Assembly (NCBI RefSeq): GCF_014775655.1
Contig: NZ_CP061274.1
Location: 1,178,001 to 1,242,000, forward strand
Length of the DNA stretch: 64,000 nt
Source: Clavibacter zhangzhiyongii
GTDB lineage: Bacteria > Actinomycetota > Actinomycetes > Actinomycetales > Microbacteriaceae
Direction: 5' to 3'
The translations under genes and the position numbers were made by a program. The notes under the pieces were generated by a model. That model saw only the letters and a list, made by a program, of their open reading frames with translations. It searched no databases and was not told the DNA's origin. Below, piece by piece: positions 1 through 64,000 of this stretch; position 1 is the stretch's first letter, and the number at the start of each line of letters is the position of its first letter.

Positions 1-241
1 CACGGGCACCATCGACGCCTCCGGCACCGTCGGCCCCATCGGCGGGATCCGCCAGAAGCTCTTCGGCGCCGAGCGCGCGGGAGCGGAGTACTTCCTCGCG
101 CCGGCCGACAACTGCGACGAGGTCCGCGGGCACGTGCCCGACGGCCTCCGCGTGTTCGCCGTGACGACGCTCGACGACTCGCTCGCGGCCCTCGGCGCCG
201 TCTCGTCGGGCGGCGACCTGGACGCCCTCCCGACCTGCTGA
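1..241 (+). CDS. Lon-like (S16) PDZ-domain protease, C-terminal fragment
   Basis: The window opens inside this gene; the frame runs from base 2 to a TGA at 239-241, giving about 79 residues. The visible part has the Lon/S16 hallmark GTVGPIGGI followed by a lysine-containing stretch, then an FLAP-x-N-C segment typical of the end of the YlbL-type secreted PDZ/Lon protease. The catalytic serine and PDZ domain lie upstream of the window. In actinobacteria this gene commonly precedes a UPF0182 gene, and it does so here. The product is probably a membrane-anchored extracytoplasmic protease. Family assignment is good; substrate unknown. Confidence 0.8.
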   Translation, partial: TGTIDASGTVGPIGGIRQKLFGAERAGAEYFLAPADNCDEVRGHVPDGLRVFAVTTLDDSLAALGAVSSGGDLDALPTC

Positions 242-349
242 GGCCGCCCGCGGCAGGGCATCGGGGGCCTGCCCGGACGGCGGTATGGAGGGTCGCCTTA
301 CCAGACGCGGACCCCCGATCGCTCGCAGGTCCCTGGCAAGGTGCCCGCC

Positions 350-355
350 TAGGAT
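350..355 (+). promoter_or_regulatory. Candidate -10 box for the UPF0182 gene
   Basis: TAGGAT lies about 36 bases before the GTG start of the UPF0182 gene, with TGGCAA about 17 bases upstream as a weak -35. This fits the TAnnnT -10 consensus of actinobacterial housekeeping promoters. Prediction by eye only. Confidence 0.35.
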
Positions 356-390
356 GAGGACTCCGCTGTCCCCGACTCTGAGGCACACAC

Positions 391-3333
391 GTGACAAGCA
401 CATCCGCCCGGCCCGCCAGACGGAGCCGAGCCCCCCTCGCCATCACCGCGGCCATCATCGCCGCCCTGGTGATCGCGTTCTTCATCTTCGCCGGCTTCTA
501 CGCCGACGTCCTCTGGTACGACCAGCTGGGCTACCTCGGGGTGCTGCTCACGCAGTGGGGCGCGGGCATCGCGCTGTTCCTCGTCGGGTTCCTCGCCATG
601 GCGATCCCGGTGTTCGTCAGCATCCAGGTCGCGTACCGCTCGCGGCCCGTCTACGCGAAGCTCAACTCGCAGCTCGACCGCTACCAGCAGGTGGTGGAGC
701 CGCTGCGCCGCCTCGCGATGTTCGCGATCCCCGCCGTCTTCGGCCTCTTCGCCGGCGTCTCGGCCTCGAGCGGCTGGCAGCGCACCCTGCTGTGGCTGAA
801 CCGCACGCCCGCCGGCACGGTGGACCCGCAGTTCAAGCTCGACGTGTCCTTCTACATGTTCGAGCTGCCCTTCTACCACGCGGTCGTCGGCTTCGCCTCG
901 GCCGTCGTCATCATCTCCATGCTCGGCGTCCTCGCCACCAGCTACCTGTACGGCGCCGTGCGCTTCACGGGCCGCGAGGTGCGGATCTCGAAGAGCTCGC
1001 GCATCCAGATCGCGATCACCGCGGGCGTCTACTTCCTCCTGCAGGGCGTGAGCATCTGGCTCGACCAGTACTCCTCCGTCGTGAACACCGCCAACGGCGG
1101 GCTCATCACGGGTGCGGCGTACTCCGACGTGAACGCCGTCATCCCGGGCCGCGCGATCCTCGCCGGCATCGCCGCCGTCGTCGCCCTGCTGTTCATCGTC
1201 ACGGCGGTCATCGGCCGCTGGCGCCTGCCGATCATCGGCACGGCGGGCCTCATCGTCACCAGCATCCTCATCGGCACGGCCTACCCGGCCGTCGTGCAGC
1301 GCTTCCAGGTGGAGCCGAGCGAGCGGACCCTCGAGGCCCAGTACCTCGAGCGGAACATCGAGGCGACGCGCGACGCGTACGGCCTGGCCGACATCGAGGA
1401 GATCCCCTACGACGCGACCACGGACACCACGCCGGGCGCGCTCCGCGAGGACGCCGCCACCACGGCCAACATCCGCATCCTCGACCCCGCGGTCGTGGGC
1501 GACGCGTTCAGCCAGCTCCAGCAGTTCCGGCAGTACTACCAGTTCGGCGACAACCTCGACGTCGACCGGTACGACATCGACGGCCGCGTGCAGGACACGG
1601 TGGTCGCGGTCCGCGAGCTGAGCCCGGACAACACGGGCACCTCGTGGGTCAACCAGCACCTCGTGTACACGCACGGCTACTCGCTCGTCGCGGCGTACGG
1701 CACGCAGCGCACCTCCGACGGCCAGCCCGTGTTCCTCGAGTCGGGCATCCCCGCCTCGGGCGACCTCGGCGACTTCGAGCCGCGCGTGTACTTCGGCGAG
1801 AACTCGCCCGACTACTCCATCGTCGGCGGGCCCGAGTCCGGCGACAAGGTCGAGCTCGACTACCCGTCGGGCGAGGACGGCGCCGACGAGACCTACACGA
1901 CGTTCCAGGGGAACGGCGGCCCGAAGGTCGACAACGTCTTCAAGCGCCTCATCTACGCGCTGAAGTTCCAGTCGGAGCAGATCTTCCTCGCGAGCCAGGT
2001 CAACGACCAGTCGCAGATCATCTACGACCGCGACCCGGCGCAGCGCGTCGGCAAGGTTGCGCCGTACCTCACGGTCGACAAGGACCCGTACCCCAGCGTG
2101 GTCGACGGCCGCGTCGTGTGGATCGTCGACGGCTACACGACGAGCGACCAGTACCCGTACTCGGAGCGCAACGACATGAGCCGGCTCATCGCCGACTCGC
2201 AGCAGACGCAGCCGCTCGTGCCGACGGACCGGATCAACTACATCCGCAACTCGGTGAAGGCCACGGTCGACGCGTACGACGGCAAGGTCACGCTCTACGC
2301 GTGGGACACCGACGACCCGATCCTCAAGACCTGGCAGAAGGTGTTCCCCTCGACCCTCAAGCCGATCGCGGACATCTCGGGCGAGCTCATGAGCCACCTG
2401 CGGTTCCCGGCCGACATGTTCAAGGTCCAGCGCGCGGTCCTCGGCAAGTACCACGTGACCGACCCCGGATCGATCTACTCGAACCAGGACCTCTGGACCA
2501 CGCCGAACGACCCGACCGCCTCCACGGACGCGGGCACGCAGGCCAAGCTGCAGCCGCCGTACTACCTGACCATGCAGATGCCGGGTCAGGACGCGCCGCG
2601 GTTCTCGCTGTACTCCACGTTCATCCCGCCGGCCACGCAGGACACCGCCCGAAGCGTGCTCACGGGCTACCTCGGGGTCGACTCGGACGCGGGAAGCACC
2701 GCGGGCCAGAAGGCGGAGGACTACGGGAAGCTCCGGCTGCTCACGCTGCCGAACGACGACACCATCCCGGCGCCGACGCAGATCCAGAACAACTTCAACT
2801 CGGACACGAACGTGGCGAACCAGCTCAACCTGCTGGAGCGCGGCGGACGCACGAGCGTGGTGCGCGGCAACCTGCTGACCCTCCCGGTCGGCGGCGGCCT
2901 GCTCTACGTGCAGCCCGTGTACGTCCGCTCGACGGGCGACACGAGCTACCCGCTGCTCCGCAAGGTGCTCGTGGCGTTCGGCGACAAGATCGCGTTCGAG
3001 GACACGCTGGACGCGGCCCTCGACAGCATCTTCGAGGGCGACTCGGGAGCCACCGCGGGCGACGAGGCCGTGGAGGGCACGACGCCCGCCGACCCCGGCG
3101 CGGTGGACGGCTCCGGCGAGACCGACGGCGGCACGGGATCCACCCCCGCGCCGACCACGGCGCCGACGGCTCCCGCCCAGGACGTGCAGGCGGCCCTGGC
3201 CGCGGCCGGCCAGGCGCTGCAGGAGAGGGAGGCGGCCTACAAGGCCAACGACCTCGTCGGCGCCGCGCAGGCCGACCAGCGGCTCACCGAGGCGCTGAAC
3301 CGGGCGATCGAGCTGGGCGCGGCCCAGCAGTAG
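391..3333 (+). CDS. UPF0182 family membrane protein
   Basis: 980 residues, the usual length for this actinobacterial family. The N-terminal third has about seven hydrophobic membrane spans, roughly residues 15-300. A large extracytoplasmic domain follows with the family's conserved patterns (SSVVNTANGG; LERNIEATRDAYGL; YLTVDKDPYP). The tail near residues 905-945 is rich in Gly, Thr, Pro and Ala, followed by a short helical segment. The GTG start is preceded by TGAGG seven bases upstream. The molecular function of UPF0182 is not known. The gene follows the Lon-like protease and ends at a strong hairpin. Confidence 0.95.
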   Translation: MTSTSARPARRSRAPLAITAAIIAALVIAFFIFAGFYADVLWYDQLGYLGVLLTQWGAGIALFLVGFLAMAIPVFVSIQVAYRSRPVYAKLNSQLDRYQQVVEPLRRLAMFAIPAVFGLFAGVSASSGWQRTLLWLNRTPAGTVDPQFKLDVSFYMFELPFYHAVVGFASAVVIISMLGVLATSYLYGAVRFTGREVRISKSSRIQIAITAGVYFLLQGVSIWLDQYSSVVNTANGGLITGAAYSDVNAVIPGRAILAGIAAVVALLFIVTAVIGRWRLPIIGTAGLIVTSILIGTAYPAVVQRFQVEPSERTLEAQYLERNIEATRDAYGLADIEEIPYDATTDTTPGALREDAATTANIRILDPAVVGDAFSQLQQFRQYYQFGDNLDVDRYDIDGRVQDTVVAVRELSPDNTGTSWVNQHLVYTHGYSLVAAYGTQRTSDGQPVFLESGIPASGDLGDFEPRVYFGENSPDYSIVGGPESGDKVELDYPSGEDGADETYTTFQGNGGPKVDNVFKRLIYALKFQSEQIFLASQVNDQSQIIYDRDPAQRVGKVAPYLTVDKDPYPSVVDGRVVWIVDGYTTSDQYPYSERNDMSRLIADSQQTQPLVPTDRINYIRNSVKATVDAYDGKVTLYAWDTDDPILKTWQKVFPSTLKPIADISGELMSHLRFPADMFKVQRAVLGKYHVTDPGSIYSNQDLWTTPNDPTASTDAGTQAKLQPPYYLTMQMPGQDAPRFSLYSTFIPPATQDTARSVLTGYLGVDSDAGSTAGQKAEDYGKLRLLTLPNDDTIPAPTQIQNNFNSDTNVANQLNLLERGGRTSVVRGNLLTLPVGGGLLYVQPVYVRSTGDTSYPLLRKVLVAFGDKIAFEDTLDAALDSIFEGDSGATAGDEAVEGTTPADPGAVDGSGETDGGTGSTPAPTTAPTAPAQDVQAALAAAGQALQEREAAYKANDLVGAAQADQRLTEALNRAIELGAAQQ

Positions 3334-3349
3334 CCCGAGCGCTCCACCA

Positions 3350-3395
3350 GGACGGCCCCGGCGGCCCCGCGATGCGGGTGCTGCCGGGGCCGTCC
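3350..3395 (+). terminator. Hairpin terminator after the UPF0182 gene
   Basis: Arms 3350-3361 (GGACGGCCCCGG) and 3384-3395 are perfect 12-bp complements with a 22-base loop. The hairpin begins 17 bases after the UPF0182 stop and lies before the tRNA. No U-tract, as is common for actinobacterial terminators. Confidence 0.7.
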
Positions 3396-3478
3396 TCGTG
3401 CGGGGGAGCGGGCGGCGGGGCGAGGAGTCGCCGAGTGGTCATGAGCACCCCGGACGTCTGGTAATGTATTCCTCGTAG

Positions 3479-3552
3479 CGCGGGGTGGAGCAGTTCGGTA
3501 GCTCGCTGGGCTCATAACCCAGAGGTCGTAGGTTCAAATCCTGCCCCCGCAA
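3479..3552 (+). tRNA. Initiator tRNA-fMet (CAT)
   Basis: 74 nt cloverleaf. The anticodon loop CTCATAA is closed by a CTGGG/CCCAG stem, giving the three consecutive G:C pairs that mark initiator tRNAs. The T arm is GTAGG-TTCAAAT-CCTGC. The acceptor begins with C1, which cannot pair with A72; this mismatch also identifies the initiator. The 3' CCA is not encoded (the genome reads CAA after the discriminator region). A strong terminator follows eight bases later. Confidence 0.97.
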
Positions 3553-3559
3553 CAAGATG

Positions 3560-3588
3560 AAGGCCCGGTCTCCTGGAGACCGGGCCTT
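3560..3588 (+). terminator. Terminator after tRNA-fMet
   Basis: A perfect 12-bp stem (AAGGCCCGGTCT at 3560-3571 with its complement at 3577-3588) with a 5-base loop, followed by TCTGCTTT. It may work in both directions, also closing the minus-strand peroxiredoxin gene. Confidence 0.85.
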
Positions 3589-3662
3589 CTGCTTTCCCCG
3601 GGACGCCTGCCCGGGACGCCTTCCGGAGCTGCGCACGCAGGGGCGCGCAGCCGGACGCTCGG

Positions 3663-4325
3663 CTAGCGCGTGCTCAGCGCATCCACCGCCGCGAGGATCT
3701 CGGGCACCTCGGTGCGCGTCGTGTAGTCGGCGTGCACGTCCGCGAAGGTCACCCGTCGGTCGGCGTCCACGACGATCACGGTCGGGAAGGGGATGTCGCC
3801 CGTGCCGTCGGCGTTGCTGTCCGCCACGTCGAAGCCGAGCTGCGCGTGCGCCGCCCGGGCCTCGGGGGTCGGCTCCGTCACCAGGCCGAGGGCGCGGACG
3901 AACGCGTTCGACGGATCCGATAGCACGGCGAAGTCGAGCCCGCCGCCCGCCGCCTGCGCGCTGCCCTCGGGCGTCTGCGGGCTGACGGCCACGAGGGTCG
4001 CCTCGCGCTCGCGCAGGGCGGGCAGCAGCTCGGCCTGGTACTGCCGCAGGGTCAGGTTGCAGTACGGGCACCAGGCGCCCCGGTACAGCACGACGACCGC
4101 GGGACCCGTGCCGAGGGACGCGTGCAGGTCGACCTCGGCGCCGTCCGGATCCACGAGCGTCGCGGCGGGCAGGGCGTCGCCTGTGGAGATCGCGTCGGCG
4201 GGGACCCCGTCCGCGCGGAGGGCCCGCTGCTCCGCGGCGAAGACGGCGGAGAGGTCCGGGCCGATCTGCTCCGCGAAGCCGCGGTCGAACTCGGCGATCT
4301 GCGCCTGGATGGTGGTGTCGGTCAT
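3663..4325 (-). CDS. Peroxiredoxin-like AhpC/TSA family protein
   Basis: 220 residues with a thioredoxin fold. The redox motif W-C-P-Y-C places cysteines at 86 and 89, after a hydrophobic strand and the YRGAW segment typical of the AhpC/TSA-like group. A later V-S-P-Q-T strand and the IPFPTVIVVD segment complete the fold. It probably reduces peroxides using thiols in the cytoplasm; the N-terminal helix (residues 1-45) is common to this subgroup. It is monocistronic, facing the tRNA terminator. The CXXC spacing means it may work more like a thiol-disulfide oxidoreductase than a classical 2-Cys peroxiredoxin. Confidence 0.88.
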   Translation of the reverse strand: MTDTTIQAQIAEFDRGFAEQIGPDLSAVFAAEQRALRADGVPADAISTGDALPAATLVDPDGAEVDLHASLGTGPAVVVLYRGAWCPYCNLTLRQYQAELLPALREREATLVAVSPQTPEGSAQAAGGGLDFAVLSDPSNAFVRALGLVTEPTPEARAAHAQLGFDVADSNADGTGDIPFPTVIVVDADRRVTFADVHADYTTRTEVPEILAAVDALSTR

Positions 4326-4440
4326 GGTGTCTCCTCGGTCCGTCGGGTCGGTGCGCTCACCGTAGGCGGGCGATCCGGGACGAGCGCGGGAGGGGCGTCA
4401 CGCGGCGTCACGAGCGACGTCCAGCGGACAGGCCGCGGCC

Positions 4441-6162
4441 TCAGCGGCCGCGGCGTCCCGGGAGGAGCGCCTGCGCGAGCGGCACGACGGAGACGACGAG
4501 CAGCACGGTGCCGAGCACCTCGTCGTCGGGGCGGAGGAGCACGCCGCCCGCGAGCAGGGCGCCGAAGACGAGCGCCGAGATCGCGCGGCGGAGGGTGCGC
4601 TCGAGGGCGCCGACGCGTCGCTCGAGCGTCGGGTCGCTGATGGGGAGGGCGCCCTCGTCGATGCGCGTGAGCAGCGCGTCGACGCGGCCGGGCAGGCGCG
4701 CGATCGTGCCGGCGGTGTCGGAGACGCGCGTGCCGAGGTCGCGCACCACGTTGCCGCGCTCCTCGCGGATGAGGCGCTGCGCGTACGGCTCGACGGAGTC
4801 CCAGAGGTTGAAGCGGGGATCCAGCGCGCTGCACACGCCCGACGTGAGCGACATGGCGCGGATGATGAGGAGGAAGTCGTCGGGCAGCTGGAACGGCAGC
4901 GTGCGCACGACCTCCTGGAACTCCTCGGCGAACGCGCGGAACTCCCGCGGGTCCACCTCGCGCAGCTCCGCGAAGCCGAGGCCGCCGAAGCGGGCGAAGA
5001 GGCGCGTCATGGCGAGCTCGAGCTGAGTGGTGTCGGCCGACGGCAGCAGCACGCCGATCTCGCGGGCCGCGTCGACGAGGCCCTTGCCGTCGCGCGACGC
5101 CGCCGCGATGAGCATCTTCCGGAGGCCCCGGCGCGTGCTCGGCGGGACCTCGCCCATCATGCCGAAGTCGATGAAGGTGAGGGTCCAGCCCTGCTCGACG
5201 GAGCCGTCCGTGACGGGCGTGACGAACACGTTGCCGGGGTGCGGATCCGCGTGGAAGAAGCCGTCGGCGAAGAGCTGGTCGAACATGACGGCGGCGAAGA
5301 CCGGGGCGACGTCGACCGGGTCGATGCCCGCGGCGAGGAGGGCCTCGTGGTCGGTGATCTTGATGGCCGTGACGTCCTCGAGCGTGAGCACGCGCCGGGT
5401 GCTGCGCTCCCAGACGATCTCGGGCACGGCCACGCGCGCGTCGGCCCGGAACATGTCGTGGAAGCGGGCGGAGCTGCGGGCCTCGTGCAGGTAGTCGATC
5501 TCCTCGAGGCTCGTCTCCGCGAACTCCTCGACGAGGGCGGGCGCGTCCACGCGGTCGGAGACGAGCCGCACGTGCGTGAGCCAGCCGCCGATGCGGCGGA
5601 GCGCGGCCAGGTCGACGCGGACGATGTCGTCGATGCCGGGCCGCTGCACCTTGATGACGGCGCCGGTGAGGCCCGTGTCGGCGGTGTCGACGGGCCCGAG
5701 GAGGGCGCGGTGCGCCTGGCCCAGCGAGGCGGCGGCGACGGGCGTCTCGTCGACCCAGGCGTACGCCTCGGCGAGCGGCATGCCGAGCTCGCGCTCGGCG
5801 AGGGCGCGGATCTCGGGGAACGGGACCGCGGGCACCTCGTCCTGCAGGTCCTCGAGCTCGGCCGTGATCTCCGGCGGCAGCACGTCGAGGCGCGACGACA
5901 TGAACTGGCCGACCTTGATCATGAGCCCGCCGAGCTCGACCGCGAGGACGCGGAAGCGCCGGGCGAACCTCTTCATGCGCCGGGTGCGCGTGCGGTCGGC
6001 GATGCGGCGGAGGCCCACGCGGGGGAGGAACAGCTCGTACCACCACGTGACCGCGAGATTCCAGGCGGCGAAGCGGAGGATGCGGCGGTAGCGGGCGCGC
6101 GTCTCCGGGGCGTCGGCCTCGGGATCGGTCCCGGGCACGGCGCCGGCCGTGGCCGCGGTCAC
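4441..6162 (-). CDS. ABC1/UbiB-family atypical protein kinase-like protein
   Basis: 573 residues. It shows the UbiB/ADCK landmarks in order: K-x-G-Q (KVGQFMSSR), ASLGQAH, the nucleotide-binding lysine in VIKVQRPGI, ADPHPGN and IDFGMMG. Two hydrophobic helices close the C-terminus (about residues 530-570), so it is probably membrane-tethered. The GTG start at 6162 overlaps the PadR stop by four bases, so I prefer it to longer open frames upstream. UbiB proteins are ATPases that support isoprenoid-quinone metabolism; here the quinone would be menaquinone (inference). It is co-transcribed with, and probably controlled by, the PadR regulator. Confidence 0.9.
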   Translation of the reverse strand: MTAATAGAVPGTDPEADAPETRARYRRILRFAAWNLAVTWWYELFLPRVGLRRIADRTRTRRMKRFARRFRVLAVELGGLMIKVGQFMSSRLDVLPPEITAELEDLQDEVPAVPFPEIRALAERELGMPLAEAYAWVDETPVAAASLGQAHRALLGPVDTADTGLTGAVIKVQRPGIDDIVRVDLAALRRIGGWLTHVRLVSDRVDAPALVEEFAETSLEEIDYLHEARSSARFHDMFRADARVAVPEIVWERSTRRVLTLEDVTAIKITDHEALLAAGIDPVDVAPVFAAVMFDQLFADGFFHADPHPGNVFVTPVTDGSVEQGWTLTFIDFGMMGEVPPSTRRGLRKMLIAAASRDGKGLVDAAREIGVLLPSADTTQLELAMTRLFARFGGLGFAELREVDPREFRAFAEEFQEVVRTLPFQLPDDFLLIIRAMSLTSGVCSALDPRFNLWDSVEPYAQRLIREERGNVVRDLGTRVSDTAGTIARLPGRVDALLTRIDEGALPISDPTLERRVGALERTLRRAISALVFGALLAGGVLLRPDDEVLGTVLLVVSVVPLAQALLPGRRGR

Positions 6163-6758
6163 TCCCGGGCGAGGATCGCGTAGAGGCGGCGGCGCACGGC
6201 GTCGAGCTCGGTCGCGGCCTCGGCGACCTGCTCCGGGGTGCCCGTGCGCTGCACCTGGGCGGCGGCCTGCGCGAGCGAGAGGCCGGCCTTCGGGAGGGCG
6301 GAGCGGTCGCGGCGGTCGTGCGCGTCGTGCGCGTCCCCGTGGCCGTGCGCGTCGTGGCTCCACGGCGCGGTGATCCCGTCGCGGGCGACCGTCGAGCGGC
6401 CCGCCTCGGTGAGCGCCCAGACCTTGCGGCCGTCCGTCGTCTCCGCGGCGATGAGGCCCTCGTCGGCGAGGAGCTGGAGGGTGGGGTAGACGGCACCGGC
6501 CTCCGGGGTCCAGGCGCCGGCGGTGCGCTCGGCGATGGCGTGGATGATCGCGTAGCCGTGCATGGGCTCCTCGGAGAGGAGCGCGAGCACCGCGTGGCGC
6601 ACGTCGTGCGGACCGTGGCCCGGGCGGTCGCCGGAATCGTGGCCGGGCACGGCGCCCTCGCGCTTCTCGAAGCGCGCCCGGAGCGACTCCATCGCCTGCC
6701 ACACGCCGTCGGCGGCCTCGCCGAACGCGGATCCTGCGGTGGGGGACGATGCGGCCAT
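6159..6758 (-). CDS. PadR family transcriptional regulator
   Basis: 199 residues. The winged-helix DNA-binding domain spans about residues 50-120, with the PadR signatures LALLSEEPMHGYAI, GAVYPTLQLL and G-R-K-V-W-A-L-T. A His/Asp-rich stretch (about 130-150) links it to the C-terminal helix that dimerises. It is the first gene of a two-gene operon with the UbiB-like gene and overlaps it by four bases. It is likely autoregulatory. The ligand is unknown; the His/Asp-rich linker is unusual and could bind metal, but that is speculation. Confidence 0.92.
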   Translation of the reverse strand: MAASSPTAGSAFGEAADGVWQAMESLRARFEKREGAVPGHDSGDRPGHGPHDVRHAVLALLSEEPMHGYAIIHAIAERTAGAWTPEAGAVYPTLQLLADEGLIAAETTDGRKVWALTEAGRSTVARDGITAPWSHDAHGHGDAHDAHDRRDRSALPKAGLSLAQAAAQVQRTGTPEQVAEAATELDAVRRRLYAILARE

Positions 6759-6884
6759 GACGATCTCCTAGCTGTGGGACGTGCGCGGTGCCTCCGACGA
6801 TAGGGCGCGCACCTGGCCGCGGACCCGGGAGCGGCCGCTTCGTCAGCGACCCGACAGGTCCGCGGCCGGAGGGATCGCCCGGCG

Positions 6885-7880
6885 TCAGCCGACCGCCTGC
6901 GCGAAGCCGCGCGTCGGGTCCGCGAGGTGGTCGAGCCCGGCGGGGAGCGGCCGGCCCTTGGCGCTCATCGACTGCGCCCACAGGCGCCCCGCCCGGTAGG
7001 AGGAGCGCACGAGCGGGCCGGCGAGCACGCCGAGGAACCCGATCGCCTCCGCCTCCGCCTTGATCTCCACGAACTCCTCCGGCCGCACCCAGCGCGCGAC
7101 GGGCAGGTGCCGCGGCGAAGGCCGCAGGTACTGCGTGACGGTGATGATGTCGCAGCCCGCGTCGTGCAGGTCGCGGAGCGCCTCCGACACCTCCTCGCGC
7201 GTCTCGCCCATGCCGAGGATGAGGTTCGACTTCGTGATGAGGTCGGCGTCGCGCGCCTGCGTGATGACGTCGAGCGAGCGCTCGTACCGGAAGGCCGGGC
7301 GGATGCGCTTGAAGATGCGCGGCACCGTCTCGACGTTGTGCGCGAAGACCTCCGGTCGGGAGGAGAAGACCTCGGCCAGCAGGTCGGGGTCCCCGGAGAA
7401 GTCGGTCGCGAGGATCTCGACGCCCGTGCCGGGGTTGTCCGCGTGGATCCGCCGGACGGTCTCGGCGTGCAGCCACGCGCCCTCGTCGGGGAGGTCGTCG
7501 CGCGCGACGCCCGTGACGGTCGCGTAGCGGAGGCCCATGCGGCGCACCGAGTCGGCGACGCGACGAGGCTCGTCGGTGTCGTAGTCGGCGGGCTTGCCGG
7601 TGTCGATCTGGCAGAAGTCGCATCGCCGCGTGCACTGGGATCCGCCGATGAGGAACGTCGCCTCCCGGTCCTCCCAGCACTCGTAGATGTTCGGGCAGGC
7701 CGCCTCCTGGCAGACGGTGTGCAGGTCCTCCGTCTTCACGAGCTGCTGGAGCGCCTGGTACTCGGGGCCCATGCGCGCCGTCGTCTTGATCCACTCCGGC
7801 TTCCGCTCGATGGGCGTCTCCGCGTTGCGCACCTCGAGGCGGAGCATGCGGCGGCCGTCGGGCGCGGCGGCGGCGCTCAT
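6885..7880 (-). CDS. lipA: Lipoyl synthase
   Basis: 331 residues. A radical-SAM enzyme that inserts two sulfurs into octanoyl groups on lipoyl domains. Both iron-sulfur clusters are visible: auxiliary cysteines 57, 62 and 68 (CX4CX5C) and radical-SAM cysteines 83, 87 and 90 (CX3CX2C). The C-terminal R-S-S-Y motif, whose serine ligates the auxiliary cluster, is also present. The ATG at 7880 overlaps the lipB stop by four bases and gives the expected N-terminus; longer frames upstream are arginine-rich artefacts. It forms the lipB-lipA operon. Confidence 0.98.
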
Positions 7881-8578
7881 GCGCGGGCCCCGGCGACGGG
7901 GGAGAGGAGGGCGGTGGGGGCCATGGCGGATCCGTTCGGGTCGAGGGCGCGCACGAGGTGCGGGCGGAGGAGGGGCACGACGTCGGCCGGCGTGACCGTG
8001 CGGCCGAGGACGCGGCTGAGGGTGGTGACGCCGGCGTCGCGGATGCCGCACGGGACGATCCGGTCGTAGGCGTCGAGGGCGTTGCTGCAGTTCAGGGCGA
8101 AGCCGTGCATGGTGACGCGCTCGGCGACGCGGACGCCGACGGCGGCGACCTTGTCGTCGCGCGGGGTGCCGTCGGGAGCGGCTCCGCGGATCCAGACGCC
8201 GGAGCGTCCGTCGACGCGGCGGGCGGCGACGCCGAGGTCGGCGAGGAGGCCGAGCAGCGCGTCCTCGAGGCGGCGCACGTGGGCCACGACGTCGAGGGGC
8301 TCCGGCAGGCGGACGATCGGGTAGCCGACCAGCTGGCCCGGCCCGTGCCAGGTGATGCGGCCGCCGCGGTCGACGTCGACGACCGGCGTGCCGTCGCGCG
8401 GCCTGTCCGTCGGCTCCGTGCGCCGCCCCGCGGTGTAGACCGAGGGGTGCTCGAGGAGGATGACGGTGTCCTGCGCCCGGCCCGCGACGACGTCGGCATG
8501 CAGGGCACGCTGACGCTCGAGGGCCGCGATGTACGGCACGGAGTTGGCGCTTAGCCCCGTGACGACGATGTCGACCAC
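7877..8578 (-). CDS. lipB: Octanoyl-[ACP]:protein N-octanoyltransferase
   Basis: 233 residues. It transfers octanoate from acyl carrier protein to lipoyl domains, the step before LipA. Motifs seen: [24 protein letters not shown], a catalytic-lysine segment (DDKVAAVGV), HGFALNC-x-N and the VPCGI cysteine. The GTG at 8578 gives the usual short [10 protein letters not shown]-terminus; a longer frame to 8683 would overlap the divergent flavoreductase gene and is rejected. It overlaps lipA by four bases. Confidence 0.97.
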
Positions 8579-8672
8579 CCGGTCAGCATAGGCGCGCGCC
8601 CCGCGGCTGGCGAGGGCCCGCGCGGCGGCGTCGCGTTGCGGGGGAGGCGCGCGGGGCGGAGGATCGACCTCG

Positions 8673-9554
8673 ATGACCGACACCGCCGCGCCCGCCGTCC
8701 CCGACCGACCCGTCCGCGCCCCGCGCTCCCAGCACGTGCTCGAGGTGGTGCGCGCCGAACGGCTGACGCCCCACCTCGTGCGCGTGCACCTCGGCGGGGA
8801 GGGGACGCGGGCGCTGCTCGCGGACGCCGTGCCGGAGCGGCTGGCCGCGACCGACGCCTACGTGAAGCTGATGCTGCCGCAGCCCGGGTCCGGCGTCGCG
8901 CCGCCGTTCGACCTGCCCGCCCTCCGCGCGAGCCTGCCGCCCGAGGCGCTGCCGGCGGTGCGGACCTACACGCTGCGCCTCGCGGATCCGGCCGCGGGCA
9001 CGGCGGCGATCGACTTCGTCGTGCACGGCGACGAGGGGCTCGCGGGTCCGTGGGCGGCGTCCGCCCTGCCCGGCGACCTGATCGCGGCCAGCGGCCCCGG
9101 CGGCATGTTCCGGCCGAGCGCCGACGCCGACGTGACGCGCGTGCTCCTCGGGGACGACTCCGCCGTGCCCGCGATCGCCGCGGCGCTCGCCGCGATGCCC
9201 GACGGCGTTGGCGGCGTCGCGCTGATCGAGGTCGACGGCCCGGCGGACGAGCTCCCGCTCGCGCACCCTGCGGGCGTCGAGGTGCGGTGGATCCATCGCT
9301 CGCGCATGCCCGACGCCGTGCCGGGCTCGCCCCTCGTCGCCGCGGCGCGCGCCCTCGCCCGTCCGGACGGCGAGGTCGAGGTGTTCGCGCACGGCGAGCG
9401 CGGCGCCATGAAGGAGCTGCGGGCGCTCCTCCAGGACGGCTGGGGCATCGACCGGCGGGCCCTGTCGCTCTCCGCGTACTGGGCGCTCGGCCGCGCGGAG
9501 GACCGCTTCCAGGCCGAGAAGCGCGAGCCGGTGGGGGCGATCTTCGCGGACTGA
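8673..9554 (+). CDS. Siderophore-interacting protein, FAD/NAD(P)H ferric reductase family
   Basis: 293 residues. The N-terminal FAD-binding barrel includes V-R-T-Y-T-L-R, the family's flavin-binding R-x-Y-[ST]-L-R signature. The C-terminal SIP/NAD(P)H domain begins near G-D-D-S-A-V-P-A-I and ends with [16 protein letters not shown], matching the family's S-G-Y-W-R-x-G-x-x-E-D ending. Such proteins reduce ferric siderophores in the cytoplasm to release iron. It is divergent from lipB; no transporter or siderophore genes are adjacent, so the cognate siderophore is unknown. Confidence 0.93.
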
Positions 9555-9720
9555 CGACGCCGCGGACGCGTCGGAGGAGAGGAGCCCGCCTGTGCGATCA
9601 ACGCCCGCGACCCGTCGCCCGCTCCCTACGATCGCCGAGGTCGTGCCGACCGAGGCGGCGTCCGCCCGTGGCCGGTCCGCTCGCCGACAGCGCATGTCGC
9701 TGACCCGGGGAGAGCGCATC

Positions 9721-10314
9721 ATGTGGATCGAGGACGACGGCACGGTGTCATCCATGTGGGTGGACGGGTCGTTCCGTCACCTGCCGCGGCGTGCCCGCTG
9801 GGCGATGTGGACCGCCGACCCCGCGGATCTCGACGAGCTGGCGGAGGACGTGACCGCCCTCGAGACCGCCGTCCGCATCGCGGCCTCGTGCCGCCGGGAG
9901 TGGCCGGACCAGTCGGCGTACCGCATGCGGGAGATCCCGCGTGAGCTGCTCGGCGGCTTCCGCGGGCTCCGCGACCTCGCCGACGTGCGCGAGCACCTGC
10001 TCTCCTTCCCGCTGGCGCTGTCCATGCAGTGGCAGACGGACGCCGTGCAGGTGGCGGTCGGCGTGGTCGACACCGTCCGACGTGGCGCCCTCCGCCGCCG
10101 GCTCGCGCGCGGCGCGCACCTCGTGGCGTCGCGGCTCCGGATCCCGGTCATCGGCCGCTCGGAGCCCGCTCCGCCCCGGGCCCGCCGCATCGCCCCGCTG
10201 GACGCGTGCTCGGCGCCCGGGCAGCTCGTGGACGACGACGGCGAGCCGCTGCACGATCCCTCGCGCGTGGAGCGGCTCGCCGCCTCACGATCCCGAGCGG
10301 CGCGATGGCGGTGA
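9721..10314 (+). CDS. Hypothetical protein
   Basis: 197 residues from the ATG at 9721, which sits eight bases after GGGGAGAG; the frame stays open upstream to a GTG at 9592. No family recognised. The N-terminus MWIEDDGTVSSMWVDGSF is acidic and aromatic. The middle is helical and charged. The C-terminal third is basic and arginine-rich. No signal peptide or membrane span. It is followed after 70 bases by another small unknown, probably in the same transcript. Confidence 0.7.
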   Translation: MWIEDDGTVSSMWVDGSFRHLPRRARWAMWTADPADLDELAEDVTALETAVRIAASCRREWPDQSAYRMREIPRELLGGFRGLRDLADVREHLLSFPLALSMQWQTDAVQVAVGVVDTVRRGALRRRLARGAHLVASRLRIPVIGRSEPAPPRARRIAPLDACSAPGQLVDDDGEPLHDPSRVERLAASRSRAARWR

Positions 10315-10384
10315 CGACGGCACGCCGCACGTGCGCCGAGGTGCATGTCCCCGGGAGGCCGGCATGAGGTTCCCGTAGTGCCTC

Positions 10385-10696
10385 ATGCTCCCCGAGGACG
10401 AGTTCCGCTACGGAGACGCCGAGGATGAGTGGATGGTCGGGACCGCCGAGTCGGCGAGCGAGCCGCGGCCGGAGGGATCGCTCATCGACGTCGTCACGAC
10501 CGCGCTCGACGTCGAGTGGGACGCGTCCCCGGAGGCGTGGGAGCAGGCGCGGGCGTGGTTCGTCCGGCATTCGCAGCGCAGGTGGGAGGGACTCTCGGCG
10601 AAGGAGCGCAGGAGGATCCGATGGCTCGTCGGCCCGCGTGAGGCGAGGGCGACCCACGGGTACGTCGACGTCGGTCCCTTCGACGGTCCCCTCTGA
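10385..10696 (+). CDS. Hypothetical protein
   Basis: 103 residues; not recognised. A mostly acidic, tryptophan-containing small soluble protein (EWDASPEAWEQARAW near residue 45, then a KERRRIRWL helix). The ATG at 10385 lacks a clear Shine-Dalgarno. Codon bias with strong third-position GC supports coding. Confidence 0.6.
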   Translation: MLPEDEFRYGDAEDEWMVGTAESASEPRPEGSLIDVVTTALDVEWDASPEAWEQARAWFVRHSQRRWEGLSAKERRRIRWLVGPREARATHGYVDVGPFDGPL

Positions 10697-10828
10697 GATC
10701 GGGCGGCGGAGCCGAGCGCGCGTCCGCGCCGCGTCATGCGCCACCCCGCGGATCCGCCATGCTGGTCCCTGCGCGGAACGCGGCACGACCGCCCGCGCGG
10801 ATCCCGTCCCCTCACCCCGGAGACCGCC

Positions 10829-11491
10829 ATGACCGCTTCCGCGTCCGAGCCCCTGCCCACGCCCACCCCCGTCGTCCCGGGCGGGGCGACCACCGCGGGC
10901 ATCCCGCACTCCGTGGCGGAGGACGTCCTCGGGATCCTCACCGGCACGTTCGTCGCCTCGTTCGGGCTCTTCCTGCTCCGGGCGAGCGATGCCGTCACGG
11001 GCGGCACCGCAGGTCTCGCGCTGCTGCTGAGCTACACGGGCGTGCTGCCGTTCGGCGTGCTGTTCTTCGTGGTGAACGCGCCGTTCTTCGCCCTCGCGGT
11101 ATGGAAGAAGGGGGGGCGGTTCACGATCCGCACGGCCATCTCCGTCGCGCTCGTGTCGCTGTTCTCGACGCTGCACCCGGCGATGGTGACGAGCCTCGAC
11201 CTGCAGCCCGTCTACGGCGTGCTCGCGGGGAACCTGCTCGTGGGGATCGGGCTGCTCGTGGTGTTCCGCCACGGATCCAGCCTCGGCGGCTTCAACATCG
11301 TCGCGCTCATCGTGCAGGAGCGGTTCGGCTTCCGGGCCGGGTACGCGCAGATGATCCTCGACGTCATCGTGATCCTGCTCGGCCTCACGGTGGTGTCGCT
11401 CGCGAGCGTCGTGTGGTCGGCCCTCGGCGCGGTGCTGCTGAACCTCGTGCTCGCGCTCAACCACCGGCCGGGGCGGTACACCGGGATCTGA
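10829..11491 (+). CDS. YitT family integral membrane protein
   Basis: 220 residues with about six membrane spans. It has YitT/DUF161 features: TGGTAGLALLLS after the first span and F-G-S-S-L-G-G-F-N type Gly-rich loops (here HGSSLGGFNI). The ATG at 10829 follows GGAG at the right distance; an upstream in-frame start at 10736 gives an unlikely N-terminus. Members lack a settled function; some act in export of small molecules. It is convergent with the DUF3817 gene. Confidence 0.88.
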   Translation: MTASASEPLPTPTPVVPGGATTAGIPHSVAEDVLGILTGTFVASFGLFLLRASDAVTGGTAGLALLLSYTGVLPFGVLFFVVNAPFFALAVWKKGGRFTIRTAISVALVSLFSTLHPAMVTSLDLQPVYGVLAGNLLVGIGLLVVFRHGSSLGGFNIVALIVQERFGFRAGYAQMILDVIVILLGLTVVSLASVVWSALGAVLLNLVLALNHRPGRYTGI

Positions 11492-11527
11492 TCCCGCGAT
11501 CCGCGACCCGGCGTCGGCGCTCCGGCG

Positions 11528-11995
11528 TCAGCGGACGAGCGGGCCGTCGGCTGCGGCCGGCTGGCGCAGGTAGCCGCGGCGGCGCAGCCCGATCTCGAGC
11601 GGCAGCGTGGCGAGCGGCGGGATCGCGGCGACGCCCGCGAGCAGCGCCGGCTTCCACCCCCAGCGCAGGCGGTACGCCGTGACGAGCGTGATGACCACGT
11701 ACGCCACGAAGGCGGCGCCGTGCAGCCGGCCGAAGACGTAGACGCCGAGCTCCGTGGTCTCGGTCACGTACTTGAGGAACATGCCGACGAGCAGGCCCGT
11801 CCAGGTGATCGCCTCGACGACCGCGACCACGGCGAAGAGACGGCCGAGGCGCGAGGGGCGGTCGGTCCGCTCGCGGGTGCCCCGCCACACGGATGCGGCA
11901 GGGGTGCCGGACGCGGCAGGGGAGCCGGAGGCCGCCGCGGGACGGGCCCCCGGCTCGGCGGTCGGGGCGGCGTCGGGGTGCGGGGCGTCCGTCAT
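11528..11995 (-). CDS. DUF3817 domain-containing membrane protein
   Basis: 155 residues. An Ala/Pro-rich N-terminal 50 residues precede a DUF3817 domain with three membrane spans: FAVVAVVEAITWTGLLVGM, the V-F-G-R-L-H-G segment and YVVITLVTAYRLRWGWKPAL. The conserved E-x-x-T-[WY] and H-G are typical of the family. The start at 11995 has GGAAGG five bases upstream. The function of the domain is unknown. Confidence 0.85.
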   Translation of the reverse strand: MTDAPHPDAAPTAEPGARPAAASGSPAASGTPAASVWRGTRERTDRPSRLGRLFAVVAVVEAITWTGLLVGMFLKYVTETTELGVYVFGRLHGAAFVAYVVITLVTAYRLRWGWKPALLAGVAAIPPLATLPLEIGLRRRGYLRQPAAADGPLVR

Positions 11996-12291
11996 GGGGC
12001 CTTCCGGGGCAGGGGGATCCGGGTGGATCCGGCGGGCGGGGCAGGTCGCCGCCAGGGTACGGGGCGGCGTCGGGCGGGAGCTGGGGGCGGCGCCGTGGCG
12101 TCTCGCCGGCGCGTCCGGGTCCCGGGCGGGGTCCGCCGGGGACCGCGCGGGCATGTCCCCGGACGGACACGTGTCACGCACCACTGCACGCGTGTGGGAT
12201 TATTTCCCCAGAGGTGGAAGTCGCCTCGACGATCTGGGGGGATCAATTGGGGGAGCACCACTCTGCCGTCCGCCGTGCCTCGACACGGGGG
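11996..12291. promoter_or_regulatory. Divergent intergenic region with candidate regulatory elements
   Basis: About 296 bases separate the divergent DUF3817 and esterase genes, with no gene seen. It holds a perfect 10-bp palindrome GACACGTGTC at 12166-12175 and an AT-rich island in this GC-rich DNA (GGGATTATTTCCCC near 12197-12210), a plausible -10 region for the esterase gene. A GGGGGG Shine-Dalgarno at 12236-12241 stands five bases before an in-frame TTG (12247). All are visual predictions. Confidence 0.4.
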
Positions 12292-15200
12292 ATGCGCACC
12301 GCATCCGCACGCGCACGTCTCGTCGCCGCCGTCACGGGGCTCAGCCTCGGGGTGACGCTGCTCGTCGCCGTCGAGCCGGGCGCCGCCCCGGCCGGGGCCG
12401 CGACGACCGCGAGCGCCGCGTCGACCGCGCGCGTCCTCGCGCCGGCCGTGAGCACGGGCACGAGCCCGACGGCGGGCGTCGACGCGCCGAGCGCGACCGC
12501 CACCGACGGGCAGCCGAGCGCCGCGTCGATGCTGCGCCTGCTGCAGGTCACCGCGGCCGCCGCGCCGTTCACCGCGACGCCCGCGCCCGTCATCACGGGC
12601 AAGGCCGTCATCGGACAGCGCCTGCTCGCGACGACCGCGCGCTGGACGCCAGCCGCGACGACCAGCAGGTACGCCTGGCTGGTCGACGGGGTGCCCGTGA
12701 GCGGGCAGACCTCGACCGCGTACACCGTGCGCGCCGCCGACGCGGGATCCGTCATCACGGTCGCCGTCACGGGCAGCCGCTCCGGCTACGACACGAGCAC
12801 GCGGACGAGCGAGCCGACCACCGCCGTGCCCGTGCCCGTCGTCGCCGAGTTCGCTGCCGCGCCCGCGCCCACCATCGCCGGCACCGCGCGGGTGGGCTTC
12901 ACCTTCACCGCGCGCGCCGGCACCTGGACGCCGTGGCCGACGTTCTCGTACTCCTGGACCCGCGACGGCGTGCTCATCGCCGGGCAGACGGGCGCGACCT
13001 ACCGGGTCACCGAGGCCGACCAGGGTGCGGCGATCGCCGTGACCGTGACCGGCACCAAGACCGGGTACGCGACGACGCCCGTGACCAGCGACGCGATGAC
13101 GGTGCCGGCGGCGCCGGTCCCGACGCCGACGGTCGCGCCCACGGTCGCGCCCACGCAGGCTCCGACCCCGACGCCCACGGTCGCGCCCACGCAGGCGCCG
13201 GCTCCCGCGCCGACCCAGGACCCCGCGCCGACCCCGACGTCGGAGCCCACGCCCACGCAGGCTCCCGCGCCGACCCCGACGCCCACGGCCGCGCCGACGC
13301 CCGCGCCTACGACGCCCGCCGCGATCCCGTTCAGCGCCGCCGCGACGCCCACGATCGCGGGCACCGCGCGCGTCGGCTTCACGCTCTCCGCGCGCGCCGG
13401 CGTCTGGACCCCGTGGCCCACGTTCTCCTACGCGTGGCTCCGGGACGGCGTCGTGATCGCCGGGCAGACCGGCGCGACGTACCGCGTGCAGGCCGGGGAC
13501 GCCGGATCCCGCATCAGCGTGGCCGTGACCGGCACGAAGACCGGCTACGCGACGCGGACCCAGGCGAGCACGGAGCTGCAGGTGCCCGCCGCGAGCACCC
13601 CGGCGCCCACCCCGGTGCCGACGACCCCGGCGCCCACGCCCACGGCGGCACCCGCGCCGACGCCGACGCCCGGCACCCCGACGCCCGCGCCGTCCGCGCC
13701 CGCGCCGACCCCGGAGCCGACCCCGGCCCCCACGACCCCGCCCGCCGACGCGCCCTACGCGGTCGCGTCGACGCCGACCATCGCCGGCACCGCGCGCGTC
13801 GGCTTCACGCTGTCCGCGCGCGCCGGCGTCTGGACGCCGTGGCCGACCTTCACCTACGCGTGGACCCGCGACGGCGTCGCGATCCCCGACCAGACCGGCG
13901 TCACCTACCGCGTGCAGGAGGGCGACCAGGGATCCACCATCGCCGTGATCGTCACGGGCACGAGGACCGGCTACGTCACGCAGTCGATCCCGAGCGCGGG
14001 CCTCCTCGTGCCGCTGCCCGAGGTCGCGCCCGAGCCGCCCGCGCCGACGCCGGCCCCCGAGCCCGCCCCCGACGTGGCGTACGAGGCCGTCGGCGACCCG
14101 TCCATCACGGGCCTCGGCCGCGTCGACTTCACGCTCAACGCCCGCTCCGGCACCTGGACGCCGTGGCCCTCCTTCTCCTACGCGTGGCTGCGCGACGGCG
14201 TCGCGATCCCCGACCAGACCGGCCCCAGCTACCGGGTCGTCGCGGGCGACGTCGGCACGAGCATCTCCGTCGCCGTGACCGGCACGAGGACGGGCTACGT
14301 CACCGAGACGCGGACGAGCCCGGCCATCGCGGTCGTGGAGACGCCCGTCACCCCGCCGCCGCCCCCGCCGGCCGTGCCGTTCGAGGCGACGACCGCGCCC
14401 GCGATCCAGGGCTCGCCCGTCGCGGGATCCCCGCTGCGCGCCGAGCTGCCCGCCTGGACGCCCGAGGCCACGAGCTACTCCTACGCCTGGGCCCGCGACG
14501 GCGTGACCGTGCTCGGCGCGACCGAGGCCACGTACGTCGTGCGCCGCGGGGACGCCGGGTCGCGGATCACGGTCACCGTCACCGGATCCCGCTCCGGCTA
14601 CCAGGACGCGAGCCGCACGAGCGAGGCCACCGCGGCCGTCGTCGACGCGCTCGACGTGCCGCCGGCCGTGCCCGCGCCCGCACCCGGCGACGAGCCCTTC
14701 GCGGACGCGCCCGGCCCGGTCGTCGCGGGCACGCTGACGGTCGGATCCACCCTCACGGCGGAGACGCCCGCGTGGACCCCGGTCGCGACGGAGCTCTCCT
14801 ACGCCTGGATGCGGAACGGGGTCGTCGTGCCCGGCCGCACCGCCTCGACCTACGTGACGGCGCCGCGCGACGCCGGAGCGCAGATCACCGTGACCGTCAC
14901 CGGACGCGCGGACGGCCTCGCGCCCACGTCCCGCACCTCCGCCGCGCGCCAGGTCGCCTCCACGGGCGTCGGCTACGACGTGGTCGTGGTGCTCGGCCAG
15001 TCCAACGCGCAGGGGGTCGGCACCGGGTGGGATCCGGCCGTCGACGTGAGCGTGCCCGGGCTCGACCAGCTCGCGGGCAGCGGCGCCAAGGCCGGGCAGA
15101 TCGTGCCCGCCAAGGACTCGCTCAGCCACGTGACCACCTGGACGACCTCCGGCGGCGTGCAGTCCGTCGGCCCCGGCATGGAGCTCGGCCGACGCCTGCT

Positions 15201-15738
15201 CGCCGAGGCGCGCCCCGGTCGCAAGGTGCTGCTCGTGCCCGCCGCCATGGCCTCCACCTCGATGACGGGCGACGGCGCCTACTCCTGGAACCCGTCGGAC
15301 ACCCGCTCGCGCGTGAACCTGTTCACCCGGGCGCTCGGGCAGGTCGACGCCGCGCTCGCGCAGGATCCCGACAACCGCCTCGTCGCGGTCGTGTGGGCGC
15401 AGGGCGAGTCCGACGCGACGCGGACGGACGAGCAGGGCTACCGGACGATGCTGCTCGACGTGGTCGACCGGCTGGACGCGCGCTACGGCGCGGTGCCGTT
15501 CCTCATCGGCGGCATGGTGCCCGAGTGGATGACGCAGTCGCCGCTGCGGCGAGCGATCGACGCCGCGCAGCAGGGCGTGCCCGCGCTGCGGTCGAACGTG
15601 TCGTACATCCCGGGGGTCGCCGGGTACAGCCGGAGCGAGGACTCGATCCACTACACGGCTGCCGGGGCACGCGCGATGGGCGACAAGTACTTCGCCGCCT
15701 ACCAGCGGGCGACGGGCGCGGTGCAGCTGCCGGGGTAG
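12292..15738 (+). CDS. Secreted multi-Ig-repeat protein with C-terminal SASA/SGNH acetylesterase domain
   Basis: 1148 residues. An N-terminal signal peptide (basic n-region, hydrophobic stretch, A-x-A near residue 36) is followed by seven Ig-like repeats of about 80-100 residues. Each carries [TP]-x-I-x-G, W-T-P and [SY]-Y-A-W plus a G-x-x-I-x-V-x-V-T-G strand. Pro/Thr/Ala-rich linkers (longest at 13099-13325 and 13585-13750) separate some repeats. The C-terminus, about residues 895-1148, is a sialate-O-acetylesterase-like hydrolase: G-Q-S-N with Ser904, W-A-Q-G-E-S-D from 1035, and D-S-I-H with Asp1117 and His1120. It probably removes acetyl groups from a glycan outside the cell. A TTG at 12247 has a better Shine-Dalgarno and could be the true start. 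Confidence 0.88.
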   Translation: MRTASARARLVAAVTGLSLGVTLLVAVEPGAAPAGAATTASAASTARVLAPAVSTGTSPTAGVDAPSATATDGQPSAASMLRLLQVTAAAAPFTATPAPVITGKAVIGQRLLATTARWTPAATTSRYAWLVDGVPVSGQTSTAYTVRAADAGSVITVAVTGSRSGYDTSTRTSEPTTAVPVPVVAEFAAAPAPTIAGTARVGFTFTARAGTWTPWPTFSYSWTRDGVLIAGQTGATYRVTEADQGAAIAVTVTGTKTGYATTPVTSDAMTVPAAPVPTPTVAPTVAPTQAPTPTPTVAPTQAPAPAPTQDPAPTPTSEPTPTQAPAPTPTPTAAPTPAPTTPAAIPFSAAATPTIAGTARVGFTLSARAGVWTPWPTFSYAWLRDGVVIAGQTGATYRVQAGDAGSRISVAVTGTKTGYATRTQASTELQVPAASTPAPTPVPTTPAPTPTAAPAPTPTPGTPTPAPSAPAPTPEPTPAPTTPPADAPYAVASTPTIAGTARVGFTLSARAGVWTPWPTFTYAWTRDGVAIPDQTGVTYRVQEGDQGSTIAVIVTGTRTGYVTQSIPSAGLLVPLPEVAPEPPAPTPAPEPAPDVAYEAVGDPSITGLGRVDFTLNARSGTWTPWPSFSYAWLRDGVAIPDQTGPSYRVVAGDVGTSISVAVTGTRTGYVTETRTSPAIAVVETPVTPPPPPPAVPFEATTAPAIQGSPVAGSPLRAELPAWTPEATSYSYAWARDGVTVLGATEATYVVRRGDAGSRITVTVTGSRSGYQDASRTSEATAAVVDALDVPPAVPAPAPGDEPFADAPGPVVAGTLTVGSTLTAETPAWTPVATELSYAWMRNGVVVPGRTASTYVTAPRDAGAQITVTVTGRADGLAPTSRTSAARQVASTGVGYDVVVVLGQSNAQGVGTGWDPAVDVSVPGLDQLAGSGAKAGQIVPAKDSLSHVTTWTTSGGVQSVGPGMELGRRLLAEARPGRKVLLVPAAMASTSMTGDGAYSWNPSDTRSRVNLFTRALGQVDAALAQDPDNRLVAVVWAQGESDATRTDEQGYRTMLLDVVDRLDARYGAVPFLIGGMVPEWMTQSPLRRAIDAAQQGVPALRSNVSYIPGVAGYSRSEDSIHYTAAGARAMGDKYFAAYQRATGAVQLPG

Positions 15739-15754
15739 CGACCACGCGCATGGG

Positions 15755-15780
15755 GCGCGGCCGGGTCGTCCCGGCCGCGC
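15755..15780. terminator. Convergent terminator between esterase and cation-efflux genes
   Basis: A perfect 11-bp stem (GCGCGGCCGGG at 15755-15765 and its complement at 15770-15780) with a TCGT loop. It lies between two convergent genes and directly abuts the stop codon of the minus-strand gene, so it probably serves both. Confidence 0.75.
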
Positions 15781-16467
15781 TCAGCAGCAGGGGGCGTCGT
15801 GCGGATCCGCCGCGCGCTCGCCCGTGAGCGCCCCGACGGGGACGGTGCACGCGTCGCCCCGCCATGCCTCGACGCCCTCGCGGACGGCGACCGCCGCGAT
15901 CACGAGCCCGGCGACGGGATCCGCCCACCACCAGCCGAGCGCGGCGTCGGCCAGCAGCCCGACGAGGAGCGCGGCCGACAGCCACGCGCACACCAGCGTC
16001 TGCCGCGAGTCGGCGACCGCGCTGGCCGACCCGAGCTCCGTGCCCGTGCGGCGCTCGAGCAGGCTGAGCGCGGGCATCACGGCGAGGCTGAGGGCGGCGA
16101 GGACGATGCCGGTGGTGCTCGGCCGGGACGCGGATCCGTCGACCAGCGCGAGCACGGCGTCGACGGCCACGTAGGCCGCCAGCCCGAGGAACGAGACGGC
16201 GATGAGCCGGAGGGCCGTGCGCTCGCGGCGCTCGGGGTCCGGCGCGGAGAACTGCCACGCCACGGCGGACGCGGCGAGCACCTCGACCACGGAGTCGAGC
16301 CCGAACGCGACGAGCGCGGGGGAGGAGGCGACGGCGCCGGCGGACAGGGCGACCACGGCCTCGACGGCGTTCCAGGCGATGGTGCCGGCGACGATCCAGC
16401 GAATGCGGCGGCGCAGGAGGTCGCGGCGGGCGACGGCGAGGCGGGGCGCGCCCGCGGCGGCGGTCAC
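15781..16467 (-). CDS. Cation diffusion facilitator-like membrane protein
   Basis: 228 residues with about five or six membrane spans. An arginine-rich N-terminus precedes W-N-x-x-E and a span ending G-L-D-S-x-x-E, the CDF-type metal-site motif; a later D-x-x-x-D-P-V-A-G-L repeats it (DAALGWWWADPVAGL). The C-terminal cytoplasmic domain of classical CDFs is absent; the protein ends in a short tail with DPHDAPCC that could bind metal. The GTG start overlaps the arsR stop by four bases, so it is the second gene of a metal-responsive pair, probably exporting a soft or transition metal such as Cd, Zn or Pb (inference). Confidence 0.85.
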   Translation of the reverse strand: MTAAAGAPRLAVARRDLLRRRIRWIVAGTIAWNAVEAVVALSAGAVASSPALVAFGLDSVVEVLAASAVAWQFSAPDPERRERTALRLIAVSFLGLAAYVAVDAVLALVDGSASRPSTTGIVLAALSLAVMPALSLLERRTGTELGSASAVADSRQTLVCAWLSAALLVGLLADAALGWWWADPVAGLVIAAVAVREGVEAWRGDACTVPVGALTGERAADPHDAPCC

Positions 16468-16817
16468 GCGGCCGGCTCGCAGCAGCCGGGGGCGCAGAGG
16501 GCGGGATCCGCGCAGGCCCGGTCGTCCTCCACCGCGAGCACGACCTCCACGAGCGCGCCGAGCCCTCGGGCGATGCGCGGGTCCGCGATCTCGTAGCGCA
16601 CGCTGCGCCCCTCGGGGACGGTCCGCACGATGCCGCAGCCGCGGAGGCACGTCAGGTGGTTCGAGACGTTCTGCCGGGTGAGTCCGAGCGCCTCGGCGAG
16701 GAGCGCCGGGTACGCGGGGCCGTCGAGGAGCTCGACGAGGATCCGGGAGCGCGTGGGATCCGCGAGCGCCCGGCCGAGCCGGGTCATCACGTCGAGGCGC
16801 GGGGCGAGCAGGGTCAT
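16464..16817 (-). CDS. ArsR/SmtB metal sensor, CmtR-like
   Basis: 117 residues. The winged helix contains L-A-D-P-T-R-S-R-I and LTRQNVSNHL-T-CLRGC. The CLRGC cysteine pair in the recognition-helix region is the metal site described for CmtR, the Cd/Pb sensor of mycobacteria, whose third ligand is a C-terminal cysteine. Here the tail is rich in cysteines (CADPALCAPGCC), more than CmtR needs. The ATG at 16817 sits inside a perfect palindrome and has no Shine-Dalgarno, suggesting a leaderless transcript repressed at its start. It overlaps the efflux gene. Confidence 0.9.
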   Translation of the reverse strand: MTLLAPRLDVMTRLGRALADPTRSRILVELLDGPAYPALLAEALGLTRQNVSNHLTCLRGCGIVRTVPEGRSVRYEIADPRIARGLGALVEVVLAVEDDRACADPALCAPGCCEPAA

Positions 16818-16854
16818 GGCACGACGGTACAGCATTAGCTGTACCGTCGTGCCA
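16817..16854. promoter_or_regulatory. Perfect 38-bp palindrome, candidate ArsR operator
   Basis: Arms TGGCACGACGGTACAGC (16817-16833) and its exact complement (16838-16854) flank a 4-base ATTA centre. It overlaps the arsR start codon, and a TACCGT -10-like hexamer lies within it on the minus strand at the right distance for a leaderless message. Long inverted repeats overlapping their own promoter are typical ArsR-family operators. It could also form a hairpin ending the upstream ADH transcript. Confidence 0.75.
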
Positions 16855-16871
16855 CAGCGCGAGGATCCGGA

Positions 16872-18011
16872 TCAGGCCGCGGGGTGCAGGACGACCTTCG
16901 TGTAGCCGTCGACGCGCTTGTCGAACTTGTCGAAGGCGTCGACCGCGTCGTCGAGCGGGACCTCGTGCGACACGATGCGGCCGGGCGTCGCGCGCCCGCG
17001 GATGATGAGGTCGCGCAGCTCGCGGTTGTACCGCTTCACCGGGCACTGGCCGGTGCCGATGCTGATGCCCTTGGTGAACGCGGTCCCGAAGTCGAACGCG
17101 ATCCGGCCCTCCTTCGCCTCCTCGGTCGCGCCCTTGGGGTCGGACGGGTTGTAGACGCCCACGACGCCGATCGCGCCGGTGGCCCGCACCACGCTGACGA
17201 GCGCGTCGAGCACCATCTCGGGGTGCTCCTCGCCCGTGTGGTCGTGCGCCTGGTACCCCACGGCCTCCACGCCGCTGTCGACGCCGAAGCCGTCGGTGAG
17301 GTCCATGATCGCCTCCGTCACGTCGACCTCCGAGAAGTCGATCGCGGTGGCGCCGAACTCCTCGGCGAGGACGAGGCGGTCCTGCTGGTGGTCGACGACG
17401 AAGACCTGCGAGGCGCCGCGGATCATGGCGCTGTGCGCGGCCATGAGGCCCACGGGTCCGGCGCCGAAGATCGCGACGGTCTTGCCGGGCGCGACCTTCG
17501 CGAGCTCGGTGCCGTGGTACCCGGTGGGGAAGATGTCGGAGAGCATCGTGAAGTCGAGCTCGTGCTCGGTGCCCTGGGGCAGCTCGAGGAGGTTGAAGTC
17601 GGCCCACGGGACGCGCAGCAGCTCGGCCTGGCCGCCCCAGTAGGGGCCCATGGCCGGGTAGCCGAAGCCGGCACCGGGCTGGCCGGACGGGTTGGCGCGC
17701 AGGCACGCGGAGGTGAAGCCCTCGTTGCAGGTGCGGCACGTGCCGCACGCGAGGTTGAAGGGGACCGAGACGCGGTCGCCGACCTCGATCCTCTCGACCC
17801 CGGCGCCGACGGCCTCGACGACGCCCATGTTCTCGTGGCCGAACACCATGCCGGACTCGAACTCCACCCGGCCCTCGTAGGGGTGCAGGTCGGAGCCGCA
17901 GATGTTCGCGCTCGTGATGCGGATGACCGCGTCGAGGGGGCCCTGGATCGTCGGATCCGGCACCTCCTCCACGGCGACGTCGAACGGTCCCTTGTAGACG
18001 ACTGCCTTCAT
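16872..18011 (-). CDS. Zinc-dependent alcohol dehydrogenase, glutathione-independent formaldehyde dehydrogenase-like
   Basis: 379 residues. A medium-chain dehydrogenase: catalytic zinc motif ICGSDLH, G-H-E-N, structural zinc cysteines in CGTCRTCNEGFTSAC (CX2CX2CX7C), and a Rossmann G-A-G-P-V-G. The sequences SGMVFGHENMG and GYPAMGPYWGGQAE, the long insert after GYQAHDHTGEEH and the MDLTDGFGVD segment resemble the FdhA/formaldehyde-dismutase subgroup. The start has AAGGAGAAGCAC upstream. It probably oxidises formaldehyde or small aldehydes/alcohols with NAD; the substrate cannot be read from sequence. Confidence 0.92.
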   Translation of the reverse strand: MKAVVYKGPFDVAVEEVPDPTIQGPLDAVIRITSANICGSDLHPYEGRVEFESGMVFGHENMGVVEAVGAGVERIEVGDRVSVPFNLACGTCRTCNEGFTSACLRANPSGQPGAGFGYPAMGPYWGGQAELLRVPWADFNLLELPQGTEHELDFTMLSDIFPTGYHGTELAKVAPGKTVAIFGAGPVGLMAAHSAMIRGASQVFVVDHQQDRLVLAEEFGATAIDFSEVDVTEAIMDLTDGFGVDSGVEAVGYQAHDHTGEEHPEMVLDALVSVVRATGAIGVVGVYNPSDPKGATEEAKEGRIAFDFGTAFTKGISIGTGQCPVKRYNRELRDLIIRGRATPGRIVSHEVPLDDAVDAFDKFDKRVDGYTKVVLHPAA

Positions 18012-18221
18012 GTGCTTCTCCTTCTCGATGACGTTCGGAGGCGGACGGGCGCTCGAGCCGATGCGCGCCTGATGCCCTCGACACTGCCGACGGTCGCGGG
18101 GGGATGTCCGGGGGTTGACAGCGGTGCCGAGGAGGGGCGAGGCGTCGGCGGGGTCGTCGCGCCCACCTGGCAGGATCGAGGGACGCGCCGACCCGCGGCC
18201 GCCGACCCCTCCGGAGGATCC

Positions 18222-18671
18222 ATGCCCGACCGCACCCCCCACGTCGTCTTCGTCTGCGCCCGCAACGGCGGCAAGTCCCAGCTCGCGGCCGCGCTCATGC
18301 GCCACGACGCGGGCGACGCCGTCACGGTCGCGTCGGCCGGCACGGATCCGGGATCGTCGCTGAACGCGCTCGCGGTGGAGTCGCTCGCCGAGCTCGGGAT
18401 CGACGTCGGCGACGAGCGCCCCAAGCCGCTCAGCGACGACATGGTGCGCGCGGCCGACCTCGTGGTGGTCCTCGGCGCGGAGGCGCACGTGGACGGCGAC
18501 CAGGGCGTCGCGGTCGAGACGTGGATCACCGACGAGCCGTCCGAGCGCGGCATCGACGGGATGGAGCGGATGCGGCTCGTGCGCGACGACATCCGCGCGC
18601 GCGTGACCGAGCTGCGCGGGCGCCTCGGCGGGGGAGCGGACGCGGACGACGCGGACGCCGACGCCGGCTAG
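18222..18671 (+). CDS. Arsenate-mycothiol transferase-like low-molecular-weight phosphatase
   Basis: 149 residues. LMW-phosphatase fold with the P-loop CARNGGKSQ: the usual CX5R arginine is lysine. From memory of the family, the same N-G-G-K-S-Q loop is found in the mycothiol-dependent arsenate reductases ArsC1/ArsC2 of Corynebacterium. The segment W-x-x-x-E-P followed by G-M-E-R-M-R-x-V-R-D also fits that group. It probably couples arsenate to mycothiol. The start has GGAGGATCC before ATG. It ends in an acidic tail and overlaps the convergent TetR gene by four bases. No arsenite pump is adjacent. Confidence 0.85.
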   Translation: MPDRTPHVVFVCARNGGKSQLAAALMRHDAGDAVTVASAGTDPGSSLNALAVESLAELGIDVGDERPKPLSDDMVRAADLVVVLGAEAHVDGDQGVAVETWITDEPSERGIDGMERMRLVRDDIRARVTELRGRLGGGADADDADADAG

Positions 18672-19294
18672 GCGTCCGCGCGCGCCGGCCGCTCCGCGCG
18701 CCGGGCCACGAGCGCGTCCACGTGGCGCTCCAGCACGCCGAGCGCCCGGGCGCCGCGTGCCGGGTCCGGCTCGGCGACGAGCAGCTGGAGGGCGAGCCCC
18801 GCGAGCAGCGCCTGGAGGTGGTCGGCCTCGGCCTCGGGATCCGCGTCGGGACGCAGCAGGCCCGCCGCGCGCAGCTGCGCGAGCTGCGACAGGCACGTCT
18901 CGCGCGCCGCCGTGTGGGCCGCCGCCCGCACCTCGCGGAGCCGGGCGTGGGATGCCGCGTCGGCCAGGAGGGCGGCCGTGACCTCGGCCTCGGCCCGGCG
19001 CGCGTCGTCGAGGGGCAGGTGCTCGGCGAGGACGCGGATCACGCGGCGCCGGGGATCCGCGTCGCCGCGCCGGCTGCCGGTCCGCTCCGCGACGCGGCGG
19101 GCGACCAGCGCCGTCGCGTGCGCCATGAGGTCGATGCGCGAGGGGAAGCTGTGCCGGAGGGATCCGGTGCTGAGCCCGGCCTCGGCCGCCACGGTGCGGA
19201 CGGAGACGCCGCTCGCGCCGTCGCGGCGGATGACCCGCCAGACGGCCTCGGCGAGCTCGTCCTCACGGCGGGCGTGGTCGATCAGGCGCGGCAT
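18668..19294 (-). CDS. TetR family transcriptional regulator
   Basis: 208 residues. The N-terminal helix-turn-helix covers about residues 8-55: ELAEAVWRVIRRDGASGVSVRTVAAEAGLSTGSLRHSF, interrupted nowhere and typical of TetR. The alanine/leucine-rich helical C-terminus is a ligand-binding and dimerisation domain resembling the BetI-like C-terminal type. It is transcribed away from the carboxylesterase gene (78 bases between starts), so it may control that gene. Ligand unknown. Confidence 0.9.
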   Translation of the reverse strand: MPRLIDHARREDELAEAVWRVIRRDGASGVSVRTVAAEAGLSTGSLRHSFPSRIDLMAHATALVARRVAERTGSRRGDADPRRRVIRVLAEHLPLDDARRAEAEVTAALLADAASHARLREVRAAAHTAARETCLSQLAQLRAAGLLRPDADPEAEADHLQALLAGLALQLLVAEPDPARGARALGVLERHVDALVARRAERPARADA

Positions 19295-19371
19295 GGCGTC
19301 ACGGTAGCACCGGGATCCGGGCCCTCCACCTGCGTCCCGGCGGACCCTCCGCGCCCGGTAACGTCGATCCG

Positions 19372-20688
19372 ATGAGCGCCTTCTCGCCGCCCTGCGGACC
19401 CGTCGTCGGCTGGGCGGACGGCGAGGTCGTCCGCGCGACCGGCATCCCCTACGCGACCGCCGTCCGCTTCCGGCCGCCCGTCGCGCACCCGGACTGGACG
19501 GAGCCGCGGGACGCGCTCGCGTGGGCGCCCGCCTGCCCGCAGCGGCCCATGCCGGAGCTCGACGACGTGCTCGGGTCCTTCGACCACCTGGCGGTCGACG
19601 AGGACTGCCTCCGGGTCTCCGTGACGATGCCGCGCGACGTGCGGGTCGACGAGGGCCTGCCGGTCATGGTGTGGATCCACGGCGGCTCGTACGTGTCGGG
19701 CGCGGGGGACGTGCCGATCATGGATCCGGCGCCCCTCGTCGCCGAGCAGCGCGTGGTGGTCGTCACGGTCACCTACCGGCTCGGGCTCCTCGGCTACCTC
19801 GGCGACGGGCGCGACCGGCCCGCGAACCTCGGCCTGCTCGACCAGCTGGCGGCGTTCCGGTGGGTGGCCCGCAACATCGGCGCGTTCGGCGGCGACCCGG
19901 ATCGCGTCACGGCCTTCGGCCAGTCCGCGGGCGGCGACGCGGTCGCGCACCTCATGGCGGTGCCGGAGGCCGCGGGGCTGTTCCGCCGGGCGATCATCCA
20001 GAGCGCGCCGCTCGGCATCTCGCGCGGGCGACGGCGGATGGCCGTGGCCATGGAGCGCGCGTCCCGCGGGCTCACGGCGGACATGCCCGTCGAGGAGGTG
20101 CTCGCGCGCCAGCCCGAGGTCGAGCGCGCGGCGGCGCCCTTCGGGCTCATCGGCGCGATGCCCTTCGGCACCCAGTACGGGCACGCGCCGCTGCCGTCGG
20201 AGTCCGGGCTCGCCGCCGCGTGGGACCGCGCCGCGCCCGGCGTCGACGTGCTCATCGGCAACACGGCGGAGGAGGCCCGGCTGTTCCTGCCGGGGATCCC
20301 GTGGCTCCAGCGCCTCACGCGCGTCCCCGTCGTCGGCCCGCTCGTGCGGCGCGCGGCGGTCGGGGCGGTGACGGGGATCATCTACGGCGTCCCCGGCCGT
20401 CGCTTCGCCCGCCGCCATGCGCGCGCCGGCGGCACGGCGCACCGCTACGTGATCCGCTGGTCCGCGCCCGGCAGCCCGCTCGGCGCCGCCCACACCGTCG
20501 ACCTGCCGCTGCTGTTCGGCGACGAGGAGGCGTGGCGCGGCGCCGGGCTCCTCGCGGGGGCGCCGTGGGAGGGGATCCAGCGCGACGCCCGCCGCGTGCG
20601 GCAGGTGTGGGGCGACTTCGCGCGCGGCAGGATCCCGACCCGGCAGCTCATCCCGGGGGTGCTGGAGCTGCGGCGGGTCCACGGCTGA
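19372..20688 (+). CDS. Type-B carboxylesterase
   Basis: 438 residues. Alpha/beta hydrolase of the carboxylesterase/para-nitrobenzyl-esterase family. HGG oxyanion-hole residues 103-105, nucleophile elbow G-Q-S-A-G-G with Ser185, conserved E-D-C-L near 77-80 and the N-I-G-x-F-G-G-D-P segment are all present. It is somewhat shorter than the usual 500 residues and lacks a signal peptide, so probably cytoplasmic. It is divergent from the TetR gene, and its 3' end overlaps the convergent sigma-factor gene by 41 bases. Confidence 0.93.
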   Translation: MSAFSPPCGPVVGWADGEVVRATGIPYATAVRFRPPVAHPDWTEPRDALAWAPACPQRPMPELDDVLGSFDHLAVDEDCLRVSVTMPRDVRVDEGLPVMVWIHGGSYVSGAGDVPIMDPAPLVAEQRVVVVTVTYRLGLLGYLGDGRDRPANLGLLDQLAAFRWVARNIGAFGGDPDRVTAFGQSAGGDAVAHLMAVPEAAGLFRRAIIQSAPLGISRGRRRMAVAMERASRGLTADMPVEEVLARQPEVERAAAPFGLIGAMPFGTQYGHAPLPSESGLAAAWDRAAPGVDVLIGNTAEEARLFLPGIPWLQRLTRVPVVGPLVRRAAVGAVTGIIYGVPGRRFARRHARAGGTAHRYVIRWSAPGSPLGAAHTVDLPLLFGDEEAWRGAGLLAGAPWEGIQRDARRVRQVWGDFARGRIPTRQLIPGVLELRRVHG

Positions 20689-21568
20689 GCGACTGCAGGT
20701 GCCGGAGCTTGTCCGGGTTCCGCACGACGAAGACGCCCTGGACGACGCCGTCCGTGACGTCGAACTGGAACGATGTGGTGATCGCGTCGTCCTCGGCGAA
20801 GAGGACGGCGCCGAGGCCGTTGAGCTCGGCGGGCACCGCGATCGACGTCCGCCCGTGCTTCTCGGCGAGGCCGAGGACGAAGCGCGCCGTCCTCTCGGCG
20901 CCGACGATGGGGCGGAGCGCCGCTCTCGCCTTGCCGCCGCCGTCGACGAGCAGCGTCACGCCCGGGGCGAGCAGGCCGAGCAGGGCCTCCACGTCGCCCG
21001 TGCGCGCGGCGGCGAGGAACCGCTCGACCACGCGCCCGTGCTCGGCCGGGCTGACGGCGTTGCGCGGCGGCCCGCCCCGCACGCGCCCGCGTGCCCGGTG
21101 CACGAGCTGCCGGGTGGCCGCCTCGCTGCGATCCAGGACGGCGGCGATCTCCCCGTACGGGAAGTCGAAGACCTCCCGCAGCAGGAAGGCGACCCGCTCG
21201 TCGTCGCCGAGGCTCTGCAGCACGACGAGCAGCGCGGTGGACACGGCGTCGACCCGCATGGCCGACTGCTCCGGGTCGTCAGGGGAGGCGTCGGCCGACG
21301 GACCGGTCGCGAGCGGTTCGGGGAGCCACCCGCCGACGTAGTCCTCGCGGCGGCGCGCGGTCGTGCGGAGCGCGTTCCTGGCCAGGTTCGCGGCGATGGC
21401 GGCGAGGTACGCGCGGCCGTCCCGCACGTCGGCGTCGGCGGTGCGCCAGCGGAGGTACGTCTCCTGCGTCACGTCCTCGGCCTCGGTCACCTGGCCGGTG
21501 ATGTCGTAGGCGATGGTGAAGACGAGTCCGCGATGCCGGTCGAACAGCTGCTCGCGGGTCACGTCCAC
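20648..21568 (-). CDS. ECF41-type RNA polymerase sigma factor with fused SnoaL-like regulatory domain (SigJ-like)
   Basis: 306 residues. Sigma region 2 spans about residues 5-70 (RGLVFTIAYDITG, AEDVTQETYLRW) and region 4 about 105-160 (FDFPYGEIAAVLDRSEAATRQL). A SnoaL-like domain follows from about 175. All three motifs reported for group ECF41 are present: WLPEP at 81-85, DGGGK at 209-213 and NPDKL at 284-288. In that group the fused domain replaces an anti-sigma factor. The GTG start has GGAGGGAGC upstream. It overlaps the upstream oxidoreductase by 10 bases, as expected for an ECF41 gene and its partner. Confidence 0.93.
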   Translation of the reverse strand: MDVTREQLFDRHRGLVFTIAYDITGQVTEAEDVTQETYLRWRTADADVRDGRAYLAAIAANLARNALRTTARRREDYVGGWLPEPLATGPSADASPDDPEQSAMRVDAVSTALLVVLQSLGDDERVAFLLREVFDFPYGEIAAVLDRSEAATRQLVHRARGRVRGGPPRNAVSPAEHGRVVERFLAAARTGDVEALLGLLAPGVTLLVDGGGKARAALRPIVGAERTARFVLGLAEKHGRTSIAVPAELNGLGAVLFAEDDAITTSFQFDVTDGVVQGVFVVRNPDKLRHLQSLSRGPAAAPAPPG

Positions 21569-22722
21569 GCTCCCTCCTCCTCCGTCGTCGGCGCCGCCGA
21601 CTCCGGGCCCCGGGGCCAAGAGTACGAGCCGCCGCGGTGCGCCTCGCCGCGGAGCCACCGGAGCGTCTGCCGGCACACGGCCTCCTTGACGAGCGCGGCG
21701 GGACGGCCGGTCAGTGCCAGGCGGCGTGGTCGGTCGTCGGCGGTGACGGCCTGGATCAGCCCGTCCCGCCGGCCGAGGCTCAGGCACTGGGCGACGAAGC
21801 CGGCGGAGAACGGCACGGGCGTCTCCCCGGCGAGCACCCGCAGGACGTTGTCGGCGGCGTGCGCGCCCATCGGCAGGGCGGAGGCGCAGCCCATGCGCTG
21901 GTGCGCGTGGCGGTCGTCGTCGATGACCGCCGCGTCGCCCGCCCCGAAGACGCGTCCGCCGCCGCCGACGACGGCGAGCGCGGCATCCACCCGCAGGCGC
22001 CCGTCGGCGGTGACGGGGAGGCCGCTGTCCGCGGCGAGGGCCGGGCCCCGGAACCCGGTGCACCACACGACCGCGTCGGCCCCGAGCGCCGCCCGCACGT
22101 CGCCGGTCGTCGCGACGGACGCGTGCTCCTCCAGCCCGATGCCGCGGCGGGCGAGGTGGCGACGGAGGCGGTCGCGGCTCCGCGGCGCGACGCTCGGCGC
22201 GACCTCCCCGCCGGTGCGCAGCCGCACCGTCAGCGACGGGTGCCGCTCTGCGATCTCGGTGGCCGCCTCGATCGCGGTCAGCCCGCCGCCGACCACGGCC
22301 ACCACCGCGCCCGGCGGGAGGATCGCGAGGTCGGCCCGCAGCCGCGTCGCGGCGCGCAGGTCGGCGATCGCGTGGACGCCGTCGCCCTCCGGCATGGTCG
22401 CCCTGCTCCCCGCCGCGTACACGAGGGCGTCGTAGCGGAGCCGGTCTCCGCCGGCCAGGGCGAGCACCCGCTCAGCCGCGTCGATCCGCTCGACCGCGCA
22501 CACCCGCACCCGCACCGCGGGATGCAGCAGCGAGGAGAAGGGGACCGTGGCCGACGCGGCCGCCCCCGCCGCATGCTCGTGCAGGCGGATGCGCTCGACG
22601 AAGGCCTCGGCCGCCGTCACCAGGATCACCTCCACGCCCGTGCTCCCGCGGCTCGCTGCCACCCTGTTCGCGGCCATGACCCCCGCGTACCCTCCACCGA
22701 TCACCACGACGCGCATCGACAT
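21559..22722 (-). CDS. NAD(P)/FAD-dependent oxidoreductase (NDH-2-like)
   Basis: 387 residues. Pyridine-nucleotide-disulfide oxidoreductase fold: N-terminal FAD motif V-I-G-G-G-Y-A-G (residues 6-13), a second dinucleotide motif V-V-G-G-G-L-T-A-I-E, and the FAD-contacting V-F-G-A-G-D-A-A near residue 265. It resembles the NDH-2/FSP1-like family but has no clear membrane helix. The ATG at 22722 follows GGAGGG by seven bases. It is the first gene of the operon with the ECF41 sigma factor and is probably that factor's main target. Substrate unknown. Confidence 0.88.
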   Translation of the reverse strand: MSMRVVVIGGGYAGVMAANRVAASRGSTGVEVILVTAAEAFVERIRLHEHAAGAAASATVPFSSLLHPAVRVRVCAVERIDAAERVLALAGGDRLRYDALVYAAGSRATMPEGDGVHAIADLRAATRLRADLAILPPGAVVAVVGGGLTAIEAATEIAERHPSLTVRLRTGGEVAPSVAPRSRDRLRRHLARRGIGLEEHASVATTGDVRAALGADAVVWCTGFRGPALAADSGLPVTADGRLRVDAALAVVGGGGRVFGAGDAAVIDDDRHAHQRMGCASALPMGAHAADNVLRVLAGETPVPFSAGFVAQCLSLGRRDGLIQAVTADDRPRRLALTGRPAALVKEAVCRQTLRWLRGEAHRGGSYSWPRGPESAAPTTEEEGAWT

Positions 22723-22754
22723 CTCGTCTCCCTCCGGAACAGCTCCGACCATGG

Positions 22755-22781
22755 GACACCGGTCGGCCGCGCTCTGTGACG
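22755..22781 (-). promoter_or_regulatory. Candidate ECF41-dependent promoter
   Basis: Reading the minus strand, CGTCACA (22781-22775), 16 bases, then TGTC (22758-22755) stands 33 bases before the oxidoreductase start. The ECF41 promoter consensus, as I recall it, is TGTCACA-N16-CGTC; this matches 6/7 and 3/4 positions with exact spacing. A second overlapping candidate is TGTCACG (22794-22788). Confidence 0.5.
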
Positions 22782-22864
22782 GGTCGACGTGACACGAGAC
22801 GCCCACCAGGAGCCCCCCGTCCCCGTCGACGACCTCCCGCACCGCACGCGAGCGCCGCGGGGCG

Positions 22865-23469
22865 ATGATCTCCACGAGCGTGCTCATCGCCGGCCTGCTC
22901 GCCTTCTCCGGGGTGGCCTCGCTCCGCCCTGGCGCCGTCCCGCTGTGGGCGTTCCTCGTGCTCACGGCCGCGGGCATCGCCGTGGCGCTCGTCGTCTACG
23001 CCGTGGAGAACGGCTGGGTCCGCCTCCTGCTGCTGGCCGGCGTGCTCGGCGCCGCCTTCGCGCTCGACGCCGTCGACATGGCGGGTGCGCCGGTGCCGTT
23101 CGTCGCGGGCGCGTTCGTCGGCGCCCTCCTCTCCCGTGACGAGTGGCCGTGGCGCCGCAGCCCGGAGGAGCGGCTGCGCGAGCGCCAGCCGCGACCGCTG
23201 GCGAACATCGGGCCGTGGTCGGGCTCCGGCCTCACGGCGACGCTCGCGGACGTGCCGACCGGCTGGAGGTGCCGGGCGGGACGGCATACTTCATCCGGGT
23301 CGACACGGCCTCGCCCGACTCGATCATCGGCGAGGTGCTCGTCGGCCTCCCCGGCGACGCGCTCGCGCTCGTGCACGTCGGCGATCCCATGCCGGGGCCC
23401 GCGGCCGTGCTCACGGGGGCGGACGCGGCGTCGTTCCGCGCCTGGGCGCTGGCGATCCCCGCGCCCTGA
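22865..23469 (+). pseudogene. Membrane protein gene broken by a frameshift
   Basis: The first half, from ATG 22865, encodes about 130 residues with four hydrophobic spans (TSVLIAGLLAFSGVASL onward) and then SPEERLRERQPRPLANIGPW. Near 23255-23275 sensible coding moves to another frame, which reads LEVPGGTAYFIRVDTAS and on to a TGA at 23467-23469. Joined by a one-base change, the two halves give a protein of about 200 residues: membrane domain plus soluble C-terminal domain. The original frame beyond the shift is arginine-rich nonsense. Either a recent mutation or a sequencing error. Family not recognised. Confidence 0.7.
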
Positions 23470-23493
23470 GGCGCATCCGGGCCCCGCAGGGCG

Positions 23494-24351
23494 TCAGAGC
23501 AGGTCCGCGACGACCGCGGCGACCACGTCCGGATCCGTCACCGGCACCATGTGCGCGGATCGCGGCGCCGGGATCCATCCGCCGTCCTCGGCGGCCGCGG
23601 CCGACGACCGGTGCGCGCGCACGAGGTCGGCGCGCTGCCGCCGCGTGAGCGCGCCGGACGCCGTGCCCGAGATCACGCGCACGGGCACGCCGGGCAGCGT
23701 CGCGGTGCCGGGGTACGCGGCCAGCGCGTGGAGGCCCGGCAGGAGGTGCCGCTGCTCGGCCGCGGTGGCGTGCGCGGCGGGGACGGAGCCGGCCGCGGCG
23801 GCGGCCATCGCGAGGAGGGGAGCGGGCAGGCCTGCCAGCGCGATCCGGTGCAGCGGCGCGAGCAGGCCGACGCGTGCGAGCGGCACGAGCAGCGCCGCCT
23901 GCATGCCGGCCGCGGCGCGCACGAACGGGGCCGACCACGCGCGGGCACGCTCGTCGCTCGGATCCACCAGCACCGCTCCCGCGGTCGCGAGCCCGCGCGC
24001 GATCCGCCGGGCCGCGACGACCCGCACGACGGGACCACCCCAGCTGTGCCCGGCGAGCACGAGGCGGCGGTGCGGGAACGCGGCGATCACCGTCTCGAGG
24101 TCGTCCGCCAGGCGGTCCAGGTCGCGCGGCACGGGATCGGGGTCGCTGGATCCGAGGCCGGCCCGGTCGTAGGCGACGACGCGGCACGTGCGGGCCAGCC
24201 GGGCGTGCACGGGACCCCACGTGAGGCCGCTGCCACCGAGGCCCGCCTCGAGGACGACGAGGTCGTCGCCGGCTCCGTCGAGCATCGCGCGGAGGCGGCG
24301 GCCGTCGGGCGTGGCGACCGTCACCTCCTGCCCGAGGGGGCAGAGGGTCAC
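23494..24351 (-). CDS. Alpha/beta hydrolase
   Basis: 285 residues. Alpha/beta-hydrolase fold: VVAYDRAGLGSSD after the oxyanion strand, nucleophile elbow G-H-S-W-G-G, and a C-terminal histidine in SAHMVPVTDPD. A cap region of alanine/leucine helices lies between about 140 and 215. No signal peptide. The GTG start overlaps the GNAT stop by four bases, so the two genes form an operon. The substrate is not evident. Confidence 0.88.
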   Translation of the reverse strand: MTLCPLGQEVTVATPDGRRLRAMLDGAGDDLVVLEAGLGGSGLTWGPVHARLARTCRVVAYDRAGLGSSDPDPVPRDLDRLADDLETVIAAFPHRRLVLAGHSWGGPVVRVVAARRIARGLATAGAVLVDPSDERARAWSAPFVRAAAGMQAALLVPLARVGLLAPLHRIALAGLPAPLLAMAAAAAGSVPAAHATAAEQRHLLPGLHALAAYPGTATLPGVPVRVISGTASGALTRRQRADLVRAHRSSAAAAEDGGWIPAPRSAHMVPVTDPDVVAAVVADLL

Positions 24352-24914
24352 GCGAGCACCGGCCACGGGCCCGGCGCTCGGTCGTCGGTCGCGAGGAGGC
24401 CGGCGAACCAGTCGTCCTCGCGGCCGTCGCGGCCGAGCGCCCCGAGGCGGGCGACGCCCTCGAAGCGGAAGCCGAGGGCGCGGGCCACGGCCGCGGATCC
24501 GGTGTTTCCGGCGTACGCGCGCCAGCCGATGCGGGCGAGGCCGAGGCCGGATGCGGCGTCGACACCGTGGTCGACGACCGCCGCGGCCGCCTCGCGCATG
24601 ATCCCGCGACCGCGCGCGTCGGGCGCGAGCCAGTACCCGATCTCCGCGGCGCCGTCCGCGACGTCGTGCAGGCCGACCGTGCCCACGAGCCGCCCGCCCT
24701 CGACCACCGCCCAGGTGAGGCGCTCGCCGGATGCCCAGCCGTCCGGGCAGAAGACCGTCACGTAGGAGACGGCGTCGTCGCGCGTGTACGGCACGGGGAC
24801 GGGCACGAAGCGCTGGATCGCCGGGTCCTGGCAGGCGGCCGCGATCGCGTCGACGTCGCCGGCCTCGGGCGGGCGGAGCGTCAGGCGCGCGGTGCGGAGG
24901 GTGACGGGATCCAT
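24348..24914 (-). CDS. GNAT family N-acetyltransferase
   Basis: 188 residues. RimJ/RimL-like acetyltransferase: RLTLRPPEAGDVDAIAAACQDPAI at the start, the acetyl-CoA loop A-R-G-R-G-I after IGYWLAPD, and the A-x-N-x-x-S-x-x-V-A-x-x-L-G-F-x-x-E-G ending typical of the group. It may acetylate ribosomal-protein or small-molecule amines; the acceptor is not predictable. First gene of a pair with the hydrolase. Confidence 0.9.
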   Translation of the reverse strand: MDPVTLRTARLTLRPPEAGDVDAIAAACQDPAIQRFVPVPVPYTRDDAVSYVTVFCPDGWASGERLTWAVVEGGRLVGTVGLHDVADGAAEIGYWLAPDARGRGIMREAAAAVVDHGVDAASGLGLARIGWRAYAGNTGSAAVARALGFRFEGVARLGALGRDGREDDWFAGLLATDDRAPGPWPVLA

Positions 24915-24967
24915 CGGGCCACGCTATCGGCAGCGCACCCGACGGTCGCGGCCGGACGCGACGACGA

Positions 24968-24994
24968 CCCGCCCCCACGTGGGTGGGGACGGGC
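24968..24994 (-). terminator. Probable terminator after the DEAD-box helicase
   Basis: An imperfect GC stem (CCCGCCCCCAC against GTGGGTGGGGACGGG) around a perfect CCCACGTGGG core, about 20 bases beyond the helicase stop on the minus strand. Mispairs lower confidence. Confidence 0.45.
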
Positions 24995-25015
24995 CGTCGG
25001 CGGCGCGGACGCGGA

Positions 25016-26776
25016 TCAGTCGCGGGGCTTGCGTCCCCGGCGCTCGGGGGCCGCGCCGCGCTCGGCGGCACGGGGGCCGCCGCGGTCGGGGCGGATGTCG
25101 ATCGGGCGGCCGTTGATGACCGTGCTCGCCAGCTTGTCGAGCTTGTCCTGCGCGAGCCCGGCCGGCAGCTCGACGAGCGAGAAGTCCGGGCGGATGTCGA
25201 TGTGGCCGAAGTCCTCGCGGCTGAAGCCGCCCTCGTTGGCGAGCGCGCCGACGATCTGGCGGGGCTCGACGCGGTGGCGTCGGCCGACGTCGATGCGGTA
25301 CGTGGCCATGTTGCCGCTGCCGCGCGCGGGACGGGCCCGGCGCTCGCCGCGGTCGTCGCCGTCGCGGCCCGGGCGGTCGTCCCGGCGCTCGCGCTCGACG
25401 CGCGGCGGGCGGAGGTCGTCGGCCGAGAGGAGGAGCGGGGTGTCGCCCTGCGCCACGATGGCGAGCGCGGCGGCGACGTCGGACTCGACGACGTCGTGGT
25501 GGTTGACGTAGTGGCCCACGATGTCGCGGAACGCGTCGAGGCGCTCGCGATCCTGCAGCGCGGACGTGATGGCGTCGTCGAAGCGGGTGAGGCGCGTGAC
25601 GTTGACGTCCTCGGCGCTCGGCATGCGCATCTCGGTGAGGGGCTGGCGCGTGGCCTTCTCGATGGCGGTGAGGAGGCGGCGCTCGCGCGGCGTGACGAAG
25701 CTGATCGCCGCGCCGCTGCGTCCCGCGCGGCCCGTGCGGCCGATGCGGTGCACGTACGACTCGGTGTCGATCGGGATGTCGTAGTTGACGACGTGGCTGA
25801 TGCGCTCCACGTCGAGGCCGCGCGCCGCGACGTCGGTGGCCACGAGGATGTCGAGCTTGCCGGACTTCAGCTGCTCGACCGTGCGCTCGCGCTGGGCCTG
25901 GGCGACGTCGCCCGAGATGGCGGCCGCCGCGTACCCGCGGGCCCGCAGCTTCTCGGCGAGCGTCTCGGTCTCGTTCTTGGTGCGGACGAACACGATCATG
26001 CCCTCGAAGTTCTCGGTCTCGAGGATGCGCGTGAGGGCGTCGACCTTCTGCGGGTACGACACCATCAGGTAGCGCTGCGTGGTGTTCGCCGAGGTCGTGG
26101 TCTTGTTCTTGACCGTGATCTCCTCGGGGTCCTGCAGGTACTTGCCCGAGATGCGGCGGATCTGCGCGGGCATCGTGGCCGAGAACAGCGCGATCTGCTT
26201 CGACTTCGGGGTGTCCGCGAGGATCGTCTCCACGTCCTCCGCGAAGCCCATCTTGAGCATCTCGTCGGCTTCGTCGAGCACGAGGAACTTCAGCTGCGAC
26301 AGGTCGAGGGTGCCCTTGTCGAGGTGGTCCATGATGCGGCCGGGGGTGCCGACGACCACGTGCACGCCGCGGCGGAGGGCCGACAGCTGCACGCCGTAGC
26401 CCTGGCCGCCGTAGACGGGGAGCACGTGCACGCCGCGCATGCCGGACGCGTAGCGCTCGAACGCCTCGCACACCTGGAGCGCGAGCTCGCGGGTGGGCGC
26501 CAGCACGAGGGCCTGCGGCGTCTTCTGCGACACGTCGAGGTTGCTGAGGATGGGCAGCGCGAACGCGGCCGTCTTGCCGGTGCCGGTCTGGGCGACGCCG
26601 AGGACGTCGCGGCCGGAGAGGAGGGAGGGGATGGTGGCGGCCTGGATGGCCGAGGGGGTCTCGTAGCCCACGTCCTTGAGGGCCTTGAGGACCTGGTCGG
26701 AGAGACCGAGGTCGCTGAAGGTCGTGCGGGGGGCGGCGTCCGCGTCGGGGGTGGATGCGGTGTCGTCAGTGCTCAT
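25016..26776 (-). CDS. DEAD-box ATP-dependent RNA helicase
   Basis: 586 residues. Helicase core about 30-400: Q motif F-x-x-L-G-L with the P-S-A-I-Q glutamine, Walker A A-Q-T-G-T-G-K-T, P-T-R-E-L-A, T-P-G-R, D-E-A-D, S-A-T, R-G-L-D and H-R-I-G-R-T-G-R. A charged Arg/Asp linker (about 455-500) leads to a DbpA-type RNA-binding domain (about 505-570, starting RIDVGRRHRV) and a basic tail. It resembles the CsdA/DeaD group, acting in ribosome assembly, RNA decay and cold growth. The start at 26776 overlaps the 3' end of the upstream membrane-protein gene by 11 bases. Confidence 0.95.
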   Translation of the reverse strand: MSTDDTASTPDADAAPRTTFSDLGLSDQVLKALKDVGYETPSAIQAATIPSLLSGRDVLGVAQTGTGKTAAFALPILSNLDVSQKTPQALVLAPTRELALQVCEAFERYASGMRGVHVLPVYGGQGYGVQLSALRRGVHVVVGTPGRIMDHLDKGTLDLSQLKFLVLDEADEMLKMGFAEDVETILADTPKSKQIALFSATMPAQIRRISGKYLQDPEEITVKNKTTTSANTTQRYLMVSYPQKVDALTRILETENFEGMIVFVRTKNETETLAEKLRARGYAAAAISGDVAQAQRERTVEQLKSGKLDILVATDVAARGLDVERISHVVNYDIPIDTESYVHRIGRTGRAGRSGAAISFVTPRERRLLTAIEKATRQPLTEMRMPSAEDVNVTRLTRFDDAITSALQDRERLDAFRDIVGHYVNHHDVVESDVAAALAIVAQGDTPLLLSADDLRPPRVERERRDDRPGRDGDDRGERRARPARGSGNMATYRIDVGRRHRVEPRQIVGALANEGGFSREDFGHIDIRPDFSLVELPAGLAQDKLDKLASTVINGRPIDIRPDRGGPRAAERGAAPERRGRKPRD

Positions 26777-27536
26777 CCCCCAACGGTAGGGGGTCGGCGG
26801 CGCCCCGCGCCCCACGCCGGGCGGGATCCGGGAGATGCGGGACGGGATCCCCGGCCGCGGGGAGCGCCGCCCGGACGCCGCCCGCGGCCGTCGCGACGGC
26901 GGCCAGCCCGATCGTGACGGCGACGACCGTCTCCGTCCACGGCGTCGTGTCGTAGGAGGTGTCCCCGTGCAGCATCGGCGCGACGACGAATGCAGCCAGG
27001 AGCTGGCCCGGGAGGGAGGCGGCCGCGACGAGGGCGAGGGCGACCGCGTCGAGCGGGCGGGCGCGCGGCCGGCCCGGCCGGAGGGCCGCGATCCCGACGA
27101 GACCCGCCAGCCCCACGAGGTGGGCCGGGAGGAGCAACCCGCCGAGGGGCGACGGCGCGCCGGCGATCCCGGACAGCAGCGCGTGCAGGCCCAGGACGGC
27201 GAAGGACCCGGCGACCGCGAGGACCGGGATCGTGCCCGAGCGGCCGCGCGCGCCCACCGCGACCGCGAGGGCCACCACGGCCAGGGCCAGCAGGATCATG
27301 CCCGCGCCGTGCCGCTCGGCCGCGTCGCCGAGGGGGATCCAGCCCGCCGTCGGGGCGTCGTGGTCGTGCTCGTGGGACTCGATGGAGTCCCGGCGGGACG
27401 GCGGCAGCGCGTCGCGCGCGGTGACCCAGCGCTGGAGCGACGCGTCGAGCTGGAGGAGCGCCGACGCCGCGAGGAGCCCGGAGGCGACGAGGCGCCCGCC
27501 TGCCGCAACGCGCGCCTCCGCGGCCGGCGGCGTCAC
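26766..27536 (-). CDS. Integral membrane protein, tandem paralogue B
   Basis: 256 residues with about six membrane spans; family not recognised. Near the N-terminus it carries LLAASALLQLDASLQRWVTA, shared almost exactly with the upstream gene, then an acidic/His loop (SHEHDHDAP) and W-I-P-L-G-D-A-A before the next span. The GTG start overlaps the upstream stop by four bases and the 3' end overlaps the helicase start. The pair looks like a tandem duplication that has diverged. The His/Asp loop may bind metal (speculative). Confidence 0.75.
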   Translation of the reverse strand: MTPPAAEARVAAGGRLVASGLLAASALLQLDASLQRWVTARDALPPSRRDSIESHEHDHDAPTAGWIPLGDAAERHGAGMILLALAVVALAVAVGARGRSGTIPVLAVAGSFAVLGLHALLSGIAGAPSPLGGLLLPAHLVGLAGLVGIAALRPGRPRARPLDAVALALVAAASLPGQLLAAFVVAPMLHGDTSYDTTPWTETVVAVTIGLAAVATAAGGVRAALPAAGDPVPHLPDPARRGARGAADPLPLGDEH

Positions 27537-28318
27537 GATGCGGTCCCGGTCCCGGTCCCGGTCCCGGGCCTCGCCGTGCGATGGTGCGCGAGGAGGGCCG
27601 AGACCAGCATCGCGACGGCTGCGCACGCCGTGCTGGTCGCGACGACGCTCTCCGTGTGGATGGGGGTGTCGGAGTAGGTGCCGCCCCAGATCGCCGGGGC
27701 GATCGCGAGGAGGGCGAGGAGCTGGCCGACGATGCTGCTGCCGAGGAGGAGGATCCCGCCGAGCGCGTCCCACGCGGTCCCGTGCGAGGCGCGTCCCCGG
27801 GCGACGGCCACCGCGACGGCCGCGCATCCCGCGAGGTTCAGCAGGAACGTGGACAGGTAGGTGCCGGCGAGCGGGCCCGGCTCGCCCGTGAGGCCCGAGA
27901 CGAGCGCGTGGGCGCCGATGGCCGCGAACGTGCCGGCGACCACGGCCGTGCCGACGAGGCCCGTCCGCCCCGTGATCCGCGCGGCGCGCGCGAGGGCGAG
28001 CACCGCGAGGGCCAGCAGGAGCATGCCGAGGCCGTGGGTCAGGGCGGCGTCGCCGAGGGGGACCCACTCGGAGGAGGGGAAGGAGTGGTCGAAGCGGCCG
28101 TCCTGGACGCCCGCCTCCGGGTCGTCCCAGGATGCGGCCGCCGTGACCCAGCGCTGGAGCGAGGCGTCGAGCTGGAGCAGCGCGGACGCCGCGAGGAGGC
28201 CCGCGGCGACGAGGCGCCAGCCGCCGGGCGTCCGCGGCCGCGGGACGGCGGGTCGGGAGCGGGCGGACGGGACGGTCGGCGGCGGATCCGCGACGACCGG
28301 GCGATCGAGGTGCGTCAT
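27533..28318 (-). CDS. Integral membrane protein, tandem paralogue A
   Basis: 261 residues, about six membrane spans, Pro/Arg-rich cytoplasmic N-terminus of 30 residues. It shares the LQLDASLQRWVTA segment and the W-V-P-L-G-D-A-A motif with the downstream gene. Late spans contain IAPAIWGGTYSDTPIHTES, aligned with APMLHGDTSYDTTPWTET in the paralogue, so both have a conserved T-[SY]-[SD]-[DT]-T-P loop. The C-terminus ends in Gly-Thr repeats encoded by a CGGTCC tandem. Function unknown. Confidence 0.75.
   Translation of the reverse strand: MTHLDRPVVADPPPTVPSARSRPAVPRPRTPGGWRLVAAGLLAASALLQLDASLQRWVTAAASWDDPEAGVQDGRFDHSFPSSEWVPLGDAALTHGLGMLLLALAVLALARAARITGRTGLVGTAVVAGTFAAIGAHALVSGLTGEPGPLAGTYLSTFLLNLAGCAAVAVAVARGRASHGTAWDALGGILLLGSSIVGQLLALLAIAPAIWGGTYSDTPIHTESVVATSTACAAVAMLVSALLAHHRTARPGTGTGTGTAS
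27541..27564. repeat. Hexanucleotide tandem repeat (CGGTCC)x4
   Basis: Four perfect CGGTCC units, with a fifth degenerate unit (CGGGCC) after. It lies in the last codons of membrane paralogue A and encodes Gly-Thr pairs. Unit length keeps the frame on slippage, so copy changes would alter only tail length. Confidence 0.85.
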
Positions 28319-28418
28319 GACCCAGGACTACCGCATCGCCGGGCCGCGCGGGCGGACGACGGGTGATCGTCTTCCGCACCCGGTGAATTCGCGGCGCCGC
28401 GCGGCCGTCCGGGCGGTC

Positions 28419-29285
28419 TCAACGCGGGCGGTGCCCCACGTACGCGGTGCGGGTGCCGCGCAGGCGGAGGTCGGGGATCCGCGCGAGGGCGTGCGGGCCG
28501 TCGGCGTCGAGGAGCGCGTCGAGCGCGGTGCGGTCGGCGGCGTCGAGGCGGTCGCCGGAGCGGTCGCGGACGCGGGCCAGCCACGCGCGGGCGTAGGGGA
28601 GCGTGGCGGCGGCGACGACCGGATCCGCCGGGTCGGGGTCGAGGGCGAACGCGCGCGTCTCGACCTCCACGAGCCCCGCGGCGGCGAGCCACGGCGCCCA
28701 GTCCGGGTGCGACGGGCCGCCCGTGCCGCCGTGCGTGACCGCGTCGTCGAGGCGGTCGGCGAGACCGGGGCGGGCGAGGTCGGCCGGGAGGTCGTCCGGG
28801 AGGAAGCGGGGCGGGCCGTCCATCTCGACGACGGCGAGGACCCCGCCCGGCGCGAGCCCGTCGTGGATCCGGCCGAGGAGCAGGGCGGGGTCGGCGACCT
28901 CGTGCAGCATGAGCGACGCCCAGACGAGGTCGGCGGGCGGCAGCGCGGGCCAGGCGTCGTCGAGGTCGGCGTGCACGGGGCGGATCCGGTCGGCCAGCCC
29001 GTCGACGACCGCGCGCTCGGCGACGCGCGCCAGCATCGCGTCGCTCGCGTCGACCGCGATCACCTCGGCCCGGTCGAAGCGCCGGGCCAGGGCGACGGTG
29101 CCGGTGCCCGTCCCGGCGCCCAGGTCGACGACCACGCGGCCCGCGGTGTCCCGGGCCAGGCGGCGGACCCAGGTGGTCAGCTCGAGGAGGTGCCGGTGCA
29201 GGATCCGCGCGTCGAGGTCGAGCATGGCGGCGAGGGAGGGGTCGGCGGCGCCGTGGGCGTGGGCGCGGACGTCGTGGTGGGGCAT
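28419..29285 (-). CDS. Class I SAM-dependent methyltransferase
   Basis: 288 residues. Methyltransferase motif I VVVDLGAGTGTGT near residues 50-62, then IAVDASDAML (motif II region), VHADLDDAWPALPPADLVW and LAPGGVLAVVEMDGP (motif post-III). An N-terminal DPSLAAMLDLDARILHRHL helix precedes the fold. The substrate is unknown. It is head-to-head with an XRE-cupin regulator 47 bases away, which may control it. Confidence 0.9.
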   Translation of the reverse strand: MPHHDVRAHAHGAADPSLAAMLDLDARILHRHLLELTTWVRRLARDTAGRVVVDLGAGTGTGTVALARRFDRAEVIAVDASDAMLARVAERAVVDGLADRIRPVHADLDDAWPALPPADLVWASLMLHEVADPALLLGRIHDGLAPGGVLAVVEMDGPPRFLPDDLPADLARPGLADRLDDAVTHGGTGGPSHPDWAPWLAAAGLVEVETRAFALDPDPADPVVAAATLPYARAWLARVRDRSGDRLDAADRTALDALLDADGPHALARIPDLRLRGTRTAYVGHRPR

Positions 29286-29332
29286 GCATCTATGCTCGCG
29301 CCCTCCTGCTCGGGGCGCATACGATCTTGCCC
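29286..29332. promoter_or_regulatory. Short divergent promoter region, methyltransferase / XRE-cupin
   Basis: Only 47 bases separate the two divergent start codons. A TACGAT -10-like hexamer at 29320-29325 sits eight bases before the XRE ATG, and there is no Shine-Dalgarno, suggesting a leaderless message. Both promoters must overlap, so the regulator probably acts on both. Confidence 0.45.
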
Positions 29333-29956
29333 ATGACGCAAGACACGGATCTCGACGCCCTCGTCCGCCAGCGCATCCGCGGCCTCCGCGAGGCGCGCGG
29401 CTGGTCGCTCGACGCGCTCGCGGCGCGCTGCTTCCTCAGCCCCTCGACCCTCAGCCGCATCGAGACGGGGCATCGGCGGATCGCGCTCGACCAGCTCGTG
29501 CCCATCGCCCAGGCGCTCGAGACGACGCTCGACGCGCTCATCGAGTCGGGCGACGACGCCGACGTCGTGATCCGCCCGCAGCGGGACGAGCAGGAGGGGC
29601 GCACGACGTGGGTGCTGTCGCGCGGCGGGGCGAGCGGATCCGGCGTCTTCGTCGCGAAGATGCGCATGACGCCGACGCGGCCGTTCCCCGTCGACCAGCT
29701 GGGCGTGCACCCCGGCCGCGACTGGTTCACGGTGCTCTCCGGCACCGCGCGGCTGCAGCTGGGCGAGCGGACGATCCTCGTCGAGGCGGGCGACGCGGCC
29801 GAGTTCTCGACGATGGTGCCGCACGCCATCAGCGCGCACCGCGGCGTGACGGAGGTCCTGACGATCCTCGACCGCGACGGGCAGCGGGCGCACCTGCGGG
29901 CGCCGGGGGCAGGACCGGCCACCCCGCACGGCGGCGCGCATGGAGCGCAGCGCTAG
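29333..29956 (+). CDS. XRE family regulator with C-terminal cupin domain
   Basis: 207 residues. The helix-turn-helix (about 10-68) reads RIRGLREARGWSLDALA then LSPSTLSRIETGHRR. A cupin_2 barrel (about 110-190) includes HPGRDWFTVLSG-x-A and GDAAEFSTMVPHA. Such XRE-cupin proteins sense a small ligand in the barrel and repress neighbouring genes. The ATG at 29333 is preferred to a TTG two codons earlier. The C-terminal 15 residues are Gly/Ala/His-rich. Confidence 0.92.
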   Translation: MTQDTDLDALVRQRIRGLREARGWSLDALAARCFLSPSTLSRIETGHRRIALDQLVPIAQALETTLDALIESGDDADVVIRPQRDEQEGRTTWVLSRGGASGSGVFVAKMRMTPTRPFPVDQLGVHPGRDWFTVLSGTARLQLGERTILVEAGDAAEFSTMVPHAISAHRGVTEVLTILDRDGQRAHLRAPGAGPATPHGGAHGAQR

Positions 29957-29978
29957 GGACCGGATCCGGGCGGTGGCG

Positions 29979-31583
29979 TCAGCCCCCGATGGGCAGCCCC
30001 GCATCCGAGGAGGGCTGGGGTTCGGGCGTACCGGGGTCTCCGGGCAGGTCGGGGAGGTCAGGGAGGTCAGGCACGTCGGGCGTGGGCACCGGCGACGGCG
30101 CCGGCTGGTCGGGCGTGGGCACCGGGGACGGCACGGGATCCGTACCGCCATCACCCGGGTCCTCCGTCGGCGCGGGGGTCGAGCCGGTCTCCTCGGGCAC
30201 GGGGGTGGACCCGCCGTCGCCCGAGCCGCCATCGCCCGAGCCGCCGCCTCCGACCCCGCCTCCGGAGCCGCCGTCCTGGCCGGCCCCGGTCCCCGGATTC
30301 GTGGATCCGCCGCCGCCGGTGCCCGGGGTGAAGGGACCGGTGCCCGGGCGCGTGCCGGGACGCGACGGGACGCCGGGCGCCTTCGGCACGACGGGCAGCG
30401 CGATGCGGTCGGGAGCGGGGACGGCGAGCGTGAGGGTCACGGTCGCGCCGGGCGCGACGCGCGTGCCGGCGGCCGGATCCTGGCTCGCGACGATGCCCAC
30501 GTCCTGGCGCACGAGCGCGCTCCCTCCCGTGCCGGCGAACGCGATGCCGAAGCCGGCGGCCGCGAGCGTGTCGCCCGCGTCGACCGCCTGCATGCGGGTG
30601 ACGTCGACGACCTCGACCAGCCCGTCGGCCGAGACCGGCAGGGGGTTGGCGGGATCCGTCGCGTCGGGGACGGGGCGGGCGTCGGAGATCTCGATGGTCT
30701 CGGGGTCGGCCACCGTGTCGCCGTCGGCGTCGGGGAGCGTCGCGGCGACCGCGCCGCCCGCGATGAGGACGAGCGCGAGACCCGCCGCGACGCCGCCGGT
30801 CGCGCGGGTGCGGACGCCGGGGATCCACGCGGAGCCGCGGCGGATCAGCGGGATGAGGCCGGCGATGAGCGCGACCACGCCGAGCGCGATGAGGAGGCCG
30901 GGGATCCCGGCGATCACGGCGGCGGCGACCACGAGCACCGCGGCGACCGCGAGGGCCGCCCACGGCCACGTGCTGCGTCCGCGGAGGGCGGGAGCGGTGG
31001 TCGTCGTGCGCGAGGTGGGAGCGGATGCGGCGCTGGTCGCGGCGCGGGGCGGCGCGGGGACGGCCTCGCGGGCCGCGAAGGCGCCGGCCATCGACGACGG
31101 GACCGGCGACGCCGCGGTCGGCGACGCGGGGATCGGCGGCGCGGGCAGGTCGGCGGGCGGGGTGAGGGGCGCCCCGAGGGGCGGGGCGACGGGGTCGCCG
31201 GTGGGCGGCGCGAGCGGATAGCCGGCGGGCGGCGCGACAGGGGCGCCGGTGGGCGGCGCGAGGCGCGGGCCGGCCGGCGGGGCCTCGGGCGACGGCGCGT
31301 CGGCGGGAGCGTCGGCGTCCTCGCCGACGGATGCGGATGCGGACGCGGGTGTGAGCGGTGTGACGCCCGGCAGGTAGTCCGCGGGCAGCGGCGACTCGCT
31401 GATCAGGCGCGGCTCGGGCGTGGAGGACGCGCGGCCCGGGAAGACGCGGCGGCTGGAGACGAGCGTCGTCCAGCGCGCGCCGTCCCAGAAGCGCTGGTTG
31501 CCCTCGCCGTCGCCGAACCAGCCGGGCTCGTCGGACGACGGGGTGACCGACGTCGGGGAGGCGGGCGGCGGGGTCGACGACAT
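29979..31583 (-). CDS. DUF2510 and PASTA-like domain membrane protein
   Basis: 534 residues. N-terminal DUF2510 domain with the P-G-W-x-x-D and R-x-W-D-G-x-x-W-T motif, then a long Pro/Ala-rich region with a P-P-x-G-x-P repeat (about 95-165). Two hydrophobic segments follow (about 200-240 and 255-280). A PASTA-like extracytoplasmic module follows (D-V-G-I-V-A-S-Q-D-P-A-A-G-T), and the Gly/Pro/Thr/Asp-rich tail suggests passage through the cell wall. The start at 31583 has GAGGAG upstream. It probably senses or binds the cell envelope; exact role unknown. Confidence 0.8.
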   Translation of the reverse strand: MSSTPPPASPTSVTPSSDEPGWFGDGEGNQRFWDGARWTTLVSSRRVFPGRASSTPEPRLISESPLPADYLPGVTPLTPASASASVGEDADAPADAPSPEAPPAGPRLAPPTGAPVAPPAGYPLAPPTGDPVAPPLGAPLTPPADLPAPPIPASPTAASPVPSSMAGAFAAREAVPAPPRAATSAASAPTSRTTTTAPALRGRSTWPWAALAVAAVLVVAAAVIAGIPGLLIALGVVALIAGLIPLIRRGSAWIPGVRTRATGGVAAGLALVLIAGGAVAATLPDADGDTVADPETIEISDARPVPDATDPANPLPVSADGLVEVVDVTRMQAVDAGDTLAAAGFGIAFAGTGGSALVRQDVGIVASQDPAAGTRVAPGATVTLTLAVPAPDRIALPVVPKAPGVPSRPGTRPGTGPFTPGTGGGGSTNPGTGAGQDGGSGGGVGGGGSGDGGSGDGGSTPVPEETGSTPAPTEDPGDGGTDPVPSPVPTPDQPAPSPVPTPDVPDLPDLPDLPGDPGTPEPQPSSDAGLPIGG

Positions 31584-31686
31584 GGTGCTCCTCAGGTGGA
31601 GAAAAGTCTCCGTGCCCACAGGCTAGGCGGCGCTCGGGCGGTCGGGAAGCCCGCGCGCGGCGCGCGGCCCGGTCGGGCACCCCCAG

Positions 31687-32550
31687 TCAGGGGCGCGGAG
31701 TCACCGGTGGTGCGACGGCGCGCGCCGTCGGCTTCCGCCAGTCGGCCGTCGCCGCGGACGGGGATCCGACGCCGGCCGCGGCACCGCGCGCGGTCCGCGG
31801 CCGGGTCGCGCGGTACCAGCCGGCGCAGAGGAGGACGACGAGGACCGCGTCCACCGCGTCGCCGCCGTAGTACATCACCTGGGCGGCGAGCTCGGCCTCC
31901 GCGCGGGGCACCCCGGCCGGCGGGACGGCGTAGAGCGACTTCGCGAGGATCCCGTGCGCCGCCATCGCCGCGACGAGCACGAGCGCCCGGTGCGGGGGCG
32001 ACGCCCGGTGCGGCGACGGGTCCACGCCCACGATGGCGGAGGTGAAGAGGCACCCGGCGGCGAGCACGTGCAGCTGCACGGCGGCGGCGAGCAGCGGATC
32101 CTCGTGCATGCGCGTGAGCACCGGCGTGCCGTAGACGACCCACATGCCGCCCACGTTCAGCACGGCGGCCGGGAGCGGGTGCGACACGATCTGCACGGGC
32201 CGCGACCGCAGGAGCGCCGTGAGCCGGCGTGCGGGCACGACGTCGAGGCTCCGGAGCGCGAGGGTCACGGGGGCGGCGCGCACGAGGAGGAGCGGGGCGA
32301 GCATCCCGAGGAGGAGGTGGCCGAGCATGTGGGCGACGAGGTCGTCGTGGCCGGCGCCGGCGAGCGGCCCGGTGACGGCGGCGAGGGCGGCGGCGAGGCC
32401 GAGGATCCACAGGGCGGTCCGGTGCGCGGGCCATGCGCGTCGTCGCCGGTCGCGCCAGGCGGCGGACGCGTAGGCCGCCGCGAGCAGGAGCGCGAGCGCC
32501 GCGGGGGCCAGGGCGAGGAGGCCGGCGGATCCGGTTCCGTGCTCATGCAC
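31687..32550 (-). CDS. CtaG-type cytochrome c oxidase assembly membrane protein
   Basis: 287 residues, about seven membrane spans. The caa3-type CtaG pattern is visible: D-D-L-V-A-H-M-L-G-H-L-L-L-G-M-L-A-P-L early, H-P-L-P-A-A-V-L-N, and later Y-G-G-D-A-V-D. The paired histidines in H-M-x-G-H are the likely copper or haem ligands. In actinobacteria such proteins help copper insertion into the oxidase. The gene overlaps the DUF2243 gene by eight bases, a recurring pair. Confidence 0.88.
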   Translation of the reverse strand: MHEHGTGSAGLLALAPAALALLLAAAYASAAWRDRRRRAWPAHRTALWILGLAAALAAVTGPLAGAGHDDLVAHMLGHLLLGMLAPLLLVRAAPVTLALRSLDVVPARRLTALLRSRPVQIVSHPLPAAVLNVGGMWVVYGTPVLTRMHEDPLLAAAVQLHVLAAGCLFTSAIVGVDPSPHRASPPHRALVLVAAMAAHGILAKSLYAVPPAGVPRAEAELAAQVMYYGGDAVDAVLVVLLCAGWYRATRPRTARGAAAGVGSPSAATADWRKPTARAVAPPVTPRP

Positions 32551-33085
32551 CCGGGGCCCGCCCGTCGCCGCGCTCGCCGGATCCCGTGGACGCCCGTCGC
32601 GCGGCGGCGCGCGTGCGCGTGCGCAGGATCAGCACCACGCCCGCCCCGAGCAGCACCGCGCCGACGCCGTTCCAGACGAGGTCGTACGCGAGGAGGTCGA
32701 CGCCGTAGCGGATCTCGTGCAGCCCCATGACCTTGTGCTGGATGGTGCCGTCGTAGAGCTGGAACCCGCCCGCGCCCGCGAGGAGGCCCCCGGCCCAGCG
32801 CGTCCCGACGAGCGCGCGGCGGCGGCGGAGGTCGGCGAACAGGAACATCGCGCCGATGGCGGCGGTCCAGCCGACGGCGTGCAGGATCCCGTCCGAGATC
32901 AGCCCGACCTCGGTCGTGGAGCGGTCGTAGAAGTGGTGCCAGCGCAGCAGCTGGTGGAAGACGGTCTCGTCCACGAAGGTCGCCGTGCCGACGCCGAGCA
33001 GGAGGCCCGCGACCAGGCTCCGGCCGGGCAGCCGCTCGGCGTCGCGGGAGGGGGAGGCGGTCGTGCCGCTCGTCGTCGCGCTCAT
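32543..33085 (-). CDS. DUF2243 membrane protein
   Basis: 180 residues with four membrane spans. Family motifs F-x-D-x-x-x-F-H-Q-L-L-x-W-H-H, S-D-G-x-x-H-A-V-G-W and G-x-x-Q-L-Y-D-G-x-x-Q-H-K are all present. The many conserved histidines suggest metal or haem coordination. It is transcribed together with the CtaG-like gene, so a role in oxidase assembly or copper handling is reasonable, but no function is established. Confidence 0.92.
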   Translation of the reverse strand: MSATTSGTTASPSRDAERLPGRSLVAGLLLGVGTATFVDETVFHQLLRWHHFYDRSTTEVGLISDGILHAVGWTAAIGAMFLFADLRRRRALVGTRWAGGLLAGAGGFQLYDGTIQHKVMGLHEIRYGVDLLAYDLVWNGVGAVLLGAGVVLILRTRTRAAARRASTGSGERGDGRAPGA

Positions 33086-33188
33086 GCCTCGACGCTAGGC
33101 GCGTCCGCGGCGGACGGCACGATCCCGTCCTCGCGGCCGCGCGCCGGCCGGGCGGCGCGGGGTCCGGGCGGCGGTGGGGGAACGCCGG

Positions 33189-33386
33189 TCAGGCGGCGAG
33201 CAGCGCGGCCGCGGCGCGCGCGGGGGCGAGGTCGACCTCGAGGGTCGACGTGCCCGCGTGCCGGAACGCGCCCGTGGGGGAGAACGCGACGCAGGCCGGA
33301 TCCCCCAGGCGGGGCGCGGACGGCTGCGCGGCGGACACGGGGACGGCGGGGGCGGACGGGGCGGTAGGGGCGACGGACACGGGCAC
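33189..33386 (-). CDS. Small hypothetical protein
   Basis: 65 residues from a GTG at 33386 preceded by a textbook AGGAGG with five-base spacing. The N-terminus is Ala/Pro/Val-rich, then LGDPACVAFSPTGAFRHAGT. No family recognised. Not a signal peptide. The strong Shine-Dalgarno and position between the molybdenum-cofactor genes and DUF2243 support it as real. Confidence 0.55.
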   Translation of the reverse strand: MPVSVAPTAPSAPAVPVSAAQPSAPRLGDPACVAFSPTGAFRHAGTSTLEVDLAPARAAAALLAA

Positions 33387-33543
33387 GGGATCCTCCTGAT
33401 CGACCGCCCGGGCGGGCGATGACCCCAGGCTGGCGGACCGCGTCACACCGCGCGTCCTCCTCCCGGACCCCGCCCCTCCTCCCGCGGCAGGAGATCCGCG
33501 GGCCGCGAGGACCACGGCGCCGCCGATCCGCCCGCCGCCGGGG

Positions 33544-33990
33544 TCACGCGCGCCCGCCCACGTCGGAGTCGGGCCGGGGCCGCGCCTCGTCCGCGCGCAG
33601 CAGACCGGCGCCGCCGACGGACCGGCCGTCCGCGTCGAGCGGCCCGACGGGATCCGCCAGGTGCGCGATCTCCGCCGTGATGTCGGCCGCGAGCCGCCGC
33701 GCGTCCGCCACGCCGCCGCCCGCGCGGCCCACGGCGAGCCCGAGGAGGAAGGTCGTGAGCGGCGCCGCCGGCCGGGCGATCCCGTGGGCCGCGTCCCGCG
33801 CCAGGTCGAGCACGAGCGCCACGTCCACCTCGTGCGCGGGCAGCTCGAGCAGCGCGGCGACGCGGTCGACCCAGCGGTCGAGGACGGCGGGGTCGACGGG
33901 CGGAGCCGCCGCGGGCGCGCCGGGCGCGGGCGGGAGCGCGGCGGGCGCGGCCGAGCCGGTGGCGGGGGAGGCGGTGTCGTCAGCGGCCAT
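33544..33990 (-). CDS. DUF6457-type protein of the molybdopterin cluster
   Basis: 148 residues. A Pro/Ala-rich N-terminus of 30 residues precedes a helical domain (LDRWVDRVAALLELPAHEVD, then LLGLAVGRAGG). This looks like the small domain found next to, or fused with, MobA-like nucleotidyltransferases in actinobacteria. Its start overlaps the MobA stop by 11 bases, so the two are co-expressed. It probably assists molybdenum-cofactor maturation; direct evidence is lacking. Confidence 0.75.
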   Translation of the reverse strand: MAADDTASPATGSAAPAALPPAPGAPAAAPPVDPAVLDRWVDRVAALLELPAHEVDVALVLDLARDAAHGIARPAAPLTTFLLGLAVGRAGGGVADARRLAADITAEIAHLADPVGPLDADGRSVGGAGLLRADEARPRPDSDVGGRA

Positions 33991-34666
33991 GTGCGGGGAT
34001 CCCGTCGTCGAGGAGGCGGAGCCCGTGGACGTCGGCGTCCGCGGGGAGGTCGACGTCGGCGCAGAGCCGGGCGTCGAGGTCGGCGTGCGCGACGGCGCCG
34101 GGCCGGAGGGCCGCGAGCACCGCGCGGAGGGACGCGCCCGCCAGGCCGTCGGCCCGGTCGACGGCGTCGAGGGCGGCGCGGAGCGGATCCGGCCGGTAGA
34201 GCGCGAGGAGCGGCTGCGCGCGTCCGTCGGGGTCGCGCGCGACGAGGGCGTCGTGCCCGTCGACGCCGGATCCGCGGCGGAGGGGCAGCAGGGCGGCGAC
34301 CGCGGCGGCGGCGTGCGGCAGGTCCGCGGCGAGCACGAGGATCCACGCGCACGCGGGGTCGTCGCCGAGCGCCGCCACCCCGGCCCCGAGGGCGGCCGCG
34401 GGACCGCCGTACGGGGGATCCTCGTCGACGAGCAGCGCGGATCCTGTCGCCTCCTGATGCGCGCGCGGCACCCCGCCCGCCCGGTTGCCGGCGCCCACGA
34501 CGACCGTGCGCGCGCAGCCGGCCGCCGCCCGCACCGCGCCCGCGAGGAGCGTGACGCCGTCGCGCGCGAGGGCGGTCTTGTCGATCCGGCAGAGGCGCGT
34601 CGCGCGGCCGCCCGCGAGGATCACGGCCGCGGCGTCCCGCGCGTCGACCGCCGGTCCTGCGCTCAC
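33980..34666 (-). CDS. mobA: Molybdenum cofactor guanylyltransferase-like NTP transferase
   Basis: 228 residues. Nucleotidyltransferase signature L-A-G-G-R-A-T-R-L near residue 17 followed by the lysine of D-K-T; D-L-P-H metal-site motif in VLAADLPHA; then PLLALYRP. The G-G after R-[LM] is replaced by C-R, slightly unusual for MobA. The enzyme attaches GMP to molybdopterin. No molybdoenzyme lies in the window. Function as a different NTP transferase cannot be fully excluded. Confidence 0.8.
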   Translation of the reverse strand: MSAGPAVDARDAAAVILAGGRATRLCRIDKTALARDGVTLLAGAVRAAAGCARTVVVGAGNRAGGVPRAHQEATGSALLVDEDPPYGGPAAALGAGVAALGDDPACAWILVLAADLPHAAAAVAALLPLRRGSGVDGHDALVARDPDGRAQPLLALYRPDPLRAALDAVDRADGLAGASLRAVLAALRPGAVAHADLDARLCADVDLPADADVHGLRLLDDGIPAHGR

Positions 34667-34864
34667 GCCGCCTCCCGCCCGCCCGGATGCCCGGGCCCTC
34701 GCATGGTGTGGTGCCGACCCTACGGCCCGGCTGTTACGGGCGCGTTGCCGGCGGGCGATCCCGCGCGTCGCGGCGACCTCTCGCGCGCCCGCGGCCGCGG
34801 TGAGGCTGCGGCGCCCGGCGCCCGGCGCCCGGCGGCAGCGTCGCGACCGGCCGCGATCCGCCCC

Positions 34865-36388
34865 TCAGCGCGCGTCGTCCGCCTCGCGCCGCCCGAGCGC
34901 CACGTCCTCCGCGTCGATCATGCCGAGCACCGCGCGCACGGCGAGCTCCGGGTAGCGGCCCTCCCGCCGCGCGACGAGGACGGCGGTCCGCTCGGCGTCG
35001 ATCATGCGCCGCCGCACGCGGTCGTGGGTGAGCCGCTCGGCGGTGGTCTCGGGCAGCGCGTCGTCGCCCGGGCCGTCGTCGCCCTCGCGCAGCGCCTCGT
35101 CGCGGGCCGCGAGCCCGGCCTCGCGCGCCTCGTCGAGCAGGCGGTCGCGGTCGGAGCGCTCCTGGTCGTCGGCGGAGTGCCCGAGGTGCAGGCGGCGGAT
35201 GATCGCCGGCAGCGCGAGCCCGCCCACGAGCGTGCCCGCCACCATCACGAACGCGAGGAACTGGAGCAGCTCGCGCTCGGGCGTCTCCTCCGGCAGCAGG
35301 AAGGCGGCGGCGAGCGTCACCACGCCGCGGACCCCGGCGGACGACACGGCCGTCACCGTCCGCCAGCTCCAGGTCCGCGCGCGCAGCCGGGCCGGCCCGT
35401 GGTCGAACAGGACCTTGGCGAGCGCCACCGACGCGAACCGGGCGGCCGTGAGCACGGCGAGCAGCAGGATCGACAGCCCGGCGATGCGCCAGCCGTCGAG
35501 GCTCGACTCCGGCAGCCCGCGCACGATCCCGGCGAGGCTCAGCCCGATGAGCAGGAAGACCGCGTTCTCGAGGAGGAACTGGATCGTCCGCCAGTTCACC
35601 GACTCGGCGATGCGCGCCTCGGGCGACTGGATGAGCGGCGCCCGGTAGCCGAGCACCAGGCCCGCGCAGACGACCGCGAGCACGCCGGATCCGCCGAGCT
35701 CCTGCGCCGGGATGAACGCGACGTAGGGGATCGCGAGCGACAGGCTCGTGTCGAGCACGGCCGAGCGGAGGAAGCGGCGCACGGCCGAGAAGAGGAACGC
35801 GACCCCGAGCCCGATGGCCACGCCGAGCAGCACGGCGACGGCGAACCCGCCCGCGACGTCGACCGGGTGCACGACGCCGACGATCGCGGCGATGGCCGTG
35901 TTGAGCGCGACCAGCGCGGTCGCGTCGTTGAGCAGGCTCTCCGTCTCGAGGATCGACATCACGCGCCGGGGCAGCCGCACCCGTCCCGCGACGGCCGAGA
36001 CCGCGACGGCGTCCGTGGGCGCCACCACCGCGCCGAGCGCGAGCGCCGCCGCCAGCCCCACCGCGGGCACGAGCGCCCACAGGGTGAGCCCGAAGACGAG
36101 CAGCGTGACCACGACCACGCCCACCGAGAGCACGACGATGCTGTCACGCCGGGCCCGGATGTCGGCCAGCGGCGTGCGGATCGACGCCGCGAACAGCAGC
36201 GGCGGCAGCAGCCCGTAGAGCACGGCGTCCGGCTCGATCTCGACCTGCGGCACCCCCGGCACGAACGACGCGACCGCGCCCACCGCCACGAGCGCGACGG
36301 GCGCGGACCAGCCCGCGCGGCCGGCGATGCCCGACACCGCCACGGTGACGACGACGAAGGAGACGACCCAGGCGATGATCTCGGGCAT
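34865..36388 (-). CDS. CPA1-family Na+/H+ antiporter
   Basis: 507 residues with about twelve membrane spans. CPA1 landmarks: L-P-P-L-L-F-A-A near residue 60, A-P-T-D-A-V-A-V with the ion-binding aspartate, and E-S-L-L-N-D-A-T-A. A cytoplasmic charged tail (about 415-507) is rich in Asp/Arg and may sense pH. It exchanges cytoplasmic Na+ or K+ for protons. It stands alone, with 54 bases to the next gene upstream of its neighbour. Confidence 0.95.
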   Translation of the reverse strand: MPEIIAWVVSFVVVTVAVSGIAGRAGWSAPVALVAVGAVASFVPGVPQVEIEPDAVLYGLLPPLLFAASIRTPLADIRARRDSIVVLSVGVVVVTLLVFGLTLWALVPAVGLAAALALGAVVAPTDAVAVSAVAGRVRLPRRVMSILETESLLNDATALVALNTAIAAIVGVVHPVDVAGGFAVAVLLGVAIGLGVAFLFSAVRRFLRSAVLDTSLSLAIPYVAFIPAQELGGSGVLAVVCAGLVLGYRAPLIQSPEARIAESVNWRTIQFLLENAVFLLIGLSLAGIVRGLPESSLDGWRIAGLSILLLAVLTAARFASVALAKVLFDHGPARLRARTWSWRTVTAVSSAGVRGVVTLAAAFLLPEETPERELLQFLAFVMVAGTLVGGLALPAIIRRLHLGHSADDQERSDRDRLLDEAREAGLAARDEALREGDDGPGDDALPETTAERLTHDRVRRRMIDAERTAVLVARREGRYPELAVRAVLGMIDAEDVALGRREADDAR

Positions 36389-36442
36389 GCGCGGCTTCCG
36401 ATCGGGAGGGGGAGGGGGAGGTCGTGCGGTGGGGCGCGGCGG

Positions 36443-37066
36443 TCAGCCGGTGCGGAGGCGCTCGCGGGCCGCGTCGAGATCGCGGGCGTCGAGACCGTGG
36501 CCGCCGGGCCGCACGCGCGACACGACGTCCGACCCGCGCGCCGCGGCCTCGCGCATAGTGCGCTCCACGTCGACGAGCGGCGCCATCGCGTCCGCGTCGC
36601 CGTTGAGCAGCGTGATCCGCGTGCCCGCCAGGTCCGCCGCCGGCTCGCGGTCGCCGAGCGGCCAGCGCGCGGAGAACGCGATCGTCCCCGGCACCGCCCG
36701 TGGATGCAGCAGCGTGGTCGCCAGCGCCATGTTCGCCCCGTTCGAGAACCCGACCGCGAGGATCGCGCGGCCCTGGAGAGCGTAGGCCGACCGCGCCGCG
36801 GCGACCAGGTCCACGAGCTCGGCTGCGCGCGCGATCACGTCGTCGACGTCGAAGACGCCCTCGGCGTGCCGGCGGAACCAGCGGGCGGCGGATCCCTCGC
36901 GCACGCTCCCGCGCGGCGCCAGGACGGGCTGCCCGGGCGCCACGAGCCGCGCGAGCTCGAGGCCCTGCCGCTCGTCGGCGCCCGTGCCGTGGAGGCCGAG
37001 GATCACGGGCCCCGTCTCCGCGCCCGGCTGGAGCACGTGCGGCGTGCGGTCGAGGATCCCGCTCAT
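36443..37066 (-). CDS. Phospholipase/carboxylesterase-type hydrolase, MhqD-like
   Basis: 207 residues. Alpha/beta hydrolase of the YpfH/MhqD group: LGLHGTGADE near residue 23, nucleophile G-F-S-N-G with Ser108, an aspartate in LNGDADAMAPL, and histidine in GGHGLDARD. Its start overlaps the stop of the VOC dioxygenase gene by four bases. In Bacillus subtilis an analogous hydrolase (MhqD) and ring-cleaving dioxygenases (MhqA/E/O) jointly protect against quinones, which suggests the same role here (inference from family and context). Confidence 0.9.
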   Translation of the reverse strand: MSGILDRTPHVLQPGAETGPVILGLHGTGADERQGLELARLVAPGQPVLAPRGSVREGSAARWFRRHAEGVFDVDDVIARAAELVDLVAAARSAYALQGRAILAVGFSNGANMALATTLLHPRAVPGTIAFSARWPLGDREPAADLAGTRITLLNGDADAMAPLVDVERTMREAAARGSDVVSRVRPGGHGLDARDLDAARERLRTG

Positions 37067-38079
37067 GCGGCGCCTCCCGCGGGTACGGCGTCGGCGGGCG
37101 CGGCCTCGGCGTCGGCGGCGTCCGGAGCCGGCTCCTCGTCGGGCAGGCGCAGCGGCGGCACCGCGGCCTCGATGTCCGCGCGGCTGGGCTCCAGCCACGG
37201 CGGGAGGCGGAGGCTGCGGCCGAGCTCGAGCAGCGGCTCGTCGATGTCGAAGCCGGGCGTGTCCGTCGCGATCTCGAACAGCACGCCGCCGGGCTCGCGG
37301 AAGTAGACGGACGTGAAGTACTGCCGGTCGAGGATCTGCGTCACCTGGTGCCCGCGGTCCGCCAGCTCGTCGCGCCACGCCTGCTGGGTGGCGCGATCGG
37401 GCACGCGGAACGCGACGTGGTGCACGGTGCCGCCGGCCGTGAGGCCCTGCGGCGCGGCCGGCTCGGCGACGAGGTCGACGATCGCGCCGGGCCCGCCGTC
37501 GCCCGCGGCGAAGCGGAAGCGGCCGTCGCGCTCGTCGACGAGCCGGAGGCCGAGGTCGTCGGTGAGGACGGACGCGGTGCCCGCGGGATCCCGCACGGTG
37601 AGCACCGAGGAGTGCTGGCCGCGGATCGCGTGCTCGGCCGGCACGTCGGCGGAGTCCCAGGGGGCGCGCGGGTCGGCCACGGAGGAGGCGACGAGGTCGA
37701 TCCGCAGGCCGTCGGGGTCGCGCAGCGAGAGGCGCTCCTCCTCGGATCCGGTCGACGAGATCGACGAGGCGACGCCGACCCGACGCAGGTGCTCGGCCCA
37801 CCAGCCGAGGCTCCCGGCCGGCACCGAGAACGCGGTGGACGTGGACTGCCCGGCGCCGACGCGGCCCGCCGGGACTCCCTTCCACGGGAAGAAGGTGAGG
37901 AGCGATCCGGGACGGCCCTCGGTGTCGCCGTAGTAGAGGTGGTAGCTGCCGGGACTGTCGAAGTTGACGGTGCGCTTGACGAGCCGGAGGCCCATCGCGC
38001 GCACGTAGAAGTCGACGTTCCGCTGCGGGTCGCCGCCGATGGCGGTCACGTGGTGCAGTCCCTGGGTGCTGGCGGTCAT
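37063..38079 (-). CDS. VOC-family ring-cleaving dioxygenase, MhqO-like
   Basis: 338 residues: two glyoxalase/VOC modules (about 5-155 and 165-310). Metal ligands are plausible at the histidine of GLHHVTAIG, that of TVHHVAFRV and the glutamate of GVLFEIATD. PQRNVDFYVRAMGLRLVKRTVNFD is typical of the MhqO/YdfO group. The ATG follows GGAAGGAG at good spacing. It probably opens hydroquinone or thiol-quinone adducts. The tail is Ala/Pro/Asp-rich. First gene of a two-gene operon with the hydrolase. Confidence 0.93.
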   Translation of the reverse strand: MTASTQGLHHVTAIGGDPQRNVDFYVRAMGLRLVKRTVNFDSPGSYHLYYGDTEGRPGSLLTFFPWKGVPAGRVGAGQSTSTAFSVPAGSLGWWAEHLRRVGVASSISSTGSEEERLSLRDPDGLRIDLVASSVADPRAPWDSADVPAEHAIRGQHSSVLTVRDPAGTASVLTDDLGLRLVDERDGRFRFAAGDGGPGAIVDLVAEPAAPQGLTAGGTVHHVAFRVPDRATQQAWRDELADRGHQVTQILDRQYFTSVYFREPGGVLFEIATDTPGFDIDEPLLELGRSLRLPPWLEPSRADIEAAVPPLRLPDEEPAPDAADAEAAPADAVPAGGAA

Positions 38080-38115
38080 GATGCGCTCCTTCCGCGCGGC
38101 CCGGTCGGGCCATGT

Positions 38116-38131
38116 CCATGCAAACGCATGG
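38116..38131. promoter_or_regulatory. Candidate operator before the quinone-detoxification pair
   Basis: CCATGC-AAAC-GCATGG, a perfect 6-bp inverted repeat with 4-base centre, 37 bases before the dioxygenase start. Short dyads of this size are typical of MarR-type operators, the class that controls the analogous genes in Bacillus. No MarR gene is adjacent. Confidence 0.45.
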
Positions 38132-38207
38132 GATGCGCGATCATTCCCCGAGCGCGTGCGGAGGACGGCGGCACGCCCGTGGCGCCTGCCTCCGCCGTGC
38201 GTGCGCG

Positions 38208-38936
38208 TCAGTCGTCGAGGTGCGCGATGGCGTGGTCCGCCTCCTCGGGGGTGAACCTCTCGCCGTACTCGCTCGTCAGCTGCTCGTAGAGGCCGGCCTT
38301 GCTCATGTCCAGGCCGTTCGCGTAGGTCTCGGCCTTGATCAGCGCGGTCGCGCTCTCGGCGGGCACCGCGGGGGCGCCGACCTCGACGGATGCCTCGGCC
38401 GAGGGGGTGCGGGACTCGAGGTCGGCCACGCTGCCGATGGCGGCGGCGAACGCGATGGTGACGATGAGCGACGTGACGGCCGCGACCGCACCGAGGGAGA
38501 GGCCGGCGATCGCCATGCCCTTGCTCTGCGCGCGGCGGAGGGCGAGGATCCCGAGCACGACGGCCGCGACGCCGAGGGCGATGCCCAGGATCGGCACGAG
38601 TCCCGACAGGAAGGCGACGATGCCGACCACCAGGGCCGCGATCGCGAGGCCCTGGGGGCGCACGGCGTAGGGCGGCGGCATCGTGGCGGGTCCGGCCGGG
38701 AAGGGCGGTCCGGCCGGGAAGGACGGGCCGGCCGGGAACGCGGGGCCGGGCGGGAAGGCGGGGCCGGCCGGGGCGGCGTAGGCAGCGGGGGCGGCGGCGG
38801 CCGGCGCGCCGGAGGCGGCGGGGGCGTCGGCCGCCGGGGCGTCCGCGGCGGCCGGGGCGGCCGGGCCGTAGGGGGTCGGCGGCGGCGTCTGCTGCGGCTC
38901 CGACGACGGGGGTCCGGGCTGCTCGGGGGAGGTCAT
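38208..38936 (-). CDS. DUF4190 membrane protein with C-terminal Ltp-type domain
   Basis: 242 residues. The first 85 residues are Pro/Ala-rich with G-P-x-F-P-x-G-P repeats. Two membrane spans (about 95-125 and 140-165) form a DUF4190-like unit with the small G-I-L-A-L-R-R-A-Q loop. The last 50 residues match the Ltp domain (host-cell surface-exposed lipoprotein repeat): ALIKAETYANGLDMSKAGLY and LTSEYGERFTPEEADHAIAHL. In a Streptococcus phage such domains block DNA injection by other phages; in bacteria they are widespread and of unclear role. The start at 38936 is the first methionine giving a normal N-terminus. Confidence 0.85.
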   Translation of the reverse strand: MTSPEQPGPPSSEPQQTPPPTPYGPAAPAAADAPAADAPAASGAPAAAAPAAYAAPAGPAFPPGPAFPAGPSFPAGPPFPAGPATMPPPYAVRPQGLAIAALVVGIVAFLSGLVPILGIALGVAAVVLGILALRRAQSKGMAIAGLSLGAVAAVTSLIVTIAFAAAIGSVADLESRTPSAEASVEVGAPAVPAESATALIKAETYANGLDMSKAGLYEQLTSEYGERFTPEEADHAIAHLDD

Positions 38937-38992
38937 GCCCGCAGCATCCCAGCGCCGCGGGCGGCCGCCGCCTCGATCCGGGCCCGTGCGCA

Positions 38993-39029
38993 CCCCCACT
39001 TCGCGGGCCGGTGCCCCCACTTCGCGGGC
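38993..39029. repeat. 16-bp direct repeat at 21-bp period, divergent promoter region
   Basis: CCCCCACTTCGCGGGC occurs at 38993-39008 and again at 39014-39029, with identical 16-base copies and 21-base spacing, two DNA turns. It lies between divergent start codons (38936 and 39091). A plausible binding site for a dimeric regulator bound on one DNA face. Confidence 0.6.
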
Positions 39030-39090
39030 GCCCGACCGGGCCGGGACGGTGCCCGCGTCCCCCTAGCCTGGATCGACGAGGGGGACGCCC

Positions 39091-40218
39091 ATGGACCTGC
39101 GCTGGCTGAGCGCGTCCGACGACGAGGTCGCGGAGGCGATGCGCACCGTGCGCACCAGCGGCCGGCCGTCGTGGATGCCGTCGCGGCGCAAGGTGCTGGC
39201 GCACGTCAACGACTCGCTGATCCTCTGGTACGTCTGCGTGATCCTCATGTACTGGGGCATCGTGACCGACGGCACGGGCGACGGCACCGTCACGCCGTCG
39301 ACGATCGCGGGGCTCGCCGTGGCCGCGATGGTCCTCGTCCTCTGGCTCCTCGGATCCCGCCTCCTGCACCGCTGGGCCGCGCGTCCGCCGTCGCCGCGGG
39401 CCCGCGGTCGCGAGTGGCGGCAGCACCTGACCGCACTCGCCAACGGCTTCGAGCCGGATCCCATGCCGGGGGCCCCGTTCCGGGCGCTCATCACCGCGGA
39501 GACGGCGGGCGTGATCACGACACCCCGGTTCCGCGCCGACGGCGTCGAGTTCGGGGTCGTGCGGCGGAAGCGCGGCGGGCACCGCGGCTGGACCTATGTC
39601 GCGCTGGGCCTGCCGGCGCCCCTGCCGCACCTCGTCCTCGACTCCACGGCGAACGACCGGCACGGCAGCGACCTCCCCGCCAGCGTGCAGCGCGACCAGC
39701 GGCTCTCGCTCGAGGGCGACTTCGACCGGCACTTCCGCCTCTACGCGCCGGGCGAGTACGAGCGCGACGCCCTGTACCTGCTCACGCCCGACGTCATGGC
39801 CGCGCTCGTCGACGACGCGGCCGGCTTCAACGTCGAGGTCGTCGACCGGCGCATCGTGTTCTTCCGCCGCGATCCGGTCGACCACTCCGCGCCCGAGCCG
39901 TGGGAGGCGGCGGGCCGGATACTCGAGGGCGTCGGCCCGCGGCTCGTCCGGCGGGCGGTCCGCTACCGCGACGACCGCGTGCTCCTCGGCGACTCGGGCC
40001 CGGCCGCGCCCCTCCGGGCGGACCGCGACGAGCAGCCGCCGGATCCGCGGATCCCGCGCATCGCAGCCGACGGCCGCCGCCTCGACGTGCACGACAGCCG
40101 CACGGGCACGATCGGCTGCCTGGGCTGGGCGGCCTGGGTCGCGTTCCGCTTCCTGCTGCTCTTCGTCCCCGCGGTCTTCGCGTTCGCCGGCTTCATGTCG
40201 ATCGTCGACGGCCGCTGA
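39091..40218 (+). CDS. Hypothetical membrane protein, DUF3137-like
   Basis: 375 residues. Two membrane spans near residues 45-90 and one at the C-terminus (about 350-370), with a soluble domain of about 250 residues between them. The central segment (LEGDFDRHFRLYAPGEYERDALYLLTPDVM) resembles the DUF3137 pattern of an F-x-V-Y sequence followed by A-R-Y-L-L-T-P. No catalytic residues are recognisable. The start is 11 bases after GACGAGGGG. Confidence 0.7.
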   Translation: MDLRWLSASDDEVAEAMRTVRTSGRPSWMPSRRKVLAHVNDSLILWYVCVILMYWGIVTDGTGDGTVTPSTIAGLAVAAMVLVLWLLGSRLLHRWAARPPSPRARGREWRQHLTALANGFEPDPMPGAPFRALITAETAGVITTPRFRADGVEFGVVRRKRGGHRGWTYVALGLPAPLPHLVLDSTANDRHGSDLPASVQRDQRLSLEGDFDRHFRLYAPGEYERDALYLLTPDVMAALVDDAAGFNVEVVDRRIVFFRRDPVDHSAPEPWEAAGRILEGVGPRLVRRAVRYRDDRVLLGDSGPAAPLRADRDEQPPDPRIPRIAADGRRLDVHDSRTGTIGCLGWAAWVAFRFLLLFVPAVFAFAGFMSIVDGR

Positions 40219-40233
40219 GGCGGGCGGCGGGCC

Positions 40234-40677
40234 TCACCCCCCGACGGCCCGGCGCACCAGCTCCGCCACGCGCTCCTCGTTCGCGGGATCCACGGCGGTG
40301 AGCGCGTACGAGGTCGGCCACATGGTGCCCTGGTCGAGCTGCGCCGGGTCCTGGAAGCCGAGCGTCGAGTACCGCGTGCCGAACTTCGAGCCCGGCTGGA
40401 AGAAGACGACGGGCTTGCCGTCCGCGTCCGCGTAGGCCGGGAAGCCGTACCAGGTCTTGGGGGAGAGGTCCGGCGCGTGCCGCAGCACGATGGCGTGCAG
40501 CCACTCGGCGATCGCGCGCTCCTCCGGCGGCATCGCGGCGAACGCGTCGAGCACGCCCTGCAGCGCGGCGGCCTGCTTGTCGGCCGCCTTCTGCGCCTTG
40601 GCCTCCTCGCGCAGCTCCTTCGCGCGCTGCTTCATCGCCGCGCGCTCGTCCTTCGTGAAACCGGCGTCGTCCGTCAT
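40234..40677 (-). CDS. DUF1801-like protein
   Basis: 147 residues. A charged helical N-terminus (about 10-45, Lys/Ala/Glu-rich) precedes a domain with LDAFAAMPPEERAIAEWLHAIVLRHAPDLSPKTWYGFPAYADADGK trimmed here to its key features: helix, P-x-T-W-Y-G-F-P-A-Y and a beta strand ending VVFFQPGSKF. This is the pattern of the DUF1801/YdhG family, a small fold sometimes compared to frataxin. Function unsettled. Confidence 0.8.
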   Translation of the reverse strand: MTDDAGFTKDERAAMKQRAKELREEAKAQKAADKQAAALQGVLDAFAAMPPEERAIAEWLHAIVLRHAPDLSPKTWYGFPAYADADGKPVVFFQPGSKFGTRYSTLGFQDPAQLDQGTMWPTSYALTAVDPANEERVAELVRRAVGG

Positions 40678-40793
40678 GTCCGCTCCTCGGGTGGTGGGTG
40701 TGCGGCGAGCGTGGCAGCAGCGGCGGGGCGGCACAAGATGTTGGCCGCCTGCGCGCGTGCGGATCGGGTCGCGGGACGGCGTACCGTCGGACC

Positions 40794-41063
40794 ATGAGCA
40801 CCCACGAGCAGGACCAGCCCATCATGGACGGCGCCGGCGAGGCCACCGCGGACGAGAAGCGCGCCGGGCTCGCCGAGCAGGTCGCCTACGACCACCGCGA
40901 CAGCGGATCCGACGCCATGGCCGCCGACCTCGAGCGCCGCACCGAGGACGCCGGCCTCGGCGACGGACCGGCCGACCCGGCCGCCACGCAGGCCACCTCC
41001 ACCGGCCGCGACGGCGTCGAGGGCGAGGCCGACGCCGTGGTCGACGGGCCGCACCCCGCCTGA
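40794..41063 (+). CDS. Small acidic hypothetical protein
   Basis: 89 residues, very acidic, low in aromatic residues, likely disordered: many Asp, Glu, Ala and Gly, with DEKRAGLAEQVAYDHRDSGS in the middle. No family recognised, though small acidic stress-type proteins of this composition are common in actinobacteria. It ends 17 bases before a perfect 15-bp terminator. Confidence 0.65.
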   Translation: MSTHEQDQPIMDGAGEATADEKRAGLAEQVAYDHRDSGSDAMAADLERRTEDAGLGDGPADPAATQATSTGRDGVEGEADAVVDGPHPA

Positions 41064-41080
41064 TCCGATCGACACGCCCG

Positions 41081-41115
41081 CGAGGAGCCGCCCGGAATGC
41101 CCGGGCGGCTCCTCG
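41081..41115 (+). terminator. Terminator after the small acidic protein gene
   Basis: A perfect 15-bp stem (CGAGGAGCCGCCCGG at 41081-41095 with its complement at 41101-41115) and an AATGC loop, followed by CGGTT. It ends 15 bases before the SDR start codon. Confidence 0.88.
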
Positions 41116-41130
41116 CGGTTGGCACGGGGG

Positions 41131-42261
41131 ATGACCGAGAACCGAGTGACCTCCGCCCGCACGACGTCCGCCCCCGCGTCGCCCCGCTCCGACGGCACCG
41201 GCCGCACGGCCCTCGTGGTCGGCGCTACGGGCATCAGCGGATCCGCGCTGGTCGACCAGCTCACCGCCGAGGGCTGGGACGTCCTGGCGCTCAGCCGCCG
41301 CGCGGGCGCCGACCGTCCGGGCGTCCGCTGGATCAGCGCCGACCTCCGCTCCGCCGACGACCTCCGCCGCGTCCTCGCGCCCGAGCAGCCGACCCACGTG
41401 TTCTTCACGGCGTGGTCGCGCCAGGCCACCGAGCAGGAGAACATCGACGTCAACGGCGGCATGGTGCGCGACCTGCTGGCCGCCCTCGACGGCGCGCCCG
41501 TCGAGCACGCCGCGCTCGTCACCGGCCTCAAGCACTACCTCGGCCCGTTCGAGGCCTACGGCCAGGGCGCGATGCCCGACACCCCCTTCCACGAGGAGGA
41601 GGAGCGCCTCGACGCCCCGAACTTCTACTACGCGCAGGAGGACGAGCTGTTCGCCGCCGCCTCCCGCCAGGGCTTCGCCTGGTCGGTGCACCGTTCGCAC
41701 ACCGTCATCGGGCACGCCGTCGGCAACCAGATGAACATGGGCCTGACGCTGGCGGTCTACGGATCCCTCTGCCGCGACCTCGGCCTGCCGTTCGTCTTCC
41801 CGGGGAGCGCCACGCAGTGGGACGGCCTCACGGACGTCACGGACGCGACCGTCCTCGCCGACCAGATGATCTGGGCGGCCACCGCCGAGGCCGGCCGCGA
41901 CGAGGCGTTCAACGTCGTCAACGGCGACGTCTTCCGCTGGCGCTGGATGTGGCCCCGCCTCGCCGCGCACTTCGGCGTCGAGGCCGTCGGCTACGAGGAC
42001 GCCCCGCGACCGCTCGAGCAGCAGATGGCGGGCTTCGAGGACGAGTGGGCGCGCATCGCCCGCGACGCCGGCCTCGTGGAGCCGGACCTCGGCCGCCTCG
42101 CCTCCTGGTGGCACACGGACGCCGACCTCGGGCGGGACATCGAGGTCGTCACCGACATCAGCAAGAGCCGCCTCGCCGGCTTCCACACGCACCACCGCAC
42201 GCTCGACAGCTTCCTGGGGCTGTTCGAGCGCTACCGCGCCGAGGGGCTCATCCCGCGCTGA
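41131..42261 (+). CDS. SDR-family NAD(P)-dependent oxidoreductase, progesterone 5-beta-reductase-like
   Basis: 376 residues. Atypical short-chain dehydrogenase: V-V-G-A-T-G-I-S-G cofactor motif near residue 30, FFTAWSRQ, V-T-G-L-K-H-Y-L-G-P and a P-N-F-Y-Y-A-Q-E-D catalytic region where tyrosine sits in the segment expected for the PRISE/iridoid-synthase-like group. R-S-H-T-V-I-G-H then follows. These enzymes reduce enones with NADPH; the bacterial substrate is unknown. The 3' end overlaps the convergent DUF418 gene by 14 bases. Confidence 0.9.
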   Translation: MTENRVTSARTTSAPASPRSDGTGRTALVVGATGISGSALVDQLTAEGWDVLALSRRAGADRPGVRWISADLRSADDLRRVLAPEQPTHVFFTAWSRQATEQENIDVNGGMVRDLLAALDGAPVEHAALVTGLKHYLGPFEAYGQGAMPDTPFHEEEERLDAPNFYYAQEDELFAAASRQGFAWSVHRSHTVIGHAVGNQMNMGLTLAVYGSLCRDLGLPFVFPGSATQWDGLTDVTDATVLADQMIWAATAEAGRDEAFNVVNGDVFRWRWMWPRLAAHFGVEAVGYEDAPRPLEQQMAGFEDEWARIARDAGLVEPDLGRLASWWHTDADLGRDIEVVTDISKSRLAGFHTHHRTLDSFLGLFERYRAEGLIPR

Positions 42262-43495
42262 CCGGCGCCGCCGGTCCGGCCGTCGTCGGCCGGGCCGGCG
42301 GGCGGCCGTACGCGAGGCGGCGGATCGCCCGCTCCGCCGGGCCCGCCATCCCGCGCCGCTCGAGCGCCACGGCCACCGCGACCGTGACGAGCCACACCGC
42401 GACGGCGATCAGCGCGATGCGGGCCGTCCCCGCGCCCACGCCGAGCCCGAGGGACCACGGCTCCAGCAGGATCGCGAACAGCAGCGACTGCAGCAGGTAG
42501 CAGGTCATCGAGCGGCGGCCCACGGCGATCAGCGCGCCGAGCACGGGGCCGGGCGCCGGATCCCCGCGATGGGCGCGCACCGCGACCGCCCAGCCCACGA
42601 TCCCCAGCAGCCCGAGCGCGCCCGCGACGCCCGTCGCGCCGTGCAGCACGCCGAGCAGGTACAGCGCCACGGGATCCGCGTCGACAGCGCCCACGGTGAC
42701 GACCACGAGCGGCAGGGCGCCGAGCACGCTGACCGGCATCCCGACGAGCGCGAGGCGACGCAGGAGCGGCAGGTTCCCGACCGGGTCCTCGAGCACGCCG
42801 CGCCGCCCGAGCAGCACGCCGATCGCGGCGAGCGGCACGAGCGCGCCCACGAGCACGGGGGTGCCGACGAGGACGACGCCGAGCGTCACGGCCCGGCCGG
42901 CGAGGTCGCCGAGGAACGTGCCGTCGTCGCCCGGCAGGAGGGAGCCGGTGCCCGCGTCGGCCGTGAGGCCGTCCGTCCCGGCGACCAGGAGGAAGACGAT
43001 CGCCGTGCTCCACGCGAGGGCCCGGTACGCGCGGTCGGGTGCGCGGTACATCGCGGCGAGCGCGAGGCCGAGGATCCCGTAGCCGAGGAGGATGTCGCCC
43101 TCGAACAGCAGGATGACGTGCAGCGCGCCGAACAGCATCAGCCCGAGGCTCCGGCGGAGGAGCAACCGCCGGGCGCGCGGCCCGTCGACCCCGGCGGCGG
43201 CCTGACGGCGGAGGATCACGGTGAACCCGTACGCGAACAGCATCGTGAACAGGGGGAACGCGCGGTTGTCGACGAGCGTGCCCACGAGGGCGTCGGCCAC
43301 GTGGTCGAGGGCGGTCCCGTCCGTCGGGCGGGCGAGCGGTCCGAGCGGACGGTCGGCGATGAAGTACACGGAGTTGGCGAGCGCGATCCCGAGCAGCGCG
43401 ATCCCGCGGAGCAGGTCGGGCGCGAGCATGCGCTCGCCGGCCGGGACGGGCGGGACGTAGGCGGCGGGCGCGGGGGAGTCGGGGCTCGGGGTCAC
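42248..43495 (-). CDS. DUF418 domain-containing integral membrane protein
   Basis: 415 residues with about ten membrane spans. The N-terminal D-L-L-R-G-I-A-L-L-G-I-A-L-A-N motif and F-x-x-L-F-A-Y-G-F match the YeiB/DUF418 family; the C-terminal DUF418 half contains GRRSMTCYLLQSLLFAIL and ends W-L near A-I-R-R-L-A-Y-G. Thought to be related to acyltransferase-3-type membrane proteins; substrate not known. GTG start at 43495. Confidence 0.9.
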   Translation of the reverse strand: MTPSPDSPAPAAYVPPVPAGERMLAPDLLRGIALLGIALANSVYFIADRPLGPLARPTDGTALDHVADALVGTLVDNRAFPLFTMLFAYGFTVILRRQAAAGVDGPRARRLLLRRSLGLMLFGALHVILLFEGDILLGYGILGLALAAMYRAPDRAYRALAWSTAIVFLLVAGTDGLTADAGTGSLLPGDDGTFLGDLAGRAVTLGVVLVGTPVLVGALVPLAAIGVLLGRRGVLEDPVGNLPLLRRLALVGMPVSVLGALPLVVVTVGAVDADPVALYLLGVLHGATGVAGALGLLGIVGWAVAVRAHRGDPAPGPVLGALIAVGRRSMTCYLLQSLLFAILLEPWSLGLGVGAGTARIALIAVAVWLVTVAVAVALERRGMAGPAERAIRRLAYGRPPARPTTAGPAAPVSAG

Positions 43496-43631
43496 GGGCC
43501 CAGCCTGCCCGCCGGATCCGCGCGGTGCCACCGCCCGCCCGTCGCGCGCGCCGGCATCCACCGATCGGCCGATGCCGGGGATCGACCGCACGGCCGTTCC
43601 GCGCGGCGCCCGCGACCGCCACGCTGGACCC

Positions 43632-44582
43632 ATGACCACAGCAGCCGTCGAGGAGCACGTCCGCGTGCGCGACCTCGCGAAGACCTACGGCACGACCACC
43701 GCCCTCCGGGGCGTCTCCTTCGACATCCACCGCGGCGAGACCTTCGCCCTGCTCGGCCCGAACGGCGCCGGCAAGTCGACGACCATCGAGATCCTCGAGG
43801 GGTACCGGCTCCGCAGCGGCGGATCCGCGTCCGTGCTGGGCGTGGATCCCGCGAAGGGCGGCCGCGCCTGGCGCGCCCGCATCGGCATGGTGCTGCAGTC
43901 GAGCTCCGAGAGCGGCGCGATGACCGTGCGCGAGCAGGTCGCGCACTTCGCCCGCATGTACCCGCGGCCGCGCGACGTCGACGCGACCATCGCCGCCGTC
44001 GGGCTCACCGAGAAGGCGGGCACGCTGCTGCGCGCTCTCTCCGGCGGCCAGCGCCGCCGCGTGGACGTCGCCCTCGGGATCATCGGCCGCCCCGAGCTCC
44101 TGTTCCTCGACGAGCCCACCACGGGCTTCGACCCCGAGGCCCGGCACCGGTTCTGGGACCTCGTGCGCGAGCTCAAGGCCGAGGGCACGACCATCCTCCT
44201 CACCACGCACTACCTGGACGAGGCGGCGCAGCTGGGCGACCGGGCAGCCGTGATCGCGGGCGGCCGGCTGGTGGCCATCGGCCGGCTCGACGAGATCGGG
44301 GGAGAGGAGGCGCGCGTGCCGCGGGTGCTGTGGCGCGACGACGACGGATCCCACGAGGAGCGCACCCGGACGCCCGCCGCGCTCGTGTCGCGGCTGTCGC
44401 AGGCGACGCCCGGCGGCGAGCCGCGCGACCTGCGGATCGTCCGGCCGAGCCTCGAGGACGTGTACCTGGGGCTCCTCGCCGGGGCCGCGGTCCCGGCGGA
44501 TGCGCCACCCGGCGGCCCGGACCCGGACGCCCCCGCGTCCGCCGTCCCGTCCGACGCCGCCGCCGAGGGGGTGGCGGCATGA
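43632..44582 (+). CDS. ABC transporter ATP-binding protein, drug-exporter type
   Basis: 316 residues. DrrA/CcmA-like ATPase: Walker A G-P-N-G-A-G-K-S, Q-loop Q-S-S-S-E-S, signature L-S-G-G-Q, Walker B L-L-F-L-D-E-P and the H-loop T-T-H. A C-terminal extension (about 230-316) with a Pro/Ala/Asp-rich tail is usual in this class. It overlaps the permease start by four bases. First gene of a four-gene unit with a permease, histidine kinase and response regulator. Confidence 0.95.
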   Translation: MTTAAVEEHVRVRDLAKTYGTTTALRGVSFDIHRGETFALLGPNGAGKSTTIEILEGYRLRSGGSASVLGVDPAKGGRAWRARIGMVLQSSSESGAMTVREQVAHFARMYPRPRDVDATIAAVGLTEKAGTLLRALSGGQRRRVDVALGIIGRPELLFLDEPTTGFDPEARHRFWDLVRELKAEGTTILLTTHYLDEAAQLGDRAAVIAGGRLVAIGRLDEIGGEEARVPRVLWRDDDGSHEERTRTPAALVSRLSQATPGGEPRDLRIVRPSLEDVYLGLLAGAAVPADAPPGGPDPDAPASAVPSDAAAEGVAA

Positions 44583-45454
44583 CCGCCGTCCGCCCCGCGC
44601 CCGGCGCCGCGTCCCGCCCCGCGGACCGCGCCCCGGCCCTGCCCGGCGTCCTGGCCCTCGGCGGGCACCGCATCCGCTATGAGGTGCGCCGCTACTTCCG
44701 GCAGTCCGACACGGTCATCTTCACGTTCCTCTTCCCGGTGATCATGCTCACGATCTTCTCGGTCGCGTTCGGCTCCTCCGGCAACCTCGGCACCGCGCCC
44801 GACGGGTCCGGCGGCGTGAGCGCCGCGGCCTACTACCTGCCCGGCATGATCGCCGCGGGCATCCTCCTGAGCGGCGTGCAGAACCTCGCGGTCGACATCG
44901 CCATGGAGCGCAGCGACGGCACGCTCAAGCGCCTCGCCGGATCCCCGCTGCCCGTCCTGTCGTACTTCATCGGCAAGGCCGGGCAGGTGATCGCCACCTC
45001 GGTGCTCCAGGTGCTCGTGCTGCTGCTCGTCGCCCGCCTCGCGTTCGGCGTCGAGCTGCCCGCCGACGCCGGCCGCTGGGCGACGTTCGCGTGGGTCTAC
45101 GCGCTCGGGATCACGACCTCGGCCGTGCTCGGCATCGCGCTGTCCCGGATCCCGCGCTCGGGCGCGTCCGCCACCGCCGTGATCACGCCGATCGTGCTCG
45201 TGCTGCAGTTCATCAGCGGCGTCTACCTCGCCTTCACGATGCTGCCCATCTGGCTGCAGGACGTGGCGAGCTTCCTGCCGCTGAAGTGGATGGCGCAGGG
45301 CATGCGCGCGGTCTTCCTGCCCGATGCGCTCGCCGCCGTCGAGCGCGGCGGCACGTGGGACCTCGGCGGCGTGCTGGCGGTGCTCGCGATCTGGCTGGTG
45401 GGCGGGACGATCGCCGCGATGGCGACCTTCCGCTGGATCCGCCGGGACTCCTGA
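44579..45454 (+). CDS. ABC-2 type transporter permease
   Basis: 291 residues. ABC-2 membrane domain with six spans: F-T-F-L-F-P-V-I-M-L early, M-E-R-S-D-G-T-L-K-R-L-A-G-S-P coupling helix, and L-P-L-K-W-M-A-Q-G-M near the end. Paired with the preceding ATPase, it probably exports a hydrophobic compound such as an antibiotic. Linked two-component genes suggest induction by cell-envelope stress or drug. Confidence 0.95.
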   Translation: MTAVRPAPGAASRPADRAPALPGVLALGGHRIRYEVRRYFRQSDTVIFTFLFPVIMLTIFSVAFGSSGNLGTAPDGSGGVSAAAYYLPGMIAAGILLSGVQNLAVDIAMERSDGTLKRLAGSPLPVLSYFIGKAGQVIATSVLQVLVLLLVARLAFGVELPADAGRWATFAWVYALGITTSAVLGIALSRIPRSGASATAVITPIVLVLQFISGVYLAFTMLPIWLQDVASFLPLKWMAQGMRAVFLPDALAAVERGGTWDLGGVLAVLAIWLVGGTIAAMATFRWIRRDS

Positions 45455-45456
45455 GC

Positions 45457-46722
45457 GTGCGCGACCGGGTCTCGGGATGGCAGGCTCGGGGGATGGTCTC
45501 CGTGCGCCTCGCCGACGCGGCCGCGGTCGCCATGGCGGCCCTCCTGCTCCTGCTCTCCCTCGGCGCGGACGGCATCGCCCGCGCCGGGGCCGTCGCCTCG
45601 GTCGTCGTGCTCGCTGCCGCGTACGTCGTCGTCGGCCGGCGGGCGCTCCGGGCGTCCACCGACGCCGAGCCCGCGGACGACGCGCGCCCCGCCCCCGCCG
45701 CGATCGCGTTCCTCGCCGTGGCGATCCCCGCGGCCGCCTGGGGCGCGGCCAGCGCATCGGAGCTCGCCGTGGTCCAGTGCGTGCTCTGCCCGCTGGTGTG
45801 GCTGGTGCTGCCGCGGGTCCGCGACGCGATCGTCGGCACGGTCGCGCTGACCGGATCCATCGCGGCCGGCTTCCTCCTCGGCTTCGGCAGCGAGCCGGTC
45901 ATGCTGGTGACCGCCGCCGTCACGCAGGGGCTCAGCCTCGCCGGCAGCATCGTCCTCGGGCTGTGGATCACGCGGATCTCCGTGCTCAGCCGCGAGCGGC
46001 TCGAGCTCCTCGAGGGCCTGCGGGCCGCGCAGGCGCAGGTGGAGGACCTCGGTCGGGAGGCCGGCGCGGCACGGGAGCGCGCGCGGCTCTCGGCGGACCT
46101 CCACGACACCGTCGCCCAGGACCTCACGGCCCTCGTGATGCTCGCCCAGCGTGGCCGCCGCGAGCTGCGCGCCGGCGACGTCGAGCGGGCCGCCGGCACG
46201 CTCGACGCGCTCGAGTCCGGGGCGCGCGCCGCCCTCACCGAGACGCGCGCGATCGTCGCGGCGACCGCCCCCGTGCAGCTCGAGGACGGCGTCGGTGCCG
46301 CCCTCGCGCGGCTCGGCGCCCGCTTCTCGCGCGAGACGGGGCTGCCGGTCCTGGTGGACGCCGACGGCGCCGCGCCCCTCGACCGCGACGCCGAGGTGGT
46401 GCTCCTCCGCTGCGCCCAGGAGGGACTCGCGAACGTCCGCCGCCACGCGGACGCGGCCGCCGTCGGGCTGTCGCTCGGGACGGACGGGGACGACGCGGTC
46501 CTGCGGATCCGCGACGACGGCCGCGGCTTCGACCCGTCCCGCGCCTCCGCCGGCTACGGGCTGGAGGGCATGCGCCGCCGCCTGGGGGAGGCGGGCGGCC
46601 GCCTCGACATCGCGACCGGCGCCGACGGCACGGTCCTCACGGCGCGGATCCCGGGCCGCACGCCGCTGCCCGACGCCGCACCGCGCCCCGCCGCGTCCCT
46701 CCCCGCGACGGCCGGCGCATGA
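45457..46722 (+). CDS. Sensor histidine kinase, HisKA_3 type
   Basis: 421 residues from a GTG two bases after the permease stop; an ATG at 45493 would give 409. Six hydrophobic spans (about 20-175) lead to a coiled region and the HisKA_3 box R-L-S-A-D-L-H-D-T-V-A-Q with the phospho-histidine near 210. The HATPase domain has R-C-A-Q-E-G-L-A-N-V-R-R-H-A and D-D-G-R-G-F-D, G-Y-G-L-E-G-M. NarL-class sensors of this design pair with the regulator that follows. Confidence 0.93.
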   Translation: MRDRVSGWQARGMVSVRLADAAAVAMAALLLLLSLGADGIARAGAVASVVVLAAAYVVVGRRALRASTDAEPADDARPAPAAIAFLAVAIPAAAWGAASASELAVVQCVLCPLVWLVLPRVRDAIVGTVALTGSIAAGFLLGFGSEPVMLVTAAVTQGLSLAGSIVLGLWITRISVLSRERLELLEGLRAAQAQVEDLGREAGAARERARLSADLHDTVAQDLTALVMLAQRGRRELRAGDVERAAGTLDALESGARAALTETRAIVAATAPVQLEDGVGAALARLGARFSRETGLPVLVDADGAAPLDRDAEVVLLRCAQEGLANVRRHADAAAVGLSLGTDGDDAVLRIRDDGRGFDPSRASAGYGLEGMRRRLGEAGGRLDIATGADGTVLTARIPGRTPLPDAAPRPAASLPATAGA

Positions 46723-47384
46723 CCGCCGCGCCGATCCGCGTGGTCGTCGCGGACGACCACCCCGTCGTCCGCGCCGGCCTCGCCGCCCTCCTCTCCTCGG
46801 CGCCCGACCTGGCGGTCGTCGGCCAGGCTCCCGACGGCGCGGCGGCCGTCGCCCTCGCCGCGGCCGAGCGCCCCGACGTGGTGCTCATGGACCTCCGCAT
46901 GCCCGTCCTCGACGGCGTCGGCGCGACCGCGCGGATCCGCGAGGAGGCGCCGGGCGTGCGCGTCCTGGTGCTCACGACCTACGAGACCGACGCCAGCATC
47001 CTCACCGCCATCGAGGCCGGGGCGAGCGGCTACCTGCTGAAGGCGGCGCCCGAGGAGGAGATCCTCGCGGGCGTCCGGGCCGTGGCCCGCGGCGAGGTCG
47101 CGCTCGCACCGGCCATCGCGGCCTCGCTGGTCCGCCAGGTGGCGCGTCCGCCGGCCGCCCCGCCCGCGCCGGCGCCGACCCTCAGCCCGCGCGAGACCGA
47201 GGTCCTCGCGCTCGTCGCCGCCGGCCGCACGAACGCCCGCATCGCGCTCGAGCTGCACGTGACGCCCGCGACCGTGAAGACGCACCTGCTGCACGTGTTC
47301 GAGAAGCTCGGCGTCGGCGACCGGACCCGCGCGGTCACCCTCGCCATGGAGCTCGGCCTGCTGCCGCCCGCGACCCCGCGGTAA
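46719..47384 (+). CDS. NarL/LuxR-family response regulator
   Basis: 221 residues. Receiver domain with D-D-H-P and phospho-acceptor D in V-L-M-D-L-R-M-P (about residue 57), T-T-Y switch and lysine in G-Y-L-L-K. The LuxR helix-turn-helix (about 150-210) has L-S-P-R-E-T-E-V-L-A-L-V-A and V-T-P-A-T-V-K-T-H. It overlaps the kinase stop by four bases. It probably activates its own ABC-exporter operon. Confidence 0.96.
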   Translation: MTAAPIRVVVADDHPVVRAGLAALLSSAPDLAVVGQAPDGAAAVALAAAERPDVVLMDLRMPVLDGVGATARIREEAPGVRVLVLTTYETDASILTAIEAGASGYLLKAAPEEEILAGVRAVARGEVALAPAIAASLVRQVARPPAAPPAPAPTLSPRETEVLALVAAGRTNARIALELHVTPATVKTHLLHVFEKLGVGDRTRAVTLAMELGLLPPATPR

Positions 47385-47629
47385 CGCTTGGATAACGTCT
47401 CCCGGAAGCCGTATCGGCGCCTGCGGAAATGGATATGTTCTGACCGACGACGAAAGCACGGATCCCCGCCCACGCGCCGATCCGCGCCCGTCGCCCCGCA
47501 CCACTCCCAGCACACCACCGCACCAGCACCCGACCCGAGGACGCGTCGGCGCACCGCACGGCCCTCGCGAGGACGCGACCGCCCGGTGCCCGCACGACCC
47601 GGTCGGGCGACCCGAGAGGACCCGCCCAC
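47385..47629 (+). promoter_or_regulatory. Leader region of the sugar-importer operon
   Basis: 245 bases without a gene. Two AT-rich islands, TTGGATAACG at 47388-47397 and GATATGTT near 47432-47439, stand out; TATGTT could be the -10 box. The rest is GC-rich and unstructured to my eye, ending with GAGAGGA six to eight bases before the ATG. A sugar-responsive repressor site is likely but not identified. Confidence 0.4.
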
Positions 47630-48769
47630 ATGGCATCCGGACGACACGCACGAAAGATCAGCTCCCTCCTCCTCCTGGCCGGCGTCGCCGTCGGCATGAC
47701 CGCGTGCGCGCCGCAGGGCGCCACGAACACTGGCTCCGGGGGCGACGCCGCCGAGGGCGGCACGGAGTGCAACGTCGGCATCTCCATGCCGACCCGCAGC
47801 CTCGAGCGCTGGATCAACGACGGCGAGGGCCTCAAGTCCAAGCTCGAGGGCGACGACTGCACGGTCGACCTCCAGTACGCCGACAACAAGACCGACGCGC
47901 AGATCAGCCAGATCCAGAACCAGGTCGCCGGCGGCGCCAAGATCCTCGTGGTCGCGGCCGTCGACGGCAAGACGCTCGGCCCGGCCCTCGAGGACGCGAA
48001 GAGCCAGGGCGTCACCGTCATCGCCTACGACCGCCTCATCAACGGCACCGAGGCCGTCGACTACTACGCGACGTTCGACAACTACAAGGTGGGCCAGCTC
48101 CAGGGCGAGTTCATCAAGGAGCAGCTCGACCTCGACAACGCCTCCGGCCCCATCACCATGGAGCCCTTCGCCGGCAGCCCCGACGACAACAACGCCGGCT
48201 TCTTCTTCGGCGGCGCGTGGGACGTCCTCCAGCCCTACGTGGAGAGCGGCAAGCTGACCGTGCCCTCGGGCAAGTCGCCCGCCACGAGCGCCGACTGGCC
48301 CGCCATCGGCATCCTCGGCTGGGGATCCGACGACGCGCAGGCCGAGATGGACAACCGCCTGCAGTCGTTCTACACGGGCGGCCAGAAGGTCCAGGTCGTG
48401 CTCTCGCCCAACGACAGCCTCGCGCTCGGCATCGAGGCGTCGCTCGCGAGCGCCGGCTACGCGCCCGGCGCCGACTGGCCCGTCATCACCGGCCAGGACG
48501 CCGACAAGGCGAACGTGCAGGCGATCCTCGAGGACAAGCAGTCCATGACCGTCTGGAAGGACACCCGGGCGCTCGGCGACCAGGTCCAGAAGATGATCGG
48601 CGAGATCGTCGCCGGCGACGAGGTCACCGTCAATGACACCGAGACGTACGACAACGGCAACAAGGTCGTCCCGGCGTTCCTGCTCGACCCGCAGGTCGTC
48701 GCCAAGGACGACGTGCAGTCCGTGCTCGTCGACTCCGGGTTCCTGAAGGCGTCCGACGTCGGCCTGTAG
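47630..48769 (+). CDS. chvE: Sugar ABC transporter substrate-binding lipoprotein, ChvE-type
   Basis: 379 residues. Lipoprotein signal peptide with lipobox M-T-A-C, cysteine 26. The periplasmic-binding-protein type-1 fold begins N-V-G-I-S-M-P-T-R-S-L-E-R-W, the ChvE family hallmark, followed by D-Y-Y-A-T-F-D-N-Y and QAEMDNRLQSFY. ChvE binds aldoses such as xylose, galactose and arabinose. In plant pathogens it senses host sugars. It heads the operon with GguA and GguB-like genes but is separated from them by a strong hairpin. Confidence 0.93.
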   Translation: MASGRHARKISSLLLLAGVAVGMTACAPQGATNTGSGGDAAEGGTECNVGISMPTRSLERWINDGEGLKSKLEGDDCTVDLQYADNKTDAQISQIQNQVAGGAKILVVAAVDGKTLGPALEDAKSQGVTVIAYDRLINGTEAVDYYATFDNYKVGQLQGEFIKEQLDLDNASGPITMEPFAGSPDDNNAGFFFGGAWDVLQPYVESGKLTVPSGKSPATSADWPAIGILGWGSDDAQAEMDNRLQSFYTGGQKVQVVLSPNDSLALGIEASLASAGYAPGADWPVITGQDADKANVQAILEDKQSMTVWKDTRALGDQVQKMIGEIVAGDEVTVNDTETYDNGNKVVPAFLLDPQVVAKDDVQSVLVDSGFLKASDVGL

Positions 48770-48777
48770 CCCCCCTC

Positions 48778-48822
48778 GCGGCCCACGGGCGCCCGGCACC
48801 ACGCCGGGCGCCCGTGGGCCGC
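48778..48822 (+). terminator. Intra-operon hairpin, partial terminator or mRNA stabiliser
   Basis: A perfect 20-bp stem (48778-48797 with 48803-48822, loop ACCAC) starts nine bases after the chvE stop and ends 70 bases before the ATPase gene. It is not followed by a T-run. Such structures between a binding protein and its ABC genes raise expression of the binding protein relative to the transporter. Confidence 0.8.
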
Positions 48823-48892
48823 GCATCCGTCTCCCCACGGCGCGCGCCGACCCGGCGCGCGCCACCGACCCGAACGGGAACCAGGAGCAGCA

Positions 48893-50437
48893 ATGGACGA
48901 CGTCATCCTGCAGATGACCGGCATCGTCAAGGAGTTCACGGGCGTGCGCGCGCTCGACGGGGTGGACGTCACCGTCCGCCGCGGCGAGGTGCACGCCATC
49001 TGCGGCGAGAACGGCGCGGGCAAGTCGACGCTGATGAAGGTGCTCAGCGGCGTCTACCCGCACGGCTCGTACGAGGGCACCATCACGATCGACGGCCACG
49101 AGGTCCGCTACGGATCCATCAACGACAGCGAGCGCGACGGGGTGGTCATCATCCACCAGGAGCTCGCGCTCAGCCCCTACCTCTCCATCGCGGAGAACAT
49201 CTTCCTCGGCAACGAGATGTCGCGCGGCGGCGTCATCGACTGGAACAGGACCAACCTCGAGGCCGTCAAGCTGCTGAAGCGCGTGGGCCTCGACGAGAAC
49301 CCGGCCACGCGCGTGCTCGAGCTCGGCGTCGGGAAGCAGCAGCTCGTGGAGATCGCGAAGGCGCTCTCCAAGGAGGTGAAGCTGCTGATCCTCGACGAGC
49401 CGACCGCGGCCCTCAACGACGACGACTCGGCGCACCTGCTCGGCCTCATCGGCCAGCTGCGCGACCAGGGCATCACGAGCATCATCATCAGCCACAAGCT
49501 CAACGAGATCCGGGCGATCGCGGACGACGTCACCGTCATCCGCGACGGGAAGACCATCGAGACGTTCCCGGTCACCGACTCGGGCGAGATCGAGACGCGC
49601 ATCATCCGCGCGATGGTCGGCCGCCCCCTCGACGCCCAGTTCCCGCCGCGCGACCCGCACATCGGCGCGGAGAAGCTCCGCGTCGAGGACTGGACCGTCC
49701 ACCACCCGGTGGACGTCGACCGCGTCGTCGTCGACAACGCCTCGTTCAGCGTCCGCGCGGGCGAGGTCGTCGGGTTCGCGGGGCTCATGGGCGCCGGCCG
49801 CACCGAGCTCGCCATGAGCATCTTCGGCCGCTCCTACGGCACGGGCATCACCGGCCGGATCTTCAAGGACGGCAAGGAGATCCGCACCCGCACCGTGAGC
49901 GAGGCCATCAAGAACGGCATCGCCTACGCCACGGAGGACCGCAAGCGGTACGGCCTCAACCTCATCGGCAGCATCACGGTCAACGTGTCCGCCGCCGCGC
50001 TGTCGAAGCTCGTGAAGCTCGGCGTGATCGACCGGCACCGCGAGTACGCGGTCGCCGACGACTACCGCAAGCGCATGAACATCAAGACGCCCGACGTCTC
50101 GGGGGTGGTCGGCAAGCTGTCCGGCGGCAACCAGCAGAAGGTCGTCCTCAGCAAGTGGATCTACTCGGGACCCGACGTCCTCATCCTCGACGAGCCCACC
50201 CGCGGCATCGACGTCGGGGCGAAGTACGAGATCTACGGCATCATCAACCAGCTCGCGGCCGAGGGGAAGGCGGTCATCGTCATCTCCTCCGAGCTGCCGG
50301 AGCTCATCGGCCTCTCGGATCGGATCTACACGATCGCCGAGGGCCGGCTCACCGCGGAGGTCGCCCGGGCCGACGCGACCCAGGAGGAGCTGATGCGGCA
50401 CATGACCGCCAGCCGGAAGTCAGGAGTCGACCAGTGA
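48893..50437 (+). CDS. gguA: Sugar ABC transporter ATP-binding protein (GguA/MmsA-type)
   Basis: 514 residues made of two fused ABC domains. The first has [14 protein letters not shown] and I-L-D-E-P-T; the second has [17 protein letters not shown] and [12 protein letters not shown]. The first domain signature is degenerate (LGVGKQQL), as is usual for the N-terminal half. It powers a monosaccharide importer. Start preceded by AGGAGCAGCA. It overlaps the permease gene by four bases. Confidence 0.95.
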
Positions 50438-51642
50438 CCGTCATGCCCGAGCAGGCCACCGCGCCGAACGTCCCCACGCCGGACGGGATCAAGAAGCGCC
50501 CGCGCCGGCGCATCGACCTCCGCCAGTACGGGATCCTCGCGGCCCTCGCCGTCATCATCCTGCTGTTCCAGGTGCTCACCGAGGGGCGGCTGCTCTACCC
50601 GGGCAACGTCGCCAACCTCATCCAGCAGAACGCGTACGTCCTGATCCTCGCTATGGGCATGGTCATCGTGATCATCGCGGGCCACATCGACCTGTCGGTG
50701 GGATCGGTCGTCGCGACCGTCGGCGCCGTCGCCGCGCTGAGCATGAACCAGTGGGGTCTGCCGTGGGGGACCGCGGTGGTCCTGTCGCTCGTGGTCGGCG
50801 CGCTGATCGGCGCGTGGCAGGGCTTCTGGGTGGCGTTCGTCGGGATCCCGGCGTTCATCGTCACGCTCGCGGGCATGCTCGTGTTCCGCGGCGTCGCGCT
50901 CGTGCTCCTCACGGGCGGCACGATCTCGGGCCTCCCGGCCGAGTTCAACTCCATCGGCTCCGGCAACCTGCCGACGACCGGCGCTCCCGACCTCATCACG
51001 CTCGGGATCGGCGCGCTCGTGTCGATCGCGCTCGTGGTGCAGCAGCTGCGCACCCGGGCGACGCTGCGCAAGCTCGAGCTGCCGCGCGAGCGGGCCGTCT
51101 CGTTCTGGATCCGCACCGCGATCGCCGTCTTCGCGATCATGTACCTCTGCTACCTGCTGGCCTACAACCGCGGGACGCCGATCATCCTGATCATCCTGGC
51201 GACCCTCGTGCTCCTCTACTCGTTCCTCCTCACCCGCACGGTGTTCGGACGGCACGTGTACGCGATGGGCGGCAACCTCTTCGCGGCGATGATGTCGGGC
51301 GTCAAGACCCGCTGGGTCAACTTCTTCATCTTCGTGAACATGGGCCTGCTCGCCGGCCTCGCGGGCGTCGTCAGCACGGCGCGCGCGGGATCCGCGGTGG
51401 CGTCGGCGGGCGGCAGCTTCGAGCTCGACGCCATCGCCGCGGTGTTCATCGGCGGCGCGGCGGTGCAGGGCGGCGTCGGCACGGTGGTCGGCGCGGTCAT
51501 CGGCGGCCTCGTGATGGGCGTGCTCAACCAGGGCCTGTCGATCCTGTCGGTAGACGCGGCCTGGCAGCAGGTCATCAAGGGCCTGGTGCTGCTGCTCGCG
51601 GTCGCCTTCGACGTCTACAGCAAGCGGCGCTCCGGACGCTGA
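50434..51642 (+). CDS. gguB: Sugar ABC transporter permease (GguB/XylH-type)
   Basis: 402 residues with about ten spans. Conserved [20 protein letters not shown] in the permease loop, and [10 protein letters not shown] toward the C-terminus. GTG start at 50434 has AGGAG seven bases upstream. Completes the ChvE-GguA-GguB importer; a bidirectional terminator follows within 15 bases. Confidence 0.95.
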
Positions 51643-51654
51643 TCCCGGCGCAGC

Positions 51655-51706
51655 ACGACGACGGCCCGGCCGCTCCCTCGACGGGAGCCGCCGGGCCGTC
51701 CGTCGT
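51655..51706. terminator. Convergent terminator between gguB and the sipW operon
   Basis: A long stem: ACGACG then GGCCCGGC and GCTCCC pair with GGGAGC, GCCGGGCC and CGTCGT; one mispair and one bulge break about 24 pairs, with a TCGAC loop. It lies between two converging transcription units. Confidence 0.75.
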
Positions 51707-51734
51707 CCGGCGACCGGGGGGACCGCGCGCCGGG

Positions 51735-52535
51735 TCAGCCGCGGTGGCGTCCGCGCGGGCGGCCGGACGCGGCCGGGGCGGGCGCGTCCACGCCCGGGTG
51801 CGTGGGGTCCGCGACCGCGGCCGCGGCGACGCCCGCCGACATCGCGTCGGAGTGCACGTGGTCGCCCTCGGCCTGCACGTCGTCCGCGGCCGACGCGGCG
51901 CGCTTGCGACGCGCCTGCACGGCGCCCGTGACGATCGTCACCGCCGCGTAGAGGAGGAGCGCCACCGCGGCGGCCGGGATGATCCAGCCGCGCGCCTGCC
52001 CGTTGACCGCCTGGTTCGCCCAGCCGACGAGCGGCACCGAGTACCAGACCTCGCCCTGGATCTGGGCGGCCGTCACGGGCTTCGAGTCCGGCTCCGCGTT
52101 GTTGTCGCCCTTGAAGGTGAAGGAGCGGGTGCCGTCGGACTCGGACGCGATCGCCGTGATGCGGTGGGTGATGACCGCGGGCTCGCCCGACCGGATCTGG
52201 TACGTCGCCACGTCGCCCACCTGCAGGTCGTCCGTGTCCACCGGGCGCACCACGATGAGCGTCCCGGGCGGCAGCCGCGGCTCCATCGACTGCGTGAGGA
52301 TCGTGAGCGGCACGGATCCGGAGACCTTCGGCACCACGAGCAGCACGGCCGCCAACCCGATGACGACGAGGAGGATCCCGACGCTCAGGCCCACGCCGGC
52401 GGAGCGCAGGAGCTGCGGCACCGCGCGTCGGGGGGTCGTGCCCTCCTCGAGCTCGACGGGGGCGAGGTCGTCGGCGGGGCGCGCGAGGGCGTCGGCGTGC
52501 CGGGCACGTGCGAGGCGGGGGAGGATGCGGGCCAT
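51735..52535 (-). CDS. sipW: SipW-type signal peptidase I
   Basis: 266 residues. Membrane spans at about 48-70 and near residues 180-205. The catalytic serine is in T-Q-S-M-E-P (Ser83) and the region expected to supply the second active-site residue holds His124 (V-I-T-H-R-I), not the lysine of typical bacterial enzymes; G-D-N-N follows at 143. This Ser-His arrangement marks the SipW/archaeal-eukaryotic class, which cleaves unusual signal peptides of TasA/CalY-type proteins. A Pro/Ala/Asp-rich tail follows. Last gene of the operon after three alternate-signal proteins. Confidence 0.92.
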   Translation of the reverse strand: MARILPRLARARHADALARPADDLAPVELEEGTTPRRAVPQLLRSAGVGLSVGILLVVIGLAAVLLVVPKVSGSVPLTILTQSMEPRLPPGTLIVVRPVDTDDLQVGDVATYQIRSGEPAVITHRITAIASESDGTRSFTFKGDNNAEPDSKPVTAAQIQGEVWYSVPLVGWANQAVNGQARGWIIPAAAVALLLYAAVTIVTGAVQARRKRAASAADDVQAEGDHVHSDAMSAGVAAAAVADPTHPGVDAPAPAASGRPRGRHRG

Positions 52536-52559
52536 GGTGGAGTCGTTCCGTGGGAGGGG

Positions 52560-53471
52560 TCAGCTGCAGCGGAAGCCGCGCGTGCCGGTGTTGGTGAACG
52601 CGACGACGGTGCCGCTCGCGACCTGGCGGACGCTCACGCCGTCCCGGAGGAGGTCGACCGTGACCTTCACGGTGCCGTCGGGGGCGAGGGTCGCGGGGAC
52701 CTGGTCCCGGGTGATGCCGGTCATGGGGTAGTAGCCCGTCGTCGTGGCGATGCGGGTCCCGTTCACCATGACGCCGTAGGACTCGGACTGCGCGGCCGTG
52801 GAGGCGTCCCACGACACGAAGACGTACCAGTCGCCGTCCGTCGGCGTGCAGCGGAAGCCGCCCGTGACGGTCGGGCCGGCGGCGGTCTGCGTGGCGGAGG
52901 TGGAGGCGCGGCCGGTCCAGGTGCCGGATCCCAGCAGCACGCCGAGCGTGCCCGTGACGGAGGCGGATCCGCTCGTGGGGAAGCCGGACGCGGTCGTGCG
53001 GACGCACCAGGTGGACTGGGCGCCGCCGGCGAGCGTGCCGGAGACCGTGGGCGGCGCGGCCCACGTGCCGGACACGGAGCCGGAGCCGACGGACGAGGTG
53101 GCGGAGCAGCTCGACGCGGTCGTGCTCCACGCGACGACCTTCGTGCCGCCGGCCAGCGCGCGGCCGGCGTCCGTGGACGCGGTCGCGGAGACGGTGCCGG
53201 TCCAGGGGCTCTGCACGGTGCCGGTGTTCCGCACGACGACCGTGGCGGTGCGGCTGGGGCTGCTCGAGCTCACGGCGCCGCCGAGCTGGTCGAAGCCCGT
53301 GCTCGTGACGGACACGGTGGCGGCGCGGACGGAGGATCCCGCCGAGACGCTCGAGGCCCACAGCGCGTGGACGGCGGTGCCGCCGCTCCCGAGGAGGATC
53401 ACGGTGAGGCCGACGAGGAGCGCGGCGTGCAGGCGGCCGACGGGGCGCCGCGTGCGGCGGGCGCGGCTCAC
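52560..53471 (-). CDS. Alternate-signal exported protein with Ser/Thr-rich repeats
   Basis: 303 residues from a GTG at 53471. Basic n-region, hydrophobic segment (about 15-30), then T-A-V-H-A-L-W, the ALW motif that marks SipW-processed proteins. The mature part is rich in Ser, Thr, Val and Gly with beta-strand periodicity, a Cys pair in the middle, and a C-terminal domain with FRCTPTDGDWYVFVSWD ending in F-R-C-S. Probably cell-surface, possibly filament-forming or adhesive. Start overlaps the upstream gene by four bases. Confidence 0.82.
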   Translation of the reverse strand: MSRARRTRRPVGRLHAALLVGLTVILLGSGGTAVHALWASSVSAGSSVRAATVSVTSTGFDQLGGAVSSSSPSRTATVVVRNTGTVQSPWTGTVSATASTDAGRALAGGTKVVAWSTTASSCSATSSVGSGSVSGTWAAPPTVSGTLAGGAQSTWCVRTTASGFPTSGSASVTGTLGVLLGSGTWTGRASTSATQTAAGPTVTGGFRCTPTDGDWYVFVSWDASTAAQSESYGVMVNGTRIATTTGYYPMTGITRDQVPATLAPDGTVKVTVDLLRDGVSVRQVASGTVVAFTNTGTRGFRCS

Positions 53472-54070
53472 GGGGTGACCTGCGTGCCGACGACGTCGAA
53501 CGCGAGCTGCGCGGTGGATCCCTGCACGGACTGCGGCGCGTCCTTGTCGAGGACGACCTCGGTGCAGACGACCGACGAGGCGCCGGGCTGGATGCGGGCG
53601 AACCCGCTGGGCGTGTGCAGCGCGCCGGGACGGCCGGAGAAGGTCGTGGCGCCGTGCACGCAGTCGGCCGTCGTCGCGACGGGTCCGAGGCGCAGCGACA
53701 GCTCGCCGGGGAAGGCGCTGTTCGACGAGGTGCCTCGCGTGGAGATGGCCACGTCCAAGGCTACCGTGCCGGTGTTCTTCGCGGTGAAGGCCCCGACGAT
53801 CCCCTGGCCGGGGAGGAGCTGCGTCGCGTCGAGGGCGGCCTGCTGGGTGATGACGAGTCCGCTCGACCCGCTGGCGACGCTCGATGTCTGGGCGCTCGCG
53901 GTGCCGTTCCAGAGGGCGTAGCTGCCGCCGGTGGCGGCGAGGGAGGCGACGACGACCGCGGTGAGGAGGCCGGTGGTGAGCCACGCGGCGCGCAGGGGGC
54001 TGCGGCGGGCGGGACGGGCGGAGCGGCGGCCGTGAGCGGGACGCGCGGCGGGTGCCTGCCTCGTGCTCAT
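53468..54070 (-). CDS. Alternate-signal exported protein (TasA/CalY-like)
   Basis: 200 residues. Arginine-rich N-terminus (1-28), hydrophobic segment (about 30-47), then S-Y-A-L-W-N at residues 50-55, the alternate signal motif. The mature domain has TasA/camelysin-like spacing: an early conserved A-x-N-T-G-T-V-A-L-D-V-A-I strand and VVCTEVVLDKDAPQS near the end. Likely secreted through SipW cleavage and displayed on the cell surface. Second gene of the operon. Confidence 0.85.
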   Translation of the reverse strand: MSTRQAPAARPAHGRRSARPARRSPLRAAWLTTGLLTAVVVASLAATGGSYALWNGTASAQTSSVASGSSGLVITQQAALDATQLLPGQGIVGAFTAKNTGTVALDVAISTRGTSSNSAFPGELSLRLGPVATTADCVHGATTFSGRPGALHTPSGFARIQPGASSVVCTEVVLDKDAPQSVQGSTAQLAFDVVGTQVTP

Positions 54071-54121
54071 GTCGTCTCGCTCCGGTTCGTGGTGCTGGAT
54101 GGTGCGTGCTGGGGGTGGAGC

Positions 54122-54156
54122 CCCCTCCCCGCGGGTGACGTCACCGCGAGGAGGGG
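54122..54156 (-). terminator. Intergenic hairpin between first and second exported-protein genes
   Basis: On the minus strand, 10 bases after the first gene's stop, CCCCTCC-x-CGC and GGTGAC form a stem of about 16 pairs with their complements around a central GGTGACGTCACC palindrome; one mismatch and one bulged base. Probably attenuates downstream expression so that the first protein is made in excess. Confidence 0.6.
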
Positions 54157-54165
54157 AGTCGGCGA

Positions 54166-54714
54166 CTAGATCGCGCGCTGCGTGAGCGTGAAGGCGAGCT
54201 TGTCGAAGGAGAGGGTGCCGTTCTGGCCGGTGGTCGCGGTCGAGGGGAACGTGACCGTGAGGACCACGTTGACCTTGGAGGCGGCCGTCGAGGGCTTGAC
54301 CGTGAACGTGTTGGCCGCGGAGCCGGCGGTGATGCTGGCGTCGGTCGAGGTCACGTCGAGCTTGGTGGTGACGGCGGCCTTGAGCGCCGCGTCGCCGCTG
54401 ATGGAGAGGGGGTTGTACGTGAGGTCGGCGGCCAGCGAGTCGCCGGTCGCGGTGACCGTGAGGGCGCTCTTGTACTGGAGGACGTTGCCGGGGACGATGC
54501 GGTACGTCGCGGGGTCGACGACCTTGGGGGCGCTCGGGTTGGTGATGTCGGTCCAGACGCCCGTGGTGTCGGCGGCGAGGGCCAGGTTGCCCGCGGAGAC
54601 GCTCGAGGCGGCGACCGTCGCGTTGGCGTTCCACAGCGCGAAGCTGCCGGCGCCGCCGAGGAGGAGGACGATTCCAGCGGCACCTGCGACGGCGCCGGAG
54701 ACGATCTTGTTCAT
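54166..54714 (-). CDS. Alternate-signal exported protein, first and probably major (TasA/CalY-like)
   Basis: 182 residues. Short hydrophobic signal region (4-22) then S-F-A-L-W-N at 24-29, the SipW-type motif. Mature region: AGNLALAADTTGVWTD, GNVLQYKSALTVTATGDSLAADLTY and a C-terminal beta strand, pattern typical of TasA/camelysin-like fibre proteins and the RER_14450-type family of actinobacteria. Start has AGGAAACCCC. First gene of a four-gene operon with two more exported proteins and sipW; the hairpin after it fits a major structural subunit. Confidence 0.88.
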   Translation of the reverse strand: MNKIVSGAVAGAAGIVLLLGGAGSFALWNANATVAASSVSAGNLALAADTTGVWTDITNPSAPKVVDPATYRIVPGNVLQYKSALTVTATGDSLAADLTYNPLSISGDAALKAAVTTKLDVTSTDASITAGSAANTFTVKPSTAASKVNVVLTVTFPSTATTGQNGTLSFDKLAFTLTQRAI

Positions 54715-54837
54715 GGGGTTTCCTGTTCTCTCACGCGGTGTGCCGCGCATGTTCGTGGGGGAGGCGGCGGGTGGGGTCCTGCCGGTCGTCTCCGGTGCTC
54801 CGCTGGCGCCTGGTCGGCGCTCCTGCGGTCTCGATCC

Positions 54838-54858
54838 GGTGTTCCTTCGACGAACACC
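54838..54858. promoter_or_regulatory. Inverted repeat GGTGTTC-N7-GAACACC
   Basis: Perfect 7-bp arms in a 21-bp site, 124 bases before the first exported-protein start. Size and symmetry fit a repressor or activator dimer of the GntR, LacI or TetR type. No cognate regulator can be named. Confidence 0.55.
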
Positions 54859-54873
54859 ACTCTGACGGGGCGG

Positions 54874-54952
54874 CCTCAAGCCACCCGCTGGGCGACCGCA
54901 AGTCCGGCCGAGCTTTGCCGCAAGCCCGTCCCGGGATCCGCTCAAGCCCCCG
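54874..54952 (-). repeat. Four CAAG(C/T)C boxes at exact 22-bp period
   Basis: CAAG starts at 54877, 54899, 54921 and 54943. On the strand reading toward the sipW operon the boxes are GGCTTGAGG, GACTTGCGG, GGCTTGCGG and GGCTTGAGC. Equal phasing by two DNA turns would place them on one face. Tandem direct repeats like this are the usual target of response regulators or LytTR-type activators. Confidence 0.7.
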
Positions 54953-55060
54953 GGATCCCGTGCCGCGAGGCCGGTCGGCGCCGGCGCGGCGTCCTCGCAC
55001 GCCGGCCGGTCTAGGCTCAGGCCACGACGTCCTCCGACGGCGGACACGGGAGGGGAGCGC

Positions 55061-56719
55061 ATGACGACTCCCGCCCGCCCGCCCCGGTCGGCCCTGTCCG
55101 CGCTCGACGCGCAGCGCCGTCGCGGCTCGGCCCGCGCGCAGGTGCCGTTCCTCCTCAGCTGCGCGGTCGTCGCGGTCATCGTGGCCGTCGTCGAGCCGGA
55201 GGTCCACGCCGATCCGTTCTACCTGGGCGCCCTCGCCCTGGTCGGCGCCGTCTCCCTGCTCTGCGTCGTGCTCGCGATGAGCCGGATCCCGTCGGGCGTC
55301 CTCATGGTCGTGCCCGCCGTCGACCTGCTCGCGGTCGCGGCCCTCCGCGACGCGACCGCCGAGACCTTCCCCGCGTCGGCCCTGCTCGTGATCTTCCCGC
55401 TGCTCTGGCTGGTGTTCGCGTTCCCGTCCGGCGGCGTCGCCGTCGCCGTGGCGGGCGCCCTGGTCATCAGCCTCTTCCCGGTGATCCGCGACGGCGGGCT
55501 GCCCGCGTCCTCCACGGCGTGGGCCGACCTCCTCGGCGCGCCCCTCCTCACCGCGCTCCTGGTGGCGGCGGCCGCGCAGGCGGCCGCGACGCAGCGCACC
55601 GACCGGCGCGAGCTCGCCGAGGCGACCGAGACCCAGGCGCGGCTCCTCGTGGAGTCGCGCGAGCAGACGGCGACCTTCCGCGACGTGGCCGACGCGCTCG
55701 ACGTCGGGATCGTCTTCTTCGACGCGGACGACCGGCCCGTGCTCCGCAACGCCGCCGTCCGCTCGCTGCTGGAGCTCGCGGGCTACGACCCCGCGACGGG
55801 CCGGGCGTCGCACGTGTACGGATCCGACCGCGTCACGCCGGTCGCCCGCGACGGGCGAATCCTGATGGAGGCGGTGTACGCCGACAAGGTGCACGGGCCC
55901 GTCTACTGGGTGGGGGAGCCGGGCGACCAGCGCGCCCTCGTGCTCTCCGTGCGGGCCATCGGGCGCCGCGGGGGGCAGCGCACCGGCACCGTGCTCGGCG
56001 CCTACGACGTCACCGACCTCGCGCAGGCCGTCCAGGTGCGCGACGAGTTCCTGGCCACCGTCTCGCACGAGCTGCGCACGCCGCTCACGAGCATCGTCGG
56101 CTACCTCGACCTGCTCGACGAGCTGCACGATCCCGCGCACCTGGGCATCGCGGCCGAGCTCGCGGTCATCCAGCGGAACGTCGAGCAGCTGTCGGTCATC
56201 ATCGGCTCGCTCCTCGCGGGAGCGGACCACGCGCCCGCGCTCCAGCGCGCATCCGTCGACCTCTCGGCGCTCGTCGAGGACGCGGCGGCCGGCGCCGCCG
56301 CGCGCGCCGCCGAGCGCGGGCTGGCGCTCGGCACCCGCATCGCCCCGGGCATCGTGCTCGACGGCGACGCCGACCGGCTCGCGCAGGTCGTCGAGGCCCT
56401 GCTCTCCAACGCCCTCGCCTTCACGCCGGCCGGCCGGATCGACGTGGTGCTCGAGCGCGAGGGCGACGAGGCCGTCCTCTCCGTCGCCGACACCGGCGTC
56501 GGCGTCAGCGAGGAGGACCAGCGGCACGTGTTCGACCGCTTCTTCCGCGCCCGCTCAGCCCGCGACGGCGCCGTCCCTGGCCTCGGCCTCGGCCTCTCGA
56601 TCGCCGAGCGCACCGTCACCGCGCACGGCGGATCCGTCCGCATCTCGAGCCGCCTCGGGCACGGCACGCGCATGGTCGTGGCCCTGCCGATGGGATCGCC
56701 CCACTACCCCTCCCCATAG
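55061..56719 (+). CDS. Orphan sensor histidine kinase with PAS-like domain
   Basis: 552 residues. About six N-terminal spans (25-180), then a PAS-like segment (about 200-320) containing F-R-D-V-A-D-A-L-D-V-G-I-V-F-F-D and a Y-D-V-T-D-L end. HisKA: F-L-A-T-V-S-H-E-L-R-T-P-L-T-S with the phospho-histidine near 335. HATPase: N-A-L-A-F-T, A-D-T-G-V-G-V, P-G-L-G-L-G-L-S. No response-regulator gene is adjacent. It faces the sipW operon across the repeat-bearing region. Confidence 0.93.
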   Translation: MTTPARPPRSALSALDAQRRRGSARAQVPFLLSCAVVAVIVAVVEPEVHADPFYLGALALVGAVSLLCVVLAMSRIPSGVLMVVPAVDLLAVAALRDATAETFPASALLVIFPLLWLVFAFPSGGVAVAVAGALVISLFPVIRDGGLPASSTAWADLLGAPLLTALLVAAAAQAAATQRTDRRELAEATETQARLLVESREQTATFRDVADALDVGIVFFDADDRPVLRNAAVRSLLELAGYDPATGRASHVYGSDRVTPVARDGRILMEAVYADKVHGPVYWVGEPGDQRALVLSVRAIGRRGGQRTGTVLGAYDVTDLAQAVQVRDEFLATVSHELRTPLTSIVGYLDLLDELHDPAHLGIAAELAVIQRNVEQLSVIIGSLLAGADHAPALQRASVDLSALVEDAAAGAAARAAERGLALGTRIAPGIVLDGDADRLAQVVEALLSNALAFTPAGRIDVVLEREGDEAVLSVADTGVGVSEEDQRHVFDRFFRARSARDGAVPGLGLGLSIAERTVTAHGGSVRISSRLGHGTRMVVALPMGSPHYPSP

Positions 56720-56844
56720 CCGATGGCAAGAGGAGATGGCGAATCGACCGTTCCGGAGGCCTCCGCCTAGACTCGGCCGGTCGCTCGCGGGACCCCTGCG
56801 GGCGCGGCACCACGTCATCGAGCCCACAGGAGCCCATCCCCTCC

Positions 56845-58674
56845 ATGACCTCCACGCGCACGTCCGCAGAACGCCTCCTCGACCGCCTCATCCCGAAGCG
56901 GCGCACCAACCCCGACGGCACCCGGCCACCTCGTCGTGACCACTCCGACCACCGCCTCCTCGAGGCGCGCTTCACCGGATCCGTCGACCTCTACGAGCCC
57001 GAGCACCCGAAGATCGACCGCCTCGTGTTCGGCGTCACCGCCGTCCTCGCGGTCGGCTTCGTCGTCTGGGGCATCGTCAGCACCGACGGCCTCGCGACCA
57101 TCTCCGGCGCCGCGCAGAGCTGGGTCATCGAGAAGACCGGCTGGCTCTTCGTGCTCGCCGCGAGCTTCTTCGTGATCTTCGTGCTCTGGCTCGCCGCCAG
57201 CCGCTACGGCCGCATCAAGCTGGGCGCCGACGACGAGAAGCCGCAGTTCAAGACGGTCTCCTGGATCGCCATGATGTTCAGCGCGGGCATGGGCATCGGC
57301 CTGATGTTCTTCGGCGCGGCCGAGCCCCTCAGCCACTTCGTCACCCCGCCGCCCGGCACCACGCAGCCCGAGTCGGAGGCGGCCATCCGCACGGCCATGG
57401 CCACCGCGATGTTCCACTGGGGCCTGCACCCCTGGGCCATCTACGCGGTCGCCGGCATCGCGATCGGCTACGGCACCTTCCGCAAGGGCCGCAAGCAGCT
57501 CTTCTCCTCCATCTTCCAGCCGCTGCTCGGCACGAAGCGCACCGAGGGCTGGGCCGGACGCGTCATCGACATGCTCGCGATCTTCGCCACGCTCTTCGGC
57601 TCGGCGGCCTCGCTCGGCATCGGCGCGACGCAGATCGGCGCGGGACTCGAGTTCAACGGCTGGGTGCCCGAGGCCACGGCCCCGCTGCTCATCGGCATCA
57701 TCGTCGTGCTCACGATCGCCTTCATCTTCTCGGCCGTCTCGGGCATCGCCCGCGGCATCCAGTGGCTGTCGAACATCAACATGGTGCTGGCCGTCGTGCT
57801 CGCCGTCTTCGTGTTCGTCGTCGGCCCGACGCTCCTCATCCTCAACCTCATCCCCGCCACGCTCGGCGCCTACCTCGGTGACATGACCGAGATGGCGTCC
57901 CGCACCGCGGCGACCGGCGGCGACGAGATGAGCTCCTGGCTCGCCAGCTGGAGCGTCTTCTACTGGGCCTGGTGGATCTCGTGGACGCCGTTCGTCGGCA
58001 TGTTCATCGCGCGCATCAGCCGCGGCCGCACCATCCGCGAGTTCGTGGTCGGCGTGCTGCTCGCGCCGAGCATCGTGGCCCTCATCTGGTTCTCGATCTT
58101 CGGCGGCTCCGCCATCCACGCGCAGCAGACCGACGGCGACATGACCGTCGACGGCGCCGTGGTCAGCGACAACACGCTGTTCCAGCTGCTCAACCACTAC
58201 CCGCTGGCCAGCGTCAGCACCGTCCTCGTCATGCTGCTCGTCGGCATCTTCTTCGTGTCGGGCGCCGACAGCGCGTCCATCGTGATGGGGACGCTGTCGC
58301 AGCGCGGTGCACTGCACCCGAGCCGCAAGGTCGTCGTCTTCTGGGGCGTCGTCATGGGCGCGGTCGCGGCGATCATGCTGGCCATCGGCGGGGGAGGCAC
58401 GGAGGCCCTCACCGGCCTGCAGAACCTCACGGTCGTGGCCTCGCTGCCGTTCGTGCTCGTGATGCTCGTCGCCTGCTACGCCCTCTGGAGCGAGCTGCGC
58501 ACCGATCCGCTCATCGTGCGCCGCCAGGTCGCGGTCGAGATGATGCGCGACGCGGTCGTCAACGGCGTCGAGCAGCACGGCGACCACTTCCAGCTCTCGG
58601 TCGACCCGATCGACCCGGAGGAGGCCTCGGTCCGCGAGCCGCTCGGCGACGAGGACGAGGCGCGGCGCTCCTGA
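56845..58674 (+). CDS. BCCT-family glycine betaine/choline transporter
   Basis: 609 residues with twelve spans. BCCT hallmarks: G-M-G-I-G-L-M-F-F-G-A-A-E-P near residue 150, the signature region Y-W-A-W-W-I-S-W-T-P-F-V-G-M-F-I-A-R-I-S-R-G, and W-S-V-F at its start. N- and C-terminal charged tails, the latter acidic, are used as osmosensors in BetP. It imports betaine-type osmolytes with Na+ or H+. Ends at a strong terminator. Confidence 0.96.
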   Translation: MTSTRTSAERLLDRLIPKRRTNPDGTRPPRRDHSDHRLLEARFTGSVDLYEPEHPKIDRLVFGVTAVLAVGFVVWGIVSTDGLATISGAAQSWVIEKTGWLFVLAASFFVIFVLWLAASRYGRIKLGADDEKPQFKTVSWIAMMFSAGMGIGLMFFGAAEPLSHFVTPPPGTTQPESEAAIRTAMATAMFHWGLHPWAIYAVAGIAIGYGTFRKGRKQLFSSIFQPLLGTKRTEGWAGRVIDMLAIFATLFGSAASLGIGATQIGAGLEFNGWVPEATAPLLIGIIVVLTIAFIFSAVSGIARGIQWLSNINMVLAVVLAVFVFVVGPTLLILNLIPATLGAYLGDMTEMASRTAATGGDEMSSWLASWSVFYWAWWISWTPFVGMFIARISRGRTIREFVVGVLLAPSIVALIWFSIFGGSAIHAQQTDGDMTVDGAVVSDNTLFQLLNHYPLASVSTVLVMLLVGIFFVSGADSASIVMGTLSQRGALHPSRKVVVFWGVVMGAVAAIMLAIGGGGTEALTGLQNLTVVASLPFVLVMLVACYALWSELRTDPLIVRRQVAVEMMRDAVVNGVEQHGDHFQLSVDPIDPEEASVREPLGDEDEARRS

Positions 58675-58692
58675 CGCCGCCTCCCGCCTCGC

Positions 58693-58729
58693 CGATGCCG
58701 ACCCGCGCCCCGCGCGCGGGTCGGCATCG
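58693..58729 (+). terminator. Terminator after the BCCT transporter gene
   Basis: A perfect 15-bp stem (CGATGCCGACCCGCG at 58693-58707 with 58715-58729) and a 7-base loop, 18 bases after the transporter stop. Confidence 0.85.
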
Positions 58730-58803
58730 TGGTCTCCCGGACACCGCCTGGATGTCGGGTCGCCCCCGACCCCTCACCCGTCCCGCGCATCGGTAGGGTG
58801 ACC

Positions 58804-59823
58804 ATGATGACGACCTCCACCCCCGCCTCCGCTCCCGCACCCTCGCCGACCGACGGCAGCGGTCGCCGCGCCGCCGTCGTCTACAACCCCATCAAGGTCG
58901 ACCTCGGGTCGCTGAAGGCCAAGGTGGCGCAGGCTGCCGGCACCGCGGGTTGGGAGGAGACGCTCTGGTTCGAGACGAGCGAGGACGACCCCGGCAAGGG
59001 CGCCGCCCAGGAGGCCCTGTCGCACGACGTCGACATGGTCATCGCGGCCGGCGGCGACGGCACGGTCCGCGCGGTCGCGGAGGGCATGTCGGGATCCGGC
59101 GTCGCGCTGGGGCTCCTGCCGTCCGGCACCGGCAACCTGCTCGCGCGCAACCTCAAGCTCACCCTCAACGACGTGGAGCACTCGCTGGAGGCCGCCTTCT
59201 CCGGCCACGACCGCAAGGTCGACCTCGCGGCCATCGAGATCCTCCGCCAGGACGAGACCCGCGAGAAGCACGTCTTCGTCGTGATGGCCGGCGTCGGCAT
59301 CGACGCGAAGATGCTCGCCAACACCGACTCGGAGCTGAAGAAGAAGGTCGGCTGGCTCGCCTACGTCGACGCGATCTTCAAGGCCCTGCGCGACCGCGAC
59401 CAGCTGCGGCTCCGCTACCGGCTCGACGGCCGGAGCACGCACCGCCGCCGCGCGCACACGCTCATCGTCGGCAACTGCGGCTCGCTGCCCGCCAACATCC
59501 TGCTGCTGCCGGATGCCGCGGTCGACGACGGCATCCTCGACGTCGTGCTGATGCGCCCCGAGGGGCTCTTCGGCTGGATCCAGATCTGGGTCAAGGTCGC
59601 GTGGGAGAACGGCGTCGTCCGCCGCACCGCCGCGGGCCGTCGCCTCATGGGCCCCGAGAAGGAGGTGCGCGCGCTCGAGTACCGCACCGCCGAGGAGGTG
59701 GTGGTCCGCCTCGAGAAGGAGGAGGACATCGAGCTCGACGGCGACCCCTTCGGCCGCGCCGTCGGCTTCAAGATCCAGGTGCTGCCCGGCGGCCTGACGG
59801 TGCGGGTGCCGCGGGACTCCTGA
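58804..59823 (+). CDS. Diacylglycerol kinase family lipid kinase
   Basis: 339 residues. DAGK catalytic domain: A-G-G-D-G-T-V-R near residue 82, P-S-G-T-G-N-L-L-A-R-N near 108, and the acidic E-L-D-G-D-P at the C-terminus. ATG at 58804 has GGGTG upstream; the next codon pair is also ATG. It phosphorylates diacylglycerol or a related lipid in membrane lipid turnover; substrate not fixed by sequence. Confidence 0.93.
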   Translation: MMTTSTPASAPAPSPTDGSGRRAAVVYNPIKVDLGSLKAKVAQAAGTAGWEETLWFETSEDDPGKGAAQEALSHDVDMVIAAGGDGTVRAVAEGMSGSGVALGLLPSGTGNLLARNLKLTLNDVEHSLEAAFSGHDRKVDLAAIEILRQDETREKHVFVVMAGVGIDAKMLANTDSELKKKVGWLAYVDAIFKALRDRDQLRLRYRLDGRSTHRRRAHTLIVGNCGSLPANILLLPDAAVDDGILDVVLMRPEGLFGWIQIWVKVAWENGVVRRTAAGRRLMGPEKEVRALEYRTAEEVVVRLEKEEDIELDGDPFGRAVGFKIQVLPGGLTVRVPRDS

Positions 59824-59899
59824 CCCGCGTCGGTCGGTCCCTGCCGGCGTCGCGCTCACCGGCGTCGCGCCTGTCGGCGGTCCGTGGGAGGGTCGCGGA

Positions 59900-61078
59900 A
59901 TGATCCGCACCCTCGCCGTCTCCGGCTACCGCTCCGTCCGCGACCTCGCGCTGCCGCTCACCGGGCTCGACGTCATCACGGGCGCGAACGGCAGCGGCAA
60001 GTCCAACGTCTACCGGGCGCTCCGGCTCATCTCGGACATGGCGCAGGGCGGCGCCGTCGGCGCTCTCGCGCGCGAGGGCGGCCTCGAGGCGGTCCTCTGG
60101 GCGGGGCCCGAGGGCCTCAGCCGCGCGATGCGCGACGGCGAGCACGAGGTGCAGGGCACCGTGCGCAAGGGTCCCATCGCGCTGCGGCTCGGGTTCGCGG
60201 GCGACGAGCTCGGCTACCTCGTCGACCTCGGCATCCCGCAGACGGACCCGTCGGCACGCCCGCCGACCATGTTCGGGCGCGACCCGGAGATCAAGCGCGA
60301 GCTGATCTTCAGCGGCCCGGTGCCGCGCCCCCGCTCGCTCGTGCTGGAGCGCCGCTGGCAGGACGTGCGCGTCCGCGACGAGGCCGACGGCTGGATGCAC
60401 GTGCCGGCCCTCGTGCCGCCCCACCTCAGCGTGCTCAGCGAGGTCGCCGACGCGGTCACGAGCCCCGAGGCGATGATCCTCCGGCGGCGCATGGGCGGAT
60501 GGCGCTTCTACGACCAACTCCGCACCGACGCCGACGCCCCCGCCCGGCGACCTCGCGTGGGGACGCGCACGCCCGTGCTCGCGAGCGACGGATCCGACCT
60601 CGCGGCCGCGGTGCAGACCATCCGGGAGTGGGGCAACGGCGACGCGCTCGACGCGCTGGTCGACCGGGCGTTCCCCGGGTCCACCGTCGTAGTGCGCCCC
60701 CAGGACGGCGTCCTGTCGCTCGGGCTGCGGCAGCCCGGCATCCTCCGCGTGCTCGACGCCGCCGAGCTCTCCGACGGCACGCTCCGGATGCTCATGCTCA
60801 CGGCCGCCCTCCTCACGACGGAGCCGCCCGAGCTCATGGTGCTCAACGAGCCGGAGACGAGCCTCCACCAGGACCTGCTGCCCGCGCTCGGCGAGCTCAT
60901 CGCGCAGGCGTCGCGGAACGTGCAGATCCTCGTCGTGACGCATGCGCCGGGGCTGGCGGCGGCCGTGTCGGAGCACGCGGAGGCGGGGGAGCTCGTGCTG
61001 GAGAAGCCGCACGGCGAGACGGAGCTGCGCGGGCAGGGGCTCCTCAGCGCGCCGTCGTGGGACTGGGGCAAGCGCTAG
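59900..61078 (+). CDS. AAA-family ATPase, RecF/OLD-like
   Basis: 392 residues. N-terminal R-T-L-x-V-S-G-Y-R-S-V-R then Walker A G-A-N-G-S-G-K-S-N; signature-like L-S-D-G-T-L-R-M near residue 290; Walker B L-M-V-L-N-E-P-E-T and a switch histidine in V-V-T-H-A-P. This is the split ABC-type ATPase of the RecF/SMC-related predicted-ATPase group (DUF2813-like). No nuclease domain is attached and no partner gene lies next to it. May act in DNA maintenance or defence; undetermined. Confidence 0.85.
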   Translation: MIRTLAVSGYRSVRDLALPLTGLDVITGANGSGKSNVYRALRLISDMAQGGAVGALAREGGLEAVLWAGPEGLSRAMRDGEHEVQGTVRKGPIALRLGFAGDELGYLVDLGIPQTDPSARPPTMFGRDPEIKRELIFSGPVPRPRSLVLERRWQDVRVRDEADGWMHVPALVPPHLSVLSEVADAVTSPEAMILRRRMGGWRFYDQLRTDADAPARRPRVGTRTPVLASDGSDLAAAVQTIREWGNGDALDALVDRAFPGSTVVVRPQDGVLSLGLRQPGILRVLDAAELSDGTLRMLMLTAALLTTEPPELMVLNEPETSLHQDLLPALGELIAQASRNVQILVVTHAPGLAAAVSEHAEAGELVLEKPHGETELRGQGLLSAPSWDWGKR

Positions 61079-61142
61079 CGCCCGCCTGCCCGCCCGCCCG
61101 CCAGGCGTCTAGCGCGGGCGGCGCGCACGCCGCCCCCACGAC

Positions 61143-61190
61143 GACGCCTCCCGGTCGCGGCCCTGGAGGGCGGCGCGAGCGGGAGGCGTC
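61143..61190. terminator. Convergent terminator between ATPase and desaturase genes
   Basis: GACGCCTCCCG (61143-61153) pairs with 61180-61190, extended by TCGC/GCGA after one mismatch; loop of 16 bases. It lies between convergent genes. Confidence 0.72.
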
Positions 61191-61211
61191 GGGTGGTGCG
61201 GATGCGGCGGA

Positions 61212-62309
61212 TCAGCGTCCGAAGGCCGCCGATGCGGGGCAGTCGAACGGGTCGCCGCCGGCCGCGAGGCCCACGCGGTTGAGGTACGCGACGACGATCC
61301 CGTACGAGGCCAGCAGCGTGGTCTCGGTGTACGGGATGTTGTGCGTCGCGCAGTACTCCTTCGCGATGCGCTGGGCCTTCTTGAGCGCTGGGCGCGGCAT
61401 GTTCGGGAAGAGGTGGTGCTCGATCTGGTAGTTGAGGCCGCCCATGTAGATGTCCGTGAGCCACGTGCTCTTGATGTTGCGGCTGGTGAGCACCTGGCGG
61501 CGCAGGAAGTCGACCTTCGAGTCCTTCGGCAGGACGGGCATGCCCTTGTGGTTCGGGGCGAACGAGGCGCCCATGTACACGCCGAAGACGGCGAGCTGCA
61601 CGCCGACGAAGGCGAAGGCCATGCCGAGCGGGAGGAAGAAGAAGACGACCGCGAGGTACGCGATGATGCGCGTGGAGAGCATCGAGATCTCGAGCCACCG
61701 CTTGTCGACCTTGCCGCGGCCGAAGACGGTGCGGAAGCCGTGGACGTGCAGGTTGAGGCCCTCGAACATGAGGATGGGGAAGAACGCGTAGCCCTGGTGG
61801 CGCGTGAACCAGCCGTAGACGCCCTTGGCGCGGGCGGCGTCCTCCGGGGTGAAGGAGATGACGTCGCGCTCGATGTCCGGGTCCTTGCCCAGGACGTTCG
61901 GGTTCGCGTGGTGGCGCGAGTGCTTCGTCATCCACCAGGAGTAGCTGATGCCGACGAACAGGTTGGCGAGCGTGCGGCCCGCGATGTCGTTGGCCTTGCC
62001 CGACTCGAACACCTGGCGGTGCGAGGCCTCGTGGGCGAGGAAGGCGAACTGGGTGAAGATGATGCCGAGACCCGCGGCGATGAGCAGCTGGAACCAGCTG
62101 TCGCCGAGGAGCACGAAGCCGACGCCGAGGCCCACGAGGGCCGCGGTGACGCCGGAGAACATGAGGACGTAGAAGCCGACGCGGCGGTTCAGCAGTCCGG
62201 CGTCGCGGACCGTGTTGAGGAGGCCCGAGTACTCGGTGGTGGGGTTGGCTCCGCCGCCGCGCTTGGGGCGGGTGAGCACGATGCGGGGTGCTGCGGTGGT
62301 GTCAGTCAT
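61212..62309 (-). CDS. Acyl-CoA / fatty acid desaturase
   Basis: 365 residues. Membrane di-iron desaturase with the three histidine boxes: H-E-A-S-H (about 93-97), H-S-R-H-H-A-N (about 131-137) and Q-I-E-H-H-L-F-P near residue 295. Four membrane spans. The Q-x-x-H-H box is the type found in front-end and delta-9-like bacterial desaturases. Adjusts membrane fluidity; likely responsive to cold. The ATG at 62309 is chosen over an upstream start that adds an arginine-rich stretch. Confidence 0.94.
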   Translation of the reverse strand: MTDTTAAPRIVLTRPKRGGGANPTTEYSGLLNTVRDAGLLNRRVGFYVLMFSGVTAALVGLGVGFVLLGDSWFQLLIAAGLGIIFTQFAFLAHEASHRQVFESGKANDIAGRTLANLFVGISYSWWMTKHSRHHANPNVLGKDPDIERDVISFTPEDAARAKGVYGWFTRHQGYAFFPILMFEGLNLHVHGFRTVFGRGKVDKRWLEISMLSTRIIAYLAVVFFFLPLGMAFAFVGVQLAVFGVYMGASFAPNHKGMPVLPKDSKVDFLRRQVLTSRNIKSTWLTDIYMGGLNYQIEHHLFPNMPRPALKKAQRIAKEYCATHNIPYTETTLLASYGIVVAYLNRVGLAAGGDPFDCPASAAFGR

Positions 62310-62543
62310 GGTCAGCTCGTTCGTCCGTGGCCTCTCGGCCAGGTGGAGCGGGCCGCCTCGGCGAGCCGCTGTCTGTCGTCGTCGTGGGGGACACGACACG
62401 GCGCCGGGATCTGGGGCAACCAGGTCTCACACTCCCATAGGGGCGGACGCTCCGCACCAGGGATACTCACAGCGCGGACGGCGTGTCGCTGTCGATGGAG
62501 GACAGCGGCCCCGTCCCACGCGGGCTTACGGGCTGCTGGGCGA
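62310..62543. promoter_or_regulatory. Intergenic region upstream of the desaturase
   Basis: 234 bases with no gene. A short dyad GTCGTG-GGGGA-CACGAC at 62381-62397 lies about 70 bases before the desaturase start and could be a regulatory site. I see nothing else firm, and no clear terminator for the ADH gene upstream. Confidence 0.35.
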
Positions 62544-63587
62544 CTACGGCACGATGACCGCGCGACCCCGCACGGTGCCCGCCGCGAGCGCCGCGTAGGC
62601 GTCCGGGCCGTCGTCGAGGGAGTAGCGCTGGGTCTCGACGGCGACCTGGCCGGAGCGCGCGAGGTCGAGCACCTCGATCAGCTCCGCGCGGCTGCCCCAG
62701 TACGGGATGCGGACAGCCGCGTCGAAGGCGATGCGGCCGAAGCCCACCTCGACGGCGCCGCCGCCGATGCCCACGATCGTGACGTCGCCGCCCGCCTCCA
62801 CCACGTCGAACGCCGTGGCCATGGTGGGCGTCGCCCCGACGAAGTCGAAGACGGCCTGCACGCCGCGGCCGCCGGTGATCGCCCGGATGCCGTCGGCGGC
62901 GTCCGCGTCGCTGATGACCGTGTGGTGCGCCCCGACGTGGCGGGCGAGCTCGAGCTTCTCGTCGTTGAGGTCGAGCGCGATGACCGTGGCGCCGCTCAGG
63001 GCGCGGAGGATCTGGATCCCGACGTGACCGAGGCCGCCCGTGCCGATGACGACCGCGAAGGTGCCCGCGCCGAGCTTCGGCAGCGAGGCCTTGATCGCGT
63101 GGTACGGCGTGAGGCCGGCGTCGGTGAGGGAGACGTTCTCGACGGGGTCGAGGTCGCCGAGCGGCACGAGGTGCCGCGGGTCGTCGACGATCATGTACTC
63201 GGCCATGGCGCCGGGGGCGCCGAGCCCGGGAGGCTGGATCCCCTCGGCGGCGGCGTTCTCGCAGTGGTTCTCGCGGCCCTCGGCGCACGCGTGGCAGCGT
63301 CCGCAGCCCCAGGGTCCGTAGACGGCCACGGCGTCCCCCACGGACAGGTGCGCGACGCCCTCGCCGAGCTCCTCGACGACGCCCGCGCCCTCGTGGCCGA
63401 GCGTGAGGGGGAGCGGGTAGCCCGCGGCGCGGTACTCCTCCTCCGAGAGGCCCATGACGTACTCGTCCGAGTGGCACACGCCGGCGGCGGTGACGCGGAG
63501 GAGCACCTCGCCGGGGCCGGGCGTCGGCTTCTCGATCTCGACGACCTCGGGGTGGGATCCGATGCGGGTGTACTGGAGCGCCTTCAT
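62544..63587 (-). CDS. NAD(P)-dependent zinc alcohol dehydrogenase
   Basis: 347 residues. Catalytic zinc ligands in V-C-H-S-D and G-H-E-G-A-G; structural zinc cysteines CGRCHACAEGRENHC (CX2CX2CX7C); Rossmann G-T-G-G-L-G-H-V-G. Close in pattern to the AdhA-type actinobacterial enzymes that oxidise primary alcohols or benzyl alcohols. Monocistronic; ATG at 63587. Confidence 0.94.
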   Translation of the reverse strand: MKALQYTRIGSHPEVVEIEKPTPGPGEVLLRVTAAGVCHSDEYVMGLSEEEYRAAGYPLPLTLGHEGAGVVEELGEGVAHLSVGDAVAVYGPWGCGRCHACAEGRENHCENAAAEGIQPPGLGAPGAMAEYMIVDDPRHLVPLGDLDPVENVSLTDAGLTPYHAIKASLPKLGAGTFAVVIGTGGLGHVGIQILRALSGATVIALDLNDEKLELARHVGAHHTVISDADAADGIRAITGGRGVQAVFDFVGATPTMATAFDVVEAGGDVTIVGIGGGAVEVGFGRIAFDAAVRIPYWGSRAELIEVLDLARSGQVAVETQRYSLDDGPDAYAALAAGTVRGRAVIVP

Positions 63588-63635
63588 GCCCCCACGGTAT
63601 TCCTCAAGTGGGGGAACTCGCTGGACGCGGCTGGA

Positions 63636-64000
63636 TCAGGGCAGGCGGCTGCCGTGCGGGGGATCCACGGGCGGCGACTGCGGGTGCTCGGATCCGAGGA
63701 GGGCGAGCTCGGCGTCGGCGGCGTCGCGCAGGAGGGCCATGGGGCCGGCGAGGCGGCACGTCGTGACGACGCCGCTCACGCACGTGACCGCGTACAGGGT
63801 GACGAGGAGGATCTGGTGGGCGGCTGCCCCGGCCAGCAGGAGGACGGGAGCCGCGACGAGCGCCGCGACCACCGAGAGGAGCGCCGTGGGCACGCCGATC
63901 GCGCCGGACGCGATCGCGCGGCGGGACTCCACCGCGACCCTCTCGGCGGTCCCGGGCGCCAGCGCCACGCGGCCGCGGGCATCCACGGAGCGCTCGAGGA
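63636..64000 (-). CDS. Membrane protein, N-terminus outside the window
   Basis: At least 116 residues; the frame stays open to the window edge, so it may start further along (a GTG at 63986 is possible). Two hydrophobic spans are visible (about 33-55 and 58-80), followed by a short polar tail ending PPHGSRLP. Not recognised. Confidence 0.6.
   Translation of the reverse strand, partial: LERSVDARGRVALAPGTAERVAVESRRAIASGAIGVPTALLSVVAALVAAPVLLLAGAAAHQILLVTLYAVTCVSGVVTTCRLAGPMALLRDAADAELALLGSEHPQSPPVDPPHGSRLP

What the first reader, a model, noticed from the sequence alone, without database searches (positions are those of the whole stretch)
54874..54952. Four CAAG(C/T)C boxes at an exact 22-bp period ahead of the sipW operon
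CAAG(C/T)C starts at 54877, 54899, 54921 and 54943. Three consecutive gaps of exactly 22 bases, two DNA turns, are very unlikely by chance in non-coding DNA. Read toward the exported-protein operon they are GGCTTG(A/C)G(G/C)-like boxes. Direct repeats at 21-23 bp are typical for OmpR-, LytTR- or NarL-type activators. Next to them is an orphan histidine kinase whose regulator is missing here.
Basis: partly seen in the sequence, partly recalled or inferred. Interest (0 to 1): 0.75.

Follow-up and report, generated by a model that had tools for sequence, protein, structure and literature searches.

The report
Regulator-binding array before sipW operon
A row of four near-identical short DNA boxes, exactly two helix turns apart, is kept in all 18 Clavibacter genomes examined and is most likely the docking strip where a distantly encoded switch protein turns on a surface-protein export operon; it is a well-supported example of a known kind of switch, not a new kind of biology.

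Summary
Four CAAG(C/T)C boxes start at 54877, 54899, 54921 and 54943. No other place in the 3.10-Mb genome matches two such boxes at this spacing. All 18 genus genomes (Clavibacter) keep all four CTTG cores with no indel. The array is at a fixed distance from the SipW/camelysin operon (165-167 bp to the ATG) and a variable distance (51-93 bp) from the kinase promoter, so it belongs to the sipW-side promoter.

The "missing" regulator has a good candidate: the only OmpR-type response regulator of the genome without a same-strand kinase beside it, 826 kb away. Relatives of it lie in or beside sipW operons in ten loci of three other genera. There, TTGMG direct repeats at 11 bp lie before the first SipW-dependent gene in 8 of 10 loci, against 0 of 23 loci with no linked regulator seen. 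In one locus the operon order matches Clavibacter and the divergent gene is the regulator instead of the kinase.

Best reading: a tandem OmpR/PhoB-type operator, in a 22-bp-only variant of the usual 11-bp layout, activating the exported-protein operon. Binding, phosphotransfer, sign and start site are inferred, not shown. LytTR and NarL readings are disfavoured.

The parts
54941..54946 (-). box 1, CTTGAG (its CAAG starts at 54943)
   Evidence: CTTGAG in 18 of 18 genomes
54919..54924 (-). box 2, CTTGCG
   Evidence: CTTG in 18 of 18; CTTGCG in 17, CTTGAG in L007
54897..54902 (-). box 3, CTTGCG
   Evidence: CTTG in 18 of 18; CTTGCG in 17, CTTGCA in L007
54875..54880 (-). box 4, CTTGAG, nearest the operon
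   Evidence: CTTGAG in 18 of 18
54859..54864 (-). candidate -10 element CAGAGT inside the invariant GTCAGAGTG, 15 nt downstream of the TTG of box 4
   Evidence: GTCAGAGTG in 18 of 18 at 14 bp from box 4; role inferred
54166..54714 (-). first gene of the operon: SipW-dependent (alternate-type signal peptide) protein
   Evidence: NCBIfam TIGR04089, 174.3 bits, cut-off 60
53468..54070 (-). camelysin-like (Peptidase_M73) protein; start codon is my choice
   Evidence: Pfam PF12389, 29.2 bits, cut-off 22.5
52560..53360 (-). third gene, no family match; start codon is my choice
51735..52535 (-). SipW-type signal peptidase I
   Evidence: TIGR02228, 83.4 bits, cut-off 51.85; the SipW model NF046067 matches below its cut-off (76.4 of 190)
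55061..56719 (+). divergent histidine kinase without an adjacent regulator
   Evidence: HisKA and HATPase_c; no receiver match beside it
55012..55017 (+). -10 element TAGGCT of the kinase promoter (inferred)
   Evidence: AGCCTAG found in all 18; its distance to box 1 varies from 51 to 93 bp

Best explanation
The array is a tandem operator for an OmpR/PhoB-type response regulator that activates the SipW/camelysin-type exported-protein operon. The regulator is most likely the OmpR-type protein at G000:C1:405684-406595, minus strand (called L057 here), 826 kb from the array. It would be phosphorylated by the divergent kinase next to the array (possibly also by two related kinases that have no regulator beside them on their strand), bind as dimers stacked on one face of the DNA with one strong CTTG(A/C)GG contact per dimer every 22 bp, and recruit RNA polymerase to a promoter with a CAGAGT -10 just downstream of box 4. 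Shown: the boxes, their spacing, conservation, phasing to the operon side, and the association of this regulator type and box with sipW operons in other genera. Inferred: binding, phosphotransfer, activation rather than repression, and the start site.
For: (1) Array fixed in 18 of 18 genomes; distance to the operon ATG 165-167, to the kinase -10 51-93 bp. (2) Of 30 receiver proteins 8 are OmpR-type (Trans_reg_C); 7 of these have a same-strand HATPase match within about 2 kb, only L057 has none. (3) L057-type regulators lie within about 5 kb of SipW-dependent genes in 10 loci of three other genera; in L264 a kinase is divergent from the sipW operon, in L307 the operon order is as in Clavibacter and the divergent gene is the regulator. 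(4) TTGMG-N6-TTGMG lies upstream of the first SipW-dependent gene in 8 of these 10 loci, shuffle mean 0.0175, maximum 1 in 2000; 0 of 23 in loci with no linked regulator seen. Without the Clavibacter motif, TTGAG at 11 bp was the top 5-mer/spacing (5 of 10; 0 of 23). (5) A matrix from 17 half-sites of the other genera ranks the four Clavibacter boxes first to fourth in the intergenic region, both strands (training sites were chosen with the TTGMG core, so partly circular). (6) In a quick tree the seven Clavibacter L057 proteins used join 9 of the 10 sipW-linked regulators and three others (SH-aLRT 90). (7) 17 of 18 genus genomes have L057. (8) ArcA, of the same family, uses direct repeats at 11 and 22 bp (PMC3798270, passages read).
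Against: No binding or expression data. Clavibacter has no 11-bp pair of these boxes in the own genome (3 of 18 genus genomes have one site each), and the positions midway between boxes score as background with the matrix, so the second subunit of each dimer has no recognisable site. Two genomes of genus g93 (G111, G173) have a regulator of the same clade but no 11- or 22-bp pair before the SipW-dependent gene examined. A looser self-similarity test (7-mers, one mismatch) did not single out 11 bp: 8 of 10 linked loci, but 23, 29 and 41 bp reached 8 of 10 too; and among 4-mers CCCG at 26 bp tied with TGAG, TTGA and CTTG at 11 bp. L057 lies convergent to a different kinase, HK2, which could be its partner instead. 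In G004 (620 contigs) L057 was not found although the array is present. No box is seen upstream of L057. The divergent kinase of L264 is only 28.8% identical to the window kinase.
Confidence: 0.72

Rival explanations
1. The array is bound by a response regulator with its own kinase or by a non-two-component regulator (for example a MerR-, BldC- or LytTR-like protein), and the kinase beside it is a bystander.
For: No binding data; the second half-sites at 11 bp are unrecognisable in Clavibacter; DNA-binding proteins without a receiver domain were not surveyed.
Against: Box and L057-type regulator co-occur at sipW loci of three other genera, and L057 is the only OmpR-type regulator without a same-strand kinase neighbour. 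No LytTR domain among the 30 receiver proteins.
Confidence: 0.2
2. The array is an operator for the kinase gene (autoregulation) rather than for the sipW operon.
For: It lies between the two divergent genes.
Against: Spacing to the kinase promoter varies by 42 bp among genomes while spacing to the operon side is fixed to within 2 bp; invariant columns are 9 of the 70 on the kinase side of the array against 52 of 88 in the array.
Confidence: 0.05
3. The boxes repress the operon rather than activate it (not exclusive of the same regulator and kinase).
For: Box 4 lies close to or within the promoter; OmpR-type regulators can repress.
Against: The candidate promoter has no good -35, while many of the unlinked loci show a TTGTCC-like -35 (read by eye); this fits activator dependence but is indirect.
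Confidence: 0.12
4. A chance or neutral 22-bp tandem repeat.
For: 22-bp tandem repeats with CTTG units exist in many unrelated genomes.
Against: Spacers are not repeated here (shift identity 0.51), CTTG cores are invariant in 18 of 18 genomes, and shuffles never give three boxes.
Confidence: 0.01

Closest known systems
OmpR/PhoB-family direct-repeat operators (E. coli ArcA, PhoB)
   Same: Head-to-tail direct repeats on one helical face, several elements in a row, 22-bp spacing among the arrangements reported for ArcA (PMC3798270, abstract and passages read); for PhoB a 7-bp core plus 4 bp per 11-bp repeat (PMC2648988, passages read).
   Different: ArcA sites have a core pair at 11 bp; the Clavibacter array has strong boxes only every 22 bp. 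The box CTTG(A/C)GG differs from the PhoB core CTGTCAT quoted in PMC2648988.
BsaR/BsaS control of the sipW-bsaA operon in Clostridium perfringens
   Same: A two-component system encoded with a sipW operon; the regulator binds the sipW promoter and is required for its expression (PMC7395162, passages read).
   Different: Other phylum; whether BsaR is OmpR-type was not checked here; in Clavibacter the proposed regulator is encoded 826 kb away and only the kinase is adjacent.
Bacillus subtilis tapA-sipW-tasA operon
   Same: SipW signal peptidase with SipW-dependent exported/matrix proteins (recalled).
   Different: Regulated by SinR and other factors (recalled); no OmpR-type array there that I know of.

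Membership tests
OmpR/PhoB-type tandem operator | Direct (not inverted) repeats of one short core | tested here: met
OmpR/PhoB-type tandem operator | Centre-to-centre spacing of 11 bp or a multiple | tested here: met
   22 bp in 18 of 18 genomes; 11 bp in 8 of 10 regulator-linked loci of other genera
OmpR/PhoB-type tandem operator | Core pair of recognisable half-sites at 11 bp | tested here: not met
   In Clavibacter midway positions score as background and the 11-bp pair pattern is absent from G000; present in 8 of 10 loci of the other genera
OmpR/PhoB-type tandem operator | A cognate regulator with receiver and Trans_reg_C domains | tested here: inconclusive
   The candidate L262:6685-7596:- has both domains; that it is the cognate one is inferred
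OmpR/PhoB-type tandem operator | Bound by the phosphorylated regulator | not testable with these tools
   needs footprinting
LytTR operator | A LytTR-domain response regulator in the genome | tested here: not met
   0 of 30 receiver proteins carry a LytTR match; LytTR proteins without a receiver were not searched
NarL/FixJ operator | Inverted heptamer arrangement (recalled) | tested here: not met
   Repeats are direct
22-bp minisatellite | Whole unit repeated, spacer included | tested here: not met
   shift-22 identity 0.51 in L156; the spacers of the four units differ

The most novel reading that the evidence does not exclude
Clavibacter has re-spaced an ancestral 11-bp operator into a four-unit, 22-bp-only array, so that one displaced regulator, fed by up to three kinases without adjacent partners, assembles cooperatively as four stacked dimers and makes surface-fibre production an all-or-none (possibly bistable) switch at a single promoter.
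Probability: 0.18. Interest if true: 0.65.

Novelty: new variant of a known kind. Interest (0 to 1): 0.52.

Why it matters
It names a specific regulator, kinase and operator for a sipW-type export operon in this actinobacterial family, for which my searches of the held library found no paper: SipW with Clavibacter gave 3 papers, none on a Clavibacter sipW operon by title and start of abstract; SipW with Microbacterium 0; camelysin with Clavibacter 0; 'alternate-type signal peptide' 0. It turns an orphan kinase and an orphan regulator into one testable circuit, and the 11-bp and 22-bp layouts in sister genera give a natural test of how far OmpR-type operators can be re-spaced.

Tried and rejected
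Tested and set aside: (a) Minisatellite origin. (b) A conserved palindromic operator GGTGTTC..GAACACC downstream of box 4: present in the window and a few relatives, while most of the 18 read otherwise, for example GATGCATGTCGAAGGAACACC. (c) TACGAC as the -10: not conserved across the 18 genomes. (d) Weak half-sites midway between boxes (AGCTCGG, CCAGCGG): partly conserved but background by the matrix. (e) A wider Clavibacter regulon with 11-bp pairs: 3 of 18 genomes have one site each, at unlike places. (f) Boxes upstream of L057 or of the second kinase HK2: none seen by eye. (g) An Rfam element: one hit below its cut-off, on the other strand.

Selection: the 10 regulator-linked loci were chosen by reading which printed hits lay close together; both printed lists were truncated. 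The 23 unlinked loci are L081-L103, the best hits outside the genus, so not a random sample. 'No linked regulator' rests on their 1.5-kb flanks and the printed rows; for G228 and G128 a weak hit (E about 1e-25) is counted there but its place was not printed. G160, G108, G132, G111 and G173 do have a related regulator elsewhere in the genome. TTGMG-N6-TTGMG became the test pattern after I had seen it in L307, one of the 10. Over all 526 kb of loci scanned the pair at 11 bp was the most frequent spacing (12), but 33 bp gave 10 and 9 and 27 bp gave 9 each. One search's gene filter missed L094, L100 and L307; one search includes them. The output was cut.

Full report
OBSERVATION. CAAGYC-N16-CAAGYC occurs in the 3,098,336-bp genome only as the three overlapping pairs of this array, and the reversed pattern never. 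The minus-strand form CTTGMG-N16-CTTGMG also gives three hits, all here, with one control hit. Shuffling the 346-bp intergenic stretch 20,000 times keeping dinucleotides gave a two-box match twice and never three or four boxes.

CONSERVATION. All 18 genomes held of the genus contain the region. One of them, G013, has a contig of the same length (1,528,875) as the contig of Clavibacter sp. VKM Ac-2873 found, so I take the genus to be Clavibacter. In an alignment oriented toward the operon, CTTG is invariant in all four boxes in 18 of 18 genomes, with exactly 22 bp between boxes. The one departure from CTTG(A/C)G is CTTGCA in box 3 of L007. 52 of 88 array columns are invariant, against 9 of the 70 columns on the kinase side of the array. 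From box 4 the distance to the invariant GTCAGAGTG is 14 bp in all 18 and to the operon ATG 165-167 bp, while the distance from box 1 to the kinase -10 (AGCCTAG) runs from 51 to 93 bp. The array is therefore phased to the sipW-side promoter. A three-box search with the stricter CAAGYC found it in 13 of 60 genomes: 13 of the 18 of this genus and 0 of 42 from other genera.

NOT A MINISATELLITE. The stretches printed are mostly whole-unit 22-bp tandem repeats, many in Bacteroidales, with shift-22 identity mostly above 0.65 though a few are as low as 0.49-0.58. The Clavibacter array (L156) has 0.51; only its boxes repeat.

GENES. The operon read from the array encodes a SipW-dependent protein (TIGR04089), a camelysin-like protein (PF12389), an unassigned protein and a SipW-type signal peptidase. 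The divergent gene is a HisKA/HATPase kinase followed by a BCCT transporter, with no response regulator beside it.

THE MISSING REGULATOR. The genome has 30 receiver-domain matches. By Pfam, 8 are OmpR-type (Trans_reg_C), 17 GerE/NarL-type, 1 ANTAR, 2 with an IclR-like or (below cut-off) DpiA-like HTH, 1 with only a sigma-70 region 4-like match and 1 without an output match; none is LytTR. Comparing positions with the 32 HATPase matches, 7 of the 8 OmpR-type regulators have a same-strand HATPase match within about 2 kb; the exception is L057, at G000:C1:405684-406595, minus strand, 826 kb from the window kinase. Its nearest kinase, HK2, is convergent, about 1.2 kb away, and is 35.7% identical to the window kinase. 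In G161 and G164, kinases 44% and 43% identical to the window kinase lie beside an OmpR-type regulator whose C-terminal part (all that the first loci held) matches L057 best among the 30 Clavibacter receiver loci: about 50% identity, next best L059 at 43-45%. L057 is found in 17 of 18 genus genomes; the miss is G004, a 620-contig draft.

LINK TO sipW IN OTHER GENERA. In 299 family genomes, regulators similar to L057 occur in 147 (E up to 1e-25, which includes distant members) and the SipW-dependent protein in 120. In ten loci of three genera (g2, g3, g18) the two lie within about 5 kb of each other, with a SipW gene. In L264 a kinase is divergent from the sipW operon and the regulator lies last on the operon's strand. 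In L307 the order SipW-dependent gene, M73 protein, SipW is that of Clavibacter, and the divergent gene is the regulator where Clavibacter has the kinase. A quick maximum-likelihood tree of 56 regulators (SH-aLRT only) puts the seven Clavibacter proteins used in one group with nine of the ten sipW-linked regulators plus three others (support 90), apart from a group of 27 (support 99) that includes regulators convergent to HK2-like kinases (L309, L310). The L264 regulator falls outside both.

THE SAME BOX. Upstream (400 bp) of the first SipW-dependent gene, TTGMG-N6-TTGMG, an 11-bp direct repeat, is present in 8 of the 10 linked loci; shuffles gave a mean of 0.0175 loci and a maximum of 1 in 2000 trials, and 0 of 23 unlinked loci have it. 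In a count not using the Clavibacter motif, the top 5-mer/spacing in the linked set is TTGAG at 11 bp (5 of 10; 0 of 23); among 4-mers CCCG at 26 bp ties with the TTGAG parts at 11 bp, and a looser 7-mer test does not single out 11 bp. The two misses, L300 and L301, carry CTTGCG followed by CTTGAT 22 or 23 bp on (spacing counted by eye). A matrix built from 17 half-sites of other genera ranks the four Clavibacter boxes first to fourth of all positions in the intergenic stretch on both strands, but gives background scores to the midway positions. The training sites were picked with the TTGMG core, so this test is partly circular. Two genomes of genus g93 have a same-clade regulator but no 11- or 22-bp pair before the SipW-dependent gene examined.

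MECHANISM. Direct repeats at 11 bp are usual for OmpR/PhoB-type regulators (recalled); ArcA sites often hold extra repeats at 11 or 22 bp (PMC3798270, abstract and passages), and each PhoB repeat is a 7-bp core plus 4 bp (PMC2648988, passages). CTTG(A/C)GG could be such a 7-bp core. I propose four dimers, one strong contact each, stacked upstream of a promoter whose -10 is CAGAGT (invariant). The other candidate -10, TACGAC, is not conserved. Activation is the more likely sign because the promoter lacks a good -35, but this is weak. A precedent for two-component control of a sipW operon is BsaR/BsaS in Clostridium perfringens (PMC7395162, passages).

VERDICT. The regulator is probably L057; the kinase partnership is plausible but less certain (about 0.55). 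It is a variant of a known kind of operator.

Noticed in passing
54715-54858, minus strand (operon leader): The 144-bp stretch between the promoter and the first ATG is itself highly conserved (80 of 144 columns invariant over 18 genomes) with possible hairpins (CGGCGGG..CCCGCCG, CGCGG..CCGCG; consensus fold -34.6 kcal/mol, no control run). No Rfam match above threshold.
   Followed up: partly
L081-L103, 260 bp upstream of the SipW-dependent genes: Many of the loci without a linked regulator share a different promoter: a TTGTCC-like -35, a GTCC..GGAC inverted repeat around the spacer and often a CCCC..GGGG element upstream (by eye). This suggests another regulator of SipW-dependent genes.
   Followed up: no
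G000:C1:402834-404519 (+), 761405-761755 (-), and the window kinase: Three related kinases have no receiver gene beside them on their strand and coexist with a single unpaired OmpR-type regulator; a many-to-one circuit is possible.
   Followed up: partly
L137, L143, L147, L169 (Bacteroides sp. 51): One genome carries several separate 22-bp CTTGAG arrays on different scaffolds, these four beginning after a similar ATAAAATGAAA sequence.
   Followed up: no
L302, L303, L304, upstream of the SipW-dependent gene: Repeated AACCCGAAA-like units in the leader; CCCGA recurs at 26 bp in 4 of the 10 linked loci.
   Followed up: no
46740-47075, plus strand: A NarL-type regulator with an adjacent kinase match lies in the window, about 8 kb from the array; I did not look for a link to the boxes.
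   Followed up: no
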